From: Sphingomonas metalli
GTDB taxonomy: Bacteria > Pseudomonadota > Alphaproteobacteria > Sphingomonadales > Sphingomonadaceae
NCBI RefSeq assembly: GCF_014641735.1
Contig: NZ_BMIH01000003.1
Coordinates: 186,001-250,000 of the forward strand
Length of the DNA: 64,000 bases
Reading direction: 5' to 3'
Position 1 is the stretch's first letter, and each line of letters opens with the position of its first letter. The notes beneath the pieces were generated by a model. That model searched no databases, was not told the DNA's origin, and saw only the letters and a program-made list of their open reading frames with translations. The position numbers and the translations under genes are program-made. Positions 1 to 64,000 of this stretch are shown in pieces.

Positions 1-123
1 CTTGCGCACGCGCATGGCGCTGACCCAGGGCAGGAACTCCGGATAGCGCTTCACGTCCGCTACCAGGTCGAACATCTGCTCCGGGCTGTAGGGCAGATGA
101 CGGGTCTCGCTATGCTGCGGCAT
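1..123 (-). CDS. RatA/Coq10-type SRPBCC protein, 5' part only (cut by window edge)
   Basis: Only the first 41 codons are inside the window. The visible N-terminus begins [20 protein letters not shown] and continues with a VADVKRYPEFLPW-like stretch. That is the characteristic opening of the Coq10/RatA START-like family, which binds ubiquinone or related lipids and supports respiration. The ATG overlaps the TGA stop of lipA by one base (TGATG), so the two genes are probably translationally coupled. A lipA-coq10 order is common in Alphaproteobacteria, from memory. The lipid-binding pocket cannot be assessed because the rest lies outside. Confidence 0.8.
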   Translation of the reverse strand, partial: MPQHSETRHLPYSPEQMFDLVADVKRYPEFLPWVSAMRVRK

Positions 124-1067
124 CAGGCCCCGGCGAGCGTCCTGGCCGGCGACTTCCCGAGCTTCGCCTCGCGCGCCGCGCGCAGCCGCTCGAAATCGTC
201 GCCGGCGTGATAGCTCGACCGGGTTAGCGGCGACGAGGCGACGAGCAGGAAGCCCTTGGCGCGCGCGATCCCGGCATAGGCGTCGAACGCCTTGGGCGTC
301 ACGAATTCGGCGACTTTGGCATGGCGCGGCGTCGGCTGGAGATACTGGCCCATGGTCAGGAAATCGATGTCGGCCGAGCGCATGTCGTCCATCACCTGAT
401 GCACCTCCAGCCGCTCCTCGCCCAGTCCGAGCATGATGCCCGACTTGGTGAAGATCGACGGATCGTGGCGCTTGACGCTCTCCAGCAGGCGCAGCGACGC
501 ATAGTAGCGGGCGCCCGGGCGGATCGTGGGATAGAGCCGCGGGACGGTCTCGAGATTGTGGTTGTAGACGTCCGGCCGCGCCTCGACGATCGACTCGACG
601 GCCGCCTGCGCCTTGTTGCGGAAGTCCGGCGTCAGGATCTCGATCGTGGTCGACGGGGTGTTCCGGCGCAGCGCCTGGATCACCTTCACGAACTGCGAAG
701 CGCCGCCATCGGGCAGGTCGTCGCGATCGACCGAGGTGATGACGATATGGCTCAGCCCCATCTCCGCCGCGGCGACCGCGACATGCTCGGGCTCCAGCGG
801 GTCGACCGCGCGCGGCATGCCCGTCTTCACGTTGCAGAAGGCGCAGGCGCGGGTGCAGGTGTCGCCCAGGATCATCACCGTCGCATGCTTCTTGGTCCAG
901 CATTCGCCGATGTTGGGGCAGGCCGCCTCTTCGCACACGGTCGCGAGGCCGAGGCGGCGCATCAGCCCCTTGGTCTCGGCGAAGCCGAGCGAGGTCGGCG
1001 CCTTGACACGGATCCAGTCGGGCTTGCGGGGGCGTTCGGGCCGGGCCAGCGGTGTCATCTCGGTCAT
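123..1067 (-). CDS. lipA: lipoyl synthase
   Basis: Radical-SAM enzyme that inserts two sulfurs into octanoyl groups on lipoyl domains of 2-oxoacid dehydrogenases and the glycine cleavage system. Both iron-sulfur sites are visible. The auxiliary cluster uses Cys45, Cys50 and Cys56 ([12 protein letters not shown]), and the radical-SAM cluster uses Cys71, Cys75 and Cys78 (CTRACAFC). The C-terminal region carries the family's [17 protein letters not shown] and [11 protein letters not shown] stretches. About 314 residues is normal for the family. The start is placed at the ATG giving [10 protein letters not shown]; a longer frame upstream reads into the intergenic region and lacks family resemblance. 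It is the first gene of a minus-strand pair with the Coq10-like gene. Confidence 0.95.
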
Positions 1068-1126
1068 GCGGCGCAGATAGGTGCCGGGCGGGCGAATGTC
1101 ACATGGAAAGCGCATCGCGATCGGTC

Positions 1127-1148
1127 AACATGACAGACTTGTCATGTT
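1127..1148. promoter_or_regulatory. perfect inverted repeat between lipA and carbonic anhydrase (candidate operator)
   Basis: Two 9-bp arms, AACATGACA (1127-1135) and TGTCATGTT (1140-1148), are separated by 4 bp. The palindrome lies in the divergent intergenic region, 60 bp from the lipA start and 96 bp from the carbonic anhydrase start. That is a suitable place for a dimeric repressor or activator. A nearby TGTCACATG (1098-1106) resembles one arm. I do not recognise the regulator. Confidence 0.45.
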
Positions 1149-1243
1149 TAGGGCATCGCCTGTATCGGGCTGCGGCGACCGGACGGAACCGCATGGGTCC
1201 GGTCCGGTTTCAATCGGAAACCATCAACGGAGCATGTGCGACA

Positions 1244-1873
1244 ATGACCGACTTCACCGATCTGATCGACGGCTACTATCGTTTCCGCGGCGGCGAATGG
1301 CAGCAGGAGCGCGAACGCTGGAGCGAGCTGGCGACGGGGCAGCAGCCCAAGGTGATGATCATCGCCTGCTCCGACAGCCGCGTCGAACCGGCGACCATCT
1401 TCGGTTCGCGCCCCGGCGAGGTCTTCGTGGTGCGCAACGTCGCCAATCTCGTTCCGCCCTTCGATGCCTCGGGCGGCCTGCACGGCGTGTCGGCGGCGGT
1501 CGAGTTCGCGGTCACCAAGCTGAAGGTCGAGGAGATCCTGGTGCTCGGCCATGGCGCCTGCGGCGGCGTCAACGCCTCGCTGACCCAGAGCCTCGCCGAC
1601 TCCAAGCCGGGTGAAGGCGGCTTCGTGGCCGAGTGGATCGGCCTGCTCGACGAAGCGCGCGAGAAGGTGGTGCACCAGCATGGCACCGGCCCCGAGGGGC
1701 AGACTGCGCTCGAGCAGGAGGGCGTCAAGGTCTCGATCAAGAACCTCAAGACCTTCCCCTTCATCCAGAAGGCGCTGGAAGCCGGCGAGCTCAAGATCCA
1801 CGGCGCGGTGTTCGCGATCGCCGACGGCAAGCTGCGCGTGCTGCAGGACGACGGGCGGTTCGAGGCCGCCTGA
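1244..1873 (+). CDS. beta-class carbonic anhydrase
   Basis: Interconverts CO2 and bicarbonate in the cytoplasm. The zinc ligands and active-site dyad of the beta class are present: Cys42-x-Asp44-Ser-Arg46 (ACSDSRVEP) and His103-x2-Cys106 (GHGACGG). VRNVANLVPP also matches the family. The 209-residue length is typical of the CynT/YadF type. The start is the ATG at 1244, giving MTDFTDLIDGYYRFR; in-frame codons further upstream lie in non-coding sequence. It stands alone, divergent from lipA across a region with a 9-bp inverted repeat. It ends before a GC-rich stem-loop shared with the convergent UrcA-family gene. Confidence 0.93.
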   Translation: MTDFTDLIDGYYRFRGGEWQQERERWSELATGQQPKVMIIACSDSRVEPATIFGSRPGEVFVVRNVANLVPPFDASGGLHGVSAAVEFAVTKLKVEEILVLGHGACGGVNASLTQSLADSKPGEGGFVAEWIGLLDEAREKVVHQHGTGPEGQTALEQEGVKVSIKNLKTFPFIQKALEAGELKIHGAVFAIADGKLRVLQDDGRFEAA

Positions 1874-1917
1874 TCGACTGGAGCCGTCGCCCGCCCTGGT
1901 CGGCAGGGCGGCGGCAG

Positions 1918-1945
1918 GCAGCGGCCGGGGCTCTCCGGCCGCTGC
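1918..1945. terminator. stem-loop between convergent carbonic anhydrase and UrcA genes
   Basis: A perfect 11-bp stem, GCAGCGGCCGG (1918-1928) paired with CCGGCCGCTGC (1935-1945), closes a 6-nt loop. There is no T-run on either strand, so intrinsic termination is uncertain. The position between two convergent genes supports a bidirectional 3'-end structure. Confidence 0.45.
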
Positions 1946-1954
1946 GCTGGCCGG

Positions 1955-2266
1955 TCAGCGCTGGGTCGAGGCGACCAGCGTGTTCTTCGCGCGCACCGCG
2001 GCAAGCTGGACTTCGGCATCGCGCCGCATCTCGGACCGGCAACGCGCGCTGTCGGCGAGGCCGGCAAGATCAGAGGCCCTGGCGGCGCAGGCGCGACGGA
2101 TCGCCTGATCGATGCGCTGCTGCATCGTCGCGCGACCGGCGGCGTTCGACAGATCGAGGTCGCGATAGCGGACGGCGGTGCGGACGGTCTCGCGCTCGCC
2201 GGCGGCAATCGCCGGCGCAGACGCGATGAGGGCCACCGCGAGCGCGGTGGTCGAACGGGTGAACAT
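1955..2266 (-). CDS. UrcA family protein (small, exported)
   Basis: A 103-residue protein with an N-terminal signal peptide (hydrophobic core ALAVALIASAPAIAA, cleavage near residue 22). The mature domain contains the VRYRDLDLSNAAGRATM pattern followed by RIDQAIRRAC and a second cysteine (CRSEM). This matches the UrcA family, small exported proteins common in sphingomonads and Caulobacter. Their biochemical role is unknown. The two cysteines may form a disulfide in the periplasm. An AGGAG lies 7 nt before the ATG. The gene stands alone, convergent with carbonic anhydrase and divergent from the helicase gene. Confidence 0.75.
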   Translation of the reverse strand: MFTRSTTALAVALIASAPAIAAGERETVRTAVRYRDLDLSNAAGRATMQQRIDQAIRRACAARASDLAGLADSARCRSEMRRDAEVQLAAVRAKNTLVASTQR

Positions 2267-2486
2267 GGATTGGCTCCTGTTTTCCTGCGGTGCCCGTCGC
2301 GGCCGCGTGTCACCGGCCCCGGGCGATCCCCGTCTCCGATCCCGCCACTCGCCGGCAGCGGCCCGCTAGCGCGAAGTCGTTTCGTTTGCGCGACGATCGC
2401 GCGTCCGATTTGTGACGCGGTGCAGCCATGGCGCCAGCACCTTGATTGACTTGCTCCTTGTCTCCCCGTTCCCTAACTGTTCGACG

Positions 2487-4769
2487 GTGAACGACCAGCA
2501 GCTTGCCGATCCGCCCTATCTGAAGGGGCTCAACCCGCCGCAGCGCGAGGCGGTGCTGACCACCGACGGCCCCGTGCTGATGCTCGCCGGTGCCGGGACC
2601 GGCAAGACCGCGGCACTGACCGCGCGGCTGGCCCATCTGCTCTACACCCGCAAGGCATGGCCGAGCGAGATCCTCGCGGTCACCTTCACCAACCGCGCGG
2701 CGCGCGAAATGCGCGAGCGCGTCGGCCGGCTGGTCGGCGAGGCGGTGGAGGGCATGCCTTGGCTCGGTACGTTCCACGCGATCGGCGCCAAGATGCTGCG
2801 ACGTCATGCCGAGCTGGTCGGACTGCAATCCAATTTTACCATCCTCGATACCGACGACCAGCTGCGGCTCCTCAAGCAGCTGATCCTTGCGGCCGATATC
2901 GACGAGAAGCGCTTCCCCGCCCGCAGTCTCGCCGGACTGATCGACGAGTGGAAGAACAAGGGGCTCGCTCCGCGCGACATCGATGCCGGCGAAAGCGAAC
3001 GCTACGCCAACGGGCGCGGCGGCGAGTTGTACCAGCAGTATCAGGACCGGCTGAAAGCCGTGAACGCCTGCGACTTTGGCGACCTGCTGCTCCACATGCT
3101 GGTGATCCTGAGGACGCATCGCGACGTGCTGGAGCAGTATCAGCAGCGCTTCCGCTACATCATGGTCGACGAATATCAGGACACCAACAGCGTCCAGTAT
3201 CTCTGGCTGCGGCTGCTGGCGCAGGAGCGGCGCAACATCGCGTGCGTGGGCGACGACGACCAGTCCATCTACTCGTGGCGCGGCGCCCAGGTCGAGAACA
3301 TCCTGCGCTTCGAGAAGGATTTCCCCGGCGCCAAGGTCATCCGGCTCGAGCAGAACTATCGCTCCACCCCGCATATCCTTGGCGCGGCGGGCGGCGTGAT
3401 CGCACACAATAGCGGGCGGCTGGGCAAGACCTTGTGGACCGAGCTCGACGCCGGCGAGAAGGTGCGCGTGCTCGGCGTGTGGGACGGCCCCGAGGAGGCC
3501 CGACGCGTCGGCGAGGAGATCGAGGCGGCGCAGCGCAGCGGCACCGGTCTCGACGATATCGCCATCCTCGTCCGCGCCCAGCACCAGACCCGCGAGTTCG
3601 AGGACCGCTTCATCGCGATCGGCCTGCCCTATCGCATCGTCGGCGGCGCGCGTTTCTACGAGCGGCTCGAGATCCGCGACGCCATCGCCTATCTGCGCGT
3701 CGTCAACCAGCCGTCGGACGACCTTGCCTTCGAGCGGATCGTCAACACGCCCAAGCGCGGCCTGGGGGACAAGGCCCTGGCCAAGGTCCATCAGCTCGCC
3801 CGCGCCGAGGGGCTGCCGCTGACCCTTGCGGGCGCACGGATTCTCGACACCGACGAGCTGACGCCGCAGGCGCGGCGTTCGCTTGGAAGGCTGGTCGGCG
3901 ATATCGCGCGCTGGCGCGACATGGCGCAGTCGCTGCCGCATGCCGAGCTCGCACGGCAGATCCTCGACGAGAGCGGCTATACCGCGATGTGGCAGGCGGA
4001 GAAGAGCGCCGAGGCCGCCGGGCGGCTGGAAAACCTCTCCGAGCTGGTACGTGCGATGGAGGAGTATGAGTCGCTCGGCGCCTTCCTGGAGCATGTCTCG
4101 CTCGTCATGGAGCGCGACGGCGACGCCCGGCAGGCGGAGGTGACGATCATGACGATCCACGCCGCCAAGGGGCTGGAGTTCGATACCGTCTTCCTCGCCG
4201 GCTGGGAGGAGGGGCTGTTCCCCTCGCAGCGCGCGATTGACGAGGGCGGCACCAAGAGCCTGGAGGAGGAACGCCGCCTCGCCTATGTCGCCATCACCCG
4301 GGCGCGCCGGCGGGCGACGATCATCCATGCGGCCAATCGCCGCATCTACGGACAGTGGACGTCGTCGATCCCGAGCCGATTCGTCGGCGAATTGCCGGCC
4401 GAGCATATCGACAGCGAGACGACCATGTCGGGTGGCGAGAGCCTGTGGCGCGCCAACTGGTCCGAACATGCCGACCCCTTTGCCAATGTCGCGCGCGGCA
4501 CGGGCCGCGGACCGGGCTGGCAGCGGGCGGCGGGCAGCCTCGGCAATCAGTCGACGTTCACCACCACGCCGAAGCGGATCGTCGAGACCCGCTCGAGCGC
4601 CGTCAGCCTGGGCAACAAGGGACGGGACGACCTGTCGCCCGGCATGCGGGTCTTCCACCAGAAATTCGGCTACGGCGCGATCGCCGAGATCGAGGGCAAC
4701 AAGCTCGAGATCGAATTCGAAAGCGCCGGGCGCAAGCGGGTGATGGACAGCTTCGTCACCATTGCCTGA
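2487..4769 (+). CDS. UvrD/PcrA-type superfamily 1A DNA helicase
   Basis: ATP-dependent 3'-5' DNA helicase of the UvrD/PcrA/Rep group, acting in excision repair and in clearing proteins or stalled forks from DNA. Helicase motifs appear in order: Walker A AGAGTGKT (residues 34-41), Walker B DEYQDT, motif III GDDDQSIYSWRGA, motif IV QNYRST, motif V TIHAAKGLEFDTVFL and motif VI VAITRARRR. The C-terminus has the Tudor-like LSPGMRVFHQKFGYG segment found in PcrA/UvrD, which binds RNA polymerase in homologues. The start is taken as the GTG encoding MNDQQLADPPYL because alignment begins there; a longer in-frame extension exists from 2412. The protein is 760 residues. Whether it is uvrD or pcrA cannot be decided here. 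Confidence 0.92.
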   Translation: MNDQQLADPPYLKGLNPPQREAVLTTDGPVLMLAGAGTGKTAALTARLAHLLYTRKAWPSEILAVTFTNRAAREMRERVGRLVGEAVEGMPWLGTFHAIGAKMLRRHAELVGLQSNFTILDTDDQLRLLKQLILAADIDEKRFPARSLAGLIDEWKNKGLAPRDIDAGESERYANGRGGELYQQYQDRLKAVNACDFGDLLLHMLVILRTHRDVLEQYQQRFRYIMVDEYQDTNSVQYLWLRLLAQERRNIACVGDDDQSIYSWRGAQVENILRFEKDFPGAKVIRLEQNYRSTPHILGAAGGVIAHNSGRLGKTLWTELDAGEKVRVLGVWDGPEEARRVGEEIEAAQRSGTGLDDIAILVRAQHQTREFEDRFIAIGLPYRIVGGARFYERLEIRDAIAYLRVVNQPSDDLAFERIVNTPKRGLGDKALAKVHQLARAEGLPLTLAGARILDTDELTPQARRSLGRLVGDIARWRDMAQSLPHAELARQILDESGYTAMWQAEKSAEAAGRLENLSELVRAMEEYESLGAFLEHVSLVMERDGDARQAEVTIMTIHAAKGLEFDTVFLAGWEEGLFPSQRAIDEGGTKSLEEERRLAYVAITRARRRATIIHAANRRIYGQWTSSIPSRFVGELPAEHIDSETTMSGGESLWRANWSEHADPFANVARGTGRGPGWQRAAGSLGNQSTFTTTPKRIVETRSSAVSLGNKGRDDLSPGMRVFHQKFGYGAIAEIEGNKLEIEFESAGRKRVMDSFVTIA

Positions 4770-4860
4770 CGGGGCGCTGACTGCGGCGTTCAGCAACCAT
4801 CCTGCCGGGCAGGCGTACCGCTCCGTGCAGCCCGATTCGCGGGCCGGAGGAGTGTGTCCG

Positions 4861-5373
4861 ATGCTGTCCCGTCTTGTTTCCGCAGGCCTGATCGCCGCCA
4901 CGCTGGTGGCCGCCCCTGCCATCGCCCAGTCGAGCGCGGACGATGCCCGCTTCCGCGCCGCGCAGGAACGGTTCGATCGCGAATACGACATCTACCGGCA
5001 GGAAGTCGATCGCTACCGCAATGCGCGATCCGGCTATGACCGCGACTATCGGCGCGCGCCGGACCGCTACCAGGACGGGCGCTACGAAGACGGCCCCGCC
5101 TACGATCCGGCCCGCGACTATCGCGACGGCGCGCAATATCGCGAGCGCGTGCTGTCGTCGGACGATCGCGTCTACGCCGGCTACGACGGCCGCTATTATT
5201 GCAAGCGGTCCGACGGCACGACCGGGCTGATCGTCGGCGGCGCCGCAGGGGGCGTGCTCGGCAACGTCATCGACGGCGGCCGGAGCCGCACCGTCGGCAC
5301 CCTGCTCGGCGCCGCAGCGGGTGCGCTGGCCGGCCGCTCGATCGATCAGAATTCGCAGGTTCGCTGCCGCTAG
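4861..5373 (+). CDS. glycine-zipper 2TM-domain outer-envelope protein
   Basis: A 170-residue exported protein. It begins with a signal peptide (LVSAGLIAATLVAAPAIAQ) and continues with a Tyr/Arg/Asp-rich hydrophilic middle that contains repeated DRYRN and YDRDYR-like units. It ends with a glycine zipper, where GGAAGGVLGNVI and LLGAAAGALAGRSID pack small residues at regular spacing. Glycine-zipper 2TM proteins (SlyB/Rick-17-like) insert in or stabilise envelope membranes. The ATG at 4861 follows a strong GGAGGAG ribosome site. It sits downstream of the helicase in the same direction with a 91-bp gap and probably has its own promoter. Confidence 0.75.
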   Translation: MLSRLVSAGLIAATLVAAPAIAQSSADDARFRAAQERFDREYDIYRQEVDRYRNARSGYDRDYRRAPDRYQDGRYEDGPAYDPARDYRDGAQYRERVLSSDDRVYAGYDGRYYCKRSDGTTGLIVGGAAGGVLGNVIDGGRSRTVGTLLGAAAGALAGRSIDQNSQVRCR

Positions 5374-5437
5374 GGCTCGCTGTAGAAGATCGGGTCTGCT
5401 GCGGCCGAGGGCGGCGGCAGGCCCGTTTCCCGGTTGA

Positions 5438-5453
5438 TTTACGCGCGCGTCAA
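5438..5453. promoter_or_regulatory. candidate operator upstream of the beta-oxidation cluster
   Basis: TTTACG and CGTCAA flank CGCG, giving an imperfect 16-bp palindrome of the form TTKACG-N4-CGTMAA, 59 bp before the start of the hydratase/dehydrogenase gene. The shape resembles operators I recall for regulators of acyl-CoA and branched-chain catabolism (LiuR-like), but the match is from memory. A GATCG-N2-CGATC repeat lies at 5461-5472. Confidence 0.25.
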
Positions 5454-5512
5454 GGCAATAGATCGCTCGATCTTAGAAACCCGGGTATGGCCCGATCAGG
5501 AGAGAGCAGCGC

Positions 5513-7543
5513 ATGACGTCCCCGATCCGCACCGAGCGCCACGGCGAAGTGCTCGTCATCATCTCCGACAATCCGCCGGTCAACGCACTGTCGGCGGCCG
5601 TGCGTCAGGGACTTGAGGCCGCGATCAAGGAAGGCGTCGCGGACGGCTCGATCGAAGCAATGGTGATCCGCTGCGAGGGCCGCACCTTCTTCGCCGGCGC
5701 CGACATCACCGAATTCACCAAGCCGCCGGTCGATCCGCTGCTGCCGCAGGTGGTCGACATGATCGAGGCGTCGAGCAAGCCGGTCGTCGCCGCCATCCAC
5801 GGCACGGCCCTGGGTGGCGGGTGCGAGGTCGCGCTCGGCTGCCACTATCGCATTGCGGTGCCCTCGGCGAAGCTCGGCACGCCCGAGGTGAAGCTCGGCC
5901 TGCTGCCCGGCGCCGGCGGCACGCAGCGGCTGCCGCGCGTCGCCGGCATCGAACTGGCGCTGGAGATGACCGCCAAGGGCGATCCGATCCCGGCGCAAAA
6001 GGCGCATGAGGCGGGGCTGATCGATCGACTGGCCGGCGAGGGCACGCTGGTGGACGAGGCCATCGCCTTTGCCCACGACATCAAGGCGGCGCGCCCGATC
6101 CCGCGGGCGAGCGAGGCTCCGGTCAAGGGCGACCCGGCCGCCATCGAGGCGTTCCGCACCACCAATGCCCGCCGCTTCCGCGGCTTCGACGCACCCGCGG
6201 CGAACATCGCCTGTATCGAAAAGGCCGCGTCCGGCGCCAGCTTCGCCGACGGCATCGCCTTCGAGCGGCAGGAGTTCATGAAGCTGATGTTCGGCGTCCA
6301 GTCCGCCGCCCAGCGCCACATCTTCTTCGCCGAACGCCAGGCCTCGAAGATCGACGACGTGCCCGCCGATACCGCGCTGCGCCCGATCCGCCGCGTCGGG
6401 GTGATCGGCGCTGGCACGATGGGCGGCGGCATCGCGATGAACTTCCTGTCCGCCGGCATCCCGGTCACCATCGTCGAGATGGCGCAGGAAGCGCTCGATC
6501 GCGGCACCGGGACGATCCGCAAGAACTACGAGGCGACCGCCGCCAAGGGCCGCATCAAGCCCGAGCAGGTGGAAGGCGCGATGGGATTGCTGTCGCCCAC
6601 CCTAGACTTCGACGCCCTCGCCGACTGCGATCTGATCATCGAGGCGGTCTACGAGAATATGGAGGTGAAGAAGGAGATCTTCACCCGGCTCGATGCGATC
6701 GCCAAGCCCGGCGCGATCCTCGCGTCGAACACCTCCTATCTCGACATCGACGAGATCGCGGCTGTGACGAAGCGTCCGCAGGACGTGCTCGGCATGCACT
6801 TCTTCTCGCCCGCCAACGTCATGAAGCTGCTGGAGGTGGTGCGGGGCGCGAAAACGGCGGGCGACGTGCTGGCGACGGTGATGGATCTGGCCAAGAAGAT
6901 CCGCAAGGTCGCGGTGGTCGCCGGCGTCACCTATGGCTTCATCGGCAATCGCATGCTGATGCCGCGCCAGGTCGAGGCGACCAAGCTGTTGCTGGAAGGC
7001 GCCACGCCCGAGCAGATCGACCGGGTGCATGTCGCGTTCGGCATGCCGATGGGCCCCTTCCAGATGGCCGACCTCGCCGGCGTCGACATCGGCTGGCACC
7101 GGGATCCGACACGGATCGAGAATATCCGCGATGCGCTCGCCGCCGAGAACCGCTGGGGCCAGAAGACCAAGGCCGGATTCTACGACTATGACGACAAGCG
7201 CAATCCGTCGAACAGCGCCCGCGTCGCGGAGATCATCGACGACTTCCGCAAGCGCGAGGGCGTGACTCCGCGCGAGATCAGCGAGGAGGAGATCGTCGCC
7301 CGCACCCTCTATACGATGGTCAACGAGGGGGCGCTGATCCTGGAGGAAGGCAAGGCGCAGCGTGCGTCCGATATCGATGTCGTCTGGATCTATGGCTATG
7401 GCTGGCCCGTCTATCGCGGTGGTCCGATGTTCTGGGCCCAGTCCGAAGGGCTGGGCAAGGTGGTAGCCGGGCTGGAGACCTATGGCTTCCCCGTGGCGAA
7501 ATCGCTGAAGGATGCCGCGGCGAGCGGCGGCCGGCTCAAGTAG
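5513..7543 (+). CDS. bifunctional enoyl-CoA hydratase / 3-hydroxyacyl-CoA dehydrogenase
   Basis: A 676-residue fatty-acid beta-oxidation enzyme of the FadJ/FadB/peroxisomal type. The N-terminal half is a crotonase fold, with oxyanion-hole stretches [15 protein letters not shown] and [14 protein letters not shown] and then [16 protein letters not shown]. The second half is a 3-hydroxyacyl-CoA dehydrogenase with Rossmann motif [16 protein letters not shown] near residue 300, [12 protein letters not shown], the catalytic-His region [16 protein letters not shown], and GFIGNRML before the C-terminal dimer domains. It adds water to enoyl-CoA and then oxidises the 3-hydroxyacyl-CoA with NAD+. An AGGAGAG site precedes the ATG. 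It is the first gene of a plus-strand set with two acyl-CoA dehydrogenases and a thioesterase. The thiolase partner is not adjacent; a candidate lies at 23.9 kb. Confidence 0.92.
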
Positions 7544-7554
7544 TTAGTCGAAAG

Positions 7555-7576
7555 CCCCTCCCCTCCAGGGGAGGGG
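7555..7576 (+). terminator. stem-loop after the hydratase/dehydrogenase gene
   Basis: CCCCTCCCCT pairs perfectly with AGGGGAGGGG around a 2-nt loop, 12 bases after the stop codon. There is no T-run. It resembles the CCCCTCCCC-type intergenic repeat common in sphingomonads and could terminate or stabilise the upstream message. The following acyl-CoA dehydrogenase starts 90 bp later. Confidence 0.45.
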
Positions 7577-7665
7577 GCGGCTTGGGGCGCAGCCGCATAC
7601 GGCGCGCCCGACAAATAGCCCGCCCGCCCCTCTCTGATCGGGACGGGAGCAAGGAAGAGGATGCG

Positions 7666-8847
7666 ATGACCGACCTGGAGAGGTTCCGCCAGGAGACCCG
7701 CGACTGGCTCGAGGCGAACTGTCCGCAAGAGATGCGCCGTCCGATCCGGTCCGAAAAGGACGTGTGCTGGGGCGGCCGCCGCTACGTCCCCGCATCGCCC
7801 GAGCAGAAGCAGTGGCTCGACGCGATGGCGGCGCGCGGCTGGACGGTGCCCGACTGGCCGAGCGACTATGGGGGCGGCGGATTGTCGCCCGCCGAGACCA
7901 AGATCCTCCGCGAAGAGCTGCGCCGCATCGGCGCCCGTTCGCCGCTCAACAGCTTCGGCATCTCGATGCTGGGGCCGGCCCTGCTGAAATACGGCACCGA
8001 GGCGCAGAAGCTCGAGCACCTGCCGAAGATCGCCCGCGGCGAGATCCGCTGGTGCCAGGGCTATTCCGAGCCCAACGCCGGGTCGGATCTGGCCGGGCTT
8101 GCTACCTGGGCCGAGGATGCCGGCGATCATTATGTCGTGACCGGACAGAAGGTGTGGACCAGCTATGCCGATCAGGCGGACTGGATCTTCTGCCTCGTCC
8201 GGACCTCGAAGGAAGCGAAGCAGGGCGGGATCAGCTTCCTTCTCTTCGACATGGAATCCGAAGGCGTCTCGACCCGGCCGATCCTGCTCATCTCCGGCTA
8301 TTCCCCCTTCTGCGAGACCTTCTTCGACGGCGTGAAGGTGCCCAAGGCCAATCGCGTCCACGACGAGAACAAGGGCTGGGACGTCGCGAAGTATCTGCTC
8401 GGTCACGAGCGGGAGATGATCTCGGGCATGGGCCTCGGCGAAGGAGCCGATACGCTGGTGGCGGGGGCGCTGAAGGCGATCGGCACCGACGCATCGGGGC
8501 GGCTCGACGATCCGCTGCTCCGTGCCGACATCGCCCGCTTCCAGGTCCGCGCCCGCGCCTTTGCCGCCATGTCCGAGCGGTTCATCGACGAACTCAAGGC
8601 TGGCCGCGCCCACCCGGCACAGCCCTCGATGATGAAATATTTCGGGACGGAGCTGAACAAGGATCGCCACGAACTGATGATGGCCGCGGGCGGCACCGAC
8701 GCGCTCGAATGGCAGAGCGAGGCGAGCCATGGCGGCGCACCCGCGCACGCCTGGCTGCGCACCAAGGCGAATTCGATCGAGGGCGGCACCAGCGAGATCC
8801 AGCTCAACATCGTCGCCAAGCGCATCCTGAACCTCCCCGGCGCCTGA
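7666..8847 (+). CDS. acyl-CoA dehydrogenase family protein (first subunit of an adjacent pair)
   Basis: A 393-residue FAD flavoenzyme expected to oxidise an acyl-CoA to the 2-enoyl-CoA. The fold signatures are YSEPNAGSDLAGLATWAED (FAD/substrate loop) and VTGQKVWTSYADQADW in the middle domain, with NSIEGGTSEIQLNIVAKRIL at the C-terminus. At the position where short/medium-chain enzymes carry the catalytic glutamate (YEGT), this protein has GGT. The base may instead be the glutamate in GHEREMI on the preceding helix, as in long-chain and isovaleryl-CoA enzymes. AAGGAAGAGG precedes the ATG. The second dehydrogenase begins 12 bp after the stop, so they are probably co-expressed and perhaps form a heteromer. 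Confidence 0.88.
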   Translation: MTDLERFRQETRDWLEANCPQEMRRPIRSEKDVCWGGRRYVPASPEQKQWLDAMAARGWTVPDWPSDYGGGGLSPAETKILREELRRIGARSPLNSFGISMLGPALLKYGTEAQKLEHLPKIARGEIRWCQGYSEPNAGSDLAGLATWAEDAGDHYVVTGQKVWTSYADQADWIFCLVRTSKEAKQGGISFLLFDMESEGVSTRPILLISGYSPFCETFFDGVKVPKANRVHDENKGWDVAKYLLGHEREMISGMGLGEGADTLVAGALKAIGTDASGRLDDPLLRADIARFQVRARAFAAMSERFIDELKAGRAHPAQPSMMKYFGTELNKDRHELMMAAGGTDALEWQSEASHGGAPAHAWLRTKANSIEGGTSEIQLNIVAKRILNLPGA

Positions 8848-8859
8848 TCGGAGACCGCC

Positions 8860-9987
8860 ATGCCCCTGTTTCTCGACGACGAGCAGACGATGCTGCGCGA
8901 TACGGCGCGCGACTATCTGGCCGATCGGGCGCCGGTCGCCCATCTGCGTGCGCTGCGCGACGGCGACGACCCGGTCGGCTTCAGCCGGGACCTGTGGCGG
9001 CAGTTCGCCGAGATGGGCTTCACCGGCATCCTGATCCCGGAGGCGCAGGGCGGGCTTGGGCTCGGCCATGTCGAGGCGGGCGTGGTGCTGGAGCAGATCG
9101 GCCGCAACCTCTCCCCCTCTCCCTTTCTCACCACCGCGGTCGGTGCGGTCGCGGCACTGTCCGGCACGGCCCAGGCGGAACGCTGGTTCCCCGGCATCCT
9201 GGCCGGCGAGACGGTCGCGGCCCTGGCGATCGACGAAGGCCCCAAGCACCGCGACACGATCGGCCTGACGGCAGAGCGGGCCGGCAACGGCTTCCGACTG
9301 TCTGGCACGAAGCGCTTCGTCGCCCATGGCCATGTCGCCGATCTGCTGATCGTCGCCGCGCGAACTGCCGGCAATCCCGCGGACCGGGACGGGGTGACGC
9401 TCTTCGCTCTGCCACGGGACTCTGCCGGCCTCGCCGTCCGGGCCGAGCGGCTCGCGGATTCCAGCTTCGCCGCGCACTGCACCTTCGACGGCGTCACGGT
9501 CGACGGCGATGCGGTTGTCGGCGAGGTGGATGGCGGGCGGGTCGCCCTCGATCGGCTCTTGCGTGCGGGTCGCGCCGGCGCCTCGGCGGAGCTGCTGGGT
9601 GTCGGTGGCGGCGCGATGGACATGACGCTCGGCTATCTTCGGGAGCGGCAGCAGTTCGGGGTGGCGATCGGGAGCTTCCAGGCGCTGCAGCATCGCGCCG
9701 CTCACCTCTACGCCGAGATGGAGGTGGCGCGTGCGGCGGTGCTGAAGGCGCAGCAGCTGCTCGATACGGGCAGCGAGGCGGCCGACGAGGCCGTGTCGGT
9801 CGCCAAGGCGATGGCGGCGATGGCCGCCACCCTGGCGGTCAACGAGAGCGTCCAGATGCATGGCGGGATCGGCATGACCGACGATTACGATATCGGCTTC
9901 TTCATGAAGCGGGCGCGCAGCCTTGCCGAGCTGTGGGGAGACGCCAGCTACCATGCCGATCGGCTGGCGGTGGCCGCCGGCTATTGA
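8860..9987 (+). CDS. acyl-CoA dehydrogenase family protein (second subunit of an adjacent pair)
   Basis: A 375-residue acyl-CoA dehydrogenase homologue. The N-terminal helical domain starts PLFLDDEQTMLRDTARDYLA, the middle domain has FRLSGTKRFVAHGHVADLL, and the C-terminal domain includes YLRERQQFGVAIGSFQALQH and SVQMHGGIGMTDDYDIGFFM. It ends ELWGDASYHADRLA instead of the EGT-type active-site segment. No glutamate at the usual catalytic position is evident, so it may be a non-catalytic or differently organised subunit of a heteromeric enzyme. That design is known for steroid and bile-acid side-chain dehydrogenases. It follows the first dehydrogenase by 12 bp. The acyl substrate is unknown. 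Confidence 0.85.
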   Translation: MPLFLDDEQTMLRDTARDYLADRAPVAHLRALRDGDDPVGFSRDLWRQFAEMGFTGILIPEAQGGLGLGHVEAGVVLEQIGRNLSPSPFLTTAVGAVAALSGTAQAERWFPGILAGETVAALAIDEGPKHRDTIGLTAERAGNGFRLSGTKRFVAHGHVADLLIVAARTAGNPADRDGVTLFALPRDSAGLAVRAERLADSSFAAHCTFDGVTVDGDAVVGEVDGGRVALDRLLRAGRAGASAELLGVGGGAMDMTLGYLRERQQFGVAIGSFQALQHRAAHLYAEMEVARAAVLKAQQLLDTGSEAADEAVSVAKAMAAMAATLAVNESVQMHGGIGMTDDYDIGFFMKRARSLAELWGDASYHADRLAVAAGY

Positions 9988-10006
9988 GCCACCTATAGGC
10001 GTCGCG

Positions 10007-10888
10007 ATGAATCAGGATCTTAGCCCCGAGCTGTTGGCGCAGCAGCTGGTCACCCTGCTCGATGTCGAGCAGATCGACACCGATCTGTTCCGCGGCGCGC
10101 GGCAACCGGGTGGCGAGGGCCGGGTCTTCGGCGGGCAGGTCATCGCCCAAGCCTTGCAGGCGGCGCAACGGTCCACCGACGCGCCGAAGGTCGCGCACTC
10201 GCTCCATGCCTATTTCATGCGCCCGGGCGACGAGGACTTTCCGATCATCTTCCGTGTGGTGCGCGATTTCGAGGGCCGCAGCTTCGCGACCCGCCGGGTC
10301 ATCGCCATGCAGCGGGGCCAGCCAATCCTCAACATGGCCTGCTCGTTCCAGACCCCCGAGGACGGCTTCGTCCATCAGGACGCGATGCCCGGAGTGCCCG
10401 CGCCCGAGGCATTGGCGAACGAACAGGACCTGCTCGCCCGGATCGCCGACCAGCTTCCCGAACGGCATCGCCAGCGCATGCTGCGCCGCCGGCCCGTCGA
10501 GATCCGGCCCGTCTCTCCACGCGACTGGCTGTCGCCGCGCGACGCCGCGCCGGTCCAGCATGTCTGGTTCCGCCTCGCCGGCCGGATCGGCGACGATCCC
10601 GCGATGCATCGGGCCGTGGTCGCCTATGCCAGCGACTTCGGCCTGCTCGGCACCGGGCTGTTGCCGCATGGGGTGACCTGGCTCAGCCCGGGCATGCAGG
10701 TCGCCAGCCTCGACCATGCGTTGTGGCTGCACGAAAGCTTCCGCGCCGACGAATGGCTGCTCTACACGATGGACAGTCCCTGGGCCGGTCACGCCCGCGG
10801 CTTCAACCGGGGCCGGATCTTCACGCAAGACGGACGCCTCGTCGCAAGTGCCGCGCAGGAAGGCCTGATGCGCCAGCGCCAGGTCTAG
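10007..10888 (+). CDS. tesB: acyl-CoA thioesterase II
   Basis: A 293-residue double-hotdog thioesterase that hydrolyses medium- and long-chain acyl-CoA to free acid and CoA. N-terminal hotdog signatures are GRVFGGQVIAQALQAA and HSLHAYFMRPGD. The C-terminal hotdog carries VASLDHALWLHESFRAD, SPWAGHARGFNRGRIF and VASAAQEGLMR, which contain the TesB Asp and Gln catalytic residues. The gene starts 19 bp after the second acyl-CoA dehydrogenase and closes the fatty-acid cluster. It may relieve acyl-CoA build-up when beta-oxidation is limited. Its TAG stop overlaps that of holC on the other strand within a shared CTAG. Confidence 0.93.
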   Translation: MNQDLSPELLAQQLVTLLDVEQIDTDLFRGARQPGGEGRVFGGQVIAQALQAAQRSTDAPKVAHSLHAYFMRPGDEDFPIIFRVVRDFEGRSFATRRVIAMQRGQPILNMACSFQTPEDGFVHQDAMPGVPAPEALANEQDLLARIADQLPERHRQRMLRRRPVEIRPVSPRDWLSPRDAAPVQHVWFRLAGRIGDDPAMHRAVVAYASDFGLLGTGLLPHGVTWLSPGMQVASLDHALWLHESFRADEWLLYTMDSPWAGHARGFNRGRIFTQDGRLVASAAQEGLMRQRQV

Positions 10889-11325
10889 GCAGCCTGCTCC
10901 CAGCGGCCGCCTTCGCCCTGTATCCAGTAGCGGCGTTCGATCCCGTCTCGCCCGCCCAGCGCCTTCCAAGCCTCGCGGGCCGCCTCGATCGCCTCGTCGT
11001 CGAAGAAGTGGAAGGCCCGGTCGAAATCGAGCGCCGCGTCGCGCCACAGGCCGTCTACGAGCGCGATGTTGCGTGCCGCATTCGCCGCACTCGCGTCACC
11101 GGCGAGCAGGATCGGCTGGGACGCATCCTCCCCCGCCCCGGCCTCGCCGTGCGGCAGAAAGCTGTCGGGCGCATAGGACCAGAGCAGGCGATCGAGATGG
11201 CGCCGCTGCTCCTCCGATCCGCTGACGATCAGCAGCCGCCCGCCGGATGCGATCACCCGTTCGGCGATGCGCGGCAGGGCGCGGTCGAGCGGCGTCGCCG
11301 TCAGATGATAGAAGTCGACCTGCAT
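10885..11325 (-). CDS. holC: DNA polymerase III chi subunit
   Basis: A 146-residue clamp-loader accessory protein that links polymerase III holoenzyme to single-strand binding protein. It starts MQVDFYHLTATPLDRALPRI, the typical N-terminus, followed by the Rossmann-like core (GGRLLIVSGSEEQRRHLDRL, LLWSYAPDSFLPHG, QPILLAGD). It ends RYWIQGEGGRWEQ, which matches the family. A longer frame adds seven residues (MPLSTGS) but alignment supports this start. It lies 52 bp downstream of the receiver gene on the same strand and could be read through from that operon. The holC stop codon shares CTAG with the convergent tesB. Confidence 0.88.
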   Translation of the reverse strand: MQVDFYHLTATPLDRALPRIAERVIASGGRLLIVSGSEEQRRHLDRLLWSYAPDSFLPHGEAGAGEDASQPILLAGDASAANAARNIALVDGLWRDAALDFDRAFHFFDDEAIEAAREAWKALGGRDGIERRYWIQGEGGRWEQAA

Positions 11326-11377
11326 CGAACCGGTCGATAGCGGCACGGCGGGCCGGGCTCCAGCCCTGCCCCGCGGC

Positions 11378-11770
11378 TCAGACGATCATCGCGTCGCCGC
11401 CCGATCCCTTGGCGAGCACGCGGCCCATGGCCTCGAACAAATCATCCATCGCCACCGGCTTGAAGATCACGTCGTCCGCGCCTGCCGCAAGGCAGCGCTC
11501 GCGCAGGTCGATCGCGGCGTCTGCGGTGACGATGATGATCGGAACCTGCGCCTTTGCATCGGTGCGCGCGCGGATGTGGTGGACGGCGGTGATGCCGTCC
11601 ATGCCGGGCATTCTCAAGTCGATCAGCACGACCTGGAAATCCTGCTCGTCGATCAGCTTCAAACCGTCTTCGGCGCTTTCCGCCTCGACCATCGTCGCCC
11701 CGGCGACGTCCAGCATATCATTGACGACGCGCCGATTCATTCGGTCGTCCTCGATGAACAGGACGTTCAC
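11378..11770 (-). CDS. single-domain response regulator (CheY-like receiver)
   Basis: A 130-residue protein made only of a phosphoacceptor receiver domain. The acidic pocket is in LFIEDDRMN, the phosphorylatable Asp is in VVLIDLRMPGMDG, the Thr switch is in IIIVTADA, and the conserved Lys is in VIFKPV. No output domain follows, so it likely acts by protein-protein contact or as a phosphate shuttle or sink. The GTG start at 11770 is chosen because GGAGG lies 6 nt upstream; another in-frame GTG at 11812 has a weak ribosome site. It follows the hybrid kinase gene on the same strand and is the probable phosphorelay partner. Confidence 0.88.
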   Translation of the reverse strand: MNVLFIEDDRMNRRVVNDMLDVAGATMVEAESAEDGLKLIDEQDFQVVLIDLRMPGMDGITAVHHIRARTDAKAQVPIIIVTADAAIDLRERCLAAGADDVIFKPVAMDDLFEAMGRVLAKGSGGDAMIV

Positions 11771-11834
11771 CAGCCGCCTCCGTACGGTTGCGGGCAAAGG
11801 GTTGCGTAGCACCTCATGCCCGTTGCTCTACGCA

Positions 11835-14264
11835 TCATGCCGCCCGCGATACAAGCGGTGTTCCGGTCAACCTATCGCATTCCGTATCGAAAATCATGGC
11901 GGCGAGCGCCGCGCCGGCAATGGGCTTGGCGACGATCCGCGTCATCAGCGGCGCGACGCCGTCGCGGCCGTCGCGGTCGCCCGACCACAGGAGCGTCGTC
12001 TCGACTCCGGCAGCCTGCGCCGCGGTCGCAAGCGTCGCCGTGGCATCGGCAGGATCCGCGGCCGCGAACAGCGTGGCATCGTCGATCAGCATGCGGGCGA
12101 TCGCCCTGGAGCCGATCGCCGCGATCGCCTCGTCGACGGTGGCGGCGAACAGCAGCGTGCCCGCGCGCGCCTCCAGCAGGGTCTTCCACATGGCGCGGGT
12201 GATCGGACTGCGATCCAGCACCAGAAGGGCGGGCTGGTCGGCAAGCGGCGCCGTCGGCTCCGGCACCGCGGCCAGCTTGACCGGGATAACGACCGTGAAG
12301 GTCGCACCCTGTCCGACCTCGCTCCGGACCGTGATCGTACCGCCCATCGCCACCGTCAGGTTGCGACAGATGGCAAGCCCCAGCCCGGTACCGCCGAACT
12401 GCCGGGTCGTGCTGGCATCGGCCTGGCGGAAGGACTCGAAGATCGCACCCTGCTTCTCGGGCGCGATGCCGATGCCCGAATCGGACACGGTCAGCGCGAG
12501 CGCCTCGCCTCCGTCGACGGTGCAGGCGGTCAGCGCCACCTGCCCGCGGCTGGTGAACTTCACGGCATTCGACAGCAGATTGAAGACGATCTGCCGGATA
12601 CGGCCCGCATCGCCCATCAGCATCCTGGGCGCGTCCGCCAGATCGATCCGGTAATCGAGCCCCTTCGCGCGCGCCTCCTCTTCCCACAGGCGCGCGGCAT
12701 CGTGGATCGTCGCCGGGAGATCATAGGGCTGATCGTCCAGCGTCAGATGGCCGGTCTCCATCTTCGCGACGTCCAGAATGTCGTCGACCAGCGCCCGCAT
12801 CGTCAGTCCGGCCCCCTGCACCACGCCCAAACGATCGCGCGTCACCGGCGGCAGCGTCGCATCCGCGAGCATGACCTGGGTCATGCCCAATATGCCGTTG
12901 AGCGGCGTGCGGATCTCGTGGCTGGTGGTCGCCAAAAACTCCGTCTTGGCGGCCAGGGCCTTGTGGAGCTCCATATTGGTCACGGCCAGCCCGTCGCGCG
13001 CGACCCGCAGTGCATTGCGGCTACGCCGAATCGTAAACAGGCCGATTGCCAGCAACAGGATCACGATCGCGGTTGCGCCGCCGGCGACCAGGAACATCGT
13101 CCGCTGGAACCGCGTGCGCGCCTGTTCCAAAGCGATGCTGCGACGCAATTCGGCGGCCCGCAGCTTCGCGATGCGCAGCTCCTGATTGGCGAAGTCGAAG
13201 CGCGCGGCCATCAGCGCGTTGCTGGTGCTGGTGGCCAGCCGCGTCGCATCGTCGTCGATCCGCTTGACGGCGGCGAGATGCTCCATCGCCAGCTCGTAGC
13301 GGCCCTGCCGCTGGAAGACCCGATAGGCGGTAAGGTGCGGCTCCAGCCAGCTCGCCTCGGTGTCGTCGATGTCCACCTGGGCGAAGCTCTGCGTGATCAG
13401 CCGCTCGGCCTGACCGAAATTGCCCCGCTGGAAGGCGGCCTCGGCGGCCAGCGCCAACAATTGCGGCCGCCAGCTCGCCGCCTCGCCGGACGCCGCGACC
13501 GCAAGGCTGCGACGCACCGCCTGCTCCGCGGCCGTGACCTGTCCGGCCTTCAAGCGGTTGCGCGCCACATTGCGGAGCACTTGTGCGATGAGAACCGGGC
13601 TGCGCATCTTCTCGGCATAGGAGAGCGCGACGCGGAACTGCTGCTCCGCCTCATCGTGCCGCTTCAGGTCCTGCAACACTCCGCCGCGATTGTTGTAGAG
13701 CGCGACCATCAGGCCCGGATCGCCGCGATAGATGTCGGACGCCTGCGTCAGATAGCGGAGCGCACGCTCGTAATCCTTGCCGCTGCTGTAGAGCGATGCG
13801 ATCAGCATCAGCGCGATCGCCTGGCTGCGCTGATTGTCTATGCGCTCGAAAATCTTGAAGGCGTTCTGGAAGTCGGTCAGCGCGCCGCCGAACTGACTTT
13901 TGGCTCCGCGCAAGCTCCCCCGGGTCAGGCGTACTTCTCCGGCCAGCTCGGTCTGGTTGGGGCCAATCCGGTTCAGTGCCGATTCGATCAAGGGCGCCGC
14001 GCGATCCAGCTCTCCGAGTCGGAACATCGCTTCCGCCTGCAAGGCTTCGGCGGCAGCCAGGGTCTTCTGGCCGTCGGGCTGACCAGCATAAGCCCTGGCA
14101 GACGATGCGGCCTGTCGCGCGGCCTCGGCCGCGTTTTGCGGATCGACCATCATCGTCCGACGAGCGTCGGCGACTTGCCGGTCGATAACCGGCAATGGAG
14201 GGGCGGCCCGCACCTGTCCGACGAGCAAGCCTGCTAAGACTAGGCCGATCGCCAGCCGACGCAC
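11835..14264 (-). CDS. TPR-sensor hybrid histidine kinase with degenerate receiver
   Basis: An 809-residue membrane sensor kinase. It has a signal peptide (about 1-20), a long periplasmic all-helical region of TPR-like repeats (about 30-370), one membrane helix (about 390-412), and a HisKA domain with phospho-His449 in TSHEIRTPLNG. The ATPase domain follows, with NLLSNAVKF, SDSGIGIAPEKQG and FGGTGLGLAIC. After it comes a receiver-like domain (about 685-800) where the usual acidic pair and DxxMP motif are not recognisable (VLDRSPITR, MLIDDATL). The start is a GTG 2 nt after the upstream EAL stop, with an AGGTAG ribosome site. It should phosphorylate the stand-alone receiver encoded next. The TPR input may sense a periplasmic protein or peptide. 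Confidence 0.87.
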   Translation of the reverse strand: MRRLAIGLVLAGLLVGQVRAAPPLPVIDRQVADARRTMMVDPQNAAEAARQAASSARAYAGQPDGQKTLAAAEALQAEAMFRLGELDRAAPLIESALNRIGPNQTELAGEVRLTRGSLRGAKSQFGGALTDFQNAFKIFERIDNQRSQAIALMLIASLYSSGKDYERALRYLTQASDIYRGDPGLMVALYNNRGGVLQDLKRHDEAEQQFRVALSYAEKMRSPVLIAQVLRNVARNRLKAGQVTAAEQAVRRSLAVAASGEAASWRPQLLALAAEAAFQRGNFGQAERLITQSFAQVDIDDTEASWLEPHLTAYRVFQRQGRYELAMEHLAAVKRIDDDATRLATSTSNALMAARFDFANQELRIAKLRAAELRRSIALEQARTRFQRTMFLVAGGATAIVILLLAIGLFTIRRSRNALRVARDGLAVTNMELHKALAAKTEFLATTSHEIRTPLNGILGMTQVMLADATLPPVTRDRLGVVQGAGLTMRALVDDILDVAKMETGHLTLDDQPYDLPATIHDAARLWEEEARAKGLDYRIDLADAPRMLMGDAGRIRQIVFNLLSNAVKFTSRGQVALTACTVDGGEALALTVSDSGIGIAPEKQGAIFESFRQADASTTRQFGGTGLGLAICRNLTVAMGGTITVRSEVGQGATFTVVIPVKLAAVPEPTAPLADQPALLVLDRSPITRAMWKTLLEARAGTLLFAATVDEAIAAIGSRAIARMLIDDATLFAAADPADATATLATAAQAAGVETTLLWSGDRDGRDGVAPLMTRIVAKPIAGAALAAMIFDTECDRLTGTPLVSRAA

Positions 14265-14266
14265 GG

Positions 14267-15586
14267 CTACCTACGCGCCGTCGCGGCGAAGTTCGGCAGC
14301 GTCCGCTTTTGGGCATCGAGCCCGCCGGACAGGTCGGTCTCGAGAAACTTGATCAGGGCGGAAAGGGCGAGCGGCCGGCTGATCAGATAGCCCTGGACGA
14401 CGTCGCATCCCATCACCGACAGCAGCGCGAGCGCCGCCGGTGTCTCGACGCCTTCGGCCACGACCTCCATTTCGAGCGCATGCGCCAGATCGATCGTCGA
14501 GCGGACGATCAGCGGATCGCGGTTGGAGCTCGTCAGCTGGGTGACGAACAGCTTGTCGATCTTCAGCTCGCGCGCGGGCAGCTGCTTCAGATAGGCAAGC
14601 GAGGACAGGCCGGCACCGTAATCGTCGATCGCGATCGTAATGCCGATGTCGGCGAATGTCCGAAGATGCGCGATCGCGACGTCGGGGTCGTGGATGACCG
14701 CCGTTTCGGTGATCTCGAAGCCCAGGCTGGCGCCGCTGCTTTCGACCAGCGCACAGGCCCGCCGGACGAAGCGGGCGTCCGACAGCAGCACGGCCGATAT
14801 GTTGACGAAAATCTGGACTTCGTGACCCTGCTCGGCCAGCGTGCGCTGGTCCTTGATCGCCTGCTGGATCGTCCAGACGGTCAGGTCGGTGATGTCGTGG
14901 GACTCTTCGGCAAGGCCGATGAACTCGCCCGGCAGGACCAGTCCGCGCACGGGATGCTGCCAGCGGACCAGCGCCTCGACGCTCAGCACACGCTGCTGCC
15001 GCACATGCGCCTTGGGCTGGTATTGAAGGAAGAGCTCGCCCTTGCCGATCGCGCCGCGCAGGTCCCGGACCAGGCTCCGCCGGTCGGCGGTGTCGGGGCT
15101 CGCACCCACCTCGCGCAGCACCGGCTCGCGCTGTTCGCGGGCGTCGTCCAGCGCCCGCTCCGCTTCGTCGATAAGCCGCACTTCGTCGCAATGCGGCGTC
15201 GCGATCGCCCCGCCCAGCGTCAGCTCGATGGCATAGGGCTCGCCGTCGATCTCGAAGGCCGCTTCGAAGGCGCGGTCCAGTCGCTGCAGCGCGGCTTCGA
15301 AGCCGGCATGGTCGGTGCCGGCGAAGTGGATCTCCAGCCGGTCGTGACCCACCACGGTGACGATCGCGGCCGGTGTCAGCCGCTCCACGAAGGCGGCGAG
15401 ATCGGCGGCCAGCAGATTGGCGCGCCCGACGCCGAGATGCCGACGCAAGATCGCGAAATTGGCGATGCGGCCGATGATCAGCCCGACCTGCCACGGCTTG
15501 GATGCGCGACCGGTCGAGGAAGCGCGCGCGGCGCCCCCTTCCGTGGATTGGCTCGGAAAGCCGGCTCGGTCGACGGGCGAAGTCAT
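14267..15586 (-). CDS. EAL-domain c-di-GMP phosphodiesterase with degenerate GGDEF-like N-terminus
   Basis: A 439-residue cytoplasmic protein. Residues about 35-160 look like a GGDEF-type fold but have no GGDEF motif. Residues about 170-425 form an EAL domain with the catalytic set intact: VEALVRW (E204), VNIS, EITET, IDDYGAG, ELKIDKLFV, VAEGVET and VQGYLIS. It is therefore predicted to hydrolyse c-di-GMP to pGpG and to lower the second messenger that promotes attachment. It is the first gene of an EAL / hybrid kinase / receiver operon, with 2 nt before the kinase GTG. A symmetric CtrA-type box lies 90 bp upstream. No membrane or sensor segment is present. Confidence 0.88.
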   Translation of the reverse strand: MTSPVDRAGFPSQSTEGGAARASSTGRASKPWQVGLIIGRIANFAILRRHLGVGRANLLAADLAAFVERLTPAAIVTVVGHDRLEIHFAGTDHAGFEAALQRLDRAFEAAFEIDGEPYAIELTLGGAIATPHCDEVRLIDEAERALDDAREQREPVLREVGASPDTADRRSLVRDLRGAIGKGELFLQYQPKAHVRQQRVLSVEALVRWQHPVRGLVLPGEFIGLAEESHDITDLTVWTIQQAIKDQRTLAEQGHEVQIFVNISAVLLSDARFVRRACALVESSGASLGFEITETAVIHDPDVAIAHLRTFADIGITIAIDDYGAGLSSLAYLKQLPARELKIDKLFVTQLTSSNRDPLIVRSTIDLAHALEMEVVAEGVETPAALALLSVMGCDVVQGYLISRPLALSALIKFLETDLSGGLDAQKRTLPNFAATARR

Positions 15587-15675
15587 CGCCTGCGGGCGTA
15601 ACCCGCAATCGTAAACAATGGCTTAAGGATGGGCCACCCGTCCCGGAACGCGACGGCAGGGCCGTTGAGATATGG

Positions 15676-15691
15676 TTAAAATTCCCTTAAC
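15676..15691. promoter_or_regulatory. CtrA-type box (TTAA-N7-TTAAC), symmetric
   Basis: TTAA at 15676-15679, seven bases, then TTAAC at 15687-15691 match the full CtrA consensus of Alphaproteobacteria. Because the site is preceded by G, it reads as a full site on both strands. It also contains ATGGTTAA (15673-15679 plus one base), the reverse of the TTAACCAT half-site. It lies 90 bp before the EAL gene and 42 bp before a 17-codon ORF on the other strand. A possible -35 (TTGAGA, 15665-15670) with a weak -10 near 15688 would make the box overlap the plus-strand promoter. Binding is inferred, not shown. Confidence 0.55.
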
Positions 15692-15732
15692 GTGAGCGAG
15701 CGTCCAACGAGGCGCTTTCAAGGGAGATAACC

Positions 15733-15786
15733 ATGCTGCGTTTCATTCTCGCACTGATCCGTAACGAAGACATCCGTCCCTGGTAA
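15733..15786 (+). CDS. putative 17-residue small protein (MLRFILALIRNEDIRPW)
   Basis: A complete 17-codon frame from ATG to TAA. The start has a strong ribosome site (AAGGGAGAT, 4-5 nt before the ATG), and 11 nt after the stop comes an exceptionally strong terminator. The peptide has a hydrophobic N-terminal half (LRFILALI) and a charged C-terminal half ending in Trp. It could be a small membrane-associated peptide, a leader peptide without a following gene, or the coding part of a dual-function small RNA. Nothing is encoded downstream on this strand. The region behind it carries a CtrA-type box. I do not recognise the sequence and assign no function. Confidence 0.5.
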   Translation: MLRFILALIRNEDIRPW

Positions 15787-15796
15787 CAGGGCGCTG

Positions 15797-15850
15797 GGCC
15801 CGGTAGCGGCTCCGCCGGCTGTGCCGGCGGTCTCGCTACCGGGCCTTTCT
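15797..15850 (+). terminator. strong intrinsic terminator after the 17-codon ORF
   Basis: The outer 12-bp stem GGCCCGGTAGCG / CGCTACCGGGCC encloses a second perfect 8-bp stem CCGCCGGC / GCCGGCGG with a TGT loop. The two stems are separated by matching 3-nt bulges, and TTTCT follows. It may also end transcription of the convergent tamB on the other strand. Confidence 0.8.
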
Positions 15851-15864
15851 GCGTCCGAATCGCC

Positions 15865-18800
15865 TCAATAATCCTTGCGATAGCGCACGCTCCCCGCCGA
15901 CCCGCCGAACGATCCGGTCGAGGTCAGGATGCTCAGCGATCGGGACAGGGCGATCTCCAGCTGCGTCGCCGTGAAGCCGCGCGCGTCGGTGACGATCTCC
16001 ACATAGATATCGTCGGTCAGATATTTGCCCGCCGCGAGGCTGGTACCGCGGCCGCTCGCCTCGTCGGCACCCAGCACGCGGAGCCGGTCGAACCCGGTCG
16101 CCGAGCGCAGCTTGCCGAGCGGGTTGAGCCCACCACCCGAACCCCGCAGCGAGTTCAGCGCCGATGCCAGCTGGATCGCCTCGGTCGCGGAGAGGTTCTC
16201 GGGGTTCGTCCCGAACAGCAGGCGGCTCAGCACCTCGTCCTGAGGCAGCGCCGGCGTCGAGGTGAAGGCGATCTGCGGCCGCTGCCCGGTCCCGGTCACG
16301 TTGATCACCGCGGTGATCCCGTCGGTGGTGGTGGTCGCCTGGATATTGATGTCCGGGTCGGTCAGGGCGCCGCCGCGGAACCGGATGACGCCGCGATTCA
16401 CTTCGAAGCGCTTGCCAGCGAACGAATAGGTCCCGCGGATCAGGTCGAGCCCGCCGCCGATCGTCGGCGCGGCCGAGGTGCCGCCCACCTGCAGGTTCAT
16501 CTGCCACTCGGACTCGAGGCCCATGCCGGAGACGAACAGCTGGTTGTCGGCGCGGATGCGCAGGTCGAGGCGGAATAGCCCGGGAGGGGCCGCCGGGGCG
16601 GGCCGGTCGGTCGGGCGGGCAATGCGGATATCGCTTCGGCGACGCACACCCGTCAGTTCGGGCACCTCTGCCGCGCCCTGACGGATGATCTGATAGCGGG
16701 CGTTCGGGACGGTCAGCACGCCGCGGATCAGCCCGCCGTCGCGGCCGTTGGTCAGCCGCACAGTGCCGCTCGTCGTCGCCGCCAGCGCATCGCTGTTCGC
16801 CAGCCGCGCATTGGTGAGCCGCGCGGTCAGGTCGATCGGGTAGCCCGAATCTGCCGCCAGTCCCACCGATCCCTGCGCCTCGACCGTGCCGTCTCCAGCC
16901 CGCGCCTGCAGGCGGGTCAATTCCAGCCGGTCGTTGCTGAAGCGCGCGGCGATCTGCATCCGCGTCAGCCGCGTTCCATAGGTCTCGTTGTCATAGGTCA
17001 GGTTGTCGGCACGGATCAGGCCGTTGAGTCTCGGCGCCGACACACGCCCCGAGAAGTCGGCGGCGACGGCGATCGGACCGCTCAGCTGCTGGTTGGGCAG
17101 CGCCGCGAAGGAGAAGAGCACCGCGGACGGCCCGTTGTAGCGGATCCCGCCGGACAGCGGCGCCTGCATCAACCGCGTGGTCCACGGGCCGGTGCCGGGC
17201 GGCAAGGGGCGCAGCGCCGCGACCAGCCGCCCGACCACGGTGGTACCGCTCTTCACCAGTGCGCGAGCCTCGCCACCATCGGGGACGAGCCGGCCGGCGA
17301 AGACGATGTCGACGGGATCGGACACGGCCGCGACCCCCGTCCGGCGGAACTGGGCGATCGTCATGCGTGCGTCGGCCGAGGGGAAGCTGGCCCCGGCGGC
17401 CTGGCCGTAATCAAGGCTGCCGGTCGCCTGGCCGGAAATGCCCAGATTGGGCACGAAGGCGCTGAGGATCGACAGGTCGAGCCGGTCGAGGCGCAGCTGG
17501 ACGCTGGTCGCGTTGCCGAAGCTCCCGGCGATCCGGGCGGAGCCCTGCCGCAGGTCGATCCGGGTCGGCGAGAGACGATAGGTGCCGCCGGCGGCCTGGA
17601 TCCGGGCAGGATTGGCGGTGCGGAAGTCGATGCCGTTCGCCTGCCCCTGCAGCGCCACCAGATAGTCGTTGGGTGCCAGCCGCCCGTTGAGCGCGACGCG
17701 GAACGGCACGCCGCTCGACCCGGTCAGCAGCGCCTGCGCCGTTCCGCGTCCGCCGACATAGTTCACCTTCGCCCGCGCGGACTGGATGACGGTCGGCCCG
17801 TAACGGGTGTCGGCCAGTTGCACGTCCGCCACCACCTGCGGCGCCTTGGGCAGCAGCACGATGCTGGCATTCGCGATCGCGCGTCCGATGGTGAAGTCGA
17901 CCTGCCCCGGAATGCGGGCGTTATAGGCACGCGCCGCCACGTCGGCACGCTGGTTCCCGCCTTGATTCGCGAGCCGGACCGAACCGGTCAGCCCCTGTCC
18001 GTTGAAGGCGAGCGCGCCGGCGAACGGGCCCGCGGCGGTCTGGACCACGCGTCCGTTGGCGAGGATGCCGGCAAAGACCACCCGCCGGACGTCGATGGCC
18101 AGTTGCGCACCGGGCCTTACCAGCACGTCGGCGGTGAAGGGACCATAGTCGGTCCCGCCGCTCGCGGTCACCGCATAGGCGCCGCCGCGCCCGACGATCC
18201 GGGCGTTGAGATCGGCGAGGCCCACCCCGACACCGGGGTGCGGAGCGCGGACAACCACGACGGGGCTGGTCGCGCTGCCGGTCACCCGCGCGAACAGTGG
18301 GCCATATTGCCCGGACACGGCATCGGCCTCGACCGCGACCGCGCCGGTGCTGGGATCGAACCGGCCCCTGCCCCGGGTCACGCGGAATTGCGGAGCGTTG
18401 AGGCGCAGGCCGGCAAAGGTCACGATCCCTTCCGGGCTGTAGCTGATATCGGCGCGCACGACCGCATTGCCGCCGAGGAAATTGCGGATGCCGCTGTTGA
18501 ACAGCTGCTCGGTCCGCGCGACGACCCGCCCGCTGATGCCGAAGCCGCCATTGGGGCCGGGCACCAATCTGGCGTCGGTCGTCAGATCGACAATGCCGAT
18601 CGACTCGACCCTGTAATTGTTCACGCGGCCCTTCAGTGCGCCCGTGTACCGGCCGGTCTGGACATTGGCGACGACGATCGCGGTCGCGTCGATATTGTCC
18701 GAGCGGATACGCAGATTGTCCGACAGGATGTTCGGCATCGAGATCGCGAAATCGCCCTGGATGGCGACGTTGTTCGCCAGACCGCCGACCGCCGCATTCA

Positions 18801-20091
18801 GGCCGGTGACCCGCCGCGCCCGCGCCTTGACGGGGACGAGGATGCGGTCGGCGTTCACCTGCGCGAGACCTTCGGCGTAGAGCGCCTCCACCCCGGTCGT
18901 ACCGAAGCCGAGCCGCGCGGCAGCGATCTTGTAGTCCACGGTCGGGGTAGCGAAGGCGCCGTTCAGGACGACCCGCGCCGTCACGTCGCGTCCGTTCAGA
19001 TTGGGCGCGATTGCTCCCGGCGTCAGCAGCCGTGCGTCGATCGCGAAATTGCCGAAACGGCTGTTCGCCAGATCCAGCACCCCGCCTGCGTCGACGACCA
19101 GCGCGTCCGAGCGAAGCTTGATTCGACTGTCGGCGCTGCGCTCGGCGAGCGTCGTGTCGATCGCGACCTGCAAGGCCGGCGCGGTCAGACGCTCCACCGG
19201 CCCCTCGAGGTACAGGCCCGGGCGCGCCGTGCCGCGGACCTCGATATGGCCGTCCCTCGCGCCGAGCGTCAGATTGGCCAGCTCACCGCCCCCCAGCGTC
19301 GCCACGGCCCGGCCTTGCCACGCCGCCCAACTGCCGCGCCCGTCGACAGAGACTTGCAGCGGTGCCTTCAATCCGGCCATCGTCGACACGACGCCACCCG
19401 TCGGTGCCGCCAGCTTGACGTCGATATCCAGCCGGTTGCGGTCCGGAACGGCGTCGAGGCGCAGGGCCAGCCGGTCACCGCCCGCCACACCCGGCCCGCG
19501 AAGGGCGGCGGCGTTGGCGACGATCTGCGCGCGCCGATCGGCGACGTGCACCGTCCCGTCGATCGACAGGATATGCGCCTGCCCGGTCACCGGCGGCGCC
19601 AGCACCAGCCGCGCGATGCGGAGGCGGCCCACGTCGATGTCGAGATCGGGCAGCAGCGGTGCATTCGGGTCGGACGGCGGCGTCTGCTTGAGCACCGGTC
19701 GCCGGCGCACGGTGATCTGGCCGGCGCTCAGCTCGCGCACGTCGATATGGTTGCGCGCATAGGCGAAGGGGCGCCAGTCCACCTCCAGCCGGGGACTGTC
19801 GACGAACACCCCCTGCGGATCGCTGACCCGGAGGTCCGACAGGATCATCCGCCCGTAGAGCGAGCCGTCGATCCGCCCGACCTTGATGTTGAGACCCGAT
19901 GCCGTGGTGTAGCCGCCGATCTGGTCGGCGACGAAGCGCCGCCCGGGATCGGTGTTGATCCCGAACAGCACGACGAGCACCAACGCGACGAGGCCGAGTA
20001 TCGCGATACCGAGCCACTTGAGCAGCCGCAGCCAGAGGGGCCGCCGTTGCACGGCCACTGCGGACGCGCCCCGATCGATCTCGTCCGTCAT
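15865..20091 (-). CDS. tamB: translocation and assembly module protein TamB (DUF490)
   Basis: A 1408-residue inner-membrane-anchored, periplasm-spanning protein. Near the N-terminus a single membrane helix (about residues 24-45, LGIAILGLVALVLVVLFGI) is followed by the AsmA-like start of the family (IGGYTTASGLNIKVGRIDGS, LSDLRVSDPQGVF). The bulk is repetitive beta-rich sequence forming a hydrophobic groove. The C-terminal DUF490 region contains FRGGALTDPDINIQATTT, FTSTPALPQDEVLSRLLFG and GKYLTDDIYVEIVTD. It cooperates with TamA in outer-membrane protein assembly and possibly lipid transport. Its ATG overlaps the tamA stop (ATGA), so the pair is translationally coupled. The large size is normal for Alphaproteobacteria. 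Confidence 0.92.
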   Translation of the reverse strand: MTDEIDRGASAVAVQRRPLWLRLLKWLGIAILGLVALVLVVLFGINTDPGRRFVADQIGGYTTASGLNIKVGRIDGSLYGRMILSDLRVSDPQGVFVDSPRLEVDWRPFAYARNHIDVRELSAGQITVRRRPVLKQTPPSDPNAPLLPDLDIDVGRLRIARLVLAPPVTGQAHILSIDGTVHVADRRAQIVANAAALRGPGVAGGDRLALRLDAVPDRNRLDIDVKLAAPTGGVVSTMAGLKAPLQVSVDGRGSWAAWQGRAVATLGGGELANLTLGARDGHIEVRGTARPGLYLEGPVERLTAPALQVAIDTTLAERSADSRIKLRSDALVVDAGGVLDLANSRFGNFAIDARLLTPGAIAPNLNGRDVTARVVLNGAFATPTVDYKIAAARLGFGTTGVEALYAEGLAQVNADRILVPVKARARRVTGLNAAVGGLANNVAIQGDFAISMPNILSDNLRIRSDNIDATAIVVANVQTGRYTGALKGRVNNYRVESIGIVDLTTDARLVPGPNGGFGISGRVVARTEQLFNSGIRNFLGGNAVVRADISYSPEGIVTFAGLRLNAPQFRVTRGRGRFDPSTGAVAVEADAVSGQYGPLFARVTGSATSPVVVVRAPHPGVGVGLADLNARIVGRGGAYAVTASGGTDYGPFTADVLVRPGAQLAIDVRRVVFAGILANGRVVQTAAGPFAGALAFNGQGLTGSVRLANQGGNQRADVAARAYNARIPGQVDFTIGRAIANASIVLLPKAPQVVADVQLADTRYGPTVIQSARAKVNYVGGRGTAQALLTGSSGVPFRVALNGRLAPNDYLVALQGQANGIDFRTANPARIQAAGGTYRLSPTRIDLRQGSARIAGSFGNATSVQLRLDRLDLSILSAFVPNLGISGQATGSLDYGQAAGASFPSADARMTIAQFRRTGVAAVSDPVDIVFAGRLVPDGGEARALVKSGTTVVGRLVAALRPLPPGTGPWTTRLMQAPLSGGIRYNGPSAVLFSFAALPNQQLSGPIAVAADFSGRVSAPRLNGLIRADNLTYDNETYGTRLTRMQIAARFSNDRLELTRLQARAGDGTVEAQGSVGLAADSGYPIDLTARLTNARLANSDALAATTSGTVRLTNGRDGGLIRGVLTVPNARYQIIRQGAAEVPELTGVRRRSDIRIARPTDRPAPAAPPGLFRLDLRIRADNQLFVSGMGLESEWQMNLQVGGTSAAPTIGGGLDLIRGTYSFAGKRFEVNRGVIRFRGGALTDPDINIQATTTTDGITAVINVTGTGQRPQIAFTSTPALPQDEVLSRLLFGTNPENLSATEAIQLASALNSLRGSGGGLNPLGKLRSATGFDRLRVLGADEASGRGTSLAAGKYLTDDIYVEIVTDARGFTATQLEIALSRSLSILTSTGSFGGSAGSVRYRKDY

Positions 20092-22280
20092 CAGAAGGCC
20101 TGCCCGATCGAGATATAGAGCGCGACCTTGCCGTCACCGGGCCGCGGGTTGAGCGGCGTGGCGATGTCGACGCGGAACGGGCCGAAATTGGTATAGAAGC
20201 GCCCGCCGATGCCCGCGCCGAAGCGCAGGGACGAGAAGGTCGGCAGGCTCGATTCGTAGCTGTTGCCCGCATCGATGAAGGGCACGATCCCGAAATTGCC
20301 GAAGCGATAGCGCGCCTCGACCGCGAATTCGTTGAGGCTCCGGCCGCCGACCGGGTTGCCCTCCGGGTCGAACGGGCCGAGCCTCTGATAGCCATAGCCG
20401 CGCACCGAGCCGCCGCCGCCGCCATAATAGCGGCGCGAGGGCGCCAGATCGTCGCGATCGATCCCCTGGATCGATCCGGCACGGGCCCGGCCCGCGATCA
20501 CCAGACTGTCGCTGACCGGGTAGTAGCCGGTGGCCTCCACCATCGTCCGCACATAGGGCCGCACCCCGCCGCGCACCGAGGTCTCGGGGCTGAGGTTCAG
20601 CTTCAGCCGGAAGCCCTTGGTCGGATTGAGGAGGCTGTCCGATCGGTCGAACACGACCTGGCCCGGCAGTGCCGCGATCCCGAACGTGCCCCGCCGGCGC
20701 CGCCCGAGGCCGAAGTCATAGACATCCTCGTTGGTGCCGGTCAGCTCGACGCCATAGGCATAGGTGAAGCGCTTCTGCCAGATCGGTGTCGAATCATAGC
20801 TCCAGCGCAGCGCCAGCGTCCCGATATAGGCTTCGTACGCATCATAGTTCTGGTGGCTCGCATTGGCGATGATCGAGAAGGTCCGGTCGCGCCGGCCGGC
20901 GTTCGAGCGGCGGAAGGTCGCGCCGACGCCCTGCTCCTGGGTGCCGGCCACCGCCGTCGCGATCAGCGCACCCTCGTCGGGAAACAGGTTCCGATGGGTC
21001 CAGCTTCCTTCGATCCGGACGCCCTGCCCCGTCGAATAGCCGCCCGTCGCGGCGAGGGACCGCGCCGGACCCTTGGTCTGTCGCACCAGCAGGTCGACCG
21101 CCTCGGTCCCGTCGGGGCCGGGTCGACCGCTCTGTTGCGGCTCGACCGAAATATTGCGGAAGAGGCCGGTCGCCACCAGCGCCTCGCGCAGATCGTCGGT
21201 CAGCCGCGAGTCGTAGAGCTGCCCCTCCTTGTAGCGGGGGAAGACGTTGAGGTGGTCGAGCCCGAAGACGGCGTCGCCCGTGGTCACGATCCGGCCGAAC
21301 GACGATCGCGGCCCCGGCGTGACCGGCAGCACATAGGCCCCGACCGGATCGGGGGACTGGTCTTCCAGCAGAATGTCGCGGTCGCCGAGCTTGACGAACG
21401 GATAGCCGCGCTGCGGCAGGACCAAGCTGACATTGGCCTCGGCACCCTGCACCCGCGCCGCCTCGATCGGATCGCCGACCTTGAGCGGCAGGTTGCGGCG
21501 GATCAGGTCGTCCGGCACTACGGCGGGCGCCTGGACCGTAATCGACGAAAATCGGTACAGTCGCCCCGGCGTCGCCGTCAGCACCGCGCGCAGTCGCCCG
21601 CTCGGTGCGCCCCCGTCCTCGGCGGGCACCTGCTCGATCACCGACGTCGCGGTCGCGTCATAATAGCCCAGCGAGCGCATCAGCCGGACAGCGAGGCCCT
21701 CGTCCTCGCGCGCCCGCGCCGACAGCTGCGAGGCGTTGGCCGCCTTCCCCTTGCCCTCGCGCAGCGCCGACAGGCTCTTGAACTCGTCGTCGAGGTTGAG
21801 CGGCTCCAGCCCGCGTACGACCGTGTCGTACCGGATGTCGGGCAGATCCTCGCCCCGCGCCGCTGCCGCCGTTTCGAGCGGTGTCGTGTCGAAGCTGCCG
21901 ATCGGCGTCAGGGGCGCGGCAAGCGCCGGGTCTTCCGGCGCGACCGTACCGAGCGCGTCGCCGGTGGCGATCGGTGCGGCCGTCGTGGCCGGCGGGGGCG
22001 ACACCGTTCCGGATGCAGGCGGGATCGGCTCCAGCGGCGCGTTGATGTCACCCGACAGCGGCGGCAGCGCCGCGTTGAACTCTGCGTCGGGAACGATCGG
22101 CGCATTGCCGGCGGGGTCGGATGAAGGGGCGTCACCCGGCTGACGCGGCGACGGGTCCTGCTTGGGCGCATCCGGGCCGCGCGCGGGAGCGGTTCCTGGC
22201 TGCGACAACTGGGCGGCAGCAGGGGAGGCGGCGAACAGCGCGACGGCAAGCCAGTGGTGGCGGCGATCCTGGCCCTTCAC
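20091..22280 (-). CDS. tamA: TamA/BamA-family outer membrane protein (Omp85)
   Basis: A 729-residue Omp85 protein. A signal peptide (LAVALFAASPAAAQ) precedes a long Pro/Ala-rich segment (about residues 22-130) that is unusual compared with E. coli TamA. POTRA domains follow, and then a C-terminal 16-strand barrel with GGGGSVRGYGYQRLGP and a final GKVALYISIGQAF ending in phenylalanine, the Omp85 insertion signal. With TamB it forms the translocation and assembly module. The only suitable start is a GTG at 22280; an ATG just upstream is out of frame. It is followed directly by tamB with a 1-codon overlap. Confidence 0.92.
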   Translation of the reverse strand: MKGQDRRHHWLAVALFAASPAAAQLSQPGTAPARGPDAPKQDPSPRQPGDAPSSDPAGNAPIVPDAEFNAALPPLSGDINAPLEPIPPASGTVSPPPATTAAPIATGDALGTVAPEDPALAAPLTPIGSFDTTPLETAAAARGEDLPDIRYDTVVRGLEPLNLDDEFKSLSALREGKGKAANASQLSARAREDEGLAVRLMRSLGYYDATATSVIEQVPAEDGGAPSGRLRAVLTATPGRLYRFSSITVQAPAVVPDDLIRRNLPLKVGDPIEAARVQGAEANVSLVLPQRGYPFVKLGDRDILLEDQSPDPVGAYVLPVTPGPRSSFGRIVTTGDAVFGLDHLNVFPRYKEGQLYDSRLTDDLREALVATGLFRNISVEPQQSGRPGPDGTEAVDLLVRQTKGPARSLAATGGYSTGQGVRIEGSWTHRNLFPDEGALIATAVAGTQEQGVGATFRRSNAGRRDRTFSIIANASHQNYDAYEAYIGTLALRWSYDSTPIWQKRFTYAYGVELTGTNEDVYDFGLGRRRRGTFGIAALPGQVVFDRSDSLLNPTKGFRLKLNLSPETSVRGGVRPYVRTMVEATGYYPVSDSLVIAGRARAGSIQGIDRDDLAPSRRYYGGGGGSVRGYGYQRLGPFDPEGNPVGGRSLNEFAVEARYRFGNFGIVPFIDAGNSYESSLPTFSSLRFGAGIGGRFYTNFGPFRVDIATPLNPRPGDGKVALYISIGQAF

Positions 22281-22412
22281 GCTGCTTCATGTCCCCTTTG
22301 GTCAAACCCTTGAGGGAACGTCCGATTTTTCTCGGATCAGTCCCCCGCTCAGCCCGCACAACGCGTGAAAGAGCGGCATGGTTCATCGCCGGGGCGCAAT
22401 TCGTCGAAGGGA

Positions 22413-22838
22413 TCAGCGTTGCGGCGCGCAGCCGACGAGGCCTCCGACCGGGATCATCACCGCGTCCGCACCGGGCCGCTCCAGCGTCAGCGTCGCCTGC
22501 TGGACCAGTCCGCCGTCGGTCAGCTCCGCCTGGCTGGAGACCGTCATCGTCAGCGTCGCGGTCACGCCCTGGGCGGCATAGCTGGTGGTGCTCGCGAAGC
22601 CGAAGCCGGTCGTGCCCGACGTGGCGTTTCGCGGCAGATCCGCCACCCGCCCGCCGAGACTCAGCCGCAAGGTTCCGCTGGATGCGGTCGCCACCGCGAC
22701 CAGCTTGCGATCGGCCACGCTCCAGAGAAAGGCGGCGCAGCCCTGCTGCGGCATCGACTGGGGCCCGAGGGTATCGGGAAGCGGCACCGTAGCGGCGGCC
22801 TGGGTCAGGGCGAGCAGGATCGGCATCAGGGCGGTCAT
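22413..22838 (-). CDS. hypothetical exported protein downstream of the prepilin peptidase
   Basis: A 141-residue protein that I do not recognise. The N-terminus (MTALMPILLALTQAAATVP) looks like a short signal peptide. The mature part is rich in Ala, Thr, Gly and Val with a beta-like pattern and has cysteines near each end (QQGCAAF and VGCAPQR), compatible with a periplasmic disulfide. Its ATG overlaps the stop of the prepilin peptidase gene (ATGA), so both are translated from one message. That might link it to pseudopilin or secretion functions, but no pilin-like N-terminal cleavage motif is visible. Confidence 0.6.
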   Translation of the reverse strand: MTALMPILLALTQAAATVPLPDTLGPQSMPQQGCAAFLWSVADRKLVAVATASSGTLRLSLGGRVADLPRNATSGTTGFGFASTTSYAAQGVTATLTMTVSSQAELTDGGLVQQATLTLERPGADAVMIPVGGLVGCAPQR

Positions 22839-23608
22839 GCCGCCATACCTACCATCATCAACCAGGCCGGGTAAGCCGCCAACGCCATCAGCGTGCCGAG
22901 CGGCAGGGCATCGTCCCGCACCATCGCCCGTCCCTGCACCATTCGGAACAGGACGACGCCCAGCCCGATCAGGCCGGCGCAGAGCAGCACCGCCGGCAAC
23001 AGTCGCCAGCCGAGCCAGAGCCCGATCGCGCCCAGAAGCTTGGGATCGCCGCCGCCCAGCCCGTCCCGCCCGCGCCACCGGCGATACCCTGCCGCGATGA
23101 GCCAGAGCGATGCCCGGCCGCCAAGGCCGCCCCAGAGCCGGTCGGGCAGATCGGGAGCGAGGCCTAGGACACCCCCCGCCAGCCCGAGCAGCGCGAGTGG
23201 CGCGACGATCGCATCGGGCAGCCAGAAGGCGCGTAGGTCCAGCACCGCCAGGGTCAGCAGCAGCCAGCCCAGGATCGCACCGGCAACTCCCGCAAGTCCC
23301 GGCGCCACGATCCCGGCCGCGATCGCGATGATCGCGCAGCCCGCCTCCACCTGCCAGTGCAGCGGATCGATCCGCATGCCGCAGCTACGGCACCGTCCGC
23401 GGCTGATCACGGCACTGACGAGGGGGACGAGCTCCGCCGGCTTCAACGTCCGCCCGCAACCGTCGCAGGCCGACCGGACGCGCGCGATCGACCGGCCCTC
23501 GGGCCAGCGCAGGATCACCGTCGCCGCGAAACTGCCGATCAGAAGTCCGGCAAGGCCCAGCACGACCGGCCAGACCCACGCCGGCCCGATGCCATCATGG
23601 ATCAACAC
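22835..23608 (-). CDS. prepilin peptidase (A24 family)
   Basis: A 257-residue polytopic inner-membrane aspartyl protease that cleaves, and often N-methylates, type IV prepilin-like leader peptides. A cytoplasmic zinc loop has two CxxC pairs (Cys48/Cys51 and Cys73/Cys76). The catalytic aspartates are Asp124 (AVLDLRAFWLPD) and Asp188 (GLGGGDPKLLGA). About seven hydrophobic helices are visible. The CxxC pairs suggest the bifunctional PilD/GspO form. No pilin or secretion gene is adjacent. It overlaps the upstream small membrane-protein gene by 14 bp and the downstream exported-protein gene by 4 bp, forming a three-gene operon. Confidence 0.9.
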   Translation of the reverse strand: MLIHDGIGPAWVWPVVLGLAGLLIGSFAATVILRWPEGRSIARVRSACDGCGRTLKPAELVPLVSAVISRGRCRSCGMRIDPLHWQVEAGCAIIAIAAGIVAPGLAGVAGAILGWLLLTLAVLDLRAFWLPDAIVAPLALLGLAGGVLGLAPDLPDRLWGGLGGRASLWLIAAGYRRWRGRDGLGGGDPKLLGAIGLWLGWRLLPAVLLCAGLIGLGVVLFRMVQGRAMVRDDALPLGTLMALAAYPAWLMMVGMAA

Positions 23609-23846
23609 CGCGGATCAGATAGCGATAGACGCCCAGCACGTTGATCGCGAACAGCGCACCGTTCTGCATCCCCAGCGCCCAGTCCTCGGTCAGCCAGGCG
23701 CCGGTGAACCAGGCGATGGAGGATGCTACGAACAGGACGAAGCCCCAGCCGGTGACCCGCCGTCCGAGGTCCAGCGACACCATCAACGCGGCGGTCACGC
23801 CGGAGATCGAGGCAAACCATTTGATCCCATCGGCCAGTGCTTCCAT
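23595..23846 (-). CDS. small hypothetical membrane protein (83 aa)
   Basis: I do not recognise this with certainty. The 83 residues hold two to three hydrophobic segments: ISGVTAALMVSL, GFVLFVASSIAWFTGAWL and QNGALFAINVLGVYRYLI. The TEDWALGMQNGALFAINVLG pattern resembles small alphaproteobacterial membrane proteins with a SemiSWEET- or PnuC-like half repeat, but this is an impression only. The start at 23846 gives MEALADGIKWFAS. Upstream in-frame residues overlap the promoter side of the thiolase gene and were not accepted. It is first in an operon with the prepilin peptidase (14-bp overlap). Confidence 0.65.
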   Translation of the reverse strand: MEALADGIKWFASISGVTAALMVSLDLGRRVTGWGFVLFVASSIAWFTGAWLTEDWALGMQNGALFAINVLGVYRYLIRGVDP

Positions 23847-23928
23847 ATGCCCGCCGTAGCGAGCGGCACGGCTTTTGCCTTGACCTTTCTCAATCGCAAC
23901 AAAAATCATAATCGGAGCGGAGTTCGCC

Positions 23929-25128
23929 ATGGCCAGCATCACCCCACACGACCCGGTCGTCATCCTCTCCGCCGCCCGGACGCCGATGGGCTCGTTCCAG
24001 GGTGTGCTGGCGGGCGCGACCGCGACCGAACTGGGGGCTGCCGCCGTGAAGGGTGCGGTCGAGCGGGCGGGCGTGGCCGCGTCGGCGGTCGAGCGGATCT
24101 ATATGGGTTGCGTGCTGCCCGCTGGCCTCGGCCAGGCGCCGGCGCGGCAGGCGGCGATCGGCGCGGGCCTCGGCACGCATGTCGAGGCGACGACGGTCAA
24201 CAAGATGTGTGGCTCGGGGATGCAGGCGGCGATCATGGCGGCGGACGCGCTGGCCGCGGGGTCGGCGGACCTGATCGTCGCGGGCGGGATGGAGAGCATG
24301 ACCAATGCGCCCTTCCTCTCCAGGACGCACCGCGGCGGCGCCCGTATCGGTCACGACACCTTCTACGATCACATGTACCTCGACGGTCTCGAGGACGCCT
24401 ATGAGCCCGGCCGCCTCATGGGCAGCTTCGCCGAGGAGTCCGCCGCCGCCTATCAGTTCACCCGCGCGTCGATGGACGCGTTCGCGATCGAGTCGCTCCA
24501 CCGCGCCCAGCGCGCGCAGGCGGACGGCGCGTTCGACGCGGAAATCGTCGCGGTAGAAGTGAAGGGTCGCAAGGGCGCCACCACCGTCGACGCCGACGAG
24601 CAGCCGGCCCGGGGCGACGTGGCGCGGATCCCGACCCTCAAGCCCGCCTTCTCGCCGGACGGCACGATCACCGCCGCCAATGCCTCGTCGATCTCCGACG
24701 GTGCGGCGGCACTGGTGATGACGCGGGCGAGCGTGGCGGACCGGCTGGGGCTGACCCCGATCGCCCGCGTCGTCGCGCATGCCGCCCATGCCCATGAGCC
24801 GGCGCTGTTCACCACCGCCCCCGTCCCGGCGATCCGCAAGACGCTGGACAAGGCGGGCTGGGATGTCGGTGAGGTCGACCTGTTCGAGATCAACGAGGCG
24901 TTCGCCGCGGTCGCGATGATCGCGATGCGCGATCTCGACCTGCCGCACGACAAGGTCAACATCCATGGCGGCGCCTGTGCGCTGGGCCATCCGATCGGGG
25001 CATCGGGCGCGCGGGTCCTGGCGACGCTGATCGGCGCGCTCCAGCGCACCGGCGGCCGCCGGGGTGTCGCGGCACTGTGCATCGGCGGTGGAGAGGCGAC
25101 CGCCATGGCCGTGGAATTGGTCGACTAG
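23929..25128 (+). CDS. acetyl-CoA C-acyltransferase (thiolase)
   Basis: A 399-residue thiolase carrying both active-site cysteines. The nucleophile is Cys94 in VNKMCGSGMQAA and the second is in LCIGGGEATAM. The GGACALGHPIGASGAR histidine/cysteine loop and EINEAFAAVAM are present too. It condenses two acetyl-CoA or cleaves 3-ketoacyl-CoA. The C-terminal sequence is that of the acetyl-CoA acetyltransferase (PhaA/AtoB) group, but substrate range cannot be fixed from sequence. It could supply the thiolase step missing from the fad cluster at 5.5-10.9 kb. It is divergent from the prepilin peptidase operon. A structured repeat follows its 3' end. Confidence 0.92.
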   Translation: MASITPHDPVVILSAARTPMGSFQGVLAGATATELGAAAVKGAVERAGVAASAVERIYMGCVLPAGLGQAPARQAAIGAGLGTHVEATTVNKMCGSGMQAAIMAADALAAGSADLIVAGGMESMTNAPFLSRTHRGGARIGHDTFYDHMYLDGLEDAYEPGRLMGSFAEESAAAYQFTRASMDAFAIESLHRAQRAQADGAFDAEIVAVEVKGRKGATTVDADEQPARGDVARIPTLKPAFSPDGTITAANASSISDGAAALVMTRASVADRLGLTPIARVVAHAAHAHEPALFTTAPVPAIRKTLDKAGWDVGEVDLFEINEAFAAVAMIAMRDLDLPHDKVNIHGGACALGHPIGASGARVLATLIGALQRTGGRRGVAALCIGGGEATAMAVELVD

Positions 25129-25155
25129 GACCTGATCCAGCCATCATGACTCGTC

Positions 25156-25175
25156 GCCCCAGCGCAGGCTGGGGC
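25156..25175. repeat. short palindromic intergenic repeat (GCCCCAGC type)
   Basis: GCCCCAGC / GCTGGGGC arms surround GCAG. It is similar to hairpins at 61218-61237 and 61272-61291 and to a half-unit near 55546-55557, so it is one member of a dispersed REP-like family. Confidence 0.6.
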
Positions 25176-25245
25176 CTCTACCGACCTGCCCTTCGCTATC
25201 ACCGGGAGGTTTCGGCTTCCGCGAGACCTCTGTGAAAGTTACCGC

Positions 25246-25339
25246 GTCATGCGGGACCTGTTCCGGCATCCACCGCACACCACGCGTATAAGCCGTTGCT
25301 TATGCGGAACCGTGGATCCCGGAACTAGTCCGGGATGAC
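25246..25339. repeat. 94-bp structured intergenic repeat, copy A
   Basis: It begins GTCATGCGGGACCTGTTCCG and ends CGGAACTAGTCCGGGATGAC, so the ends are inverted copies of one REP-like unit. The variable middle carries CCAC...GTGG and an ATAAGC / GCTTAT stem. Related elements of 93-94 bp occur at 41339, 55411 and 59255. It lies between the convergent thiolase and SH3-protein genes. Confidence 0.7.
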
Positions 25340-25393
25340 GATCGCACCAGCTCAAGTAGATCGAAGCGGGAAGCCGGGCCCAAATACCCGCCC

Positions 25394-25879
25394 TCAGGAC
25401 AGCGTCTCTCCCGGTTCGACTCCCCACAGGTTCGCGGTCTCGACATAGCCGGACTTGCCCTGCACGTCGAAGCGGCACCAGCCGCTGCCGCATTGGGTGA
25501 TCCGGCCGACCACGCCCGGCGCGGCGCGCCAGAGCAGCTTGGCGGTTCCAGTCGGCTCGGCGCGCATCGGTGCCGGTGTCTCGCCCCGCACGATCGCGGT
25601 GCGGGTACGGCGAAGCAGGTTGACGAGCATCCAGCCCTCGGTCCCGTCCGGATCCTGCACCCGCCGCCATTCCTCGAACACGCCGATCACGCGCACCGGC
25701 AGGTCGACGCGCTGGTACATCCAGCTGCCCGGATAGGTGCGCGCGGGTCCGGTGCGCATCAGCGCCCGCCCCGCACCGATCGAGGCCCAATAGGGGGGCG
25801 TCGGCGTCTTGTCCTGAGCCGGCGCGGCGCTCGCGGCGACAGCCGTCAGGATCAGAAAGGCGAAGCGCGTCAGGCGCAT
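25394..25879 (-). CDS. SH3-domain exported protein
   Basis: A 161-residue protein with a signal peptide (MRLTRFAFLILTAVAASAAPA). It appears to contain two tandem bacterial SH3-like modules. The first covers ALMRTGPARTYPGSWMYQRVDLPVRVI...GWMLVNLL and the second APMRAEPTGTAKLLWRAAPGVVGRI...GWCRFDVQGKSGYV. Such SH3 domains bind peptidoglycan or proteins in the periplasm. Two cysteines (ITQCGSGWC) may pair. The family is widespread in sphingomonads with no assigned function. It stands alone, divergent from the 2-hydroxyacid dehydrogenase gene. Confidence 0.82.
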   Translation of the reverse strand: MRLTRFAFLILTAVAASAAPAQDKTPTPPYWASIGAGRALMRTGPARTYPGSWMYQRVDLPVRVIGVFEEWRRVQDPDGTEGWMLVNLLRRTRTAIVRGETPAPMRAEPTGTAKLLWRAAPGVVGRITQCGSGWCRFDVQGKSGYVETANLWGVEPGETLS

Positions 25880-25947
25880 GATGGAGTATCCCCTGTCGGT
25901 CCGGGCGGCACGGTCCCTGCCCTCCTGCCATCAAAGCCGTCGCCGGA

Positions 25948-25964
25948 TCAACGCCCCGCGTTGA
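25948..25964. promoter_or_regulatory. inverted repeat upstream of the 2-hydroxyacid dehydrogenase gene
   Basis: TCAACGC (25948-25954) and GCGTTGA (25958-25964) are perfect arms around CCC. A CCCCGC / GCGGGG stem overlaps it at the right. It lies 33 bp before the dehydrogenase start and 68 bp before the divergent SH3-protein start. It could be an operator or a leader hairpin. Confidence 0.35.
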
Positions 25965-25997
25965 CGTGCGGGGCACGCCGCGCCAAGCATCGCAGCC

Positions 25998-26996
25998 ATG
26001 TCGGACACACGCCGCTGCCCCCGACCCCGGGTCGTCGTTACCCGGATGCTGCCCGATGCGACGATCGAGCGGATGGAGGCGCTGTTCGATACGCACGTCC
26101 ATCGCAGCGACGCCCGGCTGCCCGCGGGCGCGCTGCGGGCAGCGGTCGCGGCGTGCGACGTGCTCGTGCCGACCGTCACCGATACGATCGATGCGGAGGT
26201 GATCGCCGCCGCCGCGCCCCGCCTCAAATTGATCGCCAATTTCGGTGCGGGCGTGAACCATATCGACCTCAAGGCCGCGCGGGCGCGCGGGATCATCGTC
26301 ACCAACACGCCCGGTGTCCTGACCGAGGATACGGCGGACATGACGATGGCGCTCATCGTCTCCGTCCCGCGCCGACTCGCGGAGGGCGAGAAGCTCGTCC
26401 GCTCCGGCGCCTGGTGCGGCTGGAGCCCGGGCGCCATGCTCGGCCACCGGATCGGCGGCAAGGCACTCGGCATCGTCGGAATGGGGCGGATCGGCCAGGC
26501 GGTGGCGTCGCGCGCCCGCGCCTTCGGCCTCTCCATCCACTATCACAACCGCAACCGCCTGCCGGCGGTGCTGGAGGCGCAGCTCGCCGCGACCTGGCAT
26601 CCCGATCTCGACGACATGCTGCGCGCGATCGACATCCTGACGGTCCACACCCCGCTCAACGCCGACAGCCGGATGCTGATCGACCGGCGCCGCATCGGCC
26701 TGATGCGGCCGCATGTCTTCCTCATCAACGCCAGTCGCGGCGGCATCGTCGACGAGGAGGCCCTGGTCGACGCCCTGGAGGCGGGTCAGCTGGCCGGTGC
26801 CGGGCTCGACGTCTGGGAGCATGAGCCGCGGATCGATCCGCGCCTGCTCGCCCTGCCCAACGTCGTGATGACCCCGCATATGGGATCGGCGACGGTGGAG
26901 GGACGCGTCGCGTCCGGCGAGAAGGTGATCCAGAACATCCGCATGTGGGCGGACGGTCACCGCCCCCCGGATCAGGTGCTCGAAGGCTGGGCCTGA
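25998..26996 (+). CDS. D-2-hydroxyacid dehydrogenase (glyoxylate/hydroxypyruvate reductase type)
   Basis: A 332-residue NAD(P)-dependent dehydrogenase. The substrate domain has LIANFGAGVNHIDL. The nucleotide domain has the Rossmann motif GIVGMGRIGQAVA. Active-site segments are INASRGGIVDEEALV (Arg), the acidic residue in DVWEHEP, and the catalytic His in MTPHMGSATVEGR. The order and spacing match the D-glycerate dehydrogenase/glyoxylate reductase group. GMGRIGQ followed by YHNRNR, with no acidic residue at the usual ribose site, hints at NADPH preference, but this is inference. It stands alone and probably uses the promoter region that holds a 7-bp inverted repeat. Confidence 0.88.
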   Translation: MSDTRRCPRPRVVVTRMLPDATIERMEALFDTHVHRSDARLPAGALRAAVAACDVLVPTVTDTIDAEVIAAAAPRLKLIANFGAGVNHIDLKAARARGIIVTNTPGVLTEDTADMTMALIVSVPRRLAEGEKLVRSGAWCGWSPGAMLGHRIGGKALGIVGMGRIGQAVASRARAFGLSIHYHNRNRLPAVLEAQLAATWHPDLDDMLRAIDILTVHTPLNADSRMLIDRRRIGLMRPHVFLINASRGGIVDEEALVDALEAGQLAGAGLDVWEHEPRIDPRLLALPNVVMTPHMGSATVEGRVASGEKVIQNIRMWADGHRPPDQVLEGWA

Positions 26997-27029
26997 TGGG
27001 GAGAGGCGGGCTCCGGCGATGACTTTCCC

Positions 27030-27683
27030 TCAGCCGCTCGCGCCCTGCTGCTCGAAGGGCACCGGCGTCAGCTCGTAGACCTGGAAGCTCGGTCCGGGCA
27101 GCACGAGCCGCCAGCGGAAGGGGCCGACCCGTTCGGCCACGCCGATCAGGTCCCGCGTCTTGTCGACGCCGTAGCCGAGCGTTGCGGTGCCCGGCCGCTT
27201 CTGGTTGGCGCCGAGGAAGACATAGCGTCGGTCACCGTCGGGATACAGCCAGCCGCCCGGCAGGGCGGACCCCGTCTGCTTGGTGAAGCTGATCCGCTCC
27301 CCCGTCTCGCTGCCGATATAGCAGAAGAAGGGCGGCGACTTGCGCAGGACGCCGCGGGCGATCGTCACCGAGCGGCATTTGTACGAGCCGGGCGGCAGCG
27401 CCGGGTGATCGAGCGCCGCATCCGGCTTGAGCAGTTCGCCCTCCGCCTTCATCGCCGTCGCGTTGCGTCGCCCCGCCTGCGCCCAGGCCGCGCTCCAGGC
27501 GGCCGGAAGAGCCTCGATCCGGGCGGCATCGGGCTTGTCGATCGCGGTGCGCCAGGCGGGTTCGGGGGCCGGCTCGACGGTCACCGTCGCGCCGGCCGAT
27601 GCGATCGGCGTCTCGGTCTTGTGCGCACAGCCCGCAAGGACCGGCGCGATGGCGAGCCACGCTGCGTTGAACCTACGCGACAT
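27030..27683 (-). CDS. DUF4893-like lipoprotein
   Basis: A 217-residue protein with a lipoprotein signal: a hydrophobic stretch ending in the lipobox VLAGC near residue 19. The mature part includes GSYKCRSVTIARG, FFCYIG, ISFTKQTGSALPGGWLYPD and RRYVFLGANQKRPG. I associate this arrangement with DUF4893, a family found mostly in sphingomonads with unknown function. Two cysteines in the conserved core probably form a disulfide. The start is the ATG at 27683 giving MSRRFNAAWLAIAPV; a frame 15 residues longer has no signal-like charge pattern. It is on the minus strand after the nitronate monooxygenase gene, with a 163-bp gap in which I see no gene. Confidence 0.68.
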   Translation of the reverse strand: MSRRFNAAWLAIAPVLAGCAHKTETPIASAGATVTVEPAPEPAWRTAIDKPDAARIEALPAAWSAAWAQAGRRNATAMKAEGELLKPDAALDHPALPPGSYKCRSVTIARGVLRKSPPFFCYIGSETGERISFTKQTGSALPGGWLYPDGDRRYVFLGANQKRPGTATLGYGVDKTRDLIGVAERVGPFRWRLVLPGPSFQVYELTPVPFEQQGASG

Positions 27684-27846
27684 CTCGTCCTCCCGCGCAG
27701 GAGCCGCCAATACCGGCCCGGCGCTCATGGTGGGCGGCGGGCAACTCGCGGCCGCCGACCCTATGGGAGATGCGCCGTCAGGGTTGACGAAAGGTTAAGC
27801 GCGCGACCAACTGCCTGATAGCAGCCGCGTTTGCGACGAGCCGGGA

Positions 27847-29250
27847 TCAGTCGCCGGTCAGGATGCGATCCACCAGCTGCCGCACGGTCGGCACGAAACC
27901 GTTCGAATAGAAGGGATCGCGCTTGAAATTATAGGCCGCATGTCCCGCGAACATCAGGTTCGCCTCGGTATCGCCGCCATGGGCGATGTCCTGCAGCGTC
28001 TTCTGGATGCAGAAGCTGCGCGGATCGGCCAGGCGGCCGGTCGAATTTGTCTCCGTGTCCGCCCAGCTCGAGAACAGGCACTGCGACAGGCAGCCCATGC
28101 AGTCCGCCTGATCCTTGCGGATTACCTTCGCCTCTTCGGGCGTCACGAAGACCAGCGTGTTGTCCGGCGTCTTGAGCGCGGTCTGGAAGCCCTGGCCGAA
28201 CCATTCGCGCGCCGAGATCAGATCGTTGCGCGTCACCCAGAAATTCTTGCCCTTCACGCCCACATCGAGCTGGAAGACGTGATCCCCCGCCTCCTGCGTC
28301 GAAAAGGCGATCTGCCGGTGCGAGCGCTCCTCGAGATTGCGCAGGAACGGGTTGCGTACCGCCGAGGAATAGAAGCCCGTCGGGCTGAACCGGTGGAGCA
28401 GCACATCGCCCTCCTCGATCGTCATCAGCCGCTGCTTCCACGCCTCCGGAATCGGGCTCTCCTGCGTCAGCAACGGACGCGTGCCGTACTGGAAGGCGAT
28501 CGTGCCGAGCTCCGGATTGTCGATCCAGTCGTTCCAGTCGCGCAGGTACCAGACGCCGCCGGCCATCACGATCGGCGTCGTGTCGGGAATGCCGCCCTCG
28601 CGCATCGTCTCGCGCAGCGCCTTGACCCGGGGATAGGGGTTCTCGGGCTGCAGCGGATCCTCGGCATTGGACAGGCCGTTATGCCCGCCCGCCAGCCACG
28701 GATCCTCGTAGACGACCGCCGCCAACCACTCGCTCGCCTTCGAGTAGGCGCGCTTCCACAGGGCGCGGAAGGCGCGGCCCGAGCTGACGATCGGCAGATA
28801 GGAGACGTTGTAGGATGCGGCGATCTCGGACAGCTTGTAGGGCATGCCCGCGCCGCAGGTCACGCCCGAGACCAGCCCGCGCGTCCGCTCCAGCACGCCG
28901 TGCAGCACCCGCTGCGCGCCGCCCATCTCCCACAGCACGTTGATGTTGATGGCGCCCTTGCCGCCCGCGATGTCGAAGGCGCGACGCACCTGCTCGACCG
29001 CGCCGTCGATGGCATATTGGATCAGCTCCTCGTGCCGCTCGCGCCGCGTCAGCGCCCGATAGATCTGCGGGACGATCTTGCCGTCCGCATCATAGCTGTC
29101 GGCGTTGACGGCCGAGACGGTGCCTATCCCGCCCGCCGCGGCCCAGGCGCCGGCCGAGGCATGGTTGGTCGCCGCGACGCCCTTGCCGCCTTCCACCAGC
29201 GGCCAGACTTCGCGGCCGTTATAGACGATGGGAGAGAGGCCTTTGAACAC
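27847..29250 (-). CDS. nitronate monooxygenase family flavoprotein
   Basis: A TIM-barrel FMN protein of the NMO/2-nitropropane dioxygenase family, 467 residues if started at the GTG giving MFKGLSPIVYNGREVWPLVE. Barrel signatures are GGKGVAATNHASAGAWAAAG, GGIGTVSAVNADSYDADG, SGVTCGAGMPYKLSEIA and MAGGVWYLRDW. The C-terminal extension contains CMGCLSQCLFSSW, a cysteine cluster that may bind metal. The family oxidises nitroalkanes, but many long members have unknown substrates. An AAGG element precedes the chosen GTG. An in-frame GTG at 29301 would add 17 residues absent from family members I recall. The role here is not clear from context. Confidence 0.85.
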   Translation of the reverse strand: MFKGLSPIVYNGREVWPLVEGGKGVAATNHASAGAWAAAGGIGTVSAVNADSYDADGKIVPQIYRALTRRERHEELIQYAIDGAVEQVRRAFDIAGGKGAININVLWEMGGAQRVLHGVLERTRGLVSGVTCGAGMPYKLSEIAASYNVSYLPIVSSGRAFRALWKRAYSKASEWLAAVVYEDPWLAGGHNGLSNAEDPLQPENPYPRVKALRETMREGGIPDTTPIVMAGGVWYLRDWNDWIDNPELGTIAFQYGTRPLLTQESPIPEAWKQRLMTIEEGDVLLHRFSPTGFYSSAVRNPFLRNLEERSHRQIAFSTQEAGDHVFQLDVGVKGKNFWVTRNDLISAREWFGQGFQTALKTPDNTLVFVTPEEAKVIRKDQADCMGCLSQCLFSSWADTETNSTGRLADPRSFCIQKTLQDIAHGGDTEANLMFAGHAAYNFKRDPFYSNGFVPTVRQLVDRILTGD

Positions 29251-29326
29251 GGTGGACGCAACCTTCGGGCAAAGATGAAAGTCCTCCCTATACCGCAACA
29301 CACCGCAGGCGCGAGCGAAACCTGCC

Positions 29327-30466
29327 TCAGCCGCCCAAAGCGCCGGGGCGGCCGAGCGCGCGCTCGTAGAGTTCGCGGTAGCGGGCGATCATCACCGCCT
29401 CGTCATACTCGGCGGCGGCGCGTGCACGGTTGGCCGCACCGACCTGCCTGCGCAGCCCGGCGTCGCCCATCAACGCCTGGATCGCGTCCCGCAACCGGAC
29501 CTCGGTCGGCCATTCGGCGATAAAGGGTGCGTTCTCGGCCGCGACCATGGTCGGGATGTCGCCCACCGGCATCGCCGCGACCGGCAGGCCCGCCGCCATC
29601 GCCTGGACAATTCCTGTGGGAAACTGCTCGACGAGCGAGGGCGAGGCGACCAGATCGAACAGGCCCAGCACCTGATAAGGGCGCTCGACCCCGCCGGGTA
29701 CGATCGTGACCTGCCCGCCGATCCCCATCACCGCGGCGGCGCCCTCGACATTCGCGCGCTCGGGTCCGTCGCCGAGGAAGACGATGCGGAACCGGCCGGA
29801 TAATCCACCCGCCGCGCGGATCAGGGCGGTGGGATTGCGCTGGGCGGTCAGCGGCCCCGGCACCGCGATCAACACCTCGCCGTCGCCTCGCGTCAGCCCG
29901 GGCAAGGCTTCCGGATCCGGCCTGGCCGCATAGGCGGCGATCGGCACGCCATGCACGATGCGATGGACGCGGGCCGGAGGCTGCTTCCAGGGGCCGAGCG
30001 CGATCCGCTCCATCGTCGCGGACGGCACCACCAGAGCCGACGCGGCACCCAGTGCGGCGCGGCGGAAGAGGTTGCGCTCGAGCTTCAGCCCGCTGGCCTC
30101 GTCCGCTCCGAAGCCTTCCTCGTGATGGACGAGCGGCGGCAGCCCCTTGGCGAAGGCCCGGCGCGCCATCACCCCGTCGATCGCGCCCCAGCCATAGGTG
30201 AGGACCAGATCGAAGCGGCGCATCAGACGGGCGATCGCCTCGTACCGCGCCACGGACGGCCGTCCCGCCAGCGGCGGCGGCGCCTGTGCGATCTCGTGAG
30301 CGACGCCGCGCGGTGTCGATGCCGCCGCTCCGAGCGCAGCCGCATCCGCAGAGACGGTGACATGCCGCGCCCGTTCGCCCCAGGCGCTCATCAGCCGCTG
30401 GACCCGCGCCGTCTTGGCGGAGGGATCGAAGTTGTCGTGCAGATGAAGGATCGAGAGAGTCGCCAT
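29327..30466 (-). CDS. family 4-type glycosyltransferase
   Basis: A 379-residue GT-B fold glycosyltransferase. It starts MATLSILHLHDNFDPSAKTA, typical of N-terminal acceptor domains. The donor domain has GEVLIAVPGPLTAQRNPTAL, FRIVFLGDGPERANVEG, VERPYQVLGLFDLVASPSLVEQFPTG, which includes the E-x7-E-like signature, and AGLPVAAMPVGDIPTMVA. It probably transfers a sugar in envelope polysaccharide or lipid glycosylation. Sugar and acceptor cannot be predicted. No polysaccharide cluster surrounds it; the nearest sugar enzyme is the GH130 protein at 31.6 kb. It lies 76 bp upstream of the nitronate monooxygenase gene on the same strand. Confidence 0.85.
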   Translation of the reverse strand: MATLSILHLHDNFDPSAKTARVQRLMSAWGERARHVTVSADAAALGAAASTPRGVAHEIAQAPPPLAGRPSVARYEAIARLMRRFDLVLTYGWGAIDGVMARRAFAKGLPPLVHHEEGFGADEASGLKLERNLFRRAALGAASALVVPSATMERIALGPWKQPPARVHRIVHGVPIAAYAARPDPEALPGLTRGDGEVLIAVPGPLTAQRNPTALIRAAGGLSGRFRIVFLGDGPERANVEGAAAVMGIGGQVTIVPGGVERPYQVLGLFDLVASPSLVEQFPTGIVQAMAAGLPVAAMPVGDIPTMVAAENAPFIAEWPTEVRLRDAIQALMGDAGLRRQVGAANRARAAAEYDEAVMIARYRELYERALGRPGALGG

Positions 30467-30535
30467 GCCGCCCGCGTTACAGACTCCCCTGCGCATGCGC
30501 ACCCGGCTTTCGGGTTTCGCCGCAGGTCGAGTGCG

Positions 30536-30543
30536 TTAACCAT
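30536..30543 (+). promoter_or_regulatory. TTAACCAT half-site (possible CtrA half-box)
   Basis: TTAACCAT lies 68 bp before the start of the 83-residue Asp-tailed protein gene. The octamer equals the CtrA half-site known from Caulobacter and relatives, and its reverse occurs inside the full box at 15.67 kb. An 8-mer can occur by chance, so this is weak alone. Confidence 0.25.
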
Positions 30544-30610
30544 CAATGTGCGGAACCGGACCGTCTTTGCTGCGTTGCGGGATCCTCTCTGGTCGAAACG
30601 GGAGTTCGAC

Positions 30611-30862
30611 ATGCTCAAGACGATTTTCGCCTCCAGCTGCGCCGCCGCCATGTGCGTCGCCCCCGCTTACGCCGCACCTGTTGCCAATCCGGCGCAGTCG
30701 CTGTCGGTGAGCTCGAACGCCCGGGTCGGCACGCCGGCGCGCAAGTCGTCGCAGAAGCTTGCCGCGCCCGGCGCCGTGGTCGGCCTGGTGCTCGCGGCGG
30801 CGATCGTCGCGGGCGGCGTGATCATCGCGGTCGACGACGACGACAACTCCGACAGCAACTGA
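30611..30862 (+). CDS. small exported/membrane protein with Asp-rich tail
   Basis: An 83-residue protein. It has a signal peptide ending near AYAAP, a short polar linker with basic residues (ARKSSQKL), one hydrophobic helix (GAVVGLVLAAAIVAGGVIIAV) and a C-terminal DDDDNSDSN tail. If the signal is cleaved, the remaining protein is anchored by a single C-terminal helix with an acidic tail on one side. Comparable small proteins occur in sphingomonads, from memory, with unknown function. A GGAG lies upstream of the ATG. It is monocistronic, with an intrinsic terminator 20 nt after the stop. Confidence 0.72.
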   Translation: MLKTIFASSCAAAMCVAPAYAAPVANPAQSLSVSSNARVGTPARKSSQKLAAPGAVVGLVLAAAIVAGGVIIAVDDDDNSDSN

Positions 30863-30882
30863 CCGGACTGATGGCGTGAATG

Positions 30883-30915
30883 AGGAGGCGTGCCGTGGCG
30901 GCGCGCCTCCTTTTC
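30883..30915. terminator. intrinsic terminator after the Asp-tailed protein gene
   Basis: The GGAGGCGTGCC / GGCGCGCCTCC stem (one mismatch) is followed by TTTTCCTT on the plus strand. It lies between convergent genes and may also serve the PEP-CTERM gene on the other strand. Confidence 0.7.
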
Positions 30916-30916
30916 C

Positions 30917-31501
30917 TTATGCGTCCTCGCCGGAGGCGATCCGACGGAGCCGCTCGGTGAAGCGGGCCTCGGACAGGCGGATACGGCGCCGGATCACCGC
31001 GCCGATCAACAGGAATCCCGCGATCAGCATCGCCCATGTCGCCGGCTCGGGCAGATGGCCGCTGTCCTTGATCTCGGCGATGCGCAGATCGGCATAGGCG
31101 ATGGGCCCGCGGCCGCTGATATGCACCCGGGCGATGTCGCCGAGCCCGGTCAGGCTCAGGCGTTCGCCCCCCGTGGCCTCGTCCCCGCTCCGCTCGGCGA
31201 CGCCGAGGAGCCGCCCCGATTCGTCATAGGCGGTCACCATCGCCCGCAGGTCGGGATCGACCGAGATCGAGAAGGAGTCGGTCGAGCCCCGCCGGGACGG
31301 ATCGCGCGGGTCGACGATCATCAGGTCGAGGTCGGCGCGTGCGTCGACACAGGCTGCCCCGGCCGGTTCGGACGGGCAGCCGCTGTCGCGGATGACGACG
31401 CCGGCATGGCCGCTCTGCACGCCGGTGGTGGCAAGCGCCGGCAGGGGCGAGACGCCCGCGACCATCGCCATCACCCAACCTGCCGTACGCACCGCCGTCA
31501 C
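30917..31501 (-). CDS. PEPxxWA-CTERM sorting-domain protein
   Basis: A 194-residue exported protein with an N-terminal signal peptide (VMAMVAGVSPLPALA), a beta-rich middle with two early cysteines (RDSGCP and AACVDA), and a C-terminal sorting signal LPEPATWAM followed by a membrane helix (LIAGFLLIGAVI) and an RRR cluster. That tripartite signal is used by the exosortase system to process exported proteins. Unusually, about 20 residues (RLSEARFTERLRRIASGEDA) follow the arginines, whereas the signal normally ends there. The start is a GTG; an ATG ten codons later is possible. It is downstream of the GH130 gene with a 55-bp gap. No exosortase is in the window. Confidence 0.8.
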   Translation of the reverse strand: MTAVRTAGWVMAMVAGVSPLPALATTGVQSGHAGVVIRDSGCPSEPAGAACVDARADLDLMIVDPRDPSRRGSTDSFSISVDPDLRAMVTAYDESGRLLGVAERSGDEATGGERLSLTGLGDIARVHISGRGPIAYADLRIAEIKDSGHLPEPATWAMLIAGFLLIGAVIRRRIRLSEARFTERLRRIASGEDA

Positions 31502-31556
31502 CCCTGAAGTTCAACCTGGGGCGGAGCTTAATCCAGCGTTCATCCAGCCTCAAGAC

Positions 31557-32666
31557 TCAGGCGAATCGATCTTTCCCGATATGGGTCACGCGACAGGCCA
31601 GGTCGGCCTCGCCGCTCGCCACGACATAATGATCACCGGCATCGACGATCCCAGTCGTGAACACCACCTGGTCGAGATACATCAGGTCGGCGAGCGGCTC
31701 GGTGAGATCGGGCGCCGGTTCGAGCAGGGGCTCGTGGCGGGTATCCACCACGATGCTCGGGTCGTCGCGGTCGAGGATCGACCAATAGGTGCGGTAGATG
31801 CCCACGACCCCCGATGGCTCGACGCCATGCCACAGCGTCAGCCAGCCGCGCTCGGTGGCGATCGGCGGTGCGCCGCCGCCCATCCGCGCGGTCGCCATGG
31901 TCGCGGCATGGGGCCGGATCCCCGGCCGGTCGTGCGGCTTCCAGTGCAGGGCATCGGGCGAGCGGGCGAGATTGATCGACGGTCCCGCCCGCCACGGGCT
32001 GTCCGGCGGATAGGCGAAGTACAGGTCGCCCAGCGGTCGCGTCTGCGCCCAATATTCCCCGGCGATGAGCCCCTCGAAGATCAGCATGTCCTTGTTCTGG
32101 TGATCGAGGACGATGCCCTCCAGCCGCCAGTCCACGGCGTCGTCGCTCGTGTAGAGGGTCGTCGAGTGGCGCTCGGGGCTGACCGAACAGGTGGTCATCA
32201 GCCAGCGGTCGCCGACCCGGCTGATCCGCGCATCCTCGACGCCATAGCATTGATAGTCCGCCGCCGGCACGATCGCCCGATCGTAATGCACCACTTCGAC
32301 CCTCAATCCGTCCGGCGACAGCTCGACCGGGAGCAGCCAGGACAGGCTGGTCAACGCCATCACCTTCCACCCGCCGCCCCGCATCATGAACTTTCGCGGG
32401 TCCGCGGTGTCGACGAGCTGGAGCGGCCAGGGATCGAGGCGATAGCCTTCCACAGTCCAGCGGATCGCATGGATATGCCCGTCACGGATCGGATGGCGCA
32501 GCGCCTCCGCGACCCGCACCATCATCAGGAGATTGCCGTTGGGCAGCCGGGTCAGCCCGGGATTGAACGCGCCGAGGATATAGGTCTCGGCCTCCACCCT
32601 GCCCGCCAGCGGCGACCGCGCAAGGTCGACGTCGCGCGGGCTGAAGACGATCCGGTCGATATGCAT
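31557..32666 (-). CDS. glycoside hydrolase family 130 protein (mannoside phosphorylase-like)
   Basis: A 369-residue five-bladed beta-propeller enzyme without a signal peptide, so cytoplasmic. Recognisable segments are FNPGLTRLPNGNLLMMVRVAE, YGVEDARISRVGDRWLMT, FEGLIAGEYWAQTRP and ERGWLTLWHGV, which match GH130. The family mainly phosphorolyses beta-mannosidic linkages (mannosyl-glucose, mannobiose or mannosyl-GlcNAc) to mannose 1-phosphate. The catalytic acid is likely the Asp of the VEDAR motif. The subfamily and substrate are not decidable here. It stands apart from mannan-degrading genes. An 8-bp inverted repeat lies between its start and the divergent membrane protein. Confidence 0.83.
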   Translation of the reverse strand: MHIDRIVFSPRDVDLARSPLAGRVEAETYILGAFNPGLTRLPNGNLLMMVRVAEALRHPIRDGHIHAIRWTVEGYRLDPWPLQLVDTADPRKFMMRGGGWKVMALTSLSWLLPVELSPDGLRVEVVHYDRAIVPAADYQCYGVEDARISRVGDRWLMTTCSVSPERHSTTLYTSDDAVDWRLEGIVLDHQNKDMLIFEGLIAGEYWAQTRPLGDLYFAYPPDSPWRAGPSINLARSPDALHWKPHDRPGIRPHAATMATARMGGGAPPIATERGWLTLWHGVEPSGVVGIYRTYWSILDRDDPSIVVDTRHEPLLEPAPDLTEPLADLMYLDQVVFTTGIVDAGDHYVVASGEADLACRVTHIGKDRFA

Positions 32667-32734
32667 GCGCCCTCCGTTCGGCCTTTGGCTGAGACGCTGC
32701 CGGACGTGCAGGGTTCCGCGCCCGCAACTGCGGC

Positions 32735-32758
32735 CGCATCATGCAAATGGATGATGCG
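32735..32758. promoter_or_regulatory. inverted repeat between the GH130 gene and a membrane-protein gene
   Basis: CGCATCAT (32735-32742) and ATGATGCG (32751-32758) are perfect arms with an 8-nt spacer. It lies 69 bp upstream of GH130 and 74 bp upstream of the divergent gene. This is a candidate operator for a sugar-responsive regulator (inference). Confidence 0.4.
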
Positions 32759-32831
32759 CACGCTCTGCGCCCTGCCCTATCGGGGCGGAACGCGGCGTCC
32801 GGGGGGAATGCCGTCAGGAGGGAAAGCGGCG

Positions 32832-33224
32832 GTGCGTGGGCGCGGCACGATGGTCTGGGGCGCATTGACGATGGCGGCGATCGGGGTCGCCGTCGCGGGC
32901 TTGCTGGGTGCAGCAAGTCTGGCGACGGTGTCGCAGCCACGATCGGACTTTCGGATGCAGGCCGACGCACCGTCGCGGGAGGCGATCGCCTTTCGCGAGG
33001 CGGCCCTGCCGGGCGATCAGGGCGTGTCGGTCGGCCTGCCGATCGGCGCCTGCGTCGCCGAACCGTGCACGCGTGCATGGTACGATCTGCCGCCGCCGGC
33101 CGCGCCGACCCCGCACGTGATCGCCGGACGGGACTGGCTGGCGCCGTCGGTGGCCGTCGCGATGCTGATCGTCCTCCTCCTTCGGCTGCGCGACCGGCGA
33201 AGGAAGCGCCGCCTTCCCCTGTAG
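32832..33224 (+). CDS. hypothetical small membrane protein
   Basis: I do not recognise this protein. The frame gives about 130 residues with an N-terminal hydrophobic helix (MAAIGVAVAGLLGAASLATV), a periplasmic-looking middle containing LPIGACVAEPC, and a C-terminal helix (WLAPSVAVAMLIVLLLRL) followed by an Arg/Lys-rich tail (RDRRRKRRLPL). The pair of cysteines five residues apart could form a disulfide. The GTG at 32832 has AGGAGGGAAA upstream. An ATG six codons later (32850) is an alternative. No homology-based role can be offered. It lies between divergent GH130 and convergent alpha/beta-hydrolase genes. Confidence 0.5.
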   Translation: MRGRGTMVWGALTMAAIGVAVAGLLGAASLATVSQPRSDFRMQADAPSREAIAFREAALPGDQGVSVGLPIGACVAEPCTRAWYDLPPPAAPTPHVIAGRDWLAPSVAVAMLIVLLLRLRDRRRKRRLPL

Positions 33225-33288
33225 GGTCGGCCATGGGAGGCCGGCCCCTGACCCGATGCGGCCCGGCCGAATCGGACACAGGCATGGA

Positions 33289-34152
33289 TCAGCCGCGGTC
33301 GATCCGGTCGAGCAGCCGTCCGACCGCGGCCTCCGCCTCGGGCTCGGCCAGCGTCGGCGCGTGTCCGACGCGTGGCACCGTGACCAACTCCGCCTCGGGC
33401 AGCGCGGCCATCATCCGCTGCGCGGTCTTCTCGCCCAGCAGGTCCGATCGCTCGCCCCGCACGACCGCCACCGGTACGCCGGAAAGCCCGGCGAGTGCCG
33501 ACCACATGTCCGGCCCCGTCTCCGCGCCGGGCACGCGGAACGGCTCGGCAATCCGCATGTCATAGTCGAGCACGACCCGTCCGGCGGTGTTCACGCGATA
33601 GAGCCGCTTGGCCATGGCCAGCCAGTCCTGCAGCCCCCAGTCGGGATAGACGTCGCGATTGGCCTCCTCCACGGCCCGCGCGGCGTGGAGCCAGGTCGGC
33701 CAGCTCGACGCCTTGCCGACATAGCCGCGGATCCGCGACAGGCCCCCCGCCTCGATCTCCGGCCCGACATCGTTGATCAGCGCGCCCGCCAGCCGGCCGC
33801 GGGCGGGTCTGGCGAGGAGCATGGTGACGATCCCGCCCAGCGAGGTGCCGATCATCGCGAAACGACCGATGCCCTGCTCGGCGAGCAGCGCCTCGAGATC
33901 CTGGACGTAGGTGAGCGGGACATAGCTCATAGCGTCCTTGGCGTAGCCGCTCTCGCCGCGGCCGCGCAGGTCGACCGCGATCACCCGCCGCGCGCCCGAC
34001 CAGCGTTCGGCGAACGCGGCATAGTCCCGCGCGTTGCGAGTCAGGCCCGGCACGCAGAGCAGCGGCACCGCGCCCGGATCGCCGGGATAGTCGCGCGCAT
34101 GCAGCCGCACCCCGTCGTTCGACCACCAATGCACGTCTGAATATGCGGCCAT
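33289..34152 (-). CDS. alpha/beta hydrolase
   Basis: A 287-residue hydrolase. The oxyanion region is in PLLCVPGLTRNARDY, the nucleophilic serine in MIGTSLGGIVTML, the acid in the VAVVRGERSDLLGEKTA stretch, and the catalytic histidine in VPRVGHAPTLAEPEA. The VDLRGRGESGYAKD loop is typical of epoxide-hydrolase/esterase-like members. The start at 34152 gives MAAYSDVHWWSNDGVRLHA. A longer reading frame runs back into the divergent selO gene and was rejected. The substrate is unknown. The short (36 bp) gap to selO suggests overlapping divergent promoters. Confidence 0.85.
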   Translation of the reverse strand: MAAYSDVHWWSNDGVRLHARDYPGDPGAVPLLCVPGLTRNARDYAAFAERWSGARRVIAVDLRGRGESGYAKDAMSYVPLTYVQDLEALLAEQGIGRFAMIGTSLGGIVTMLLARPARGRLAGALINDVGPEIEAGGLSRIRGYVGKASSWPTWLHAARAVEEANRDVYPDWGLQDWLAMAKRLYRVNTAGRVVLDYDMRIAEPFRVPGAETGPDMWSALAGLSGVPVAVVRGERSDLLGEKTAQRMMAALPEAELVTVPRVGHAPTLAEPEAEAAVGRLLDRIDRG

Positions 34153-34188
34153 GTTGCGCCCCGGGTTGCGACGCCCCCATATTGCGCC

Positions 34189-35547
34189 ATGCCCGTCGAC
34201 CCGCAAGCATATCACCCTGCCGACGCCCTGGCCGCGCTGGGCCCGGACTTCTGGGATCCGGTCGAGGCTGCTCGATTTCCCGAGACCCGCCTTCGCTTCC
34301 GCAACGATCGCGCGGCGGCCCAGGTCGGCCTGGCAACGCTGGACGATGACGAGTGGGTCACCCATTTCGGGCGCTTCCAGCCGCTGCCCGGCACGCTTCG
34401 CCAGCCCCTGGCGCTACGCTATCACGGGCATCAGTTCCGCGCGTACAATCCCGATATCGGCGACGGACGCGGCTTCACCTTCGCGCAGCTCCGCGACGAT
34501 CGCGGGCGGCTCATGGATCTCGGCACCAAAGGCTCGGGCCAGACCCCCTATAGCCGCTTCGGCGACGGCCGGCTGACGCTCAAAGGCGCGGTGCGCGAGA
34601 TCCTCGCCACCGAGATGCTCGAAGCGCTCGATGTACCCACGTCGCGCACCCTGTCGGTGATCGAAACCGGCGAGGCGCTCGATCGCGGCGACGAACCCTC
34701 GCCGACCCGCTCGGCGGTGCTGGTCCGGCTCAGCCACGGCCATATCCGCATCGGCAGCTTCCAGCGCCTCGCCTATCTGCGCGACGCAGAGGGCATGCAG
34801 CGGCTCGCCGGCTATGTGCTCGCGAACCTCTATGGCGAGGCGGGCGACGATCCCGTTCGGCTGCTGGAGCAGGTCGTGGCGCGCACCGCCGTGCTGGCGG
34901 CGCGCTACATGGCGGCCGGCTTCGTCCATGGCGTGCTCAATTCCGACAACATCAACGTCACCGGCGAAAGCTTCGACTATGGCCCCTGGCGCTTCGCGCC
35001 GGTCTGGGACCCGAACTTTACCGCCGCCTATTTCGACCATGCCGGCCTGTATGCCTTCGGCCGCCAGCCCGAGGCGATCGGCTGGGACGTCGCACAGCTC
35101 GCCGCATCGCTGCGCCTCGTCGCGGAGAGCGATCCGCTGATCGCGGCGCTCGACGGGTTTGGTCCTGCCTTCCAGGCCGCGCTGCCCGCGGCGATCCTCT
35201 GGCGGCTCGGCCGGCGGCCGGTCGATGCGGCGACGGATCGCGCGACGGTCCGCGTGGTGGAACAGGCGCTGCGCAGCACCGGCGCGCCGCTCGACCGATT
35301 CTTCTTCGACGCCTTCGCGGCCGATCTGCCCGCCGGCTATGGCCCCGAATGGGACGCCGTTCGCGCGGCACTGGCCGGCCATCTCTTGCGCAGCACCCGA
35401 GAGGCTGCCTTCTGGCACGGCGAGCCGCAGGGGCTGCTGATCGACGAGGTCGAGGCGCTCTGGACGCCGATCGCCGAACGCGACGACTGGGCGCCGCTCG
35501 AACGCAAGGTCGCGGCCATCCGCACCATGGGCGCGGCGCTCGCCTGA
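34189..35547 (+). CDS. selO: protein adenylyltransferase SelO (YdiU/UPF0061)
   Basis: A 452-residue pseudokinase-fold enzyme that transfers AMP to Ser/Thr/Tyr of protein substrates in redox homeostasis. Family blocks seen are LRYHGHQFRAYNPDIGDGRG, DLGTKGSGQTPYSRFGDGRL, LKGAVREILATEMLEALDVP, GSFQRLAYLRD, FVHGVLNSDNINVTGESFDY and GPWRFAPVWDPNFTAAYFDH. The ATP-binding flipped-kinase residues lie in those blocks. It is slightly shorter than the E. coli protein of about 478 residues. The bacterial C-terminal selenocysteine/cysteine is absent; the protein ends TMGAALA. The start at 34189 begins MPVDPQAYHPADALAALG. Confidence 0.92.
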   Translation: MPVDPQAYHPADALAALGPDFWDPVEAARFPETRLRFRNDRAAAQVGLATLDDDEWVTHFGRFQPLPGTLRQPLALRYHGHQFRAYNPDIGDGRGFTFAQLRDDRGRLMDLGTKGSGQTPYSRFGDGRLTLKGAVREILATEMLEALDVPTSRTLSVIETGEALDRGDEPSPTRSAVLVRLSHGHIRIGSFQRLAYLRDAEGMQRLAGYVLANLYGEAGDDPVRLLEQVVARTAVLAARYMAAGFVHGVLNSDNINVTGESFDYGPWRFAPVWDPNFTAAYFDHAGLYAFGRQPEAIGWDVAQLAASLRLVAESDPLIAALDGFGPAFQAALPAAILWRLGRRPVDAATDRATVRVVEQALRSTGAPLDRFFFDAFAADLPAGYGPEWDAVRAALAGHLLRSTREAAFWHGEPQGLLIDEVEALWTPIAERDDWAPLERKVAAIRTMGAALA

Positions 35548-35591
35548 TCCGCGTCCCTCGACTCGAAGCCGACGTACGTTAAAGACGAACC

Positions 35592-37001
35592 ATGGCCGAA
35601 CTCATCTCGTACGAGCCCGCGACCGGCATCGAAATCGCGCGGCTTCCTTTGGGCGACGTGGAACAGGAGGTGGCGATCGCGCGCCAGTCCTGGTCCGAAT
35701 GGGCGGCACGCCCCCTGTCCTTTCGGGTCGAGACCCTGCGCCGCTACGCCAATGTCGTCCGCCAGCGCTATGACGACTTCGCCGACCTGATCGCGCGCGA
35801 GACGGGCAAGCCGCTCTGGGAGGCCCGGACCGAGGTCGATTCGGTCATCGCCAAGGTCGACATCTCGGTCGCCGCCTATGCGGACCGCACGTCGCAGCGG
35901 CGGATGGAAGGACAGATGGGCACGCGCGTCGCGGTTCGGCACAAGCCGCATGGCGTGCTCGCGGTGCTCGGCCCCTATAATTTCCCGGCGCACCTGCCCA
36001 ACGGCCATATCGTGCCCGCGCTGATCGCCGGCAACGCCATCGTCTTCAAGCCGTCGGAGAAGACGCCCGCGACCGGCGCCTTCCTGGTGCAATGCCTGCA
36101 CGCCGCCGGCGTTCCCGAGGGCTGCGTCCGCCTGCTGGTCGGCGCGGCGGCGGAGGGCCAGGCGCTGTCGGCGCATGCCGGGATCGACGGCCTGCTCTTC
36201 ACCGGCTCGGCCCGGACCGGGCTGGCGCTCAACCGGTTGTTCGCGGACCGGCCGGAGAAGATCCTGGCGCTGGAGATGGGTGGCAACAATCCGATCATCG
36301 TCTGGGATACGCCCGACATCCACAGCGCCGCGGTGCTGGTCGTCCAGTCCGCCTTTACCAGCGCCGGACAGCGTTGCACCGCCGCCCGCCGGCTGATCGT
36401 GCAGGACGGGATGGCCGATGCGCTGCTCGCCGAGATCGAGGGGCTGTGCCGCCGCATCATCGTCGGCGCGCCGCACGACAGTCCGGCTCCCTTCATGGGG
36501 CCGGTGATCGACAACGACGCCGCCGATCAGCTGACCGAAGGCTTTCTCGCACTGCTGATGAAGGGCGGCCGGCCGATCCGGCATCTCGAGCGGCCCCAGC
36601 CGGACCGGCCCTTCCTGCTTCCGGCGATGATCGACATGACCGCGGTGGCGGAACGGCCGGACGTCGAGCTGTTCGGCCCCATCCTCCAGGTGGTGCGGAT
36701 CGCCGATTTCGACGCTGCGATCGCCGAGGCGAACCGCACGCGCTACGGCCTGTCCGCCTCGCTGGTCAGCCAGACGCCGACGCTGTACGACCGCTTCTGG
36801 GCGCAGGCGCGTGCAGGCATCGTCAACTGGAACCGCCCGACCAACGGCGCGGCGTCGAACGCGCCGTTCGGCGGGATCGGCCATTCGGGCAACCACCGCC
36901 CCTCGGCCTATTATGCCGCCGATTACTGCGCCTATCCGGTGGTCTCCAGCGAGGCGGAGTCGCCGCGCGCCTCGATCGGGGTCGGCCTGCGCGACGGCTG
37001 A
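35592..37001 (+). CDS. astD: aldehyde dehydrogenase, succinylglutamate-semialdehyde type
   Basis: A 469-residue NAD-dependent aldehyde dehydrogenase. Motifs are GPYNFPAHLPNGHIVPALIA, KPSEKTPATGAF, LLFTGSARTGLALNR, the general base in LEMGGNNPIIV, and the catalytic Cys in AFTSAGQRCTAARRLIV. NWNRPTNGAASNAPFGGIG and the C-terminal YYAADYCAYPVVSSE match the AstD group, which oxidises N-succinylglutamate 5-semialdehyde in the arginine succinyltransferase pathway. No other ast genes are in the window, so the pathway is inferred by family resemblance alone. It starts 44 bp after selO in the same direction and is convergent with the MFS gene. Confidence 0.85.
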   Translation: MAELISYEPATGIEIARLPLGDVEQEVAIARQSWSEWAARPLSFRVETLRRYANVVRQRYDDFADLIARETGKPLWEARTEVDSVIAKVDISVAAYADRTSQRRMEGQMGTRVAVRHKPHGVLAVLGPYNFPAHLPNGHIVPALIAGNAIVFKPSEKTPATGAFLVQCLHAAGVPEGCVRLLVGAAAEGQALSAHAGIDGLLFTGSARTGLALNRLFADRPEKILALEMGGNNPIIVWDTPDIHSAAVLVVQSAFTSAGQRCTAARRLIVQDGMADALLAEIEGLCRRIIVGAPHDSPAPFMGPVIDNDAADQLTEGFLALLMKGGRPIRHLERPQPDRPFLLPAMIDMTAVAERPDVELFGPILQVVRIADFDAAIAEANRTRYGLSASLVSQTPTLYDRFWAQARAGIVNWNRPTNGAASNAPFGGIGHSGNHRPSAYYAADYCAYPVVSSEAESPRASIGVGLRDG

Positions 37002-37005
37002 TCGG

Positions 37006-38259
37006 TCAGTCGACCCAGTCGCGGCGCAGCGGCGCCGCCGCCAGCCACATCAGCACGCCCGCCAGAAGGTACAAGCCGAGGCCCGACAGCATCGCATAGC
37101 GCAAGGCCTCGGTCCCGAAGCGCGCGGTCATCGCATCCGACAGCGCCCCCATCACCAGCGTGCCCGCCCCCAGCCCGATCAGATTGTTGATCAGCAGGAA
37201 GGTCGCGCTCGCGGTCGCGCGCATATGCGCGGGCACCAGATGCTGGACCGCGGCGATGACCGGGGCCAGCCAGACATAGACCAGCGCCTGGGGCACCAGC
37301 CACAGAAGGAACGCCGCCGTGCTCGACGAGGACAGAATGCCCGCCGCGAAGAAGGGCACCGCGATCCAGAAGCTGACCGCCGGCAGCCGCGCATACATGC
37401 CCCGATCGCGCGCGCCGAGCCGGTCGCCGACGAACCCGCCGAGCAACACCCCCGCCACCCCGCCGATCAGCAGCAGCCCGCCATAGAAGCGGCCGATCCC
37501 GGCCAGCTCCATGCCGAAGCTGCGCTTGAGGAGCGACGGGAGCCAGAAGGCGAGGCCGTAGCCCAGCATCGAGCTCGATGCCGCACCGAAGGCGAGCAGC
37601 CAGAAGCTCCGCTTGCGCGCGAGGATCCCGAAGACGCCCGCGATCGGTTCGGCTCCGGCCGGAGTCGCCGGGCGCGCGGGTTCGCGGACGATCAGGCGGA
37701 AGAGCGGGGCGACGACCACACCGGCGATCCCGACCGCGACGAAAGCCGTGCGCCAGTCGATCGTCGCCGCGATCCAGCCCCCCAGCATCACCCCCGCGGC
37801 CGAGCCGAGCGGGATGCCGAGCGAATAGACCGACAGCGCCCGCGCGCGCTGGCCGGCGGGAAAATAGTCGGCGATCAGTGCATAGGACGGCGCCACGCCC
37901 CCCGCCTCGCCCACGCCGACCCCCAGCCGGCACCAGAAGAGCTGCCAGAAGCTGCCCGCATAACCGCACAGCGCCGTGAAGCCGCTCCACACGGCGAGGC
38001 TGACCGTGATGACCCAGCTCCGGCTCGTCCGGTCCGCCAGCCAGGCGAGCGGAATGGCGAGCGTGGAGTAGAGCAGCGCGAAGGCGAGGCCGCCAAGCGC
38101 GCCGAGCTGGGTATCGGACAGCGCCAGATCGGCCTTGATCGACGGGGCGAGGATGCCGAGGATCTGCCGGTCGACGAAGTTGAAGGTGTAGACGATCAGC
38201 AGCATCGCCAGCACCACGCCGCGATAGCCCGGTCGCGCCGTCGTCGTCCTGTCCGTCAT
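37006..38259 (-). CDS. MFS transporter (Spinster-like)
   Basis: A 417-residue inner-membrane porter with about 12 hydrophobic helices. The first helix reads VVLAMLLIVYTFNFVDRQIL, and the conserved loop after helix 2 is LADRTSRSWVI (MFS motif A). VGVGEAGGVAPSYALIADYF between helices 4 and 5 is characteristic of the Spinster-like branch. It lies 29 bp downstream of the TonB-dependent receptor on the same strand and is probably in one transcript. The two may import or export the same compound across outer and inner membranes. The substrate is unknown. A divergent TetR regulator probably controls the pair. Confidence 0.88.
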   Translation of the reverse strand: MTDRTTTARPGYRGVVLAMLLIVYTFNFVDRQILGILAPSIKADLALSDTQLGALGGLAFALLYSTLAIPLAWLADRTSRSWVITVSLAVWSGFTALCGYAGSFWQLFWCRLGVGVGEAGGVAPSYALIADYFPAGQRARALSVYSLGIPLGSAAGVMLGGWIAATIDWRTAFVAVGIAGVVVAPLFRLIVREPARPATPAGAEPIAGVFGILARKRSFWLLAFGAASSSMLGYGLAFWLPSLLKRSFGMELAGIGRFYGGLLLIGGVAGVLLGGFVGDRLGARDRGMYARLPAVSFWIAVPFFAAGILSSSSTAAFLLWLVPQALVYVWLAPVIAAVQHLVPAHMRATASATFLLINNLIGLGAGTLVMGALSDAMTARFGTEALRYAMLSGLGLYLLAGVLMWLAAAPLRRDWVD

Positions 38260-38288
38260 CTGTCCCTCCCCGGCTCCCGTGCCGTCCG

Positions 38289-40556
38289 TCAGAACCGCAC
38301 CTCGAACGTCGCCGTAGCGGTCCGCGGCGGACCGTAATAGCCGATGATGGAATTGCCGAAGAGCGCGCCGGGGAAGTTGTACCCGCCGACCCGGTACCGC
38401 GCATCGGTCAGGTTGCGCAGGTTCATCGCCACCCGGTATCGCCCGTCGCCCGAGATCCAGTTGGCCGAGGCGTTGACCAGCGCATAGCCATCCTGGTCGA
38501 GCGCCGGCGTCGGGATCTCGAACAGCGTATAGTCGGACCGGAGGCTCACTTCCGGAGTCACCGACAAGGTACCGCCGGCAAAATCGGTCGAGGCGGTGAA
38601 CGATCCGTTGACGGTGAACTTCGGCGTATTCTGGAACACCCGCTGGTTGGCGACATCGACCGGGGTGGTGCCGCCGGCGATGAAGGTCAGGAACTCCTTG
38701 TACTTGGCATGGGTGTAACCGAGAGACGCCTGAGCGGAGAACCAGCGTGCCGGCACCAGCCGCGTCTCCAGCTCCAGTCCGTAGATGTCGGCCTTGCCGG
38801 CATTGTCGACGAAGCTGGCGATGCCGCCGGCGATGTTGGGCACCTGCACCGTGACCTGCTGGTCCTTGTAGCGCGAGTAATAGCCGGCAAGGTTCACGAA
38901 CAGCGTCCGGTCGAGGAACGCGCTCTTCAGACCTAGCTCGTAGCTGGTGATCTTCTCCGGATCATAGCCGTTGACGGTCGTGGGGGTGAACACCGCATCG
39001 CCGCGCATGTCGAATCCGCCCGATTTGAAGCCCTTGCCCCAGGACGCGTACAGATTGAGGTCGCGCCGCGGCTCGTAGCTCAGCGAGAAGCGCGGAGTGA
39101 ACTGATCGAAGCTGCGCGAATTGGTATAGTCGGTGCGGATGAGGCCGGGCACCGCCGCCGCATTGCCGAACCGTGGCGAGCGGATCCCGGTATAGTTGCG
39201 CCGGAAGACGGTGCCCGTCTTGTCGTCCTTGGTGTAGCGCAGCCCCGCCGACAGCTTCAGCGTCTCGGTCAGGGCATAGGTGAAGTCGCCGAAGGCTGCA
39301 TAGCTCTTCGTCTTGACCCGACCCGACGTCAGCGTCGTCGTGTTGAGCAGCCCGACCACCGTGTCGAACGCGCCCGACGCGGTGGCATCGAGATAATAGA
39401 GGCCGAACACGCCCTGCAGGCGCTCGCCCTCGTAGAGCAGCTGCAGCTCCTGGGTGAACTGGTTGTCCTGATAATAGGCGGGCACGTCGAGCGTCGGCAG
39501 GGCGGTATTGTCGAAGTCGATCACCGTGTCGGTCGACCCCTCGCGATAGGCGGTGATCGTCTTGAAGGTGACCGCGTCGGAAAGGCGGAACTCGCCCGTG
39601 CCCGAGACGCCCTGCGCCAGCACGCGGTTGCGGTCGCCGATGCCTGCGCGCGTGTCGTACACGCTGTTCGTCGGCGCGTAGCGCGGATCGGTGCCGTTGC
39701 CGACCAGACGGGTGCCGTGGCGGGGGTTGGACTTGTCGAGCGTGCGGTCTCCCGCGATCCGCACGAAGATGTCGTCGTTCGGCGAGAATTCGGCCGAGAC
39801 GCGCGCCGCCAGCACGTCCTTGTCATATTGGTCGACGCCGGTGGTCAGGTTGCGGCCATAGCCGTCGCGCTTGTAGCGGGCGATGGCCCCGCCGATCGAC
39901 AGGCTGTCGGTGATCGGCACCGCGATCTGGCCGACCAGATCGAGCTGGTCGTAGCTGCCATAGGCGACCCGCGCCGTGCCCGACAGCTCATGACCCAGCT
40001 TCTTGGTGACGTATTTGATCGCGCCGCCGATCGTGTTGCGGCCGTAGAGGGTTCCCTGCGGCCCGCGCAGCACCTCGACCCGTTCGACGTCGAAGATGTC
40101 CAGCACCGCGCCTTGTGGCCGTGCGACATAAACGTCGTCGATATAGAGGCCGATGCCCGGCTCGAACCCCCAGAGCGGATCCTGCTGGCCGACGCCGCGG
40201 CTGAAGGCGATCAGCGTCGAGTTGGAACCGCGCGCGATCTGCAGGGTGAGGTTCGGGGTCTTGTCCTGCAAGGCGGTGATGTCGACCGCCCCCTGCCGCT
40301 CGAGCTGGTCGCCCGAGATCGCCGACATCGAGATCGGCACGTCGATCAGCGTCTCCTCGCGGCGGCGGGCGGTGACGACGATGTCGGCCGGGCTGCTCTC
40401 TTCGGCCTGGACGCTCGCCGCATTCTCGGCTGGGCGGGCATCGGGTGTGCGCGGCGTTTCGGTGATCTGGGCCGAGGCCGGGATCGACGCCGCAAGTGCG
40501 ACGGTTCCTGCACCCAGGTTCAACAGCAAACGAAGCGACCGACGGCCCATTCTCAT
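38289..40556 (-). CDS. TonB-dependent outer-membrane receptor
   Basis: A 755-residue receptor. A signal peptide (LAASIPASAQ) is followed by a TonB-box-like segment (SSPADIVVTARRREETLIDV) and a plug domain with VDITALQDKTPNLT and EVLRGPQGTLYGRNTIGGAI. A 22-strand barrel ends TATFEVRF with the terminal phenylalanine used for outer-membrane insertion. It imports a nutrient at the expense of TonB/ExbBD energy. It is probably a sphingomonad-type receptor for aromatics, oligosaccharides or terpenoid-like compounds, but no ligand is evident. It is followed after 29 bp by an MFS gene. The promoter region holds a palindrome next to the divergent TetR gene. Confidence 0.92.
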   Translation of the reverse strand: MRMGRRSLRLLLNLGAGTVALAASIPASAQITETPRTPDARPAENAASVQAEESSPADIVVTARRREETLIDVPISMSAISGDQLERQGAVDITALQDKTPNLTLQIARGSNSTLIAFSRGVGQQDPLWGFEPGIGLYIDDVYVARPQGAVLDIFDVERVEVLRGPQGTLYGRNTIGGAIKYVTKKLGHELSGTARVAYGSYDQLDLVGQIAVPITDSLSIGGAIARYKRDGYGRNLTTGVDQYDKDVLAARVSAEFSPNDDIFVRIAGDRTLDKSNPRHGTRLVGNGTDPRYAPTNSVYDTRAGIGDRNRVLAQGVSGTGEFRLSDAVTFKTITAYREGSTDTVIDFDNTALPTLDVPAYYQDNQFTQELQLLYEGERLQGVFGLYYLDATASGAFDTVVGLLNTTTLTSGRVKTKSYAAFGDFTYALTETLKLSAGLRYTKDDKTGTVFRRNYTGIRSPRFGNAAAVPGLIRTDYTNSRSFDQFTPRFSLSYEPRRDLNLYASWGKGFKSGGFDMRGDAVFTPTTVNGYDPEKITSYELGLKSAFLDRTLFVNLAGYYSRYKDQQVTVQVPNIAGGIASFVDNAGKADIYGLELETRLVPARWFSAQASLGYTHAKYKEFLTFIAGGTTPVDVANQRVFQNTPKFTVNGSFTASTDFAGGTLSVTPEVSLRSDYTLFEIPTPALDQDGYALVNASANWISGDGRYRVAMNLRNLTDARYRVGGYNFPGALFGNSIIGYYGPPRTATATFEVRF

Positions 40557-40617
40557 CCTCCCTCTTCGCGACCCGGTTGCGTGGTCCCGCCCCGGCTTGT
40601 GCGTCGTTGCATCACGC

Positions 40618-40643
40618 TATACTGAAACCTGAACCGGGTTTCA
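40618..40643. promoter_or_regulatory. TetR operator and overlapping promoter elements
   Basis: TGAAACC (40623-40629) and GGTTTCA (40637-40643) are perfect arms with a 7-nt spacer whose own bases are partly symmetric (GAACC / GGGTT). TATACT at 40618-40623, a plausible -10 for the tetR gene, abuts the left arm. The palindrome is 20 bp before the TetR start and 66 bp before the TonB-receptor start. This suggests that the TetR protein represses both itself and the transport operon. Confidence 0.65.
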
Positions 40644-40663
40644 ACTTCGGAGATGACAAGAGG

Positions 40664-41320
40664 ATGAAGGGGGAGGCAGACAGGCCGGGGCCGGACGCGT
40701 CCGCGCCGTCGTCCGATCCGAAGGCGCCGCGGACCGAACGCGGCCGGCGCACCCGGCGCGCGCTCCTCGACGCCGCGGCGGCCGAGTTCGGCGAGCGCGG
40801 CTTTCATGACGCCTCGATCAGCGGGATCACCGCGCGAGCCGGGGTGGCGCTCGGCAGCTTCTACACCTGGTTCGATTCGAAGGAGGCGCTCTTCTGTGCA
40901 CTCGTCGGCGACATGTCGGAGCAGGTCCGCGCCCATGTCGCGCCCCATGTCCGCAGCGCTCCCGACGGCCTCGCCGCCGAACGCGCGGGCCTCGCCTCGT
41001 TCCTGGGCTTCGTGCGCGATCACAAGGAGATCTACCGCATCATCGACGAGGCCGAATTCGTCGATCCCGCCAGCTTCCGCCGCCACTATGCCGGCACCGC
41101 CGAGCGCATCGCCGCCCGCCTCGCCGCCGCTGCCGGACGCGGCGAGACCCGCCCGCCCGCGGATCCCGCCGAGACCGAGGTGCAGGCCTGGGCGATCATG
41201 GGCATGAACGTGTTCCTCGGCCTCCGGTACGGCGTGTGGAGCGAGGATGCCGATCTCGACGCGGTTGCCGACGCGGCGGCGGATATGCTGAAGCGGGGAC
41301 TGGGGCCGGGGGAGAGTTAG
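40664..41320 (+). CDS. TetR/AcrR-family transcriptional regulator
   Basis: A 218-residue repressor. The N-terminal helix-turn-helix (about residues 28-75) reads TRRALLDAAAAEFGERGFHD, then ASISGITARAGVALGSFYTW with FDSKEALF. The C-terminal ligand-binding helical domain includes GLASFLGFVRDHKEIYRIID and an unusual Ala/Arg-rich stretch. The polar N-terminal tail of about 25 residues is longer than usual. The start at 40664 is preceded by a purine-rich region (GACAAGAGG). It is divergent from the TonB receptor/MFS operon across a palindromic operator, the usual arrangement for local feedback control. The effector is unknown. Confidence 0.88.
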   Translation: MKGEADRPGPDASAPSSDPKAPRTERGRRTRRALLDAAAAEFGERGFHDASISGITARAGVALGSFYTWFDSKEALFCALVGDMSEQVRAHVAPHVRSAPDGLAAERAGLASFLGFVRDHKEIYRIIDEAEFVDPASFRRHYAGTAERIAARLAAAAGRGETRPPADPAETEVQAWAIMGMNVFLGLRYGVWSEDADLDAVADAAADMLKRGLGPGES

Positions 41321-41338
41321 ACCTCCCCGCACTCCCCC

Positions 41339-41432
41339 GTCACCCCGGACGGGTTCCGGGGTCCATCGCGCGGTCTACGCTACGGCCCGTGCGTCCGCGA
41401 CCCGGTCTATGCCGGGACAAGCCCGGCACGGC
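41339..41432. repeat. 94-bp structured intergenic repeat, copy D
   Basis: Left unit GTCACCCCGGACGGGTTCCG; right unit GCCGGGACAAGCCCGGCACG near the end. It has the same length and end structure as the copies at 25246, 55411 and 59255, but the right end has drifted (GGCACGGC instead of GGCATGAC). It lies between the convergent TetR and DUF885 genes. Confidence 0.6.
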
Positions 41433-41448
41433 GGCCGTGGAGGCAAGC

Positions 41449-43251
41449 CTATTTGCGCGCCATCCAGTCACGCAGCTTCTTCTCCAGCACCGGCATCGGC
41501 AGCGCCCCGGTGTCGAGGACCTCGGCATGGAAGGCGCGGGGATCGAAGGCACCGGCCTGCCGGGTCTGCGCCTCCGCCTTCAGCTTCAGGATCGTCAGCT
41601 GCCCGATCTTATAGGCGAGCGCTTGACCCGGGATGGCGATGTAGCGCTCGACCTCCGCCGTCGCGTCCGTCTTCCCCATAGGCGAGTTGGCGAGCATATA
41701 GGCGATCGCCTGATCGCGGCTCCAGCCCTTGGCATGGATGCCGCTGTCGACCACGAGCCGCATGGCGCGCAGCATCTCGTCGGACAGGCCGCCCATCCGC
41801 TGATAGGGATCGGTCTCCATGCCCACCGGCTTCCACAGGGTCTCGGCGTAGAGCGCCCAGCCCTCGACATAGGCGGTGTTGCCGCCGAACCGCATGAAGG
41901 CGGGCAGTGCCGCATTCTCCTGCGCCAGGCTGATCTGGAAATGATGCCCCGGCACCGCCTCGTGCAGGTAGAGCGTCTCCATCCCCCAGGTGTAGCGGGT
42001 CGGCAGGTCGTAGGTGTTGTAGTAGAAGATGCCCGGCCGCGATCCGTCTGGCGTACCCTGCTGGTACGAGCCGCCGGCATCGGTCTTGGCGCGATAGTCC
42101 GGCACCGGCCGGATCTCGAGCGGGGTCTTGGGGATCAGCGAGAACTGCTCGCGCACGCGCGCGTCGATCCGCTTGCCGATCGCCTCATAGCCCGCGCGCA
42201 GTTCGGCCGCCGTCTTCGGCTGGAACCTGGGATCGGTGCGCAGTTCGTCGAAGAATTGGGCCAGCGTGCCCTTGAACCCCACCGCGGCCTTCTGCGCCTC
42301 CATCTCGCGCGTGATCCGCGCCACTTCCGACAGGCCGAGGCTGTGCACCGCCTCCGCCTGGAGCGGCAGCGTCGTGTTCGCCTCGATGTCATAGGCGTAG
42401 AGCGCCGCGCCGCCCGGCAGGGCCGACAGGCCGACCGTATCGCGCGCTTTGGGCAGATACTCCGTCTTCAGGAAGTCGCGAAACTTGGTATGCGCCGGAA
42501 TGATGACATCGCGCACCTGCGCGGCATAGGCCGCCGTCAGCACCGCGCGCTCGGGCGCCGGGATGGAGTCGGGGAACATGGTGACCGGCGCGTAGAAGAC
42601 CGATCCCTCGACGCCCTGCGCGATCAGCGCGTCGAACTGCGCGATCATGTTGTTCACGACGAGCTTGGGCTGGACGACGCCCTTGGCCATCCCCTCGCGC
42701 ATCAGCTCGATCGCGCGATCGTAGAGGGCGGCATAGCCGGCGTTGCGCTTCAGATTGTTGCGATAGTCGGCCAGCGTCTTGAACGGTGCGCCGCCCTTGC
42801 CGCTGGCGAAGTCGGGATAGAAGGTCTGGAAGCCGCTGAAATGGTCTACCGGCATCAGCCGCGTCAGCGCCAGGATCTCCGGCGCGAAGCCGCGCAGCGC
42901 CACCTCGGTCTGATTGCGGAAGACGTCATAGGCGATTTGGTCGGTCGGGGTCAGCCTGGCGCGATCGATCGCCTTGAGCGCGGCGAGGTCCGCCTCCAGG
43001 TTGCGCTTGCTCAGCGCGGTGCGCGCGTCGGACAGATAGTCGCCGAACTGATCGGCGTAGCGCATGTCGCCCCGGAAGATCGCGCTGATCGGGTTCAGCT
43101 TCAGGTCGCGCTCGTCGCTGTCGTAGAACAGCCGCTTCAGCCGCGCATCCTCCGGCCCGTCGCCGGGCACGGGTGCGGGCGGCGGCAGCGCCTGGCCCAG
43201 CGCCGGCGTGGCGGTGGCGAGAAGCAGGGCGGAAAGCAGGATAGAACGCAT
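41449..43251 (-). CDS. DUF885 family exported protein (putative metallopeptidase)
   Basis: A 600-residue protein with a signal peptide (MRSILLSALLLATATPALG). The DUF885 core is visible: LYLHEAVPGHHFQISLAQE, a variant of the HExxH zinc-peptidase motif where HEAVPGHH carries three His/Glu ligands, followed by FGGNTAYVEGWALYAETLW and GLSDEMLRAMRLVVDSGIHA. These blocks suggest zinc peptidase activity like that of the M3/M2-related families, but the substrates of DUF885 proteins are unknown. C-terminal PGQALAYKIGQLTILKLK is also conserved in the family. It stands alone, divergent from the sulfur operon and convergent with tetR. Confidence 0.87.
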   Translation of the reverse strand: MRSILLSALLLATATPALGQALPPPAPVPGDGPEDARLKRLFYDSDERDLKLNPISAIFRGDMRYADQFGDYLSDARTALSKRNLEADLAALKAIDRARLTPTDQIAYDVFRNQTEVALRGFAPEILALTRLMPVDHFSGFQTFYPDFASGKGGAPFKTLADYRNNLKRNAGYAALYDRAIELMREGMAKGVVQPKLVVNNMIAQFDALIAQGVEGSVFYAPVTMFPDSIPAPERAVLTAAYAAQVRDVIIPAHTKFRDFLKTEYLPKARDTVGLSALPGGAALYAYDIEANTTLPLQAEAVHSLGLSEVARITREMEAQKAAVGFKGTLAQFFDELRTDPRFQPKTAAELRAGYEAIGKRIDARVREQFSLIPKTPLEIRPVPDYRAKTDAGGSYQQGTPDGSRPGIFYYNTYDLPTRYTWGMETLYLHEAVPGHHFQISLAQENAALPAFMRFGGNTAYVEGWALYAETLWKPVGMETDPYQRMGGLSDEMLRAMRLVVDSGIHAKGWSRDQAIAYMLANSPMGKTDATAEVERYIAIPGQALAYKIGQLTILKLKAEAQTRQAGAFDPRAFHAEVLDTGALPMPVLEKKLRDWMARK

Positions 43252-43381
43252 GGATATCCTTTGTCTGGAAAGCGGTTACGCGGCGTGCCTATCGCCTCGG
43301 ACGCCGGTGCGAAAGCAGGACTAGCGCCCTCCCAAGCTTATGTCGCTTTTGTCACGGCCGCGAAGCGCCCATCTGCTGGCC

Positions 43382-44173
43382 ATGGCGACGTTACTCGATC
43401 CCACGGAGCGCGGCCGGGTCATCCTGGTCGGCGCCGGGCCCGGCGATCCCGGCCTCCTCACCGTTCGCGCGGTGGAGGCGCTGAAATGCGCCGACATCGT
43501 CGTCCATGACGGGCTGATCGATCCGCGCGTCCTCGATCTCGCGCCGGCGACGGCGCAGCGGATCTCGGTCGCGAAGAGCCGCTCGAAGCACACGCTGCCG
43601 CAGGAGGCGATCAACGCCCTGATCGTGGCGCATGTCCGCACCGGCGCCCTGGTCGTCCGGCTCAAGGGCGGCGATCCCTTCATCTTCGGGCGGGGCGGCG
43701 AAGAGGTGGAGGCCGTGCGCGCTGCCGGCCTGCCCGTCGAGGTCATCCCGGGCGTGTCCGCTGCCCTAGGTTGCGCGGCGGAGGCGATGCTGCCCCTCAC
43801 CCATCGCGATCACAGCTCGGCGGTGTCGTTCGTCGCGGGCCAGTGCAAGGGCCTGTCCGATCAGGACTGGTCGGGGCTCGCCGGTCAGGGTCGCACGCTG
43901 GTGATCTACATGGGCGTCGCGACCGCGTCCGACATCGCGGACAAGCTGATGGCGGACGGCGTCGCTCCCGACATGCCGGTCGCGGTGCTCGAGAAGGGCA
44001 CGCTCGATGGCCACCGTGCGCTGCGCACGCTGCTGGCCGACCTCGGCCCGATGGTGACGCGCGAGAAGGTGCAGAGCCCCGCGATCATCGTCGTGGGCGA
44101 GGTGGTCATGCTGTCCGACGCCCAGGACCGGCTCGGCCGCTGGGCGCGCGTCGCGGAGGGGCTGTCGGCATGA
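43382..44173 (+). CDS. cobA: uroporphyrinogen-III C-methyltransferase (SUMT)
   Basis: A 263-residue SAM-dependent methyltransferase that makes precorrin-2, the precursor of siroheme used by the sulfite reductase two genes downstream. Motifs are VILVGAGPGDPGLLTVRAVE, VVHDGLI, VRLKGGDPFIFGRGGEE and VEVIPGVSAALGCAAEA, with EKGTLDGHRALRT and VVGEVV at the C-terminus. No CysG dehydrogenase/ferrochelatase domain is fused. The start at 43382 gives MATLLDPTERGRVIL; an upstream ATG at 43340 would add 14 residues and has no better ribosome site. Its TGA overlaps the ATG of the DUF2849 gene (ATGA). First gene of the sulfur-assimilation operon. Confidence 0.92.
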   Translation: MATLLDPTERGRVILVGAGPGDPGLLTVRAVEALKCADIVVHDGLIDPRVLDLAPATAQRISVAKSRSKHTLPQEAINALIVAHVRTGALVVRLKGGDPFIFGRGGEEVEAVRAAGLPVEVIPGVSAALGCAAEAMLPLTHRDHSSAVSFVAGQCKGLSDQDWSGLAGQGRTLVIYMGVATASDIADKLMADGVAPDMPVAVLEKGTLDGHRALRTLLADLGPMVTREKVQSPAIIVVGEVVMLSDAQDRLGRWARVAEGLSA

Positions 44174-44466
44174 AGATCCTGACCGGCAACGATCTTCCCA
44201 CCGGCGACGTGACCTGGTGGACCGGCTCCGGCTGGTCGCGCCATATCGAGGATGCGGTGGACGTCGGCGACCATGGCGAGGCGATCGCCCGCGCCGAAGA
44301 GGGCGCAAGGCGGGTCAACGTCCCCTATGTGATCGAGGCGACGGCCGGCCCGGATGGCCCGCGCCCCGCCCATATCAAGGACCGCATCCGTGCGCTCGGT
44401 CCGACCGTGCGACCCGACCTGACGCTGAAGCCAGCCGATCCGCACGCCGGCGGCTGGGTCATATGA
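44170..44466 (+). CDS. DUF2849 family protein
   Basis: A 98-residue small protein. MKILTGNDLPTGDVTWWTGS is the typical N-terminus of DUF2849, followed by EEGARRVNVPYVIEA and a short acidic/basic tail. The family is found between SUMT and sulfite reductase genes in Alphaproteobacteria, and its role is unknown. The conserved Trp pair and genomic linkage suggest a sulfite-reductase accessory (inference). The start is translationally coupled to cobA by a 4-base overlap. About 150 bp containing a GC-rich palindromic repeat separates it from the sulfite reductase gene. Confidence 0.85.
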   Translation: MKILTGNDLPTGDVTWWTGSGWSRHIEDAVDVGDHGEAIARAEEGARRVNVPYVIEATAGPDGPRPAHIKDRIRALGPTVRPDLTLKPADPHAGGWVI

Positions 44467-44473
44467 TGTGCAA

Positions 44474-44611
44474 TCAAAGCTCCTCCCCGGCACGGGGAGG
44501 GGGACCGCGCCCGAAGGGCGTGGTGGAGGGGGATCGGCCCCAGGCGCACCATGCGTGGAGTTACCCCTCCACCATGCTGCGCATGGTCCCCGTCTCCGCT
44601 TCGGGCAGGAT
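44474..44611. repeat. GC-rich palindromic repeat inside the sulfur operon
   Basis: The region contains the CTCCCCGGCACGGGGAG hairpin, GGTGGAGGGGG paired with CCCCTCCACCA, and an ACCATGCGTGG / CCATGCTGCGCATGG set. It looks like another dispersed intergenic repeat type of sphingomonads. It sits between the DUF2849 and sulfite-reductase genes and could lower readthrough or stabilise the upstream mRNA. Confidence 0.5.
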
Positions 44612-44617
44612 GTTCTG

Positions 44618-46243
44618 ATGTACCAATACGACCAGTATGACCAGTCGATCGTCGACGCCCGCGTCGAGGAGTTCCGCGACCAGGTCGCACGCCGCCTCTC
44701 CGGCCAGTTGACCGAGGACCAGTTCAAGCCGCTGCGCCTGATGAACGGCCTCTATCTCCAGTTGCACGCCTATATGCTGCGCGTCGCCATCCCCTATGGC
44801 ACGCTGTCGTCGCGGCAGATGCGAACGCTCGCCTCGATCGCCCGCGACTATGACCGCGGCTACGGCCATTTCACCACCCGCCAGAACCTGCAGTTCAACT
44901 GGATCAGGCTGGAGGATACGCCGGCCATTCTCGCCCGGCTCGCCGCAGTGCAGATGCATGCCATCCAGACCAGCGGCAACTGCATCCGCAACATTTCGTC
45001 GGACCAGTTCGCCGGCGCGGCCGCCGACGAGCTGGTCGACCCGCGTCCCTATGCCGAGCTGCTGCGGCAATGGTCGACCTTTCACCCCGAATTCACCTAT
45101 CTGCCCCGCAAGTTCAAGATCGCGGTGATCGCCGCCGAGGAGGATCGCGCGGCGATGCGGCTGCACGATATCGGCCTTCGGCTGGTGCGGCGCGACGGCG
45201 TGATCGGGGCGGAGGTCTATGTCGGCGGCGGCATGGGCCGCACCCCAATGATCGCGCCGCTGATCCGCGACTTCGTGCCCGCCACCGAGCTGATGAGCTA
45301 TCTCGAGGCGGCGCTGCGCGTCTACAATCGCTACGGCCGGCGCGACAACATCTACAAGGCGCGGATCAAGATCCTCGTCCACGAGATCGGCGCGGACGAA
45401 TATCGCCGTCAGGTCGAGGAGGAATTCGCGCATGTTCGCACGCTGGGCATCGACCCGCCGGCGGCCGAGCTCGACCGGATCGCAGCGATGTTCGCGCCGC
45501 CCGCCTTCGCCGAAGACGCGCCCGAAGGCGTGGACCGCAGCGATCCCGACTTCGCCGTCTGGCTCGACCAGAATGTCCGCCCGCATCGCCAGCCGGGCCA
45601 TAGCGTCGTCACGATCAGCCTGAAGCCGATCGGCGGCATTCCTGGCGACGCCTCTGCGGAGCAGATCGACTGCGTCGCCGATCTGGCCGAACGCTATTCC
45701 TTCGACGAGATCCGCGTCACCCATGCGCAGAATCTCGTCCTGCCGCATGTCCGGCAGGCGGATCTCCATGCCGTCTGGTCGGCGCTGCGCGAGGCCGGGC
45801 TGGCGGAGGCCAATCTCGATCTCGTGACCGACATCATCGCCTGCCCCGGCCTCGACTATTGCAGCCTCGCCAATGCGCGGTCGATTCCGCTCGCGCAGAA
45901 GCTGGCGGTGCGCCTCGCGCCGCGGCAGCATGATTTGGGCGAGCTCAAGGTGAAGATCTCGGGCTGCATCAACGCATGCGGCCATCACCATGCCGGCCAT
46001 ATCGGCATCCTCGGCGTCGACAAGAAGGGGACGGAGAACTACCAGCTCTCCTTCGGCGGCTCGGGCGCGGAGGATGTCAGCCTGGGCAAGATCACCGGTC
46101 CCGGCTTCGACGAGGACGGCGTGGTGGAGGCGATCGATCGCGCCACCCGGACCTATGTCGCCCTGCGCGAGGAGGGCGAGCGGTTCCTCGACACCTATCG
46201 TCGTGTCGGCATGCAGCCGTTCAAGGAGGCGATCTATGGCTGA
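44618..46243 (+). CDS. cysI: siroheme-dependent nitrite/sulfite reductase (sulfite reductase hemoprotein type)
   Basis: A 541-residue siroheme/4Fe-4S reductase. The coupled cluster ligands are Cys409 and Cys415 (ACPGLDYCSLAN) and Cys450 and Cys454 (SGCINACGHHHAG). The siroheme-binding regions include HFTTRQNLQFNWI and TSGNCIRNISSDQFAG. Neighbouring SUMT, DUF934 and cysH genes identify it as an assimilatory sulfite reductase that reduces sulfite to sulfide with six electrons. No flavoprotein subunit (CysJ) is nearby, so the electron donor may be a ferredoxin. The ATG at 44618 begins MYQYDQYDQSIVDARVEE. It overlaps the next gene by 8 bases. Confidence 0.9.
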   Translation: MYQYDQYDQSIVDARVEEFRDQVARRLSGQLTEDQFKPLRLMNGLYLQLHAYMLRVAIPYGTLSSRQMRTLASIARDYDRGYGHFTTRQNLQFNWIRLEDTPAILARLAAVQMHAIQTSGNCIRNISSDQFAGAAADELVDPRPYAELLRQWSTFHPEFTYLPRKFKIAVIAAEEDRAAMRLHDIGLRLVRRDGVIGAEVYVGGGMGRTPMIAPLIRDFVPATELMSYLEAALRVYNRYGRRDNIYKARIKILVHEIGADEYRRQVEEEFAHVRTLGIDPPAAELDRIAAMFAPPAFAEDAPEGVDRSDPDFAVWLDQNVRPHRQPGHSVVTISLKPIGGIPGDASAEQIDCVADLAERYSFDEIRVTHAQNLVLPHVRQADLHAVWSALREAGLAEANLDLVTDIIACPGLDYCSLANARSIPLAQKLAVRLAPRQHDLGELKVKISGCINACGHHHAGHIGILGVDKKGTENYQLSFGGSGAEDVSLGKITGPGFDEDGVVEAIDRATRTYVALREEGERFLDTYRRVGMQPFKEAIYG

Positions 46244-46667
46244 TACGGTGCTGCGCTTCCGCGACGACGCCGCGCACGAGGAGCCGGCGATCACGCTCGA
46301 TGCCTTTCTCGTCCAGCAGACCAACGCCACCGCCGTGCGGCTGGAGGCCGGCGACGATGCGCGCGCGCTCCTGCCCCATCTCGATCGGCTGGCGCTGGTC
46401 GAGGTGAGCTTTCCGACCTTTCGGGACGGCCGCGGCTATTCGGCGGCGCGCATCCTGCGCGAGGCGGGCTATGAGGGCGAATTGCGCGCGGAGGGCGACG
46501 TCCTCGTCGACCAGCTGCCGCTGATGCGGCGCTGCGGCTTCGACAGCTTCGCCCCGCAGGCGGAGATCGACGCGGCGGCCCTGGAACGGAGCCTCGATCG
46601 CTATGACTATCGCTATCAGGGCGCGGCCGACGCGGCCGTCCCCGTCTGGAAATTGCGCCATGGGTGA
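46236..46667 (+). CDS. DUF934 family protein (sulfite reductase-associated)
   Basis: A 143-residue protein. It matches DUF934 through LALVEVSFPTFRDGRGYSAARILREAGYEG and LMRRCGFDSFAPQ. These proteins are consistently encoded between sulfite reductase and cysH in Proteobacteria. They are often annotated as sulfite-reductase-associated, with an oxidoreductase role suggested but not proven. No cofactor motif is visible here. The gene overlaps the end of the reductase by 8 bases and its own end overlaps cysH by 8, which indicates tight operon translation. A start at 46236 (MADTVLRFRDDAAHEE) is supported by that overlap. Confidence 0.88.
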   Translation: MADTVLRFRDDAAHEEPAITLDAFLVQQTNATAVRLEAGDDARALLPHLDRLALVEVSFPTFRDGRGYSAARILREAGYEGELRAEGDVLVDQLPLMRRCGFDSFAPQAEIDAAALERSLDRYDYRYQGAADAAVPVWKLRHG

Positions 46668-47418
46668 ACCCTTGCGGCAGATCGACCTGATCGACGTCAC
46701 TCCGGCCTTCTCCGCCGAGGACGCCGCGGCACTGGAGGCCCGCTTCGCCGGCGTCCCGGCGCCCGAGATGCTGCGGACGCTGCTGACGGGCGAGCTGGCC
46801 GGGCGTATCGCCTCCGTCTCCTCTTTCGGTGCGGAGTCGGCGGTGCTGCTCCACATGGTCTCGGCCATCGACCCGGACGTGCCGGTGATCTTCACCAACA
46901 CGCAGAAGATGTTCGGCGAGACCCTCGCCTATCGCGACGAGCTGTCCGAGCGGCTGGGGCTCACCGACCTGCGCGTCTTCCGTCCCGATCCGCGCCTGCT
47001 GGCGGCGAAGGACAAGACCGGCCTGCGCTGGTCGTACGACCCGGACGGATGCTGCGAGCTGCGCAAGGTCGAGCCGCTGGCGCGCGCCCTGGCGCCGTTC
47101 GATGCCTGGATCTCGGGGCGCAAAGGCTTCCAGTCGGGCACCCGCCTGGCCCTGCCGCGCTTCGAGATCGATCAGGGCCGGCTCAAGATCAACCCGCTCG
47201 CCGACTGGAAGAAGGCCGATCTCGACGCCTATTTCGCGGCGCACGACCTTCCCCGCCACCCGCTCGAGGCGCAGGGCTATCTGTCGATCGGCTGCGCGCC
47301 CTGCACCAGCAAGGTGCGCCCCGGCGAAGACCCCCGCGCCGGTCGCTGGCGCGGCTGGGACAAGGTGGAATGCGGTATCCACCAGCCGGTGACGCCGGGC
47401 GAGGATCCGATCTTCTGA
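46660..47418 (+). CDS. cysH: assimilatory APS/PAPS reductase
   Basis: A 252-residue enzyme that reduces adenylyl sulfate (or phosphoadenylyl sulfate) to sulfite with thioredoxin. The PP-motif is SVSSFGAES near residue 52. The 4Fe-4S cysteines typical of the APS-reductase branch are present: Cys131-Cys132 (DGCCELRK) and Cys212/Cys215 (GCAPCTSK). The C-terminal ECGIHQP segment carries the catalytic Cys. The four cluster cysteines indicate APS as substrate, as in plants and Pseudomonas, rather than E. coli-type PAPS. It overlaps DUF934 by 8 bases and is the last gene of the operon, followed by a stem-loop. Confidence 0.9.
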   Translation: MGEPLRQIDLIDVTPAFSAEDAAALEARFAGVPAPEMLRTLLTGELAGRIASVSSFGAESAVLLHMVSAIDPDVPVIFTNTQKMFGETLAYRDELSERLGLTDLRVFRPDPRLLAAKDKTGLRWSYDPDGCCELRKVEPLARALAPFDAWISGRKGFQSGTRLALPRFEIDQGRLKINPLADWKKADLDAYFAAHDLPRHPLEAQGYLSIGCAPCTSKVRPGEDPRAGRWRGWDKVECGIHQPVTPGEDPIF

Positions 47419-47430
47419 TCGCGTTTCCGG

Positions 47431-47459
47431 CGAACGGACCTGCGCCGTTCGCCGGAGGC
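47431..47459. terminator. stem-loop between convergent cysH and beta-barrel genes
   Basis: CCGGCGAACG and CGTTCGCCGG form a perfect 10-bp stem around an 8-9-nt loop. No T-run follows, so the strength is uncertain. It lies between two convergent genes. Confidence 0.5.
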
Positions 47460-47464
47460 GTGCC

Positions 47465-48163
47465 TCAGAACCGATAGCCGATCGAGGTCATCAGGATCGG
47501 ATAGACCTTGTACTTGTCGACATCGTCCTGAAGGCTGCGGCGCTCGTCTTCGAGGCTCGCGCGGAAGTTGGGATCGTTGCGCAGCGTTCCGGTCGAGGTG
47601 AACTCGCGGATCCGCACCGCGCCCTGGAACAGCGCGCCCGCCTCGAAGCCGAACATGAAGCCGCGGCGGTTGCCGCCGCTCCAGCCGAGCGTCAGCGCCG
47701 GCGCGAACTTCTTCACCTCGGCGCGGCCGGACAAGGTGCCGACCTGCGCGGCGGTATAGGTCTCGCCGCCCACCTCGATCGTGCTCTGGCCGTTCGAAAG
47801 CTCGGCATCGAGCCCGGCATTGCTGCGGTTGGCGCGCGCGCCGCCGGAGATGCGGAACGAGCCGCCGAACGGGTAGATGTCGACCATCCCGCCGAACGAC
47901 TTCAGCCGCAGCTTGGCATCATAATCGGTGTCGTCCGACGAGGCGCTGCCGTTGATGCTCAGGAAGGTTGCGCTGCCGCGGATGCCGATATGGTCGTTGA
48001 TGCGGAAGCCCAGCTCGGGCCCGATCCCCAGCGTGCCGCCGACGATCGCCGCGGTGACGGTGGAGCGGGGCCCGCTATCCTCCGCCGCCCGCTCCTGCGC
48101 CGCGACCGGTGCCGCAAGCGCAACGATCCCCACCACCGCAAGCGCGATGTTCGTCTTCGTCAT
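47465..48163 (-). CDS. outer-membrane beta-barrel domain protein
   Basis: A 232-residue protein that begins MTKTNIALAVVGIVALAAPVAAQ (signal peptide). Its remaining sequence alternates hydrophobic and polar residues and ends VYPILMTSIGYRF with the terminal aromatic residue of outer-membrane barrels. Internal segments SGGARANRSNAG, APALTLGWSGGNRRGFMFGFE and AELSNGQ look like strands and loops of an 8-stranded barrel (OmpW/OmpA-barrel-like). No specific ligand or role is suggested by the neighbours. The start at 48163 has a GGACAGAC region before the ATG. It is convergent with cysH. The strand prediction is by pattern only. Confidence 0.72.
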   Translation of the reverse strand: MTKTNIALAVVGIVALAAPVAAQERAAEDSGPRSTVTAAIVGGTLGIGPELGFRINDHIGIRGSATFLSINGSASSDDTDYDAKLRLKSFGGMVDIYPFGGSFRISGGARANRSNAGLDAELSNGQSTIEVGGETYTAAQVGTLSGRAEVKKFAPALTLGWSGGNRRGFMFGFEAGALFQGAVRIREFTSTGTLRNDPNFRASLEDERRSLQDDVDKYKVYPILMTSIGYRF

Positions 48164-48268
48164 AGTCTGTCCTTTCCCCCGCCGGGGCGACCCCCCGCCC
48201 CGGCCTGTCGAAACGCCCGCCCGAGGGGCGACCGCTGCGCACGGCCATGCAATGCCGTTGGGGCGCGC

Positions 48269-48292
48269 GTCATGATCCATTTGGATGATGAC
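48269..48292. promoter_or_regulatory. near-perfect inverted repeat upstream of the beta-barrel gene
   Basis: GTCATGATCCA (48269-48279) and TGGATGATGAC (48282-48292) pair at 10 of 11 positions with a 2-nt spacer. It lies 106 bp before the beta-barrel gene and 38 bp after the ETF-QO stop on the same strand. It could be an operator or part of the ETF-QO 3' end. Confidence 0.35.
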
Positions 48293-48297
48293 AGGCG

Positions 48298-48316
48298 GAA
48301 CGGCATCGCGCCGTTC
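48298..48316 (-). terminator. stem-loop after the ETF-QO gene
   Basis: GAACGGC / GCCGTTC arms (7 bp, perfect) surround a 5-nt loop, 13 bases after the ETF-QO stop. No T-run is seen. Confidence 0.4.
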
Positions 48317-48329
48317 GCGCGGGGAAAAC

Positions 48330-49985
48330 TCACATATTCGGGTAGTTGGGACCCCCGCCACCCTCGGGCACCACCCAGTTGATATTCTGTGTCGGGTCCT
48401 TGATGTCGCAGGTCTTGCAGTGGACGCAGTTCTGCGCGTTGATCACGAACTTCGGATCGCCCTCCTCCACCCCGACGACCTCATAGACCCCCGCCGGGCA
48501 GTAGCGCTGCGCGGGCTCGTCGTAGAGCGGCAGGTTATGCTCGATCGGGATCGAGGGATCGCGCAGCGTCAGATGGACCGGCTGATCCTCTTCGTGGTTG
48601 GTGTTCGACAGGAACACCGACGACAGCCGGTCGAAGGTCAGCACGCCGTCGGCCTTCGGATAGACCGGCGGCTTGACGAGATCCTTGCGCCACAGCGTCT
48701 CGTTGTCGGGATGGTGGTGCAGGGTGAAGGGCATCTTCAGCCCGAAATGCTCCAGCCACATGGTGATGCCCGACAGGCCCGACCCCATGAAGTCGCCGAA
48801 CTTCTTGACCAGCGGCACGACGTTGCGGACGACCGACAGCTCCTTCTTCAACCAGCTCGTTTCGAACGCCGCCGGATAGGCGGACAGCTCGTCCCCCTCA
48901 CGTCCTGCCTGGATCGCCTCGAACGCCGCGTCCGCCGCCATCATCGCCGACTTCTGCGCCCCATGCGTGCCCTTGATCCGCGGCACGTTGAGGAAGCCCG
49001 CCGAGCAGCCGATCAGCGCACCACCCGGGAAGACCAGCTTGGGAATCGACTGGAGCCCGCCGTCATTGATCGCGCGGGCGCCGTAGGAGACGCGCTTGCC
49101 GCCCGCGAGCAGCTCGGCGATCGCCGGATGCGTCTTCCATTTCTGCATTTCCTGGAAGGGCGACAGATAGGGGTTGGTATAGCCCAGCCACGTCACGAAC
49201 CCGATCGACACCTGCCCGTTCGCCTGATGATAGATCCAGCCGCCGCCATTGGCATCGTCGCCCAGCGGCCAGCCTTGCGTATGGATCACCTTGCCCGGCA
49301 CATGCTTTGCCGGATCGATGTCCCACAGCTCCTTTACGCCCAGGCCATAGACCTGCGGATCGCTGTCTGCGGCGAGGTCGAAGGTGCGGATCAGCTCCTT
49401 GGTCAGGTGGCCGCGCACCCCTTCGGCGAAGAAGGTATATTTGGCGTGCAGCTCCAGCCCCGGCTGCCAGTCGGGCTTGTGTGTGCCGTCGCGCGCCACG
49501 CCCATGTCGCCGGTGGCGACGCCCTTCACCCGCCCGTCCTCATGGAACAGGATCTCGGCCGCGGCGAAGCCCGGGAAGATCTCCACCCCCAGCGCCTCGG
49601 CCCGCCCCGCCAGCCAGCGGCACAGATTGCCGAGCGAGCCGGTATAGGTGCCCTTGTTGTGGAGGAAGGGCGGCGTCCAGAGATGCGGCAGGTTGAACTT
49701 GCGCTTCGCCGTCAGCACCCAGTGATGGTTCTGCGTCACCGGCGTCTCGGCCAGCGGGCAGTCGCTGTCGCGCCAGTCGGGGATCAGCTCGTCGAGCGCG
49801 CGCGGATCGATCACCGCACCCGACAGGATGTGGGCGCCGACCTCCGAACCCTTTTCCAGCACACAGACCGACAGCTCCGCCCCGGCCTGTTCGGCGCGCT
49901 GTTTCAGGCGGATCGCCGCGGACAGGCCCGCCGGCCCCGCCCCCACGATGACCACGTCATAGGGCATCGATTCGCGCTCGCTCAT
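48330..49985 (-). CDS. electron transfer flavoprotein-ubiquinone oxidoreductase (ETF-QO)
   Basis: A 551-residue membrane-associated flavoprotein that passes electrons from reduced ETF to ubiquinone, serving the acyl-CoA dehydrogenases. The N-terminal FAD motif is VVIVGAGPAGLSAAIRL (about residues 10-26). The quinone/membrane region includes GSDPQVYGLGVKELWDI and PGGALIGCSAGFLNVPRIKG. The C-terminal 4Fe-4S domain has CVHCKTCDIKDPTQNINWVV. The ATG at 49985 is chosen because GGAGAG lies just upstream. It stands alone and is divergent from the UDG-like gene across a palindrome. It links functionally to the fad cluster at 5.5-10.9 kb. Confidence 0.95.
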   Translation of the reverse strand: MSERESMPYDVVIVGAGPAGLSAAIRLKQRAEQAGAELSVCVLEKGSEVGAHILSGAVIDPRALDELIPDWRDSDCPLAETPVTQNHHWVLTAKRKFNLPHLWTPPFLHNKGTYTGSLGNLCRWLAGRAEALGVEIFPGFAAAEILFHEDGRVKGVATGDMGVARDGTHKPDWQPGLELHAKYTFFAEGVRGHLTKELIRTFDLAADSDPQVYGLGVKELWDIDPAKHVPGKVIHTQGWPLGDDANGGGWIYHQANGQVSIGFVTWLGYTNPYLSPFQEMQKWKTHPAIAELLAGGKRVSYGARAINDGGLQSIPKLVFPGGALIGCSAGFLNVPRIKGTHGAQKSAMMAADAAFEAIQAGREGDELSAYPAAFETSWLKKELSVVRNVVPLVKKFGDFMGSGLSGITMWLEHFGLKMPFTLHHHPDNETLWRKDLVKPPVYPKADGVLTFDRLSSVFLSNTNHEEDQPVHLTLRDPSIPIEHNLPLYDEPAQRYCPAGVYEVVGVEEGDPKFVINAQNCVHCKTCDIKDPTQNINWVVPEGGGGPNYPNM

Positions 49986-50074
49986 CACACTCTCCAACCA
50001 GGCCGTAGCGTCACCGGCGGATCACTCCGCCGGGCGCGGGCCGCTGTCCGTCTGTCCCGATCGGCAGTCCGCCA

Positions 50075-50094
50075 AGTTGACCCGCAGGTCAACT
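50075..50094. promoter_or_regulatory. perfect palindrome between ETF-QO and UDG-like genes
   Basis: AGTTGACC (50075-50082) and GGTCAACT (50087-50094) are perfect arms around CGCA. It lies 90 bp before ETF-QO and 21 bp before the UDG-like start. It is probably an operator for a dimeric regulator. TTGACC could double as a -35 element. The regulator is not identified. Confidence 0.5.
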
Positions 50095-50115
50095 GTCGAG
50101 CATGAAGCCGCCTGC

Positions 50116-50856
50116 ATGGACGCGTACCCGCCCCTCGACACCGCAGACTATGCGAGCGCGCTGGACTGGTGGCGCGATGCCGGGGTCGACGTTCTGGTCG
50201 AGGACGCGCCGCGTGATTGGCTCGCGACGCCGATCGCACCGCCGCGGCCTGTTGTTGCTCCCGCCGCCGCGGATGCCGCGCCCGCGGGCACGGCGATGCC
50301 CGACACGATCGAGGCGTTTGCCGGCTGGCGGCTCGGCCCCGATGCGCCGGAGGCGGGCTGGAGCGGTGTGTCGCTCGCCGCATCCGGCCCGATCGATGCG
50401 CGCGTGATGGTGCTGGTCGACTGCCCGGAACGCGAAGATGGCGATGCCGGCACGCTGGTGTCGGGCGCGGCCGGGCGGCTCCTCGATCGGATGCTGGCGG
50501 CGGTCGGCCTTTCGCGGGAGACGGTGCATCTCGCTGCCGTCTGCGCCCGTCGTCCCGCCTCCGGCCGGATGCCACGCGACATTGAGGCGCGACTGGGCGA
50601 GGTAGCGCGCCATCACGTCGGCTTGGTCGCGCCCGAACGGCTGCTGTTGCTCGGCGATGCGACGAGCCGTGCGGTGCTGTCGGCAGAACGACCGGCGGTA
50701 CGGGGCGGTTTACAGCCCTTCAATCATAAAAGGGGACAAACGGGGGTTGTCGCCAGCCTGCATCCGCGCCTGCTGCTCGAACGGCCGGCGCTGAAGGCGG
50801 AAAGCTGGCGGGATCTGCAGTTGCTGGTCGCGGGGATGGAAGAGCGGAAGGCATGA
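50116..50856 (+). CDS. uracil-DNA glycosylase-like protein with degenerate active-site motif
   Basis: A 246-residue protein. The stretch TLVSGAAGRLLDRMLAAVGLSRETVHLAAV aligns with the family-4/5 UDG core (FVGRAGQLLDRMLAAIGL in canonical members). VVASLHPRLLLERPAL corresponds to the HPSxLLR motif. At the first catalytic motif, where UDGs have GEAPGxxE, this protein has VDCPERED, and the N-terminal iron-sulfur cysteines are absent. DNA binding may survive while uracil excision is doubtful. The ATG at 50116 begins MDAYPPLDTADYASAL. Its TGA overlaps the following transglycosylase start (ATGA), so it is translationally coupled to a cell-wall enzyme. The function is uncertain. Confidence 0.65.
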   Translation: MDAYPPLDTADYASALDWWRDAGVDVLVEDAPRDWLATPIAPPRPVVAPAAADAAPAGTAMPDTIEAFAGWRLGPDAPEAGWSGVSLAASGPIDARVMVLVDCPEREDGDAGTLVSGAAGRLLDRMLAAVGLSRETVHLAAVCARRPASGRMPRDIEARLGEVARHHVGLVAPERLLLLGDATSRAVLSAERPAVRGGLQPFNHKRGQTGVVASLHPRLLLERPALKAESWRDLQLLVAGMEERKA

Positions 50857-52991
50857 TGCGAAACCTGTTGATGGCCGCGACCCTCGTCGCGCTGCCCTGC
50901 GCGGTTCAGGCGGCTCCGTCCGTTGGCGTCGGCGATGATGGCGACGCCCGCACCGTCGCGCCGCTGCCGCCGCAGCTCGAACCCGCCCAGCGCGACGCCT
51001 ATCGCGCCGTCTTCGCCGCGATCCGCTCGGGCCGCTGGCAGGACGCACAGCTCGCGCTCGACGGCATGGCGCCCGGCCCCCTGCACAGCGTCGCCCGGGC
51101 CGAACTCTATACCGCCAAGGGCTCGCCCAAAGTGCCGGTCGAAGCGCTCGTCTCGCTCCTCAACGAAGCGCCCGAACTTCCGCAGGCGGAGGCGGTACGC
51201 CGCCTCGCCGCCGCGCGCGGGGCCACCGATCTGCCGCCGCTCCCAGTCGCGCAGCGCCTGATCTGGAACGACGGCGCGCCGCGCCGCGTCCGGGCCAAGG
51301 CGACCGCCAGCGACCTGATCGCGGCCGATCTCGCCCAGAAGATGCAGCCCTTCGTCAAGGCGGACGATGGCCCTTCGGCTGAGGCGCTGCTGATCTCCAC
51401 CAGCGGACTTTCCGGCGAGGCGCTGACCGAATGGCAGGCGCGGATCGCCTGGATCTACTTCCTGTCGGGCAATGACGCCAAGGTCCGCGAACTCGGCGCA
51501 CAGGCGGCGGCGGGCGTCGGCGACTGGGCGGTGCAGGGCCGCTGGATGGCGGCGCTGGCGGCGTGGCGACAGAAGGATTGCGCCGCCGCCGAAGAGGGTT
51601 TCGAAGGGGTCGCGGCCCGCGCCGGCGACGTCGATCTGCGCGCCGCCGGGCTCTATTGGGCGTCACGCGCGGACATGGTTTGCGCGCGCCCCGATCGCAT
51701 TCAGGGCCGACTGAAGGCGGCCGCGCAATTCGGCGAGAGCTTCTACGGGCAGCTCGCGCGCCAGGCGCTGGCGATGCGCGAGCCCGCGGTCAAGGCGCCG
51801 GGGATCGGCCCGTCCGACTGGGCGCGGATCGACCGTCGCCCCAATGTCCGCATCGCCGCCGCGCTGGTCGAGATCGGCGAGAGCGACCTCGCCGACGACG
51901 TGATCCGCCAGCAGGCGAAGATCGGCAACCCGGCTGAATTCGCCAGCCTGATCCGCCTCGCCGAGGCGCTCGACCTGCCCGCGACCACGCTGTTCCTCGC
52001 GCACAACCTGCCCAATGGCGTCACCGCCACGGCCGAGGCGCGCTACCCGGCGCCGAACTGGACGCCGGACAGCGGCTGGCGGATCGACAAGGCGCTAGTC
52101 TACGCCCATGCCCTGGAGGAATCGCGCTTCCGCAAGGCGGTGACGAGCCCGGCCGGCGCCTATGGCCTGATGCAGATCATGCCCGCCGCCGCGACCGACT
52201 TCGCTCGCGAGCGCGGCACGGCGATCGACAAGGCGGCGCTCACCCGCCCCTCCACCAACATGGACATCGGCCAGCGCGACCTTGAACGGCTGCGCGACAT
52301 GGGACTGACCGGCGGACTGCTGCCCAAGGTGATTGCCGCCTACAATGCCGGCCCCAAGCCGGTGGGCGAATGGAACAGCCTCGTCCATGACGGTGGTGAC
52401 CCGCTCCTCTATATCGAGAGCATCCCCTATTGGGAGACGCGCGGCTACGTCACCACGGTGCTGCGCAACTACTGGATGTACGAGGCGCGGACCGGCAAGC
52501 CTGCGCTCGCCAGCCGGGCGGCGCTCGCGCAGGGCCTGTGGCCGCGCTTCCCCGGACTGTCCGGCGCGACGGCGGTGCGCATGACCCCGGCGCGCGAGGC
52601 GCGGACGATGGTCGCCGCCGTCCAGCCGCAGCGCTCTGCGCCGCGTGTCGCTGCGCCGGTCGTCGTCGCGGCGACCCGCGCGACCATGCCCGCACCGGCC
52701 GCCGCCGCCCCGCTGGTCGTCGCCGCGACCGAGCGCGCTCCCGTGGCGCCGCTGACCGTCGTGTCCGCGCGTACCGCTCCGGTCCTCGCCGCCACCCCGA
52801 CCCCGCCGATCGGCACCACGGCGCGGGTCGCCGCGATCGTCAAGGCCATCCCGAGCGCCGTCAAGGCCGCAGCCGGTGCGGTGGCCGACAGCGAACTGCT
52901 CAAGGCCGCCGGCGCGGCAATGGCGATGCAGCCCCAAGCGCTGGTCGGCGCGCTCGCAGACACGATCAGCATCGGCGGCAAGCCCGACTGA
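50853..52991 (+). CDS. soluble lytic murein transglycosylase (GH23)
   Basis: A 712-residue periplasmic enzyme that cleaves peptidoglycan to 1,6-anhydromuropeptides. A signal peptide ([15 protein letters not shown]) is followed by a long alpha-helical superhelix (about residues 40-400) and then the GH23 domain with the catalytic Glu in [12 protein letters not shown] (about E423), [17 protein letters not shown], and [16 protein letters not shown]. The tail (about residues 570-712) is Ala/Pro/Val-rich low complexity, which is unusual relative to E. coli Slt70 and may tether or space the enzyme. It is coupled by a 4-base overlap to the upstream UDG-like gene and by one base to moaB. Confidence 0.92.
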
Positions 52992-53518
52992 TGCCGATCG
53001 ACGAAAGCCGCACCTTCGTGCCGGTGCGGATCGCGGTGCTCACCGTTTCCGACACGCGCGGGCTTGCCGAGGATCGCTCCGGCGACGCGCTGGTCGCGCG
53101 GCTGACCGAGGCCGGGCATATGCTGGCCGATCGGGCCATCCTGCGCGACGATGCCGACGCGATCGTCGCCCATCTTCATCGCTGGATCGACGACCCGGCG
53201 ATCGACTGCGTCCTGACCACGGGCGGCACCGGCGTCACCGGCCGCGACGTCACACCCGAGGCGGTCGAGCGTGTCGCGGACAAGATGATCCCCGGCTTCG
53301 GCGAGTTGTTTCGCTGGCTCAGCTTCCAGACGATCGGCACCTCGACCATCCAGTCGCGCGCCTGTGCCTGCGTCGCGCGCGGCACCTATGTCTTCGCGCT
53401 GCCCGGATCGACCGGCGCGGTGCGCGACGCCTGGGACGGCATCCTGCGCGATCAGCTCGACAGCCGTCATCGCCCCTGCAACTTCGTTGAGCTGATGCCC
53501 CGCCTCACCGAGCGCTGA
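52991..53518 (+). CDS. moaB: molybdenum cofactor biosynthesis protein B
   Basis: A 175-residue MogA/MoaB-fold protein involved in adenylylation of molybdopterin during molybdenum-cofactor assembly. Motifs are [39 protein letters not shown] and [18 protein letters not shown]. The size and lack of MoeA fusion favour the MoaB type. The ATG at 52991 shares one base with the stop of the transglycosylase gene, so it is in the same transcript. No other moa gene is in the window. It is convergent with the VOC-protein gene across 3 bp. Confidence 0.9.
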
Positions 53519-53521
53519 CCG

Positions 53522-53854
53522 TCAGCCGCTCTGCATGGCCGCCAGCTCGTGTCCGTCGACGTCGCGGAAATGGAAGCGGCGTCCACCGGGAAAGGCGAAG
53601 ATCGGCACCACGATCGTTCCGCCCGCCGCCTCGACCGCGCCGAGCGTCGCCTCCAGATCGGCGACCCGGATGACCGGCAGCGGCGCGCGGACCTTGTCGG
53701 GCGCGGCGTCGAGGCCGAGATCGGTGTCCCCGCTCGTCGTGGCGGCGTAGTCCGGCCCGAAGTCGCTGAAGCTCCAGCCGAACGCCTCCGCATAGAAGCG
53801 CTTCGCCGCTGCCCGATCGCCGACAGGCAGTTCCAGATACTCCAGACGTCCCAT
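53522..53854 (-). CDS. VOC-superfamily protein (glyoxalase/bleomycin-resistance fold)
   Basis: A 110-residue single-module protein. It shows a beta-alpha-beta-beta-beta pattern with MGRLEYLELPVGDRAAAKRFYAE (first metal-ligand region), FGWSFSDF, PVIRVADLEATLGAVEAAGG and RRFHFRDVDGHELAAM. A dimer would build the complete metal-binding cavity. The first ligand region carries Glu where many members have His. Members include dioxygenases, glyoxalases and drug-binding proteins, so the reaction is undetermined. GGGAGG precedes the ATG. It is divergent from the radical-SAM gene and convergent with moaB. Confidence 0.82.
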   Translation of the reverse strand: MGRLEYLELPVGDRAAAKRFYAEAFGWSFSDFGPDYAATTSGDTDLGLDAAPDKVRAPLPVIRVADLEATLGAVEAAGGTIVVPIFAFPGGRRFHFRDVDGHELAAMQSG

Positions 53855-53948
53855 GTCTCGCCTCCCTTGTTCGAACTATGTTCTAGCGTTGATTGGGGCT
53901 CGTCGCAATGTTCTTGAACTGTTCCACGTGGAACAATAGGACCGCGAT

Positions 53949-55019
53949 ATGGCGAGTCCCCGGCCCCAGCGCGGCGCGACGCAGAATGCGGAAAGCACGC
54001 GCTTCAATTTACCCCAGACCGACTCGGATGGTGACTGGCTCGATGCGCGCGAAGCGATCGACGGCGCCCCGCCGCCGCTCCGTACGACCGTGACGGTCGA
54101 GCGGCCGCGGACCATCATCAGCCGCAACGCCTCTCCCGATGTGCCGTTCGACCGGTCGATCAATCCCTATCGGGGATGCGAGCATGGCTGCATCTATTGC
54201 TTCGCGCGTCCCAGCCACGCCTTTCACGACCTCTCGCCGGGGCTCGATTTCGAGAGCCGGCTGTTCGCCAAGCCCGACGCCGCGGCGCTGCTCCGCGCCG
54301 AACTGGCCAGGCCGGGCTATGTCGCGCGGCCGATGGCGCTCGGCACCAATACCGATCCCTATCAGCCGATCGAGCGCGAATGGCGCATCACGCGGTCGGT
54401 GATCGAGGTTCTGGCGGAGACCGAGCATCCACTGACTATTACCACCAAGTCCGACCGGGTGACGCGCGATCTCGATATCCTCGCGCCGATGGCGGCGAAG
54501 GGACTGGCGGCGGTATGCCTGTCGGTCACCTCGCTCGATCCGAAGATCGCGGGCACCGTCGAGCCCCGCGCTCCGCATCCGGAACGCCGGCTCGCGGCGG
54601 TGCGCAGGCTGGCCGATGCCGGCGTAGCGACCTATGTCTCCATCTCGCCCGTCATCCCCGCCATCACCGACCACGAGATCGAGCATCTGGTCGAGCGCGC
54701 CGCCGAGGCTGGCGCCCGCCACGTCTTCTTTCTCCCCGTACGCCTGCCCTGGGAGGTCGCGCCGCTGTTCCGGGCTTGGCTGGACACGCATTTCCCGGAC
54801 CGTGCAGGCAAGGTCATGGCGACGATCCGCTTCATTCGCGGCGGGCGCGACAATGATCCCGACTTCTTCACGCGGATGCAGGGTTCCGGACCCTGGGCAG
54901 AGCTGATGCGCACCCGCTTCCAGATCGCCGTCCGCAGGCATGGGCTGAACGCGGAGCGGATCGCACTGCGCTCCGACCTCTTCCGTCCGCCCGCCGGTGC
55001 GCAGGGCGAGTTGTTCTGA
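53949..55019 (+). CDS. PA0069-family radical SAM protein
   Basis: A 356-residue protein with a radical-SAM CxxxCxxC motif (CEHGCIYCFARP, near residue 77) in the spore-photoproduct-lyase-like superfamily. SINPYRGCEHGC, LGTNTDPYQPIER, TKSDRVTRDLDIL and PVIPAITDHEIEHLVERAAEAGARH are characteristic of the PA0069/Rv2578c group. These enzymes are widely distributed with no assigned substrate. The Arg-rich motif SPL uses for DNA photoproduct contact is not evident, so DNA repair is not claimed. The start at 53949 begins MASPRPQRGATQNAEST. It is divergent from the VOC gene and stands alone. Confidence 0.9.
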   Translation: MASPRPQRGATQNAESTRFNLPQTDSDGDWLDAREAIDGAPPPLRTTVTVERPRTIISRNASPDVPFDRSINPYRGCEHGCIYCFARPSHAFHDLSPGLDFESRLFAKPDAAALLRAELARPGYVARPMALGTNTDPYQPIEREWRITRSVIEVLAETEHPLTITTKSDRVTRDLDILAPMAAKGLAAVCLSVTSLDPKIAGTVEPRAPHPERRLAAVRRLADAGVATYVSISPVIPAITDHEIEHLVERAAEAGARHVFFLPVRLPWEVAPLFRAWLDTHFPDRAGKVMATIRFIRGGRDNDPDFFTRMQGSGPWAELMRTRFQIAVRRHGLNAERIALRSDLFRPPAGAQGELF

Positions 55020-55092
55020 CGCAGCCATCGCGGCTGCCGATCGTTCTGCTTCTATCGCCGGCCTCAGCCGGGACGATCGAAGGAGAGCCACG

Positions 55093-55305
55093 ATGCACGA
55101 GACTCCGAAGGGCGCGAACCCGATGCAGGATCGCGATCAGCAGCAGGGCATGGATCGCCAGCAGAACCAGCAGGGCGGACAGGGCAATACCCAGCAGGGC
55201 GGCGGCAGCGCCGGCGAGGGCGCGTCCGGACTGCAGGAAGAATCCGGCGCGGGCTATGGCAACAATGCCGGCACGCAGGGCAGCGAGGGCGAGCGCGGAC
55301 GGTAA
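55093..55305 (+). CDS. small Gln/Gly-rich disordered protein
   Basis: A 70-residue, highly hydrophilic protein that I do not recognise. It is rich in Gln, Gly, Asn and Glu with tandem motifs (QQGMDRQQNQQGGQGN, NTQQGGGSAGEGASG). It has no signal peptide, helix or cysteine. The composition suggests intrinsic disorder like stress- or desiccation-associated hydrophilins (inference only). A clear AGGAGAG ribosome site precedes the ATG at 55093. It is between the radical-SAM gene and the structured repeat before dnaE, and probably has its own promoter in the 73-bp gap. Confidence 0.6.
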   Translation: MHETPKGANPMQDRDQQQGMDRQQNQQGGQGNTQQGGGSAGEGASGLQEESGAGYGNNAGTQGSEGERGR

Positions 55306-55410
55306 GATCGTCCGTTTCGATTTCCCGGCGCAGGCTGGAGCTTTGGTACATGGCACCCTGCCGTCCGCCAGAAAGCTCAGCCTGCGTAAAACCTTTGCGA
55401 AAGTCGCTTC

Positions 55411-55503
55411 GTCATGCCGGGCTTGTTCCGGCTTCCACGGTTCCGCACAAGATCAAGCCATTGACTTGTGGCACGGTGGATCCCGGAACACGTCCGGGAT
55501 GAC
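55411..55503. repeat. 93-bp structured intergenic repeat, copy B
   Basis: Left end GTCATGCCGGGCTTGTTCCG; right end CGGAACACGTCCGGGATGAC. The middle holds CACAAG / CTTGTG and CCACGG / CACGGTGG pairs. Flanking arms TTTGCGAAAGTCGC (55393-55406) and GCGACTTTTGCAAA (55523-55536) pair with one mismatch, extending the palindrome to about 145 bp. The whole 319-bp gap (55306-55624) between the Gln/Gly-rich gene and dnaE contains this element plus a half-unit (GCCTGCGCTGGGATGACG, 55543-55560) and no gene. Confidence 0.7.
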
Positions 55504-55624
55504 GCGTGGAAGAGGACGTTTTGCGACTTTTGCAAACGTCCCGCCTGCGCTGGGATGACGTCGGGATAAGGGCGTTGCTGCCTTCTCACCGGTCGCGCTG
55601 ATCCGGCCAACGCACTGCAATGCA

Positions 55625-58600
55625 TCACCCCACCAAGGCCAACCGCGTCTCCGAGGCCTTCAGCTCCGCCCCCGCCACCCCCGGCAGCGCCTCGACATGC
55701 TCGACCAGCTCGGCATCCAAGCGGAAGTCTCGCCCGAGCAGCAGCGCATAGCCGCCCTCGGCCACCGCCCGCACCTCTCCGCGCGCGCCGCGATGCGGCT
55801 CGAGCAAGGCCGCCAGCGCAACGAAGGCCCGCGCATCCGACACGGTCACGTCCAGCACGAAGCGCGCCGCGTTGGCCAGCGTCTCGAAGGGCTGCACCCG
55901 CTTGATCGAGACGCGCGGCGCTTCCTCGCCGGGGCGGCGATCCAGCTCCACCGTCATCAAGGCACAGCCGCCGATCCGCGCGGCGTCTTCCAGATCCTTT
56001 GCCACCGCATCGTCGAAGCAGGTGGCGAGGAACTGGCCACTGGCGTCCGAACACTGGATCATCATGTAGCGCTTGCCCCGCGCGGAGGTGCGCCAGCGCG
56101 CCTCCTCGACCAGGACCGCCATCGTGGCGCCCGCGCGCGTGCCGTCGTCCGGAATGGTCAGTTCGGACAGCGAGGCATAGCTGCGCGCGCCATGGATGCG
56201 CGCGAGATGCGCGTGGCGATCGACCGGGTGCGCGGAGAAATAGAAGCCGAACGCCTCCTTCTCCTGCTCCATCCGCTCCGCCAGCGTCCATCTGGCGGGA
56301 GGGATCTTGATCGCGTCGTGCGCGCTGCCGGCGTCTCCGAACAGTCCGCCCTGCCCGCTCGTCCGCTCGGCATGGGTGCTCGCCGCCACCGCCAGGATCG
56401 TCTCCGCCGCGGCATGGACGCCGGCGCGATTGGGATCGAAGCCATCGAACGCGCCCGCCGCCGCCAGCGTCTCCAGCTGCCGCTTGTTGAGCAGCCGCGG
56501 ATCGACGCGCCGCGCAAAATCGTCGAGCGAGGCGAAACGCGCCGACCTGCGCTCGGCGACCAGCTTCTCCATCGCCCCCTCGCCCACCGACTTGAGCGCG
56601 CCGAGCGCATAGCGGACGGCGAGTCCGTCCTCCCGCACCTCGACGTCGAAATCGGGCTGGCTGGCATGAATACAGGGGGGTAGCAGCGTCACGCCGCTAC
56701 GGCGCGCATCCTCCACGAACACGCCCAGCTTGTCGGTGAGCGCCATGTCGAAGCACATCGAGGCGGCGTAGAATTCGTGCGGATGATGCGCCTTGAGCCA
56801 TGCCGTCTGATAGGCGAGCAGCGCATAGGCGGCCGCGTGCGACTTGTTGAAGCCATAGCCGGCGAACTTGTCGATCAGGTCGAACAGCTCGTTGGCCTTG
56901 GCCTTGGCGATGCCGTTCGCGCTCTGGCAGCCCTCGACGAAGGTCGCGCGCTGCGCGTCCATCTCCGCCTTGATCTTCTTGCCCATCGCGCGGCGCAGCA
57001 GGTCGGCGCCGCCCAGCGAATAGCCCGCCAGGATCTGCGCGGCCTGCATCACCTGTTCCTGATAGACGAAGATCCCGTAGGTCTCCTTCAGGATCGGCTC
57101 CAGCAGCGGGTGTGGGTAGACGATTTCCTCCGTCCCCTGCTTGCGCCGGCCGAAGCTGGGGATGTTGTCCATCGGACCCGGGCGATAGAGCGACACGAGC
57201 GCGATGATGTCGCCGAAATTGGTCGGCCGCACCGCCGAGAGCGTCCGCCGCATCCCCTCCGATTCGAGCTGGAACACGCCGACCGTGTCGCCGCGCTGGA
57301 GCAGCTTGTAGGTTGCCTCGTCATCCCATTCGAGCGCGTCGAGCTGGATCGTGACGCCGCGCTTGGCGAGGAGCTGCACCGCCTTCTGCAGCACCGACAG
57401 GGTCTTGAGGCCGAGAAAGTCGAATTTGACGAGGCCCGCCCCCTCGACGAACTTCATGTCGAACTGGGTAACCGGCATGTCCGAGCGCGGATCGCGATAG
57501 AGCGGCACCAGCTGCGCCAGCGGCCGGTCGCCGATCACCACGCCCGCGGCATGGGTGGAGCTGTGGCGCGGCAGGCCTTCCAGCTTGGTCGCCAGATCCC
57601 ACAGCCGGCGGACCTGATTGTCGTTGGCATATTCCTTGGCCAGCTCCGGCACGCCGTTCAGCGCCCGCTTCAGGTCCCAGGGATCGGTCGGGTGGTTGGG
57701 GACGAGCTTCGCCAGCCGGTCGACCTGGCCGTAGCTCATCTGGAGCACGCGGCCGGTATCCTTCAGCACCGCCCGCGCCTTCAGCTTTCCGAAGGTGATG
57801 ATCTGCGCGACCTGGTCACGGCCATATTTCTCCTGCACGTAGCGGATCACTTCGCCACGTCGGGTTTCGCAGAAGTCGATGTCGAAGTCGGGCATCGACA
57901 CGCGCTCGGGGTTCAGGAAGCGTTCGAACAGCAGGCCGAGCTGAAGCGGATCGAGATCGGTGATCGTCAGCGCCCAGGCGACGACCGAACCTGCGCCCGA
58001 ACCACGGCCCGGACCCACGGGAATGTCGTGGTCCTTCGCCCATTTGATGAAGTCGGCGACGATCAGGAAGTAGCCGGGGAAGCCCATCTGGACGATCACG
58101 TCCACCTCGAAGCGCAGCCGCTCGCGATACACGTCGCGCCAGCCCGGCTCGCCCTCGGGCTCGCCCTTGGCCAGCCGCAGCTCGGCGATCCGGTCGAGCC
58201 GCGCCTCCAGCCCCGCCTCGGCGTCCCGGCGCAGCATCGCCGCTTCGCCCTCGCGGTCGCCGGCGAGGCTGGGCAGGATCGGCTTGCGATACGGGGCCAT
58301 CACCGCGCAGCGCTGCGCCACGACCAGCGTATTGGCGATCGCCTCCGGCACGTCGGCGAACAGCGTCTTGAGCGCCTCGGCCGGCTTCAGCCAGGCATCG
58401 GGACAGCTCTTCGGCCGATCCTCCGTCTCCACATAGGTCGAGTTGGCGATGCACAGCATCGCATCATGCGCGTCGCCGAAGCTCTGCTCGGCGAAGCAGC
58501 AGGGATTGGTCGCGACCAGCGGCAGGTCGCGCGCATAGGCGAGATCGATCAGCGCCTCTTCGGCCTGCATCTCGGTCGCGTCGCCGCGGCGGCACAGTTC

Positions 58601-59113
58601 GATGTACAGCCGGTCGCCGAAGATCGTCTGGAGCCGGTCGCAAAACGCCTCCGCCCGGCCGGGCTGGTCTTCGGCGAACAGGCGGGCGAGCGTTCCCTCC
58701 CCGCCCGCGGTCAGCGCGATCAGCCCCTCGGCATGGCGGGCCAGCACCTCGATTGACACATGCGGCGCCTGCTCGATCGGCCGTTCCAGATGCGCGGCCG
58801 ACACGAGCGCGCAGAGATTGTCGTAGCCGGTCGTGTTCTGCGCATAGAGGGCGATCCAGTCGAGCGGCGCAACGACGCCCTCGGGCATGTCGGGGCGGCA
58901 CAGGCCGAGCAGCGTGCCGATGACCGGCTGGACGCCCGCCTTCTTCGCCGCATCCGAAAAGGCCATGGCGGCATAGAGGCCGTTGCGATCGGTCAGCGCC
59001 GCGGCGGGGAATGCCTGTTTCTTGGCCTGCGCGGCGATCGCCTTGGGATCGATCGCGCCGTCGAGCATCGTGTAGGAGGAGAAGATGCGGAGCGGCACAT
59101 ATCCGGAATGCAT
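55625..59113 (-). CDS. dnaE: DNA polymerase III alpha subunit
   Basis: The replicative polymerase of the DnaE1 type, 1162 residues. An N-terminal PHP domain (about 1-280) is followed by a Pol-beta-like palm with catalytic carboxylates in PDFDIDFCETRRGEVIRYV and KFDFLGLKTLS, and FVYQEQVMQAAQILAGYSL. Near residue 900 QGGLFGDA is a sliding-clamp binding motif. A C-terminal OB-fold and tail region follows. The first PHP motif reads IFSSYTMLDG, where an active PHP domain would have His before the Ser/Thr, so the PHP metal site is probably degenerate. It starts MHSGYVPLRIFSSYTMLDGA. It is on the minus strand, 278 bp downstream of aspS. Confidence 0.95.
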   Translation of the reverse strand: MHSGYVPLRIFSSYTMLDGAIDPKAIAAQAKKQAFPAAALTDRNGLYAAMAFSDAAKKAGVQPVIGTLLGLCRPDMPEGVVAPLDWIALYAQNTTGYDNLCALVSAAHLERPIEQAPHVSIEVLARHAEGLIALTAGGEGTLARLFAEDQPGRAEAFCDRLQTIFGDRLYIELCRRGDATEMQAEEALIDLAYARDLPLVATNPCCFAEQSFGDAHDAMLCIANSTYVETEDRPKSCPDAWLKPAEALKTLFADVPEAIANTLVVAQRCAVMAPYRKPILPSLAGDREGEAAMLRRDAEAGLEARLDRIAELRLAKGEPEGEPGWRDVYRERLRFEVDVIVQMGFPGYFLIVADFIKWAKDHDIPVGPGRGSGAGSVVAWALTITDLDPLQLGLLFERFLNPERVSMPDFDIDFCETRRGEVIRYVQEKYGRDQVAQIITFGKLKARAVLKDTGRVLQMSYGQVDRLAKLVPNHPTDPWDLKRALNGVPELAKEYANDNQVRRLWDLATKLEGLPRHSSTHAAGVVIGDRPLAQLVPLYRDPRSDMPVTQFDMKFVEGAGLVKFDFLGLKTLSVLQKAVQLLAKRGVTIQLDALEWDDEATYKLLQRGDTVGVFQLESEGMRRTLSAVRPTNFGDIIALVSLYRPGPMDNIPSFGRRKQGTEEIVYPHPLLEPILKETYGIFVYQEQVMQAAQILAGYSLGGADLLRRAMGKKIKAEMDAQRATFVEGCQSANGIAKAKANELFDLIDKFAGYGFNKSHAAAYALLAYQTAWLKAHHPHEFYAASMCFDMALTDKLGVFVEDARRSGVTLLPPCIHASQPDFDVEVREDGLAVRYALGALKSVGEGAMEKLVAERRSARFASLDDFARRVDPRLLNKRQLETLAAAGAFDGFDPNRAGVHAAAETILAVAASTHAERTSGQGGLFGDAGSAHDAIKIPPARWTLAERMEQEKEAFGFYFSAHPVDRHAHLARIHGARSYASLSELTIPDDGTRAGATMAVLVEEARWRTSARGKRYMMIQCSDASGQFLATCFDDAVAKDLEDAARIGGCALMTVELDRRPGEEAPRVSIKRVQPFETLANAARFVLDVTVSDARAFVALAALLEPHRGARGEVRAVAEGGYALLLGRDFRLDAELVEHVEALPGVAGAELKASETRLALVG

Positions 59114-59254
59114 CGGCCCAACCTAGGGGTGCGGGGATGATTCGGCCAGCGTTGTGGGCCGGGGTTGCGACGGGGCGTTTTGGGTCCGGGAGATGCGGCG
59201 GGTCAACCGCAGTGGGCAGTCGCTCGATGGACAGGAGCGCAGCCGCACACGGGC

Positions 59255-59348
59255 GTCACCCCGGACTTGTTCCGGGGTCCACCTCGCCGCGAGACCGTCG
59301 GCGTGAGCGTTTGCGGGACGGTGGATGCCGGAACAAGTCCGGCATGAC
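59255..59348. repeat. 94-bp structured intergenic repeat, copy C
   Basis: Left unit GTCACCCCGGACTTGTTCCG and right unit CCGGAACAAGTCCGGCATGA are near-perfect inverted copies. CCACC / GGTGG lies just inside them, and the middle differs from the other three copies. It lies in the 278-bp spacer between aspS and dnaE, where I see no other gene. Confidence 0.7.
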
Positions 59349-59391
59349 GGAGGGCGAGGCGACGTCAGACGGCGAAGTCTGTCGCTGGCGA

Positions 59392-61194
59392 TTACCCCGC
59401 CGCAACGACCCCCGGCTTGGGCGCATCCGCCGTCGAGCGCAGGTGCAACTCGCGCAGCTGCCGGTTGTCCGCCGGCGAGGGCGCGCCCATCAGCAGGTCC
59501 TCGGCGCGCTGGTTCATCGGGAAGAGCGTGATCTCGCGCAGGTTCTGCGCCCCGCAGATCAGCATGACGATCCGGTCGACGCCGGCCGCCATGCCGCCAT
59601 GCGGCGGCGCGCCGTACTGGAAGGCGCGGTAGAGGCCGCCGAACCGCTCCTCGACATCGGCCTTGGAGAGGCCGACCAGTTCGAACGCCTTGACCATCAG
59701 CTCCGGCGACTGGTTGCGGATCGAGCCGGAAGCGATCTCATAGCCATTGCAGACGAGATCGTACTGATAGGCCTTGATCGTCAGCGGGTCCTGCCCGTTC
59801 AGCGCGTCCATCCCGCCCTGCGGCATCGAGAAGGGATTGTGCGCGAACTCGACCTTCTTCTCGTTTTCGTCCCATTCGTAGAAGGGGAAGTCGACGATCC
59901 AGCACAGGCGGAACGCGCCCTGTTCGATCAGGCCGAGCTGGTCGGCGACGCGGGTGCGCGCCGCGCCGGCCAGCTTGGCGGCCTGTTCGGGCTTGCCGGC
60001 GGCGAAGAACAGCCCGTCGTCCGGGCCGAGGCCGAGTGCGGCGTAGAGCGCCTCCATGCCTTCGGAACCATGGTTCTTGGCGATCGGGCCGCCGAACTCG
60101 CCGCCCTTGCGGGTGACATAGCCCAGTCCCGCATGGCCCTCGGCGCGGGCCCATTCGTTCATGTCGTCGAAGAACTTGCGGCTCTTGTCCGCCGTGCCCG
60201 GCGCGGGGATCGCGCGGACCACGCCGCCGCCGCCCACGATCCGCTCGAACAGGCCGAAGCCGCTCGTGGTGAAGTGCTCCGATACGTCGGTGATGATCAG
60301 CGGATTGCGCAGGTCGGGCTTGTCGCTGCCGTACTTCAGCATCGCCTCGTCATAGGGGATGCGCGGGAACTGGCCGGTCGGGGTGACGGTGCGGCCGTCC
60401 GCGAACGCCTCGAAGATGCCGCCGATCACCGGCTCCATCGTCTCCCATACCTCTTCCTGCGTGACGAAGCTCATCTCGAGGTCGAGCTGGTAGAATTCGC
60501 CCGGCAGCCGGTCGGCGCGCGGATCCTCGTCGCGGAAACAGGGGGCGATCTGGAAATAGCGGTCGAAGCCCGCCACCATCAGCAGCTGCTTGTACTGCTG
60601 CGGCGCCTGCGGGAGCGCGTAGAACTTACCGGGATGAATGCGGCTCGGCACCAGAAAGTCGCGCGCGCCCTCGGGCGAGGAGGCGGTGAGGATCGGGGTG
60701 GAATATTCGGTGAAGCCCGCGGCCTCCATGCGGCGGCGCATGTCGGCGATCACCTTCGTCCGGCGCACGATGTTCGCGTGCAGCGTCTCGCGGCGCAGAT
60801 CGAGGAAGCGATAGCGCAGCCGGATATCCTCCGGATATTCCTGCTCGCCCGCGACCGGCATCGGCAGCTCGTCCGCTGCGGACAGCACCGTCGCGGCGCG
60901 CGCGAACACCTCGATCGCCCCGGTCGCCAGGTTGGGGTTCACCGTCGCGTCCGACCGCGCCTTCACCGTGCCGTCGATCGTCACGACCGATTCGACGCGC
61001 ACCCCTTCGAGGATCGGCAGCGCCGGCGAATCCGAATCGGCGACGATCTGGGTGATGCCATAATGGTCGCGCAGGTCGACGAACAGCACGCCGCCATGGT
61101 CGCGCTTGCGATGCACCCAGCCCGACAGGCGGACGGTCTCGCCGACGGCGGCAGCGTCGAGGGCGGCGCAGGTGTGGGTGCGATAGGCGTGCAT
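59392..61194 (-). CDS. aspS: aspartyl-tRNA synthetase (probably non-discriminating)
   Basis: A 600-residue class II synthetase with an OB-fold anticodon domain ([21 protein letters not shown]), motif 2 [19 protein letters not shown], the bacterial GAD insertion (about residues 290-420) and motif 3 [19 protein letters not shown]. In the anticodon domain residue 33 is His, where discriminating E. coli AspRS has Leu30. The His form is reported for enzymes that also charge tRNA-Asn, which needs GatCAB to form Asn-tRNA (established for Pseudomonas-type enzymes). Asparagine charging by transamidation is therefore expected but not shown. The start at 61194 is [20 protein letters not shown]. Confidence 0.95.
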
Positions 61195-61215
61195 CGGGTT
61201 CTTCTTTTCAATCCG

Positions 61216-61294
61216 TCATCCCGGCGCGGGCCGGGATCTCGTGAGGCAAGGGTGCCGCCAGCCACCGAAAGATGCCAGCCTGCGCTGGCATGAC
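61216..61294. repeat. paired REP-like hairpins between aspS and the RNase D gene
   Basis: ATCCCGGC / GCCGGGAT (61218-61237, GCGG loop) and ATGCCAGC / GCTGGCAT (61272-61291, CTGC loop) face each other, with GTCATCC at the left and GGCATGAC at the right. Together they form a BIME-like inverted pair in the divergent gene gap. Confidence 0.6.
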
Positions 61295-61372
61295 GATGGA
61301 GGAGATGGGGTTGCCCCTCCCCCTCTCACCCCCTCTTTGTCAACCCGTGCGCGTCGGTCTATGGGCGGTCGG

Positions 61373-62548
61373 ATGCACGTCCATCCGCTTATCACCGACA
61401 GCGCCACGCTCGCCGATCTCTGCTCCCGCCTCGCCCAGGCCGATTTCGTCACGGTCGACACCGAGTTCATGCGCGAGAGTACCTATTGGCCCGAACTCTG
61501 CCTGATCCAGATCGCCGACACGCAGGAGGCGGCCGCGATCGACCCGCTGGCGCCCGGCCTCGACATGGGTCCGCTGCTCGACCTGCTGGTGAACAACGAG
61601 GATGTGCTGAAGGTCTTCCATGCCGGCGGGCAGGATATCGAGATCATCTACAATCTGACCGGCAAGACCCCGCATCCGCTGTTCGACACGCAGGTCGCGG
61701 CGATGGCGCTGGGTCAGGGCGAGCAGATCGGCTATTCGAATCTGGTCGACAGCTGGCTGGGCATCAGCATCGACAAGGGCGCGCGCTTCACCGACTGGTC
61801 GCGTCGGCCGCTCGATGCGCGGCAGATCGAATATGCGATCGGCGACGTGACGCACCTGTCGCGCATCTTCCCCAAGATGCTCGAGCGGTTGAAGAAGACC
61901 GGCCGCGGCGCATGGCTGGACCAGGAGATGGAGCGACTCGCCGATCCCGCCAACTATGCCAACGATCCCGATCTCGCCTGGAAGCGCGTCCGCATTTCAG
62001 GCCGCAAGCCCGAGGTGCTGGGCCGGCTCAAGGCGCTGGCGCGCTGGCGCGAACTGGAGGCGCAGGCCAAGGACCTGCCGCGCGGCCGGATCGTCAAGGA
62101 CGAGACGCTGGGCGACCTCGCCGGCAATCCGCCGCGCAAGCAGGCCGATCTCGCCAAGGTGCGCGGCCTGTCGGCGACCTGGGCGGGGAACGACATCGGC
62201 GCGCGGCTGATGGCGGCGATCGAGGCTGCGGTGCCGCTGTCCGCCGACGAACTGCCGCCCCGCGACGACCGCAAGCCGGGGCTGGGCAAGGACGGCGCGC
62301 TGGTCGCCGATCTGCTGAAATTGCTCCTCAAGATTCGCGCGCGCGACATCGACGTGGCGTCGAAGCTGCTGGCGCGCAGCGAGGAGCTCGAGGCGCTCGC
62401 GGCGGGCGTCCGCAAGGGACTGCCGATGCTCGAGGGATGGCGCTACGATCAGTTCGGGCGCGATGCCGTGGATCTGGTCGAGGGGCGGCTGGGTTTCACC
62501 GTCAAGGCCGGACGGCTGATGATGACCCGAGCAGAGGAGCCTGCATGA
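61373..62548 (+). CDS. rnd: ribonuclease D
   Basis: A 391-residue 3'-5' exoribonuclease that trims tRNA precursors and other structured RNAs. The DEDD residues are in VDTEFMRESTYWPELCLIQIAD, HAGGQDIEIIYN, FDTQVAAMALG and YAIGDVTHLSRIF, with the final Tyr marking the DEDDy subtype. A downstream HRDC domain covers WRELEAQAKDLPRGRIVKDE and GNPPRKQADLAKVRGL. The start at 61373 gives MHVHPLITDSATLADL; an ATG four codons upstream (61361) is also possible. Its stop overlaps the start of the I78-type lipoprotein gene (ATGA), which suggests an operon. Confidence 0.93.
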   Translation: MHVHPLITDSATLADLCSRLAQADFVTVDTEFMRESTYWPELCLIQIADTQEAAAIDPLAPGLDMGPLLDLLVNNEDVLKVFHAGGQDIEIIYNLTGKTPHPLFDTQVAAMALGQGEQIGYSNLVDSWLGISIDKGARFTDWSRRPLDARQIEYAIGDVTHLSRIFPKMLERLKKTGRGAWLDQEMERLADPANYANDPDLAWKRVRISGRKPEVLGRLKALARWRELEAQAKDLPRGRIVKDETLGDLAGNPPRKQADLAKVRGLSATWAGNDIGARLMAAIEAAVPLSADELPPRDDRKPGLGKDGALVADLLKLLLKIRARDIDVASKLLARSEELEALAAGVRKGLPMLEGWRYDQFGRDAVDLVEGRLGFTVKAGRLMMTRAEEPA

Positions 62549-62847
62549 CCACGGTCGCCACCTATGGCCTCACGGCCGCCGCGATGATCGCCGCTCTGGC
62601 CGGCTGTGCGACGACGCCGCCGCCACGCGAGCCCGCCGGCCCCTGTCGGGTCGATGAGGCTGTACGCATGCGCTACGTCGGCACCCGCTTCCGCCTGCCG
62701 ATGCGCGACGAGATGCGCTACGCGACCGACAGTCGCATCGCGCGCGTGATCCGCCCCGGCGACATCACGACGCAGGACTTCCGCGAGGACCGGCTGAACA
62801 TCCTGGTCGATGATGCCAGGCGGGTCGAGGGCCTGCGCTGCGGGTGA
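62545..62847 (+). CDS. I78 peptidase inhibitor-family lipoprotein
   Basis: A 100-residue protein with a lipoprotein signal ending in the lipobox ALAGC (Cys near residue 21). The mature part PCRVDEAVRMRYVGTRFRLP, ARVIRPGDITTQDFREDRLN and a final GLRCG match the I78 potato-inhibitor-like family, whose members inhibit serine peptidases through an exposed loop and a Cys-Cys bridge between the two ends. Two such cysteines are visible. It may protect the periplasm from host or self proteases (inference). It is coupled by a 4-base overlap to the RNase D gene and convergent with the Ppx/GppA gene. Confidence 0.75.
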   Translation: MTTVATYGLTAAAMIAALAGCATTPPPREPAGPCRVDEAVRMRYVGTRFRLPMRDEMRYATDSRIARVIRPGDITTQDFREDRLNILVDDARRVEGLRCG

Positions 62848-62873
62848 TCGCAGCACCCGCCTGAGGTACGTCC

Positions 62874-64000
62874 CTATCCGATCAGCACCGGCTTGCGCGC
62901 AAGCGCGGTCGCCAGAGCCGAGTGTCGCTTCTCCACCGTCTCGGCATAGAGCGACCGGTCCTCCGGTCGCAGGGCCAGCGCCACCGCATCGCCGTGGAGC
63001 GCGAGCGACGAACGGGTGAGCGGGCCCGCCAGCCCACCCGACAGCCGCTGGCCGAGCCGCATCGCCAGTCCCCAGTCGACCGCGCGGCGCAGCGCCTCGG
63101 GCGGGGCGAGGCGGGGGAGCGGCGCGGGATGGCCCATGCCGCCGCCCAGGCTGGTGAACAGCGCCTGCGCCAGCATCGCGCGCTCCTCCGCCTCGATCGC
63201 CACCCAATTGCCGTGGAGCGCGATTTCCAGGCCACGTTCCGCCCGGAACTCGGGATTGGCGCGCCAGCCCACATCGGCGAGGAGGCACGCGGCATGGCGG
63301 ATACGGCCATGGGAGGGCGCGTCGCTGGCAAAGAGCGGTGCGATCCACCGGTCGAGCAGGTCGCCATGTTCGGGAAAGCGGCCGAGCACCCGCCCCTCTT
63401 CGCGCGCGCCGACGATCAGCGGATCGAGCGCGCGCGTCTCCGCATCCATCGCCGCATAGAGCAGCCCTTCGCGCAGGCCATAGGCGGAGACGATCGTCGT
63501 GCGGCTCTCCAGCCGGCGCAGCAGCACGCCGAGCAGCGCGGCGGCATCGGCCAGCGTCGCGGTGCGGCCCGACGACAGGCCGGGGATCGCGCGCAACTGC
63601 GCCTTGTCGAGATGCGAGATGCTGCGGGCCAGCCGCGCGATCGCGGCGGGCTCCAGCGCATATTGGTGCGCGATCGGCAGCGGATAGACGTTGCGCACCA
63701 TGTCGAGCCGCGCCAGCGCCCGCCACGACCCGCCGACGAGGTACAGCGGCAGGCCCTTGCCGCGACCGGCCCAGCCGGCCTTCGCGATCAGCTTGCCGAC
63801 ATGGGCGTCGAGCGGCTTGCCGCGCATGCCGGCGATCCGCAGCACGCCGAGCGGGAAGGACACGCGATCCGCGATCCGGCCACCTGTTACCCGCACGAGC
63901 TCTAGGCTGCCGCCCCCCAGGTCGCCGACGATCCCGTCGGCATCGGGGATGCCCGACAGCACGCCATGGCCGGCACCCGCCGCCTCCTGCTCGCCGCTCA
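62874..64000 (-). CDS. Ppx/GppA exopolyphosphatase-type protein, 3' part (cut by window edge)
   Basis: A partial gene: the window holds the last 375 codons. The visible sequence starts in SGEQEAAGAGHGVLSGIPDA, then has the phosphate-binding GDLGGGSLELVRV of the Ppx/GppA actin-like fold, followed by LPLYLVGGSWRALARLD, IVSAYGLREGLLYAAM and the C-terminal HD-like helical domain (RIRHAACLLADVGW). It should hydrolyse polyphosphate or pppGpp. Which of Ppx or GppA cannot be told from these parts. It is convergent with the I78 lipoprotein gene (26-bp gap). The N-terminal residues are beyond position 64000. Confidence 0.88.
   Translation of the reverse strand, partial: SGEQEAAGAGHGVLSGIPDADGIVGDLGGGSLELVRVTGGRIADRVSFPLGVLRIAGMRGKPLDAHVGKLIAKAGWAGRGKGLPLYLVGGSWRALARLDMVRNVYPLPIAHQYALEPAAIARLARSISHLDKAQLRAIPGLSSGRTATLADAAALLGVLLRRLESRTTIVSAYGLREGLLYAAMDAETRALDPLIVGAREEGRVLGRFPEHGDLLDRWIAPLFASDAPSHGRIRHAACLLADVGWRANPEFRAERGLEIALHGNWVAIEAEERAMLAQALFTSLGGGMGHPAPLPRLAPPEALRRAVDWGLAMRLGQRLSGGLAGPLTRSSLALHGDAVALALRPEDRSLYAETVEKRHSALATALARKPVLIG

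Follow-up and report, generated by a model that had tools for sequence, protein, structure and literature searches.

In the CtrA regulon of Caulobacter, the effect of a site follows its position: CtrA sites near the -35 activate, half-sites over the -10 repress, and at the divergent promoters of flgB and fliO a single site has opposite effects on the two genes (PMC6180460). Sphingomonas has a CckA/CcsA-ChpT-CtrA pathway (PMC8921679, PMC7232146), which in S. melonis is reportedly dispensable (PMC7200025), and deletion of welA in Sphingomonas sp. WG raised ctrA and the phosphodiesterase Gene1094 together and lowered c-di-GMP (PMC8921679).

Short peptide genes near TPR proteins are familiar from the RRNPP systems of Firmicutes (Rap-Phr, Rgg-SHP), where the shp and rgg genes are laid out divergently, and small membrane proteins of the MgrB kind regulate sensor kinases. 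Duplicated pheromones occur in RRNPP systems (PMC11343458).

Here we describe a locus of Sphingomonas metalli that has points in common with each of these systems. The explanation that we favor, and that we consider reasonably probable when all of its parts are taken jointly, is that the core promoter of a micropeptide gene, itself unannotated, contains a conserved CtrA-type operator, that this gene and a divergent operon (EAL protein, TPR sensor kinase, receiver) form a lineage-specific unit, and that a reciprocal switch would control the two, with the peptide tuning the products of the operon.

A CtrA-type box between divergent genes

We analyzed a 64-kb stretch of DNA, called the window below, in which the locus comprises the following features (the 113, 111 and 94 sequences are described in the next section).

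11378-11812, minus strand: single-domain response regulator (Pfam PF00072)
11835-14264, minus strand: sensor kinase with a signal-peptide-like start, TPR sensor domain, TM helix, HisKA and HATPase
14267-15586, minus strand: EAL-domain protein, predicted to be a probable c-di-GMP phosphodiesterase (Pfam PF00563, E 2.2e-62)
15611-15626, minus strand: degenerate box TTAAGCCATTGTTTAC, one mismatch to TTAA-N7-TTAAC, within the -35 region presumed for the EAL promoter
15665-15670, plus strand: -35-like TTGAGA, a presumed assignment, 11 nt upstream of the full box; TTG 82-85% conserved (profile of 111 of the 113 loci; conservation is inflated by the alignment on the best box match)
15676-15691, plus strand: full CtrA-type box TTAAAATTCCCTTAAC, within what is presumed to be the core promoter of the peptide gene
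15688-15694, plus strand: presumed -10 region with consensus TAAnnAT (same profile of 111 loci), which overlaps the box in its downstream half
15700-15715, plus strand: 5' hairpin with stem GCGTC/GGCGC, between the box and the ribosome site, with covariation in 94 sequences
15720-15726, plus strand: ribosome-binding site AAGGGAG, conserved in the alignment
15733-15786, plus strand: 17-codon peptide gene MLRFILALIRNEDIRPW
15796-15846, plus strand: long 3' hairpin, a probable terminator (mean z -4.0 against shuffles, 113 loci)

The box fits the consensus TTAA-N7-TTAAC on both strands, as the first-pass annotation of this DNA had claimed, and no other exact TTAA-N7-TTAA occurs in the window, where 0.01 would be expected and one of 100 dinucleotide shuffles contained one. 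The earlier remark that no second copy could be seen in the 64 kb is therefore correct for exact matches. Versions with one mismatch also occur at window positions 27784-27798 and 31528-31542. The reversed half-site that had been noticed in the box region was found as ATGGTTAA at 15672-15679. The EAL start codon (15586, minus strand) lies 90 bp from the box, the distance given previously; the small gene likewise proved to be where it had been placed, except that it starts 41 bp after the box and not 42 bp.

A conserved family of micropeptides

When 61 genomes were searched at the DNA level, two relatives of the same genus matched over the ORF and slightly beyond, with the flanks unmatched; the sole match in another genus was unrelated. 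We used a strict pattern consisting of a ribosome site, ATG, 39 nt, CGN CCN TGG and a stop codon, which was found in 101 of 295 genomes of the genus (the host included), whereas the reversed-pattern control found none. All but one of the 101 positive genomes contained a single match. Another 60 genomes, all negative for the pattern, were searched with the EAL protein, and 53 had an EAL ortholog (E < 1e-100) while seven did not. A variant of the peptide was present in all 33 that were examined of those 53 (30 of 30 by reading, and 3 of 3 diverged orthologs by covariance model), and the variants in the 30 loci read were 16-21 residues long, every one divergent to the EAL gene.

The counts below come from 113 distinct loci, 83 chosen by the RPW pattern and 30 reached via the EAL gene, one identical row out of 114 having been dropped; related sequences among them are not independent. 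The pattern had 102 places, of which 84 loci were analyzed (82 plus L002 and L003), the other 18 being mostly near-duplicates by eye. A peptide was accepted if it ended in [RKQ]P[WFIVL], and the same peptides were seen without this filter. The endings were RPW (89 loci), RPF (9), KPW (6), RPV (4), RPI (3), RPL (1) and QPF (1). Among the 94 peptides of length 17, Pro16 is invariant, and codon position 2 varies least in the corresponding ORFs; dN/dS for the ORF is 0.43 (pairs at least 75% identical). The best conserved part of the peptide is its C-terminal tail, G-[ED]-x-[IL]-R-P-W, in a set where most loci were selected by RPW.

Additional copies of the gene were found in three genomes. Two of them (G009 and G097) carry four tandem ORFs of 19 residues (e.g. 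MLAFVLALVGFVGTTIRPW), each with its own ribosome site, and in both genomes the four are bracketed by one 5' and one 3' hairpin (positions 1580-1860 of L210 and of the reverse strand of L209). The third, G246, contains a second, stand-alone copy (L198, reverse strand, 6819-6916) with no EAL gene in the 6.9 kb upstream. This copy encodes an identical peptide, with 95% identity over 99 bp, and its promoter has diverged yet keeps the TTG, the TTAA-N7-TTAA and the hairpin. We note that the coding DNA of L198 is near-identical to the main copy and its promoter is not, as if there had been a recent conversion. The tandem and stand-alone copies together indicate that the peptide and the box are the unit under selection.

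Conservation, the codon pattern, the tandem copies and the stand-alone copy rule out a spurious ORF, and we regard it as almost certain that the gene is real and translated. The family, of 16-21 residues and mostly ending in R-P-W or R-P-F, is apparently undescribed; searches of the open-access literature found no description of this peptide.

A stricter variant of the strict pattern, run on 84,980 species, gave 46 named loci (43 in Sphingomonas, 2 in Hephaestia and 1 in an uncultured bacterium) and none in any other taxon, and a covariance model with stricter filters found the peptide in none of 70 genomes of other genera. An over-loose pattern was also run on 396 genomes of the order; the matches listed were for the most part due to chance, and this pattern was useful for 16-codon variants only. 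By eye, we noticed a candidate peptide of 24 residues ending in SIPPL in a genome of another genus (G376; L220, reverse strand near 2541). It adjoins an EAL-kinase pair, has a one-mismatch box and was missed by the covariance-model search; because of this candidate and its box, the family may extend beyond the genus.

Conservation of the box

The first-pass annotation had named lack of conservation of the box in close relatives as one finding that would refute its proposal. In the 90 nt upstream of the peptide start codon, an exact TTAA-N7-TTAA is present at 77 of 113 loci (0.2% of shuffles), and a version with at most one mismatch at 108 of 113 (4% of shuffles), so the proposal passes this test. 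The end of the box is mostly 41-44 nt upstream of the start codon, and at some loci the box is shifted relative to the TTG (e.g. L018-L020 and L022). For the loci reached via the EAL gene, the box is exact in 16 of 30 and within one mismatch in 29 of 30. Single-base shuffles were used for these counts, as well as for those of GANTC, the 5' stems of at least six pairs and the EAL-side box, and for the z of the 3' hairpin. GANTC (CcrM) sites in the promoter showed a weak excess, with 20 of 111 loci against 10.5 expected in shuffles (shuffle maximum 18). Given this conservation, we regard the box as very probably functional, and its chief client is the 17-codon gene.

The partner operon

At all 84 pattern loci analyzed, and in all 33 of the further genomes examined, the EAL gene is divergent to the peptide gene. 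Of the named loci, 20 extend at least 4.4 kb upstream, and 19 of these keep the order EAL-kinase-receiver, the stand-alone copy being the one that does not. The C-terminus of the sensor kinase is receiver-like, with no Pfam match. Partners are also absent jointly: neither the peptide nor the kinase sensor was found in any of the seven same-genus genomes without an EAL ortholog. Searches for the sensor were positive for all of 8 same-genus genomes that have the operon. Outside the genus, 7 of 46 genomes had it, and in six of these seven no peptide was detectable (in G319, by covariance-model search only).

On the other side of the peptide gene, the next gene in the window is TamB, which is convergent. 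TamB and an Omp85 protein, both convergent to the peptide gene, occupy window positions 15865-22280, and TamB is downstream in many named loci at a varying distance.

A second box and a predicted reciprocal switch

The degenerate box at 15611-15626 on the minus strand was missing from the first-pass annotation. With the first box excluded, 82 of 113 intergenic regions have a TTAA-N7-TTAA of at most one mismatch on their EAL side, compared to 1.4% of shuffles. In this count 15 of the 113 loci gave no usable region, their start codon having been placed too far out. TTAAC half-sites, again excluding the first box, numbered 122 in the 113 intergenic regions against 9.6 expected. Aligned on the best box, 93 of the 113 loci yield the profile TTAA-N7-TT[CT]A, with TA 11 nt after it and the start codon approximately 13 nt further. 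A search for this motif (TTAA-N7-TTNA, TA 11 nt later) returned nothing, or this locus alone, in the host genome, and four matches in the genomes of 12 relatives, all at this same locus. We rejected the motif as a general CtrA-activated promoter, as there was no wider regulon in the host and the 12 relatives, and because it was found at no other promoter in these genomes the link of the EAL-side box to CtrA is only putative.

These results support the earlier proposal in part. A CtrA-type box is indeed present in the promoter region by the EAL operon, next to a small gene that is real, but the idea of one site coupling all of these elements is too simple, because a separate, degenerate box lies near the presumed -35 of the EAL operon.

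In the arrangement that we envisage, CtrA~P would bind over the -10 of the peptide gene and turn that gene off, and would bind the weaker box at the -35 of the EAL gene and turn the operon on; these opposite effects would constitute a reciprocal switch. We infer activation at the EAL box and repression at the peptide box from the position rule for CtrA sites (PMC6180460). TTG and TAAnnAT are taken, from the profile, as the -35 and -10 of the peptide promoter, with predicted start sites, so that the box would cover the -10. The presumed -10 of the window itself is poor. Because the box overlaps this presumed -10, repression of the peptide gene is suggested, and we lean slightly toward repression as the effect that CtrA would have there. 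The peptide, with its hydrophobic N-terminus and conserved tail, would tune the products of the operon, most likely by binding to the TPR sensor of the kinase.

The kinase sensor as a candidate receptor

Residues 23-430 of the kinase are modeled by AlphaFold2 as a TPR superhelix (mean pLDDT 90), which is probably periplasmic to judge from the predicted topology. When a profile of this sensor was compared with sequences in the PDB, RapJ ranked second and RapH third. In fold comparisons the best matches were LGN/Pins, including LGN with bound peptides, and Rap proteins, some with pheromones, appeared from rank 20. Asn on the concave face is common among TPRs generally. Asn232 of the kinase is invariant in 27 of 27 sequences and aligns with RapJ Asn225, a residue that forms a hydrogen bond with the backbone of the pheromone; when it is mutated, sensitivity is abolished (PMC3601965). 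The position of Asp199 holds an acidic residue in 22 of 27 sequences and aligns with RapJ Asp192, whose counterpart in RapF binds an Arg that is conserved in the pheromone (PMC3601957); the micropeptide too has a conserved Arg. The RapJ contact Tyr150 is unmatched in the kinase (alignment read by hand), and conservation on the TPR concave face overall is not significantly above that of other positions (p = 0.14). As residues of this kind are widespread among TPRs, and as conservation is no better over the whole concave face, we treat the Rap-like residues as a lead, not proof.

We accordingly offer only tentatively the proposal that the TPR sensor of the kinase reads the peptide. The fuller scenario, in which a peptide of approximately 17 residues ending in R-P-W would be released to the periplasm or to neighbours and read by the TPR kinase, with CtrA switching the peptide and the receptor operon oppositely, is rather unlikely. 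The peptide may instead act in the cell or membrane, in the manner of small membrane regulators, on the EAL enzyme or on the transmembrane part of the kinase, rather than as a TPR ligand, and we see this as a possible, if rather unlikely, mode of action. It would fit the constant position of EAL as the divergent neighbour (84 of 84 loci), the hydrophobic character of the N-terminal nine residues (mean Kyte-Doolittle +2.2) and a peptide in which a separate export signal is not visible. However, some ten hydrophobic residues are insufficient for a membrane span, and conservation that is greatest in the C-terminal tail, albeit among loci mostly selected by RPW, looks more like that of a recognized motif.

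CtrA as the reader of the box

The host encodes CtrA (NCBIfam NF045991, 422.9 bits against a cut-off of 350). Its genome of 3.86 Mb has four exact TTAA-N7-TTAA sites, and the reversed-pattern control likewise has four, so the genome-wide count is uninformative by itself. The box draws its evidential weight from its conservation in relatives and from the fact that one of the four genomic boxes precedes ctrA, approximately 87 nt upstream of the start codon. As to the others, a second is upstream of a PEP-CTERM gene, and a third is between a PEP-CTERM metalloprotease gene and its divergent neighbour (both in L154/L155, around 1501-1516). A literature search listed no CtrA ChIP-seq study in sphingomonads.

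From these observations we think it likely that CtrA reads the box at 15676-15691. It is improbable that the box is the site of another regulator, or part of a sigma-70 promoter with a chance TTAA. The TTAA half-site is short, and the TTG and nnAT that flank the box do resemble a core promoter. Against this, the upstream TTAA is 88-98% conserved per base (profile aligned on the box) although it falls inside the presumed promoter spacer, where RNA polymerase requires no sequence; the 7-nt spacing is exactly that of a CtrA full site; and the same motif is found upstream of ctrA.

The transcript and its hairpins

Two hairpins flank the ORF. In the alignment of 94 sequences, 89% of the cells in the 5' hairpin are paired, versus 73% in shuffles, and there are 97 double changes, versus 27 in shuffles and 15-48 in slid versions. 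A stem of at least six pairs is present in this region at 93 of 113 loci against approximately 13% of shuffles, and the stem in the window has five pairs. The alignment of the 3' part covers 30 of the 94 sequences. The 3' hairpin of the window is very strong, but its U run is short and a terminator scan did not report a hairpin after the peptide ORF. We rejected a known RNA family as the identity of the transcript: a search of window positions 15000-16200 with Rfam 15 gave no match above the gathering score, and one sub-threshold miRNA match (E 1.7).

The covarying 5' hairpin, the strong 3' hairpin and the compactness of the transcript could point to a small RNA, or to a leader or attenuator whose ORF serves ribosome-dependent control only. 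We consider this quite improbable. The same-strand regulated gene that a leader would have directly downstream was not seen, as TamB is convergent in the window and a rough stop-to-stop frame scan of the other loci revealed no obvious consistent follower on the same strand; furthermore, four tandem ORFs within one hairpin pair and constraint at the protein level speak against this reading. A type I toxin or antimicrobial peptide, to which a short hydrophobic peptide with strong hairpins and tandem copies in two genomes might also correspond, is very improbable in view of the fixed synteny and joint absence with one signaling operon, the conserved C-terminal tail and the fact that 100 of the 101 genomes positive for the pattern contain one match each.

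Comparison with known systems

This work adds a conserved micropeptide family that is too short for usual annotation and has a strict genetic partner. The locus can be used to ask directly whether linear peptides encoded in the genome are paired with TPR sensor kinases in Gram-negative bacteria, and how CtrA is connected to c-di-GMP in sphingomonads.

The likeness to the RRNPP systems consists of the proximity of a short peptide gene to the gene of a TPR protein, the TPR fold, a peptide-anchoring Asn and the occurrence of tandem or duplicated peptide copies. The receptor candidate is encoded behind EAL as the second product of the divergent operon, and its Asn232 on the concave face is a weak criterion, being a common TPR feature. 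Unlike in the RRNPP systems, the host is Gram-negative, the TPR domain is seemingly periplasmic and fused to a histidine kinase, and the peptide has 16-21 residues and no obvious pro-region. The candidate is not a cytoplasmic DNA-binding or Rap receptor, as the kinase has a signal-peptide-like start and a TM helix; we do not class the system as a member of RRNPP because its candidate receptor is a membrane histidine kinase (topology by reading). MgrB-like regulators are similar in that a small peptide is tied to a kinase, whereas here the peptide has approximately 17 residues and no full transmembrane helix, and its gene is divergent to the kinase operon.

With Sphingomonas sp. WG, the likeness is the link between CtrA and a phosphodiesterase, there Gene1094, which has weak activity and is associated with a fall in c-di-GMP; identity with the EAL gene is not implied, and the text cited from these reports does not mention a peptide (PMC8921679, PMC7232146). 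Finally, the locus shares with the CtrA regulon of Caulobacter and other Alphaproteobacteria the exact TTAA-N7-TTAA, its position in a promoter and a full site before ctrA, and it differs in that the predicted target is a micropeptide gene, with the box lying over the presumed -10.
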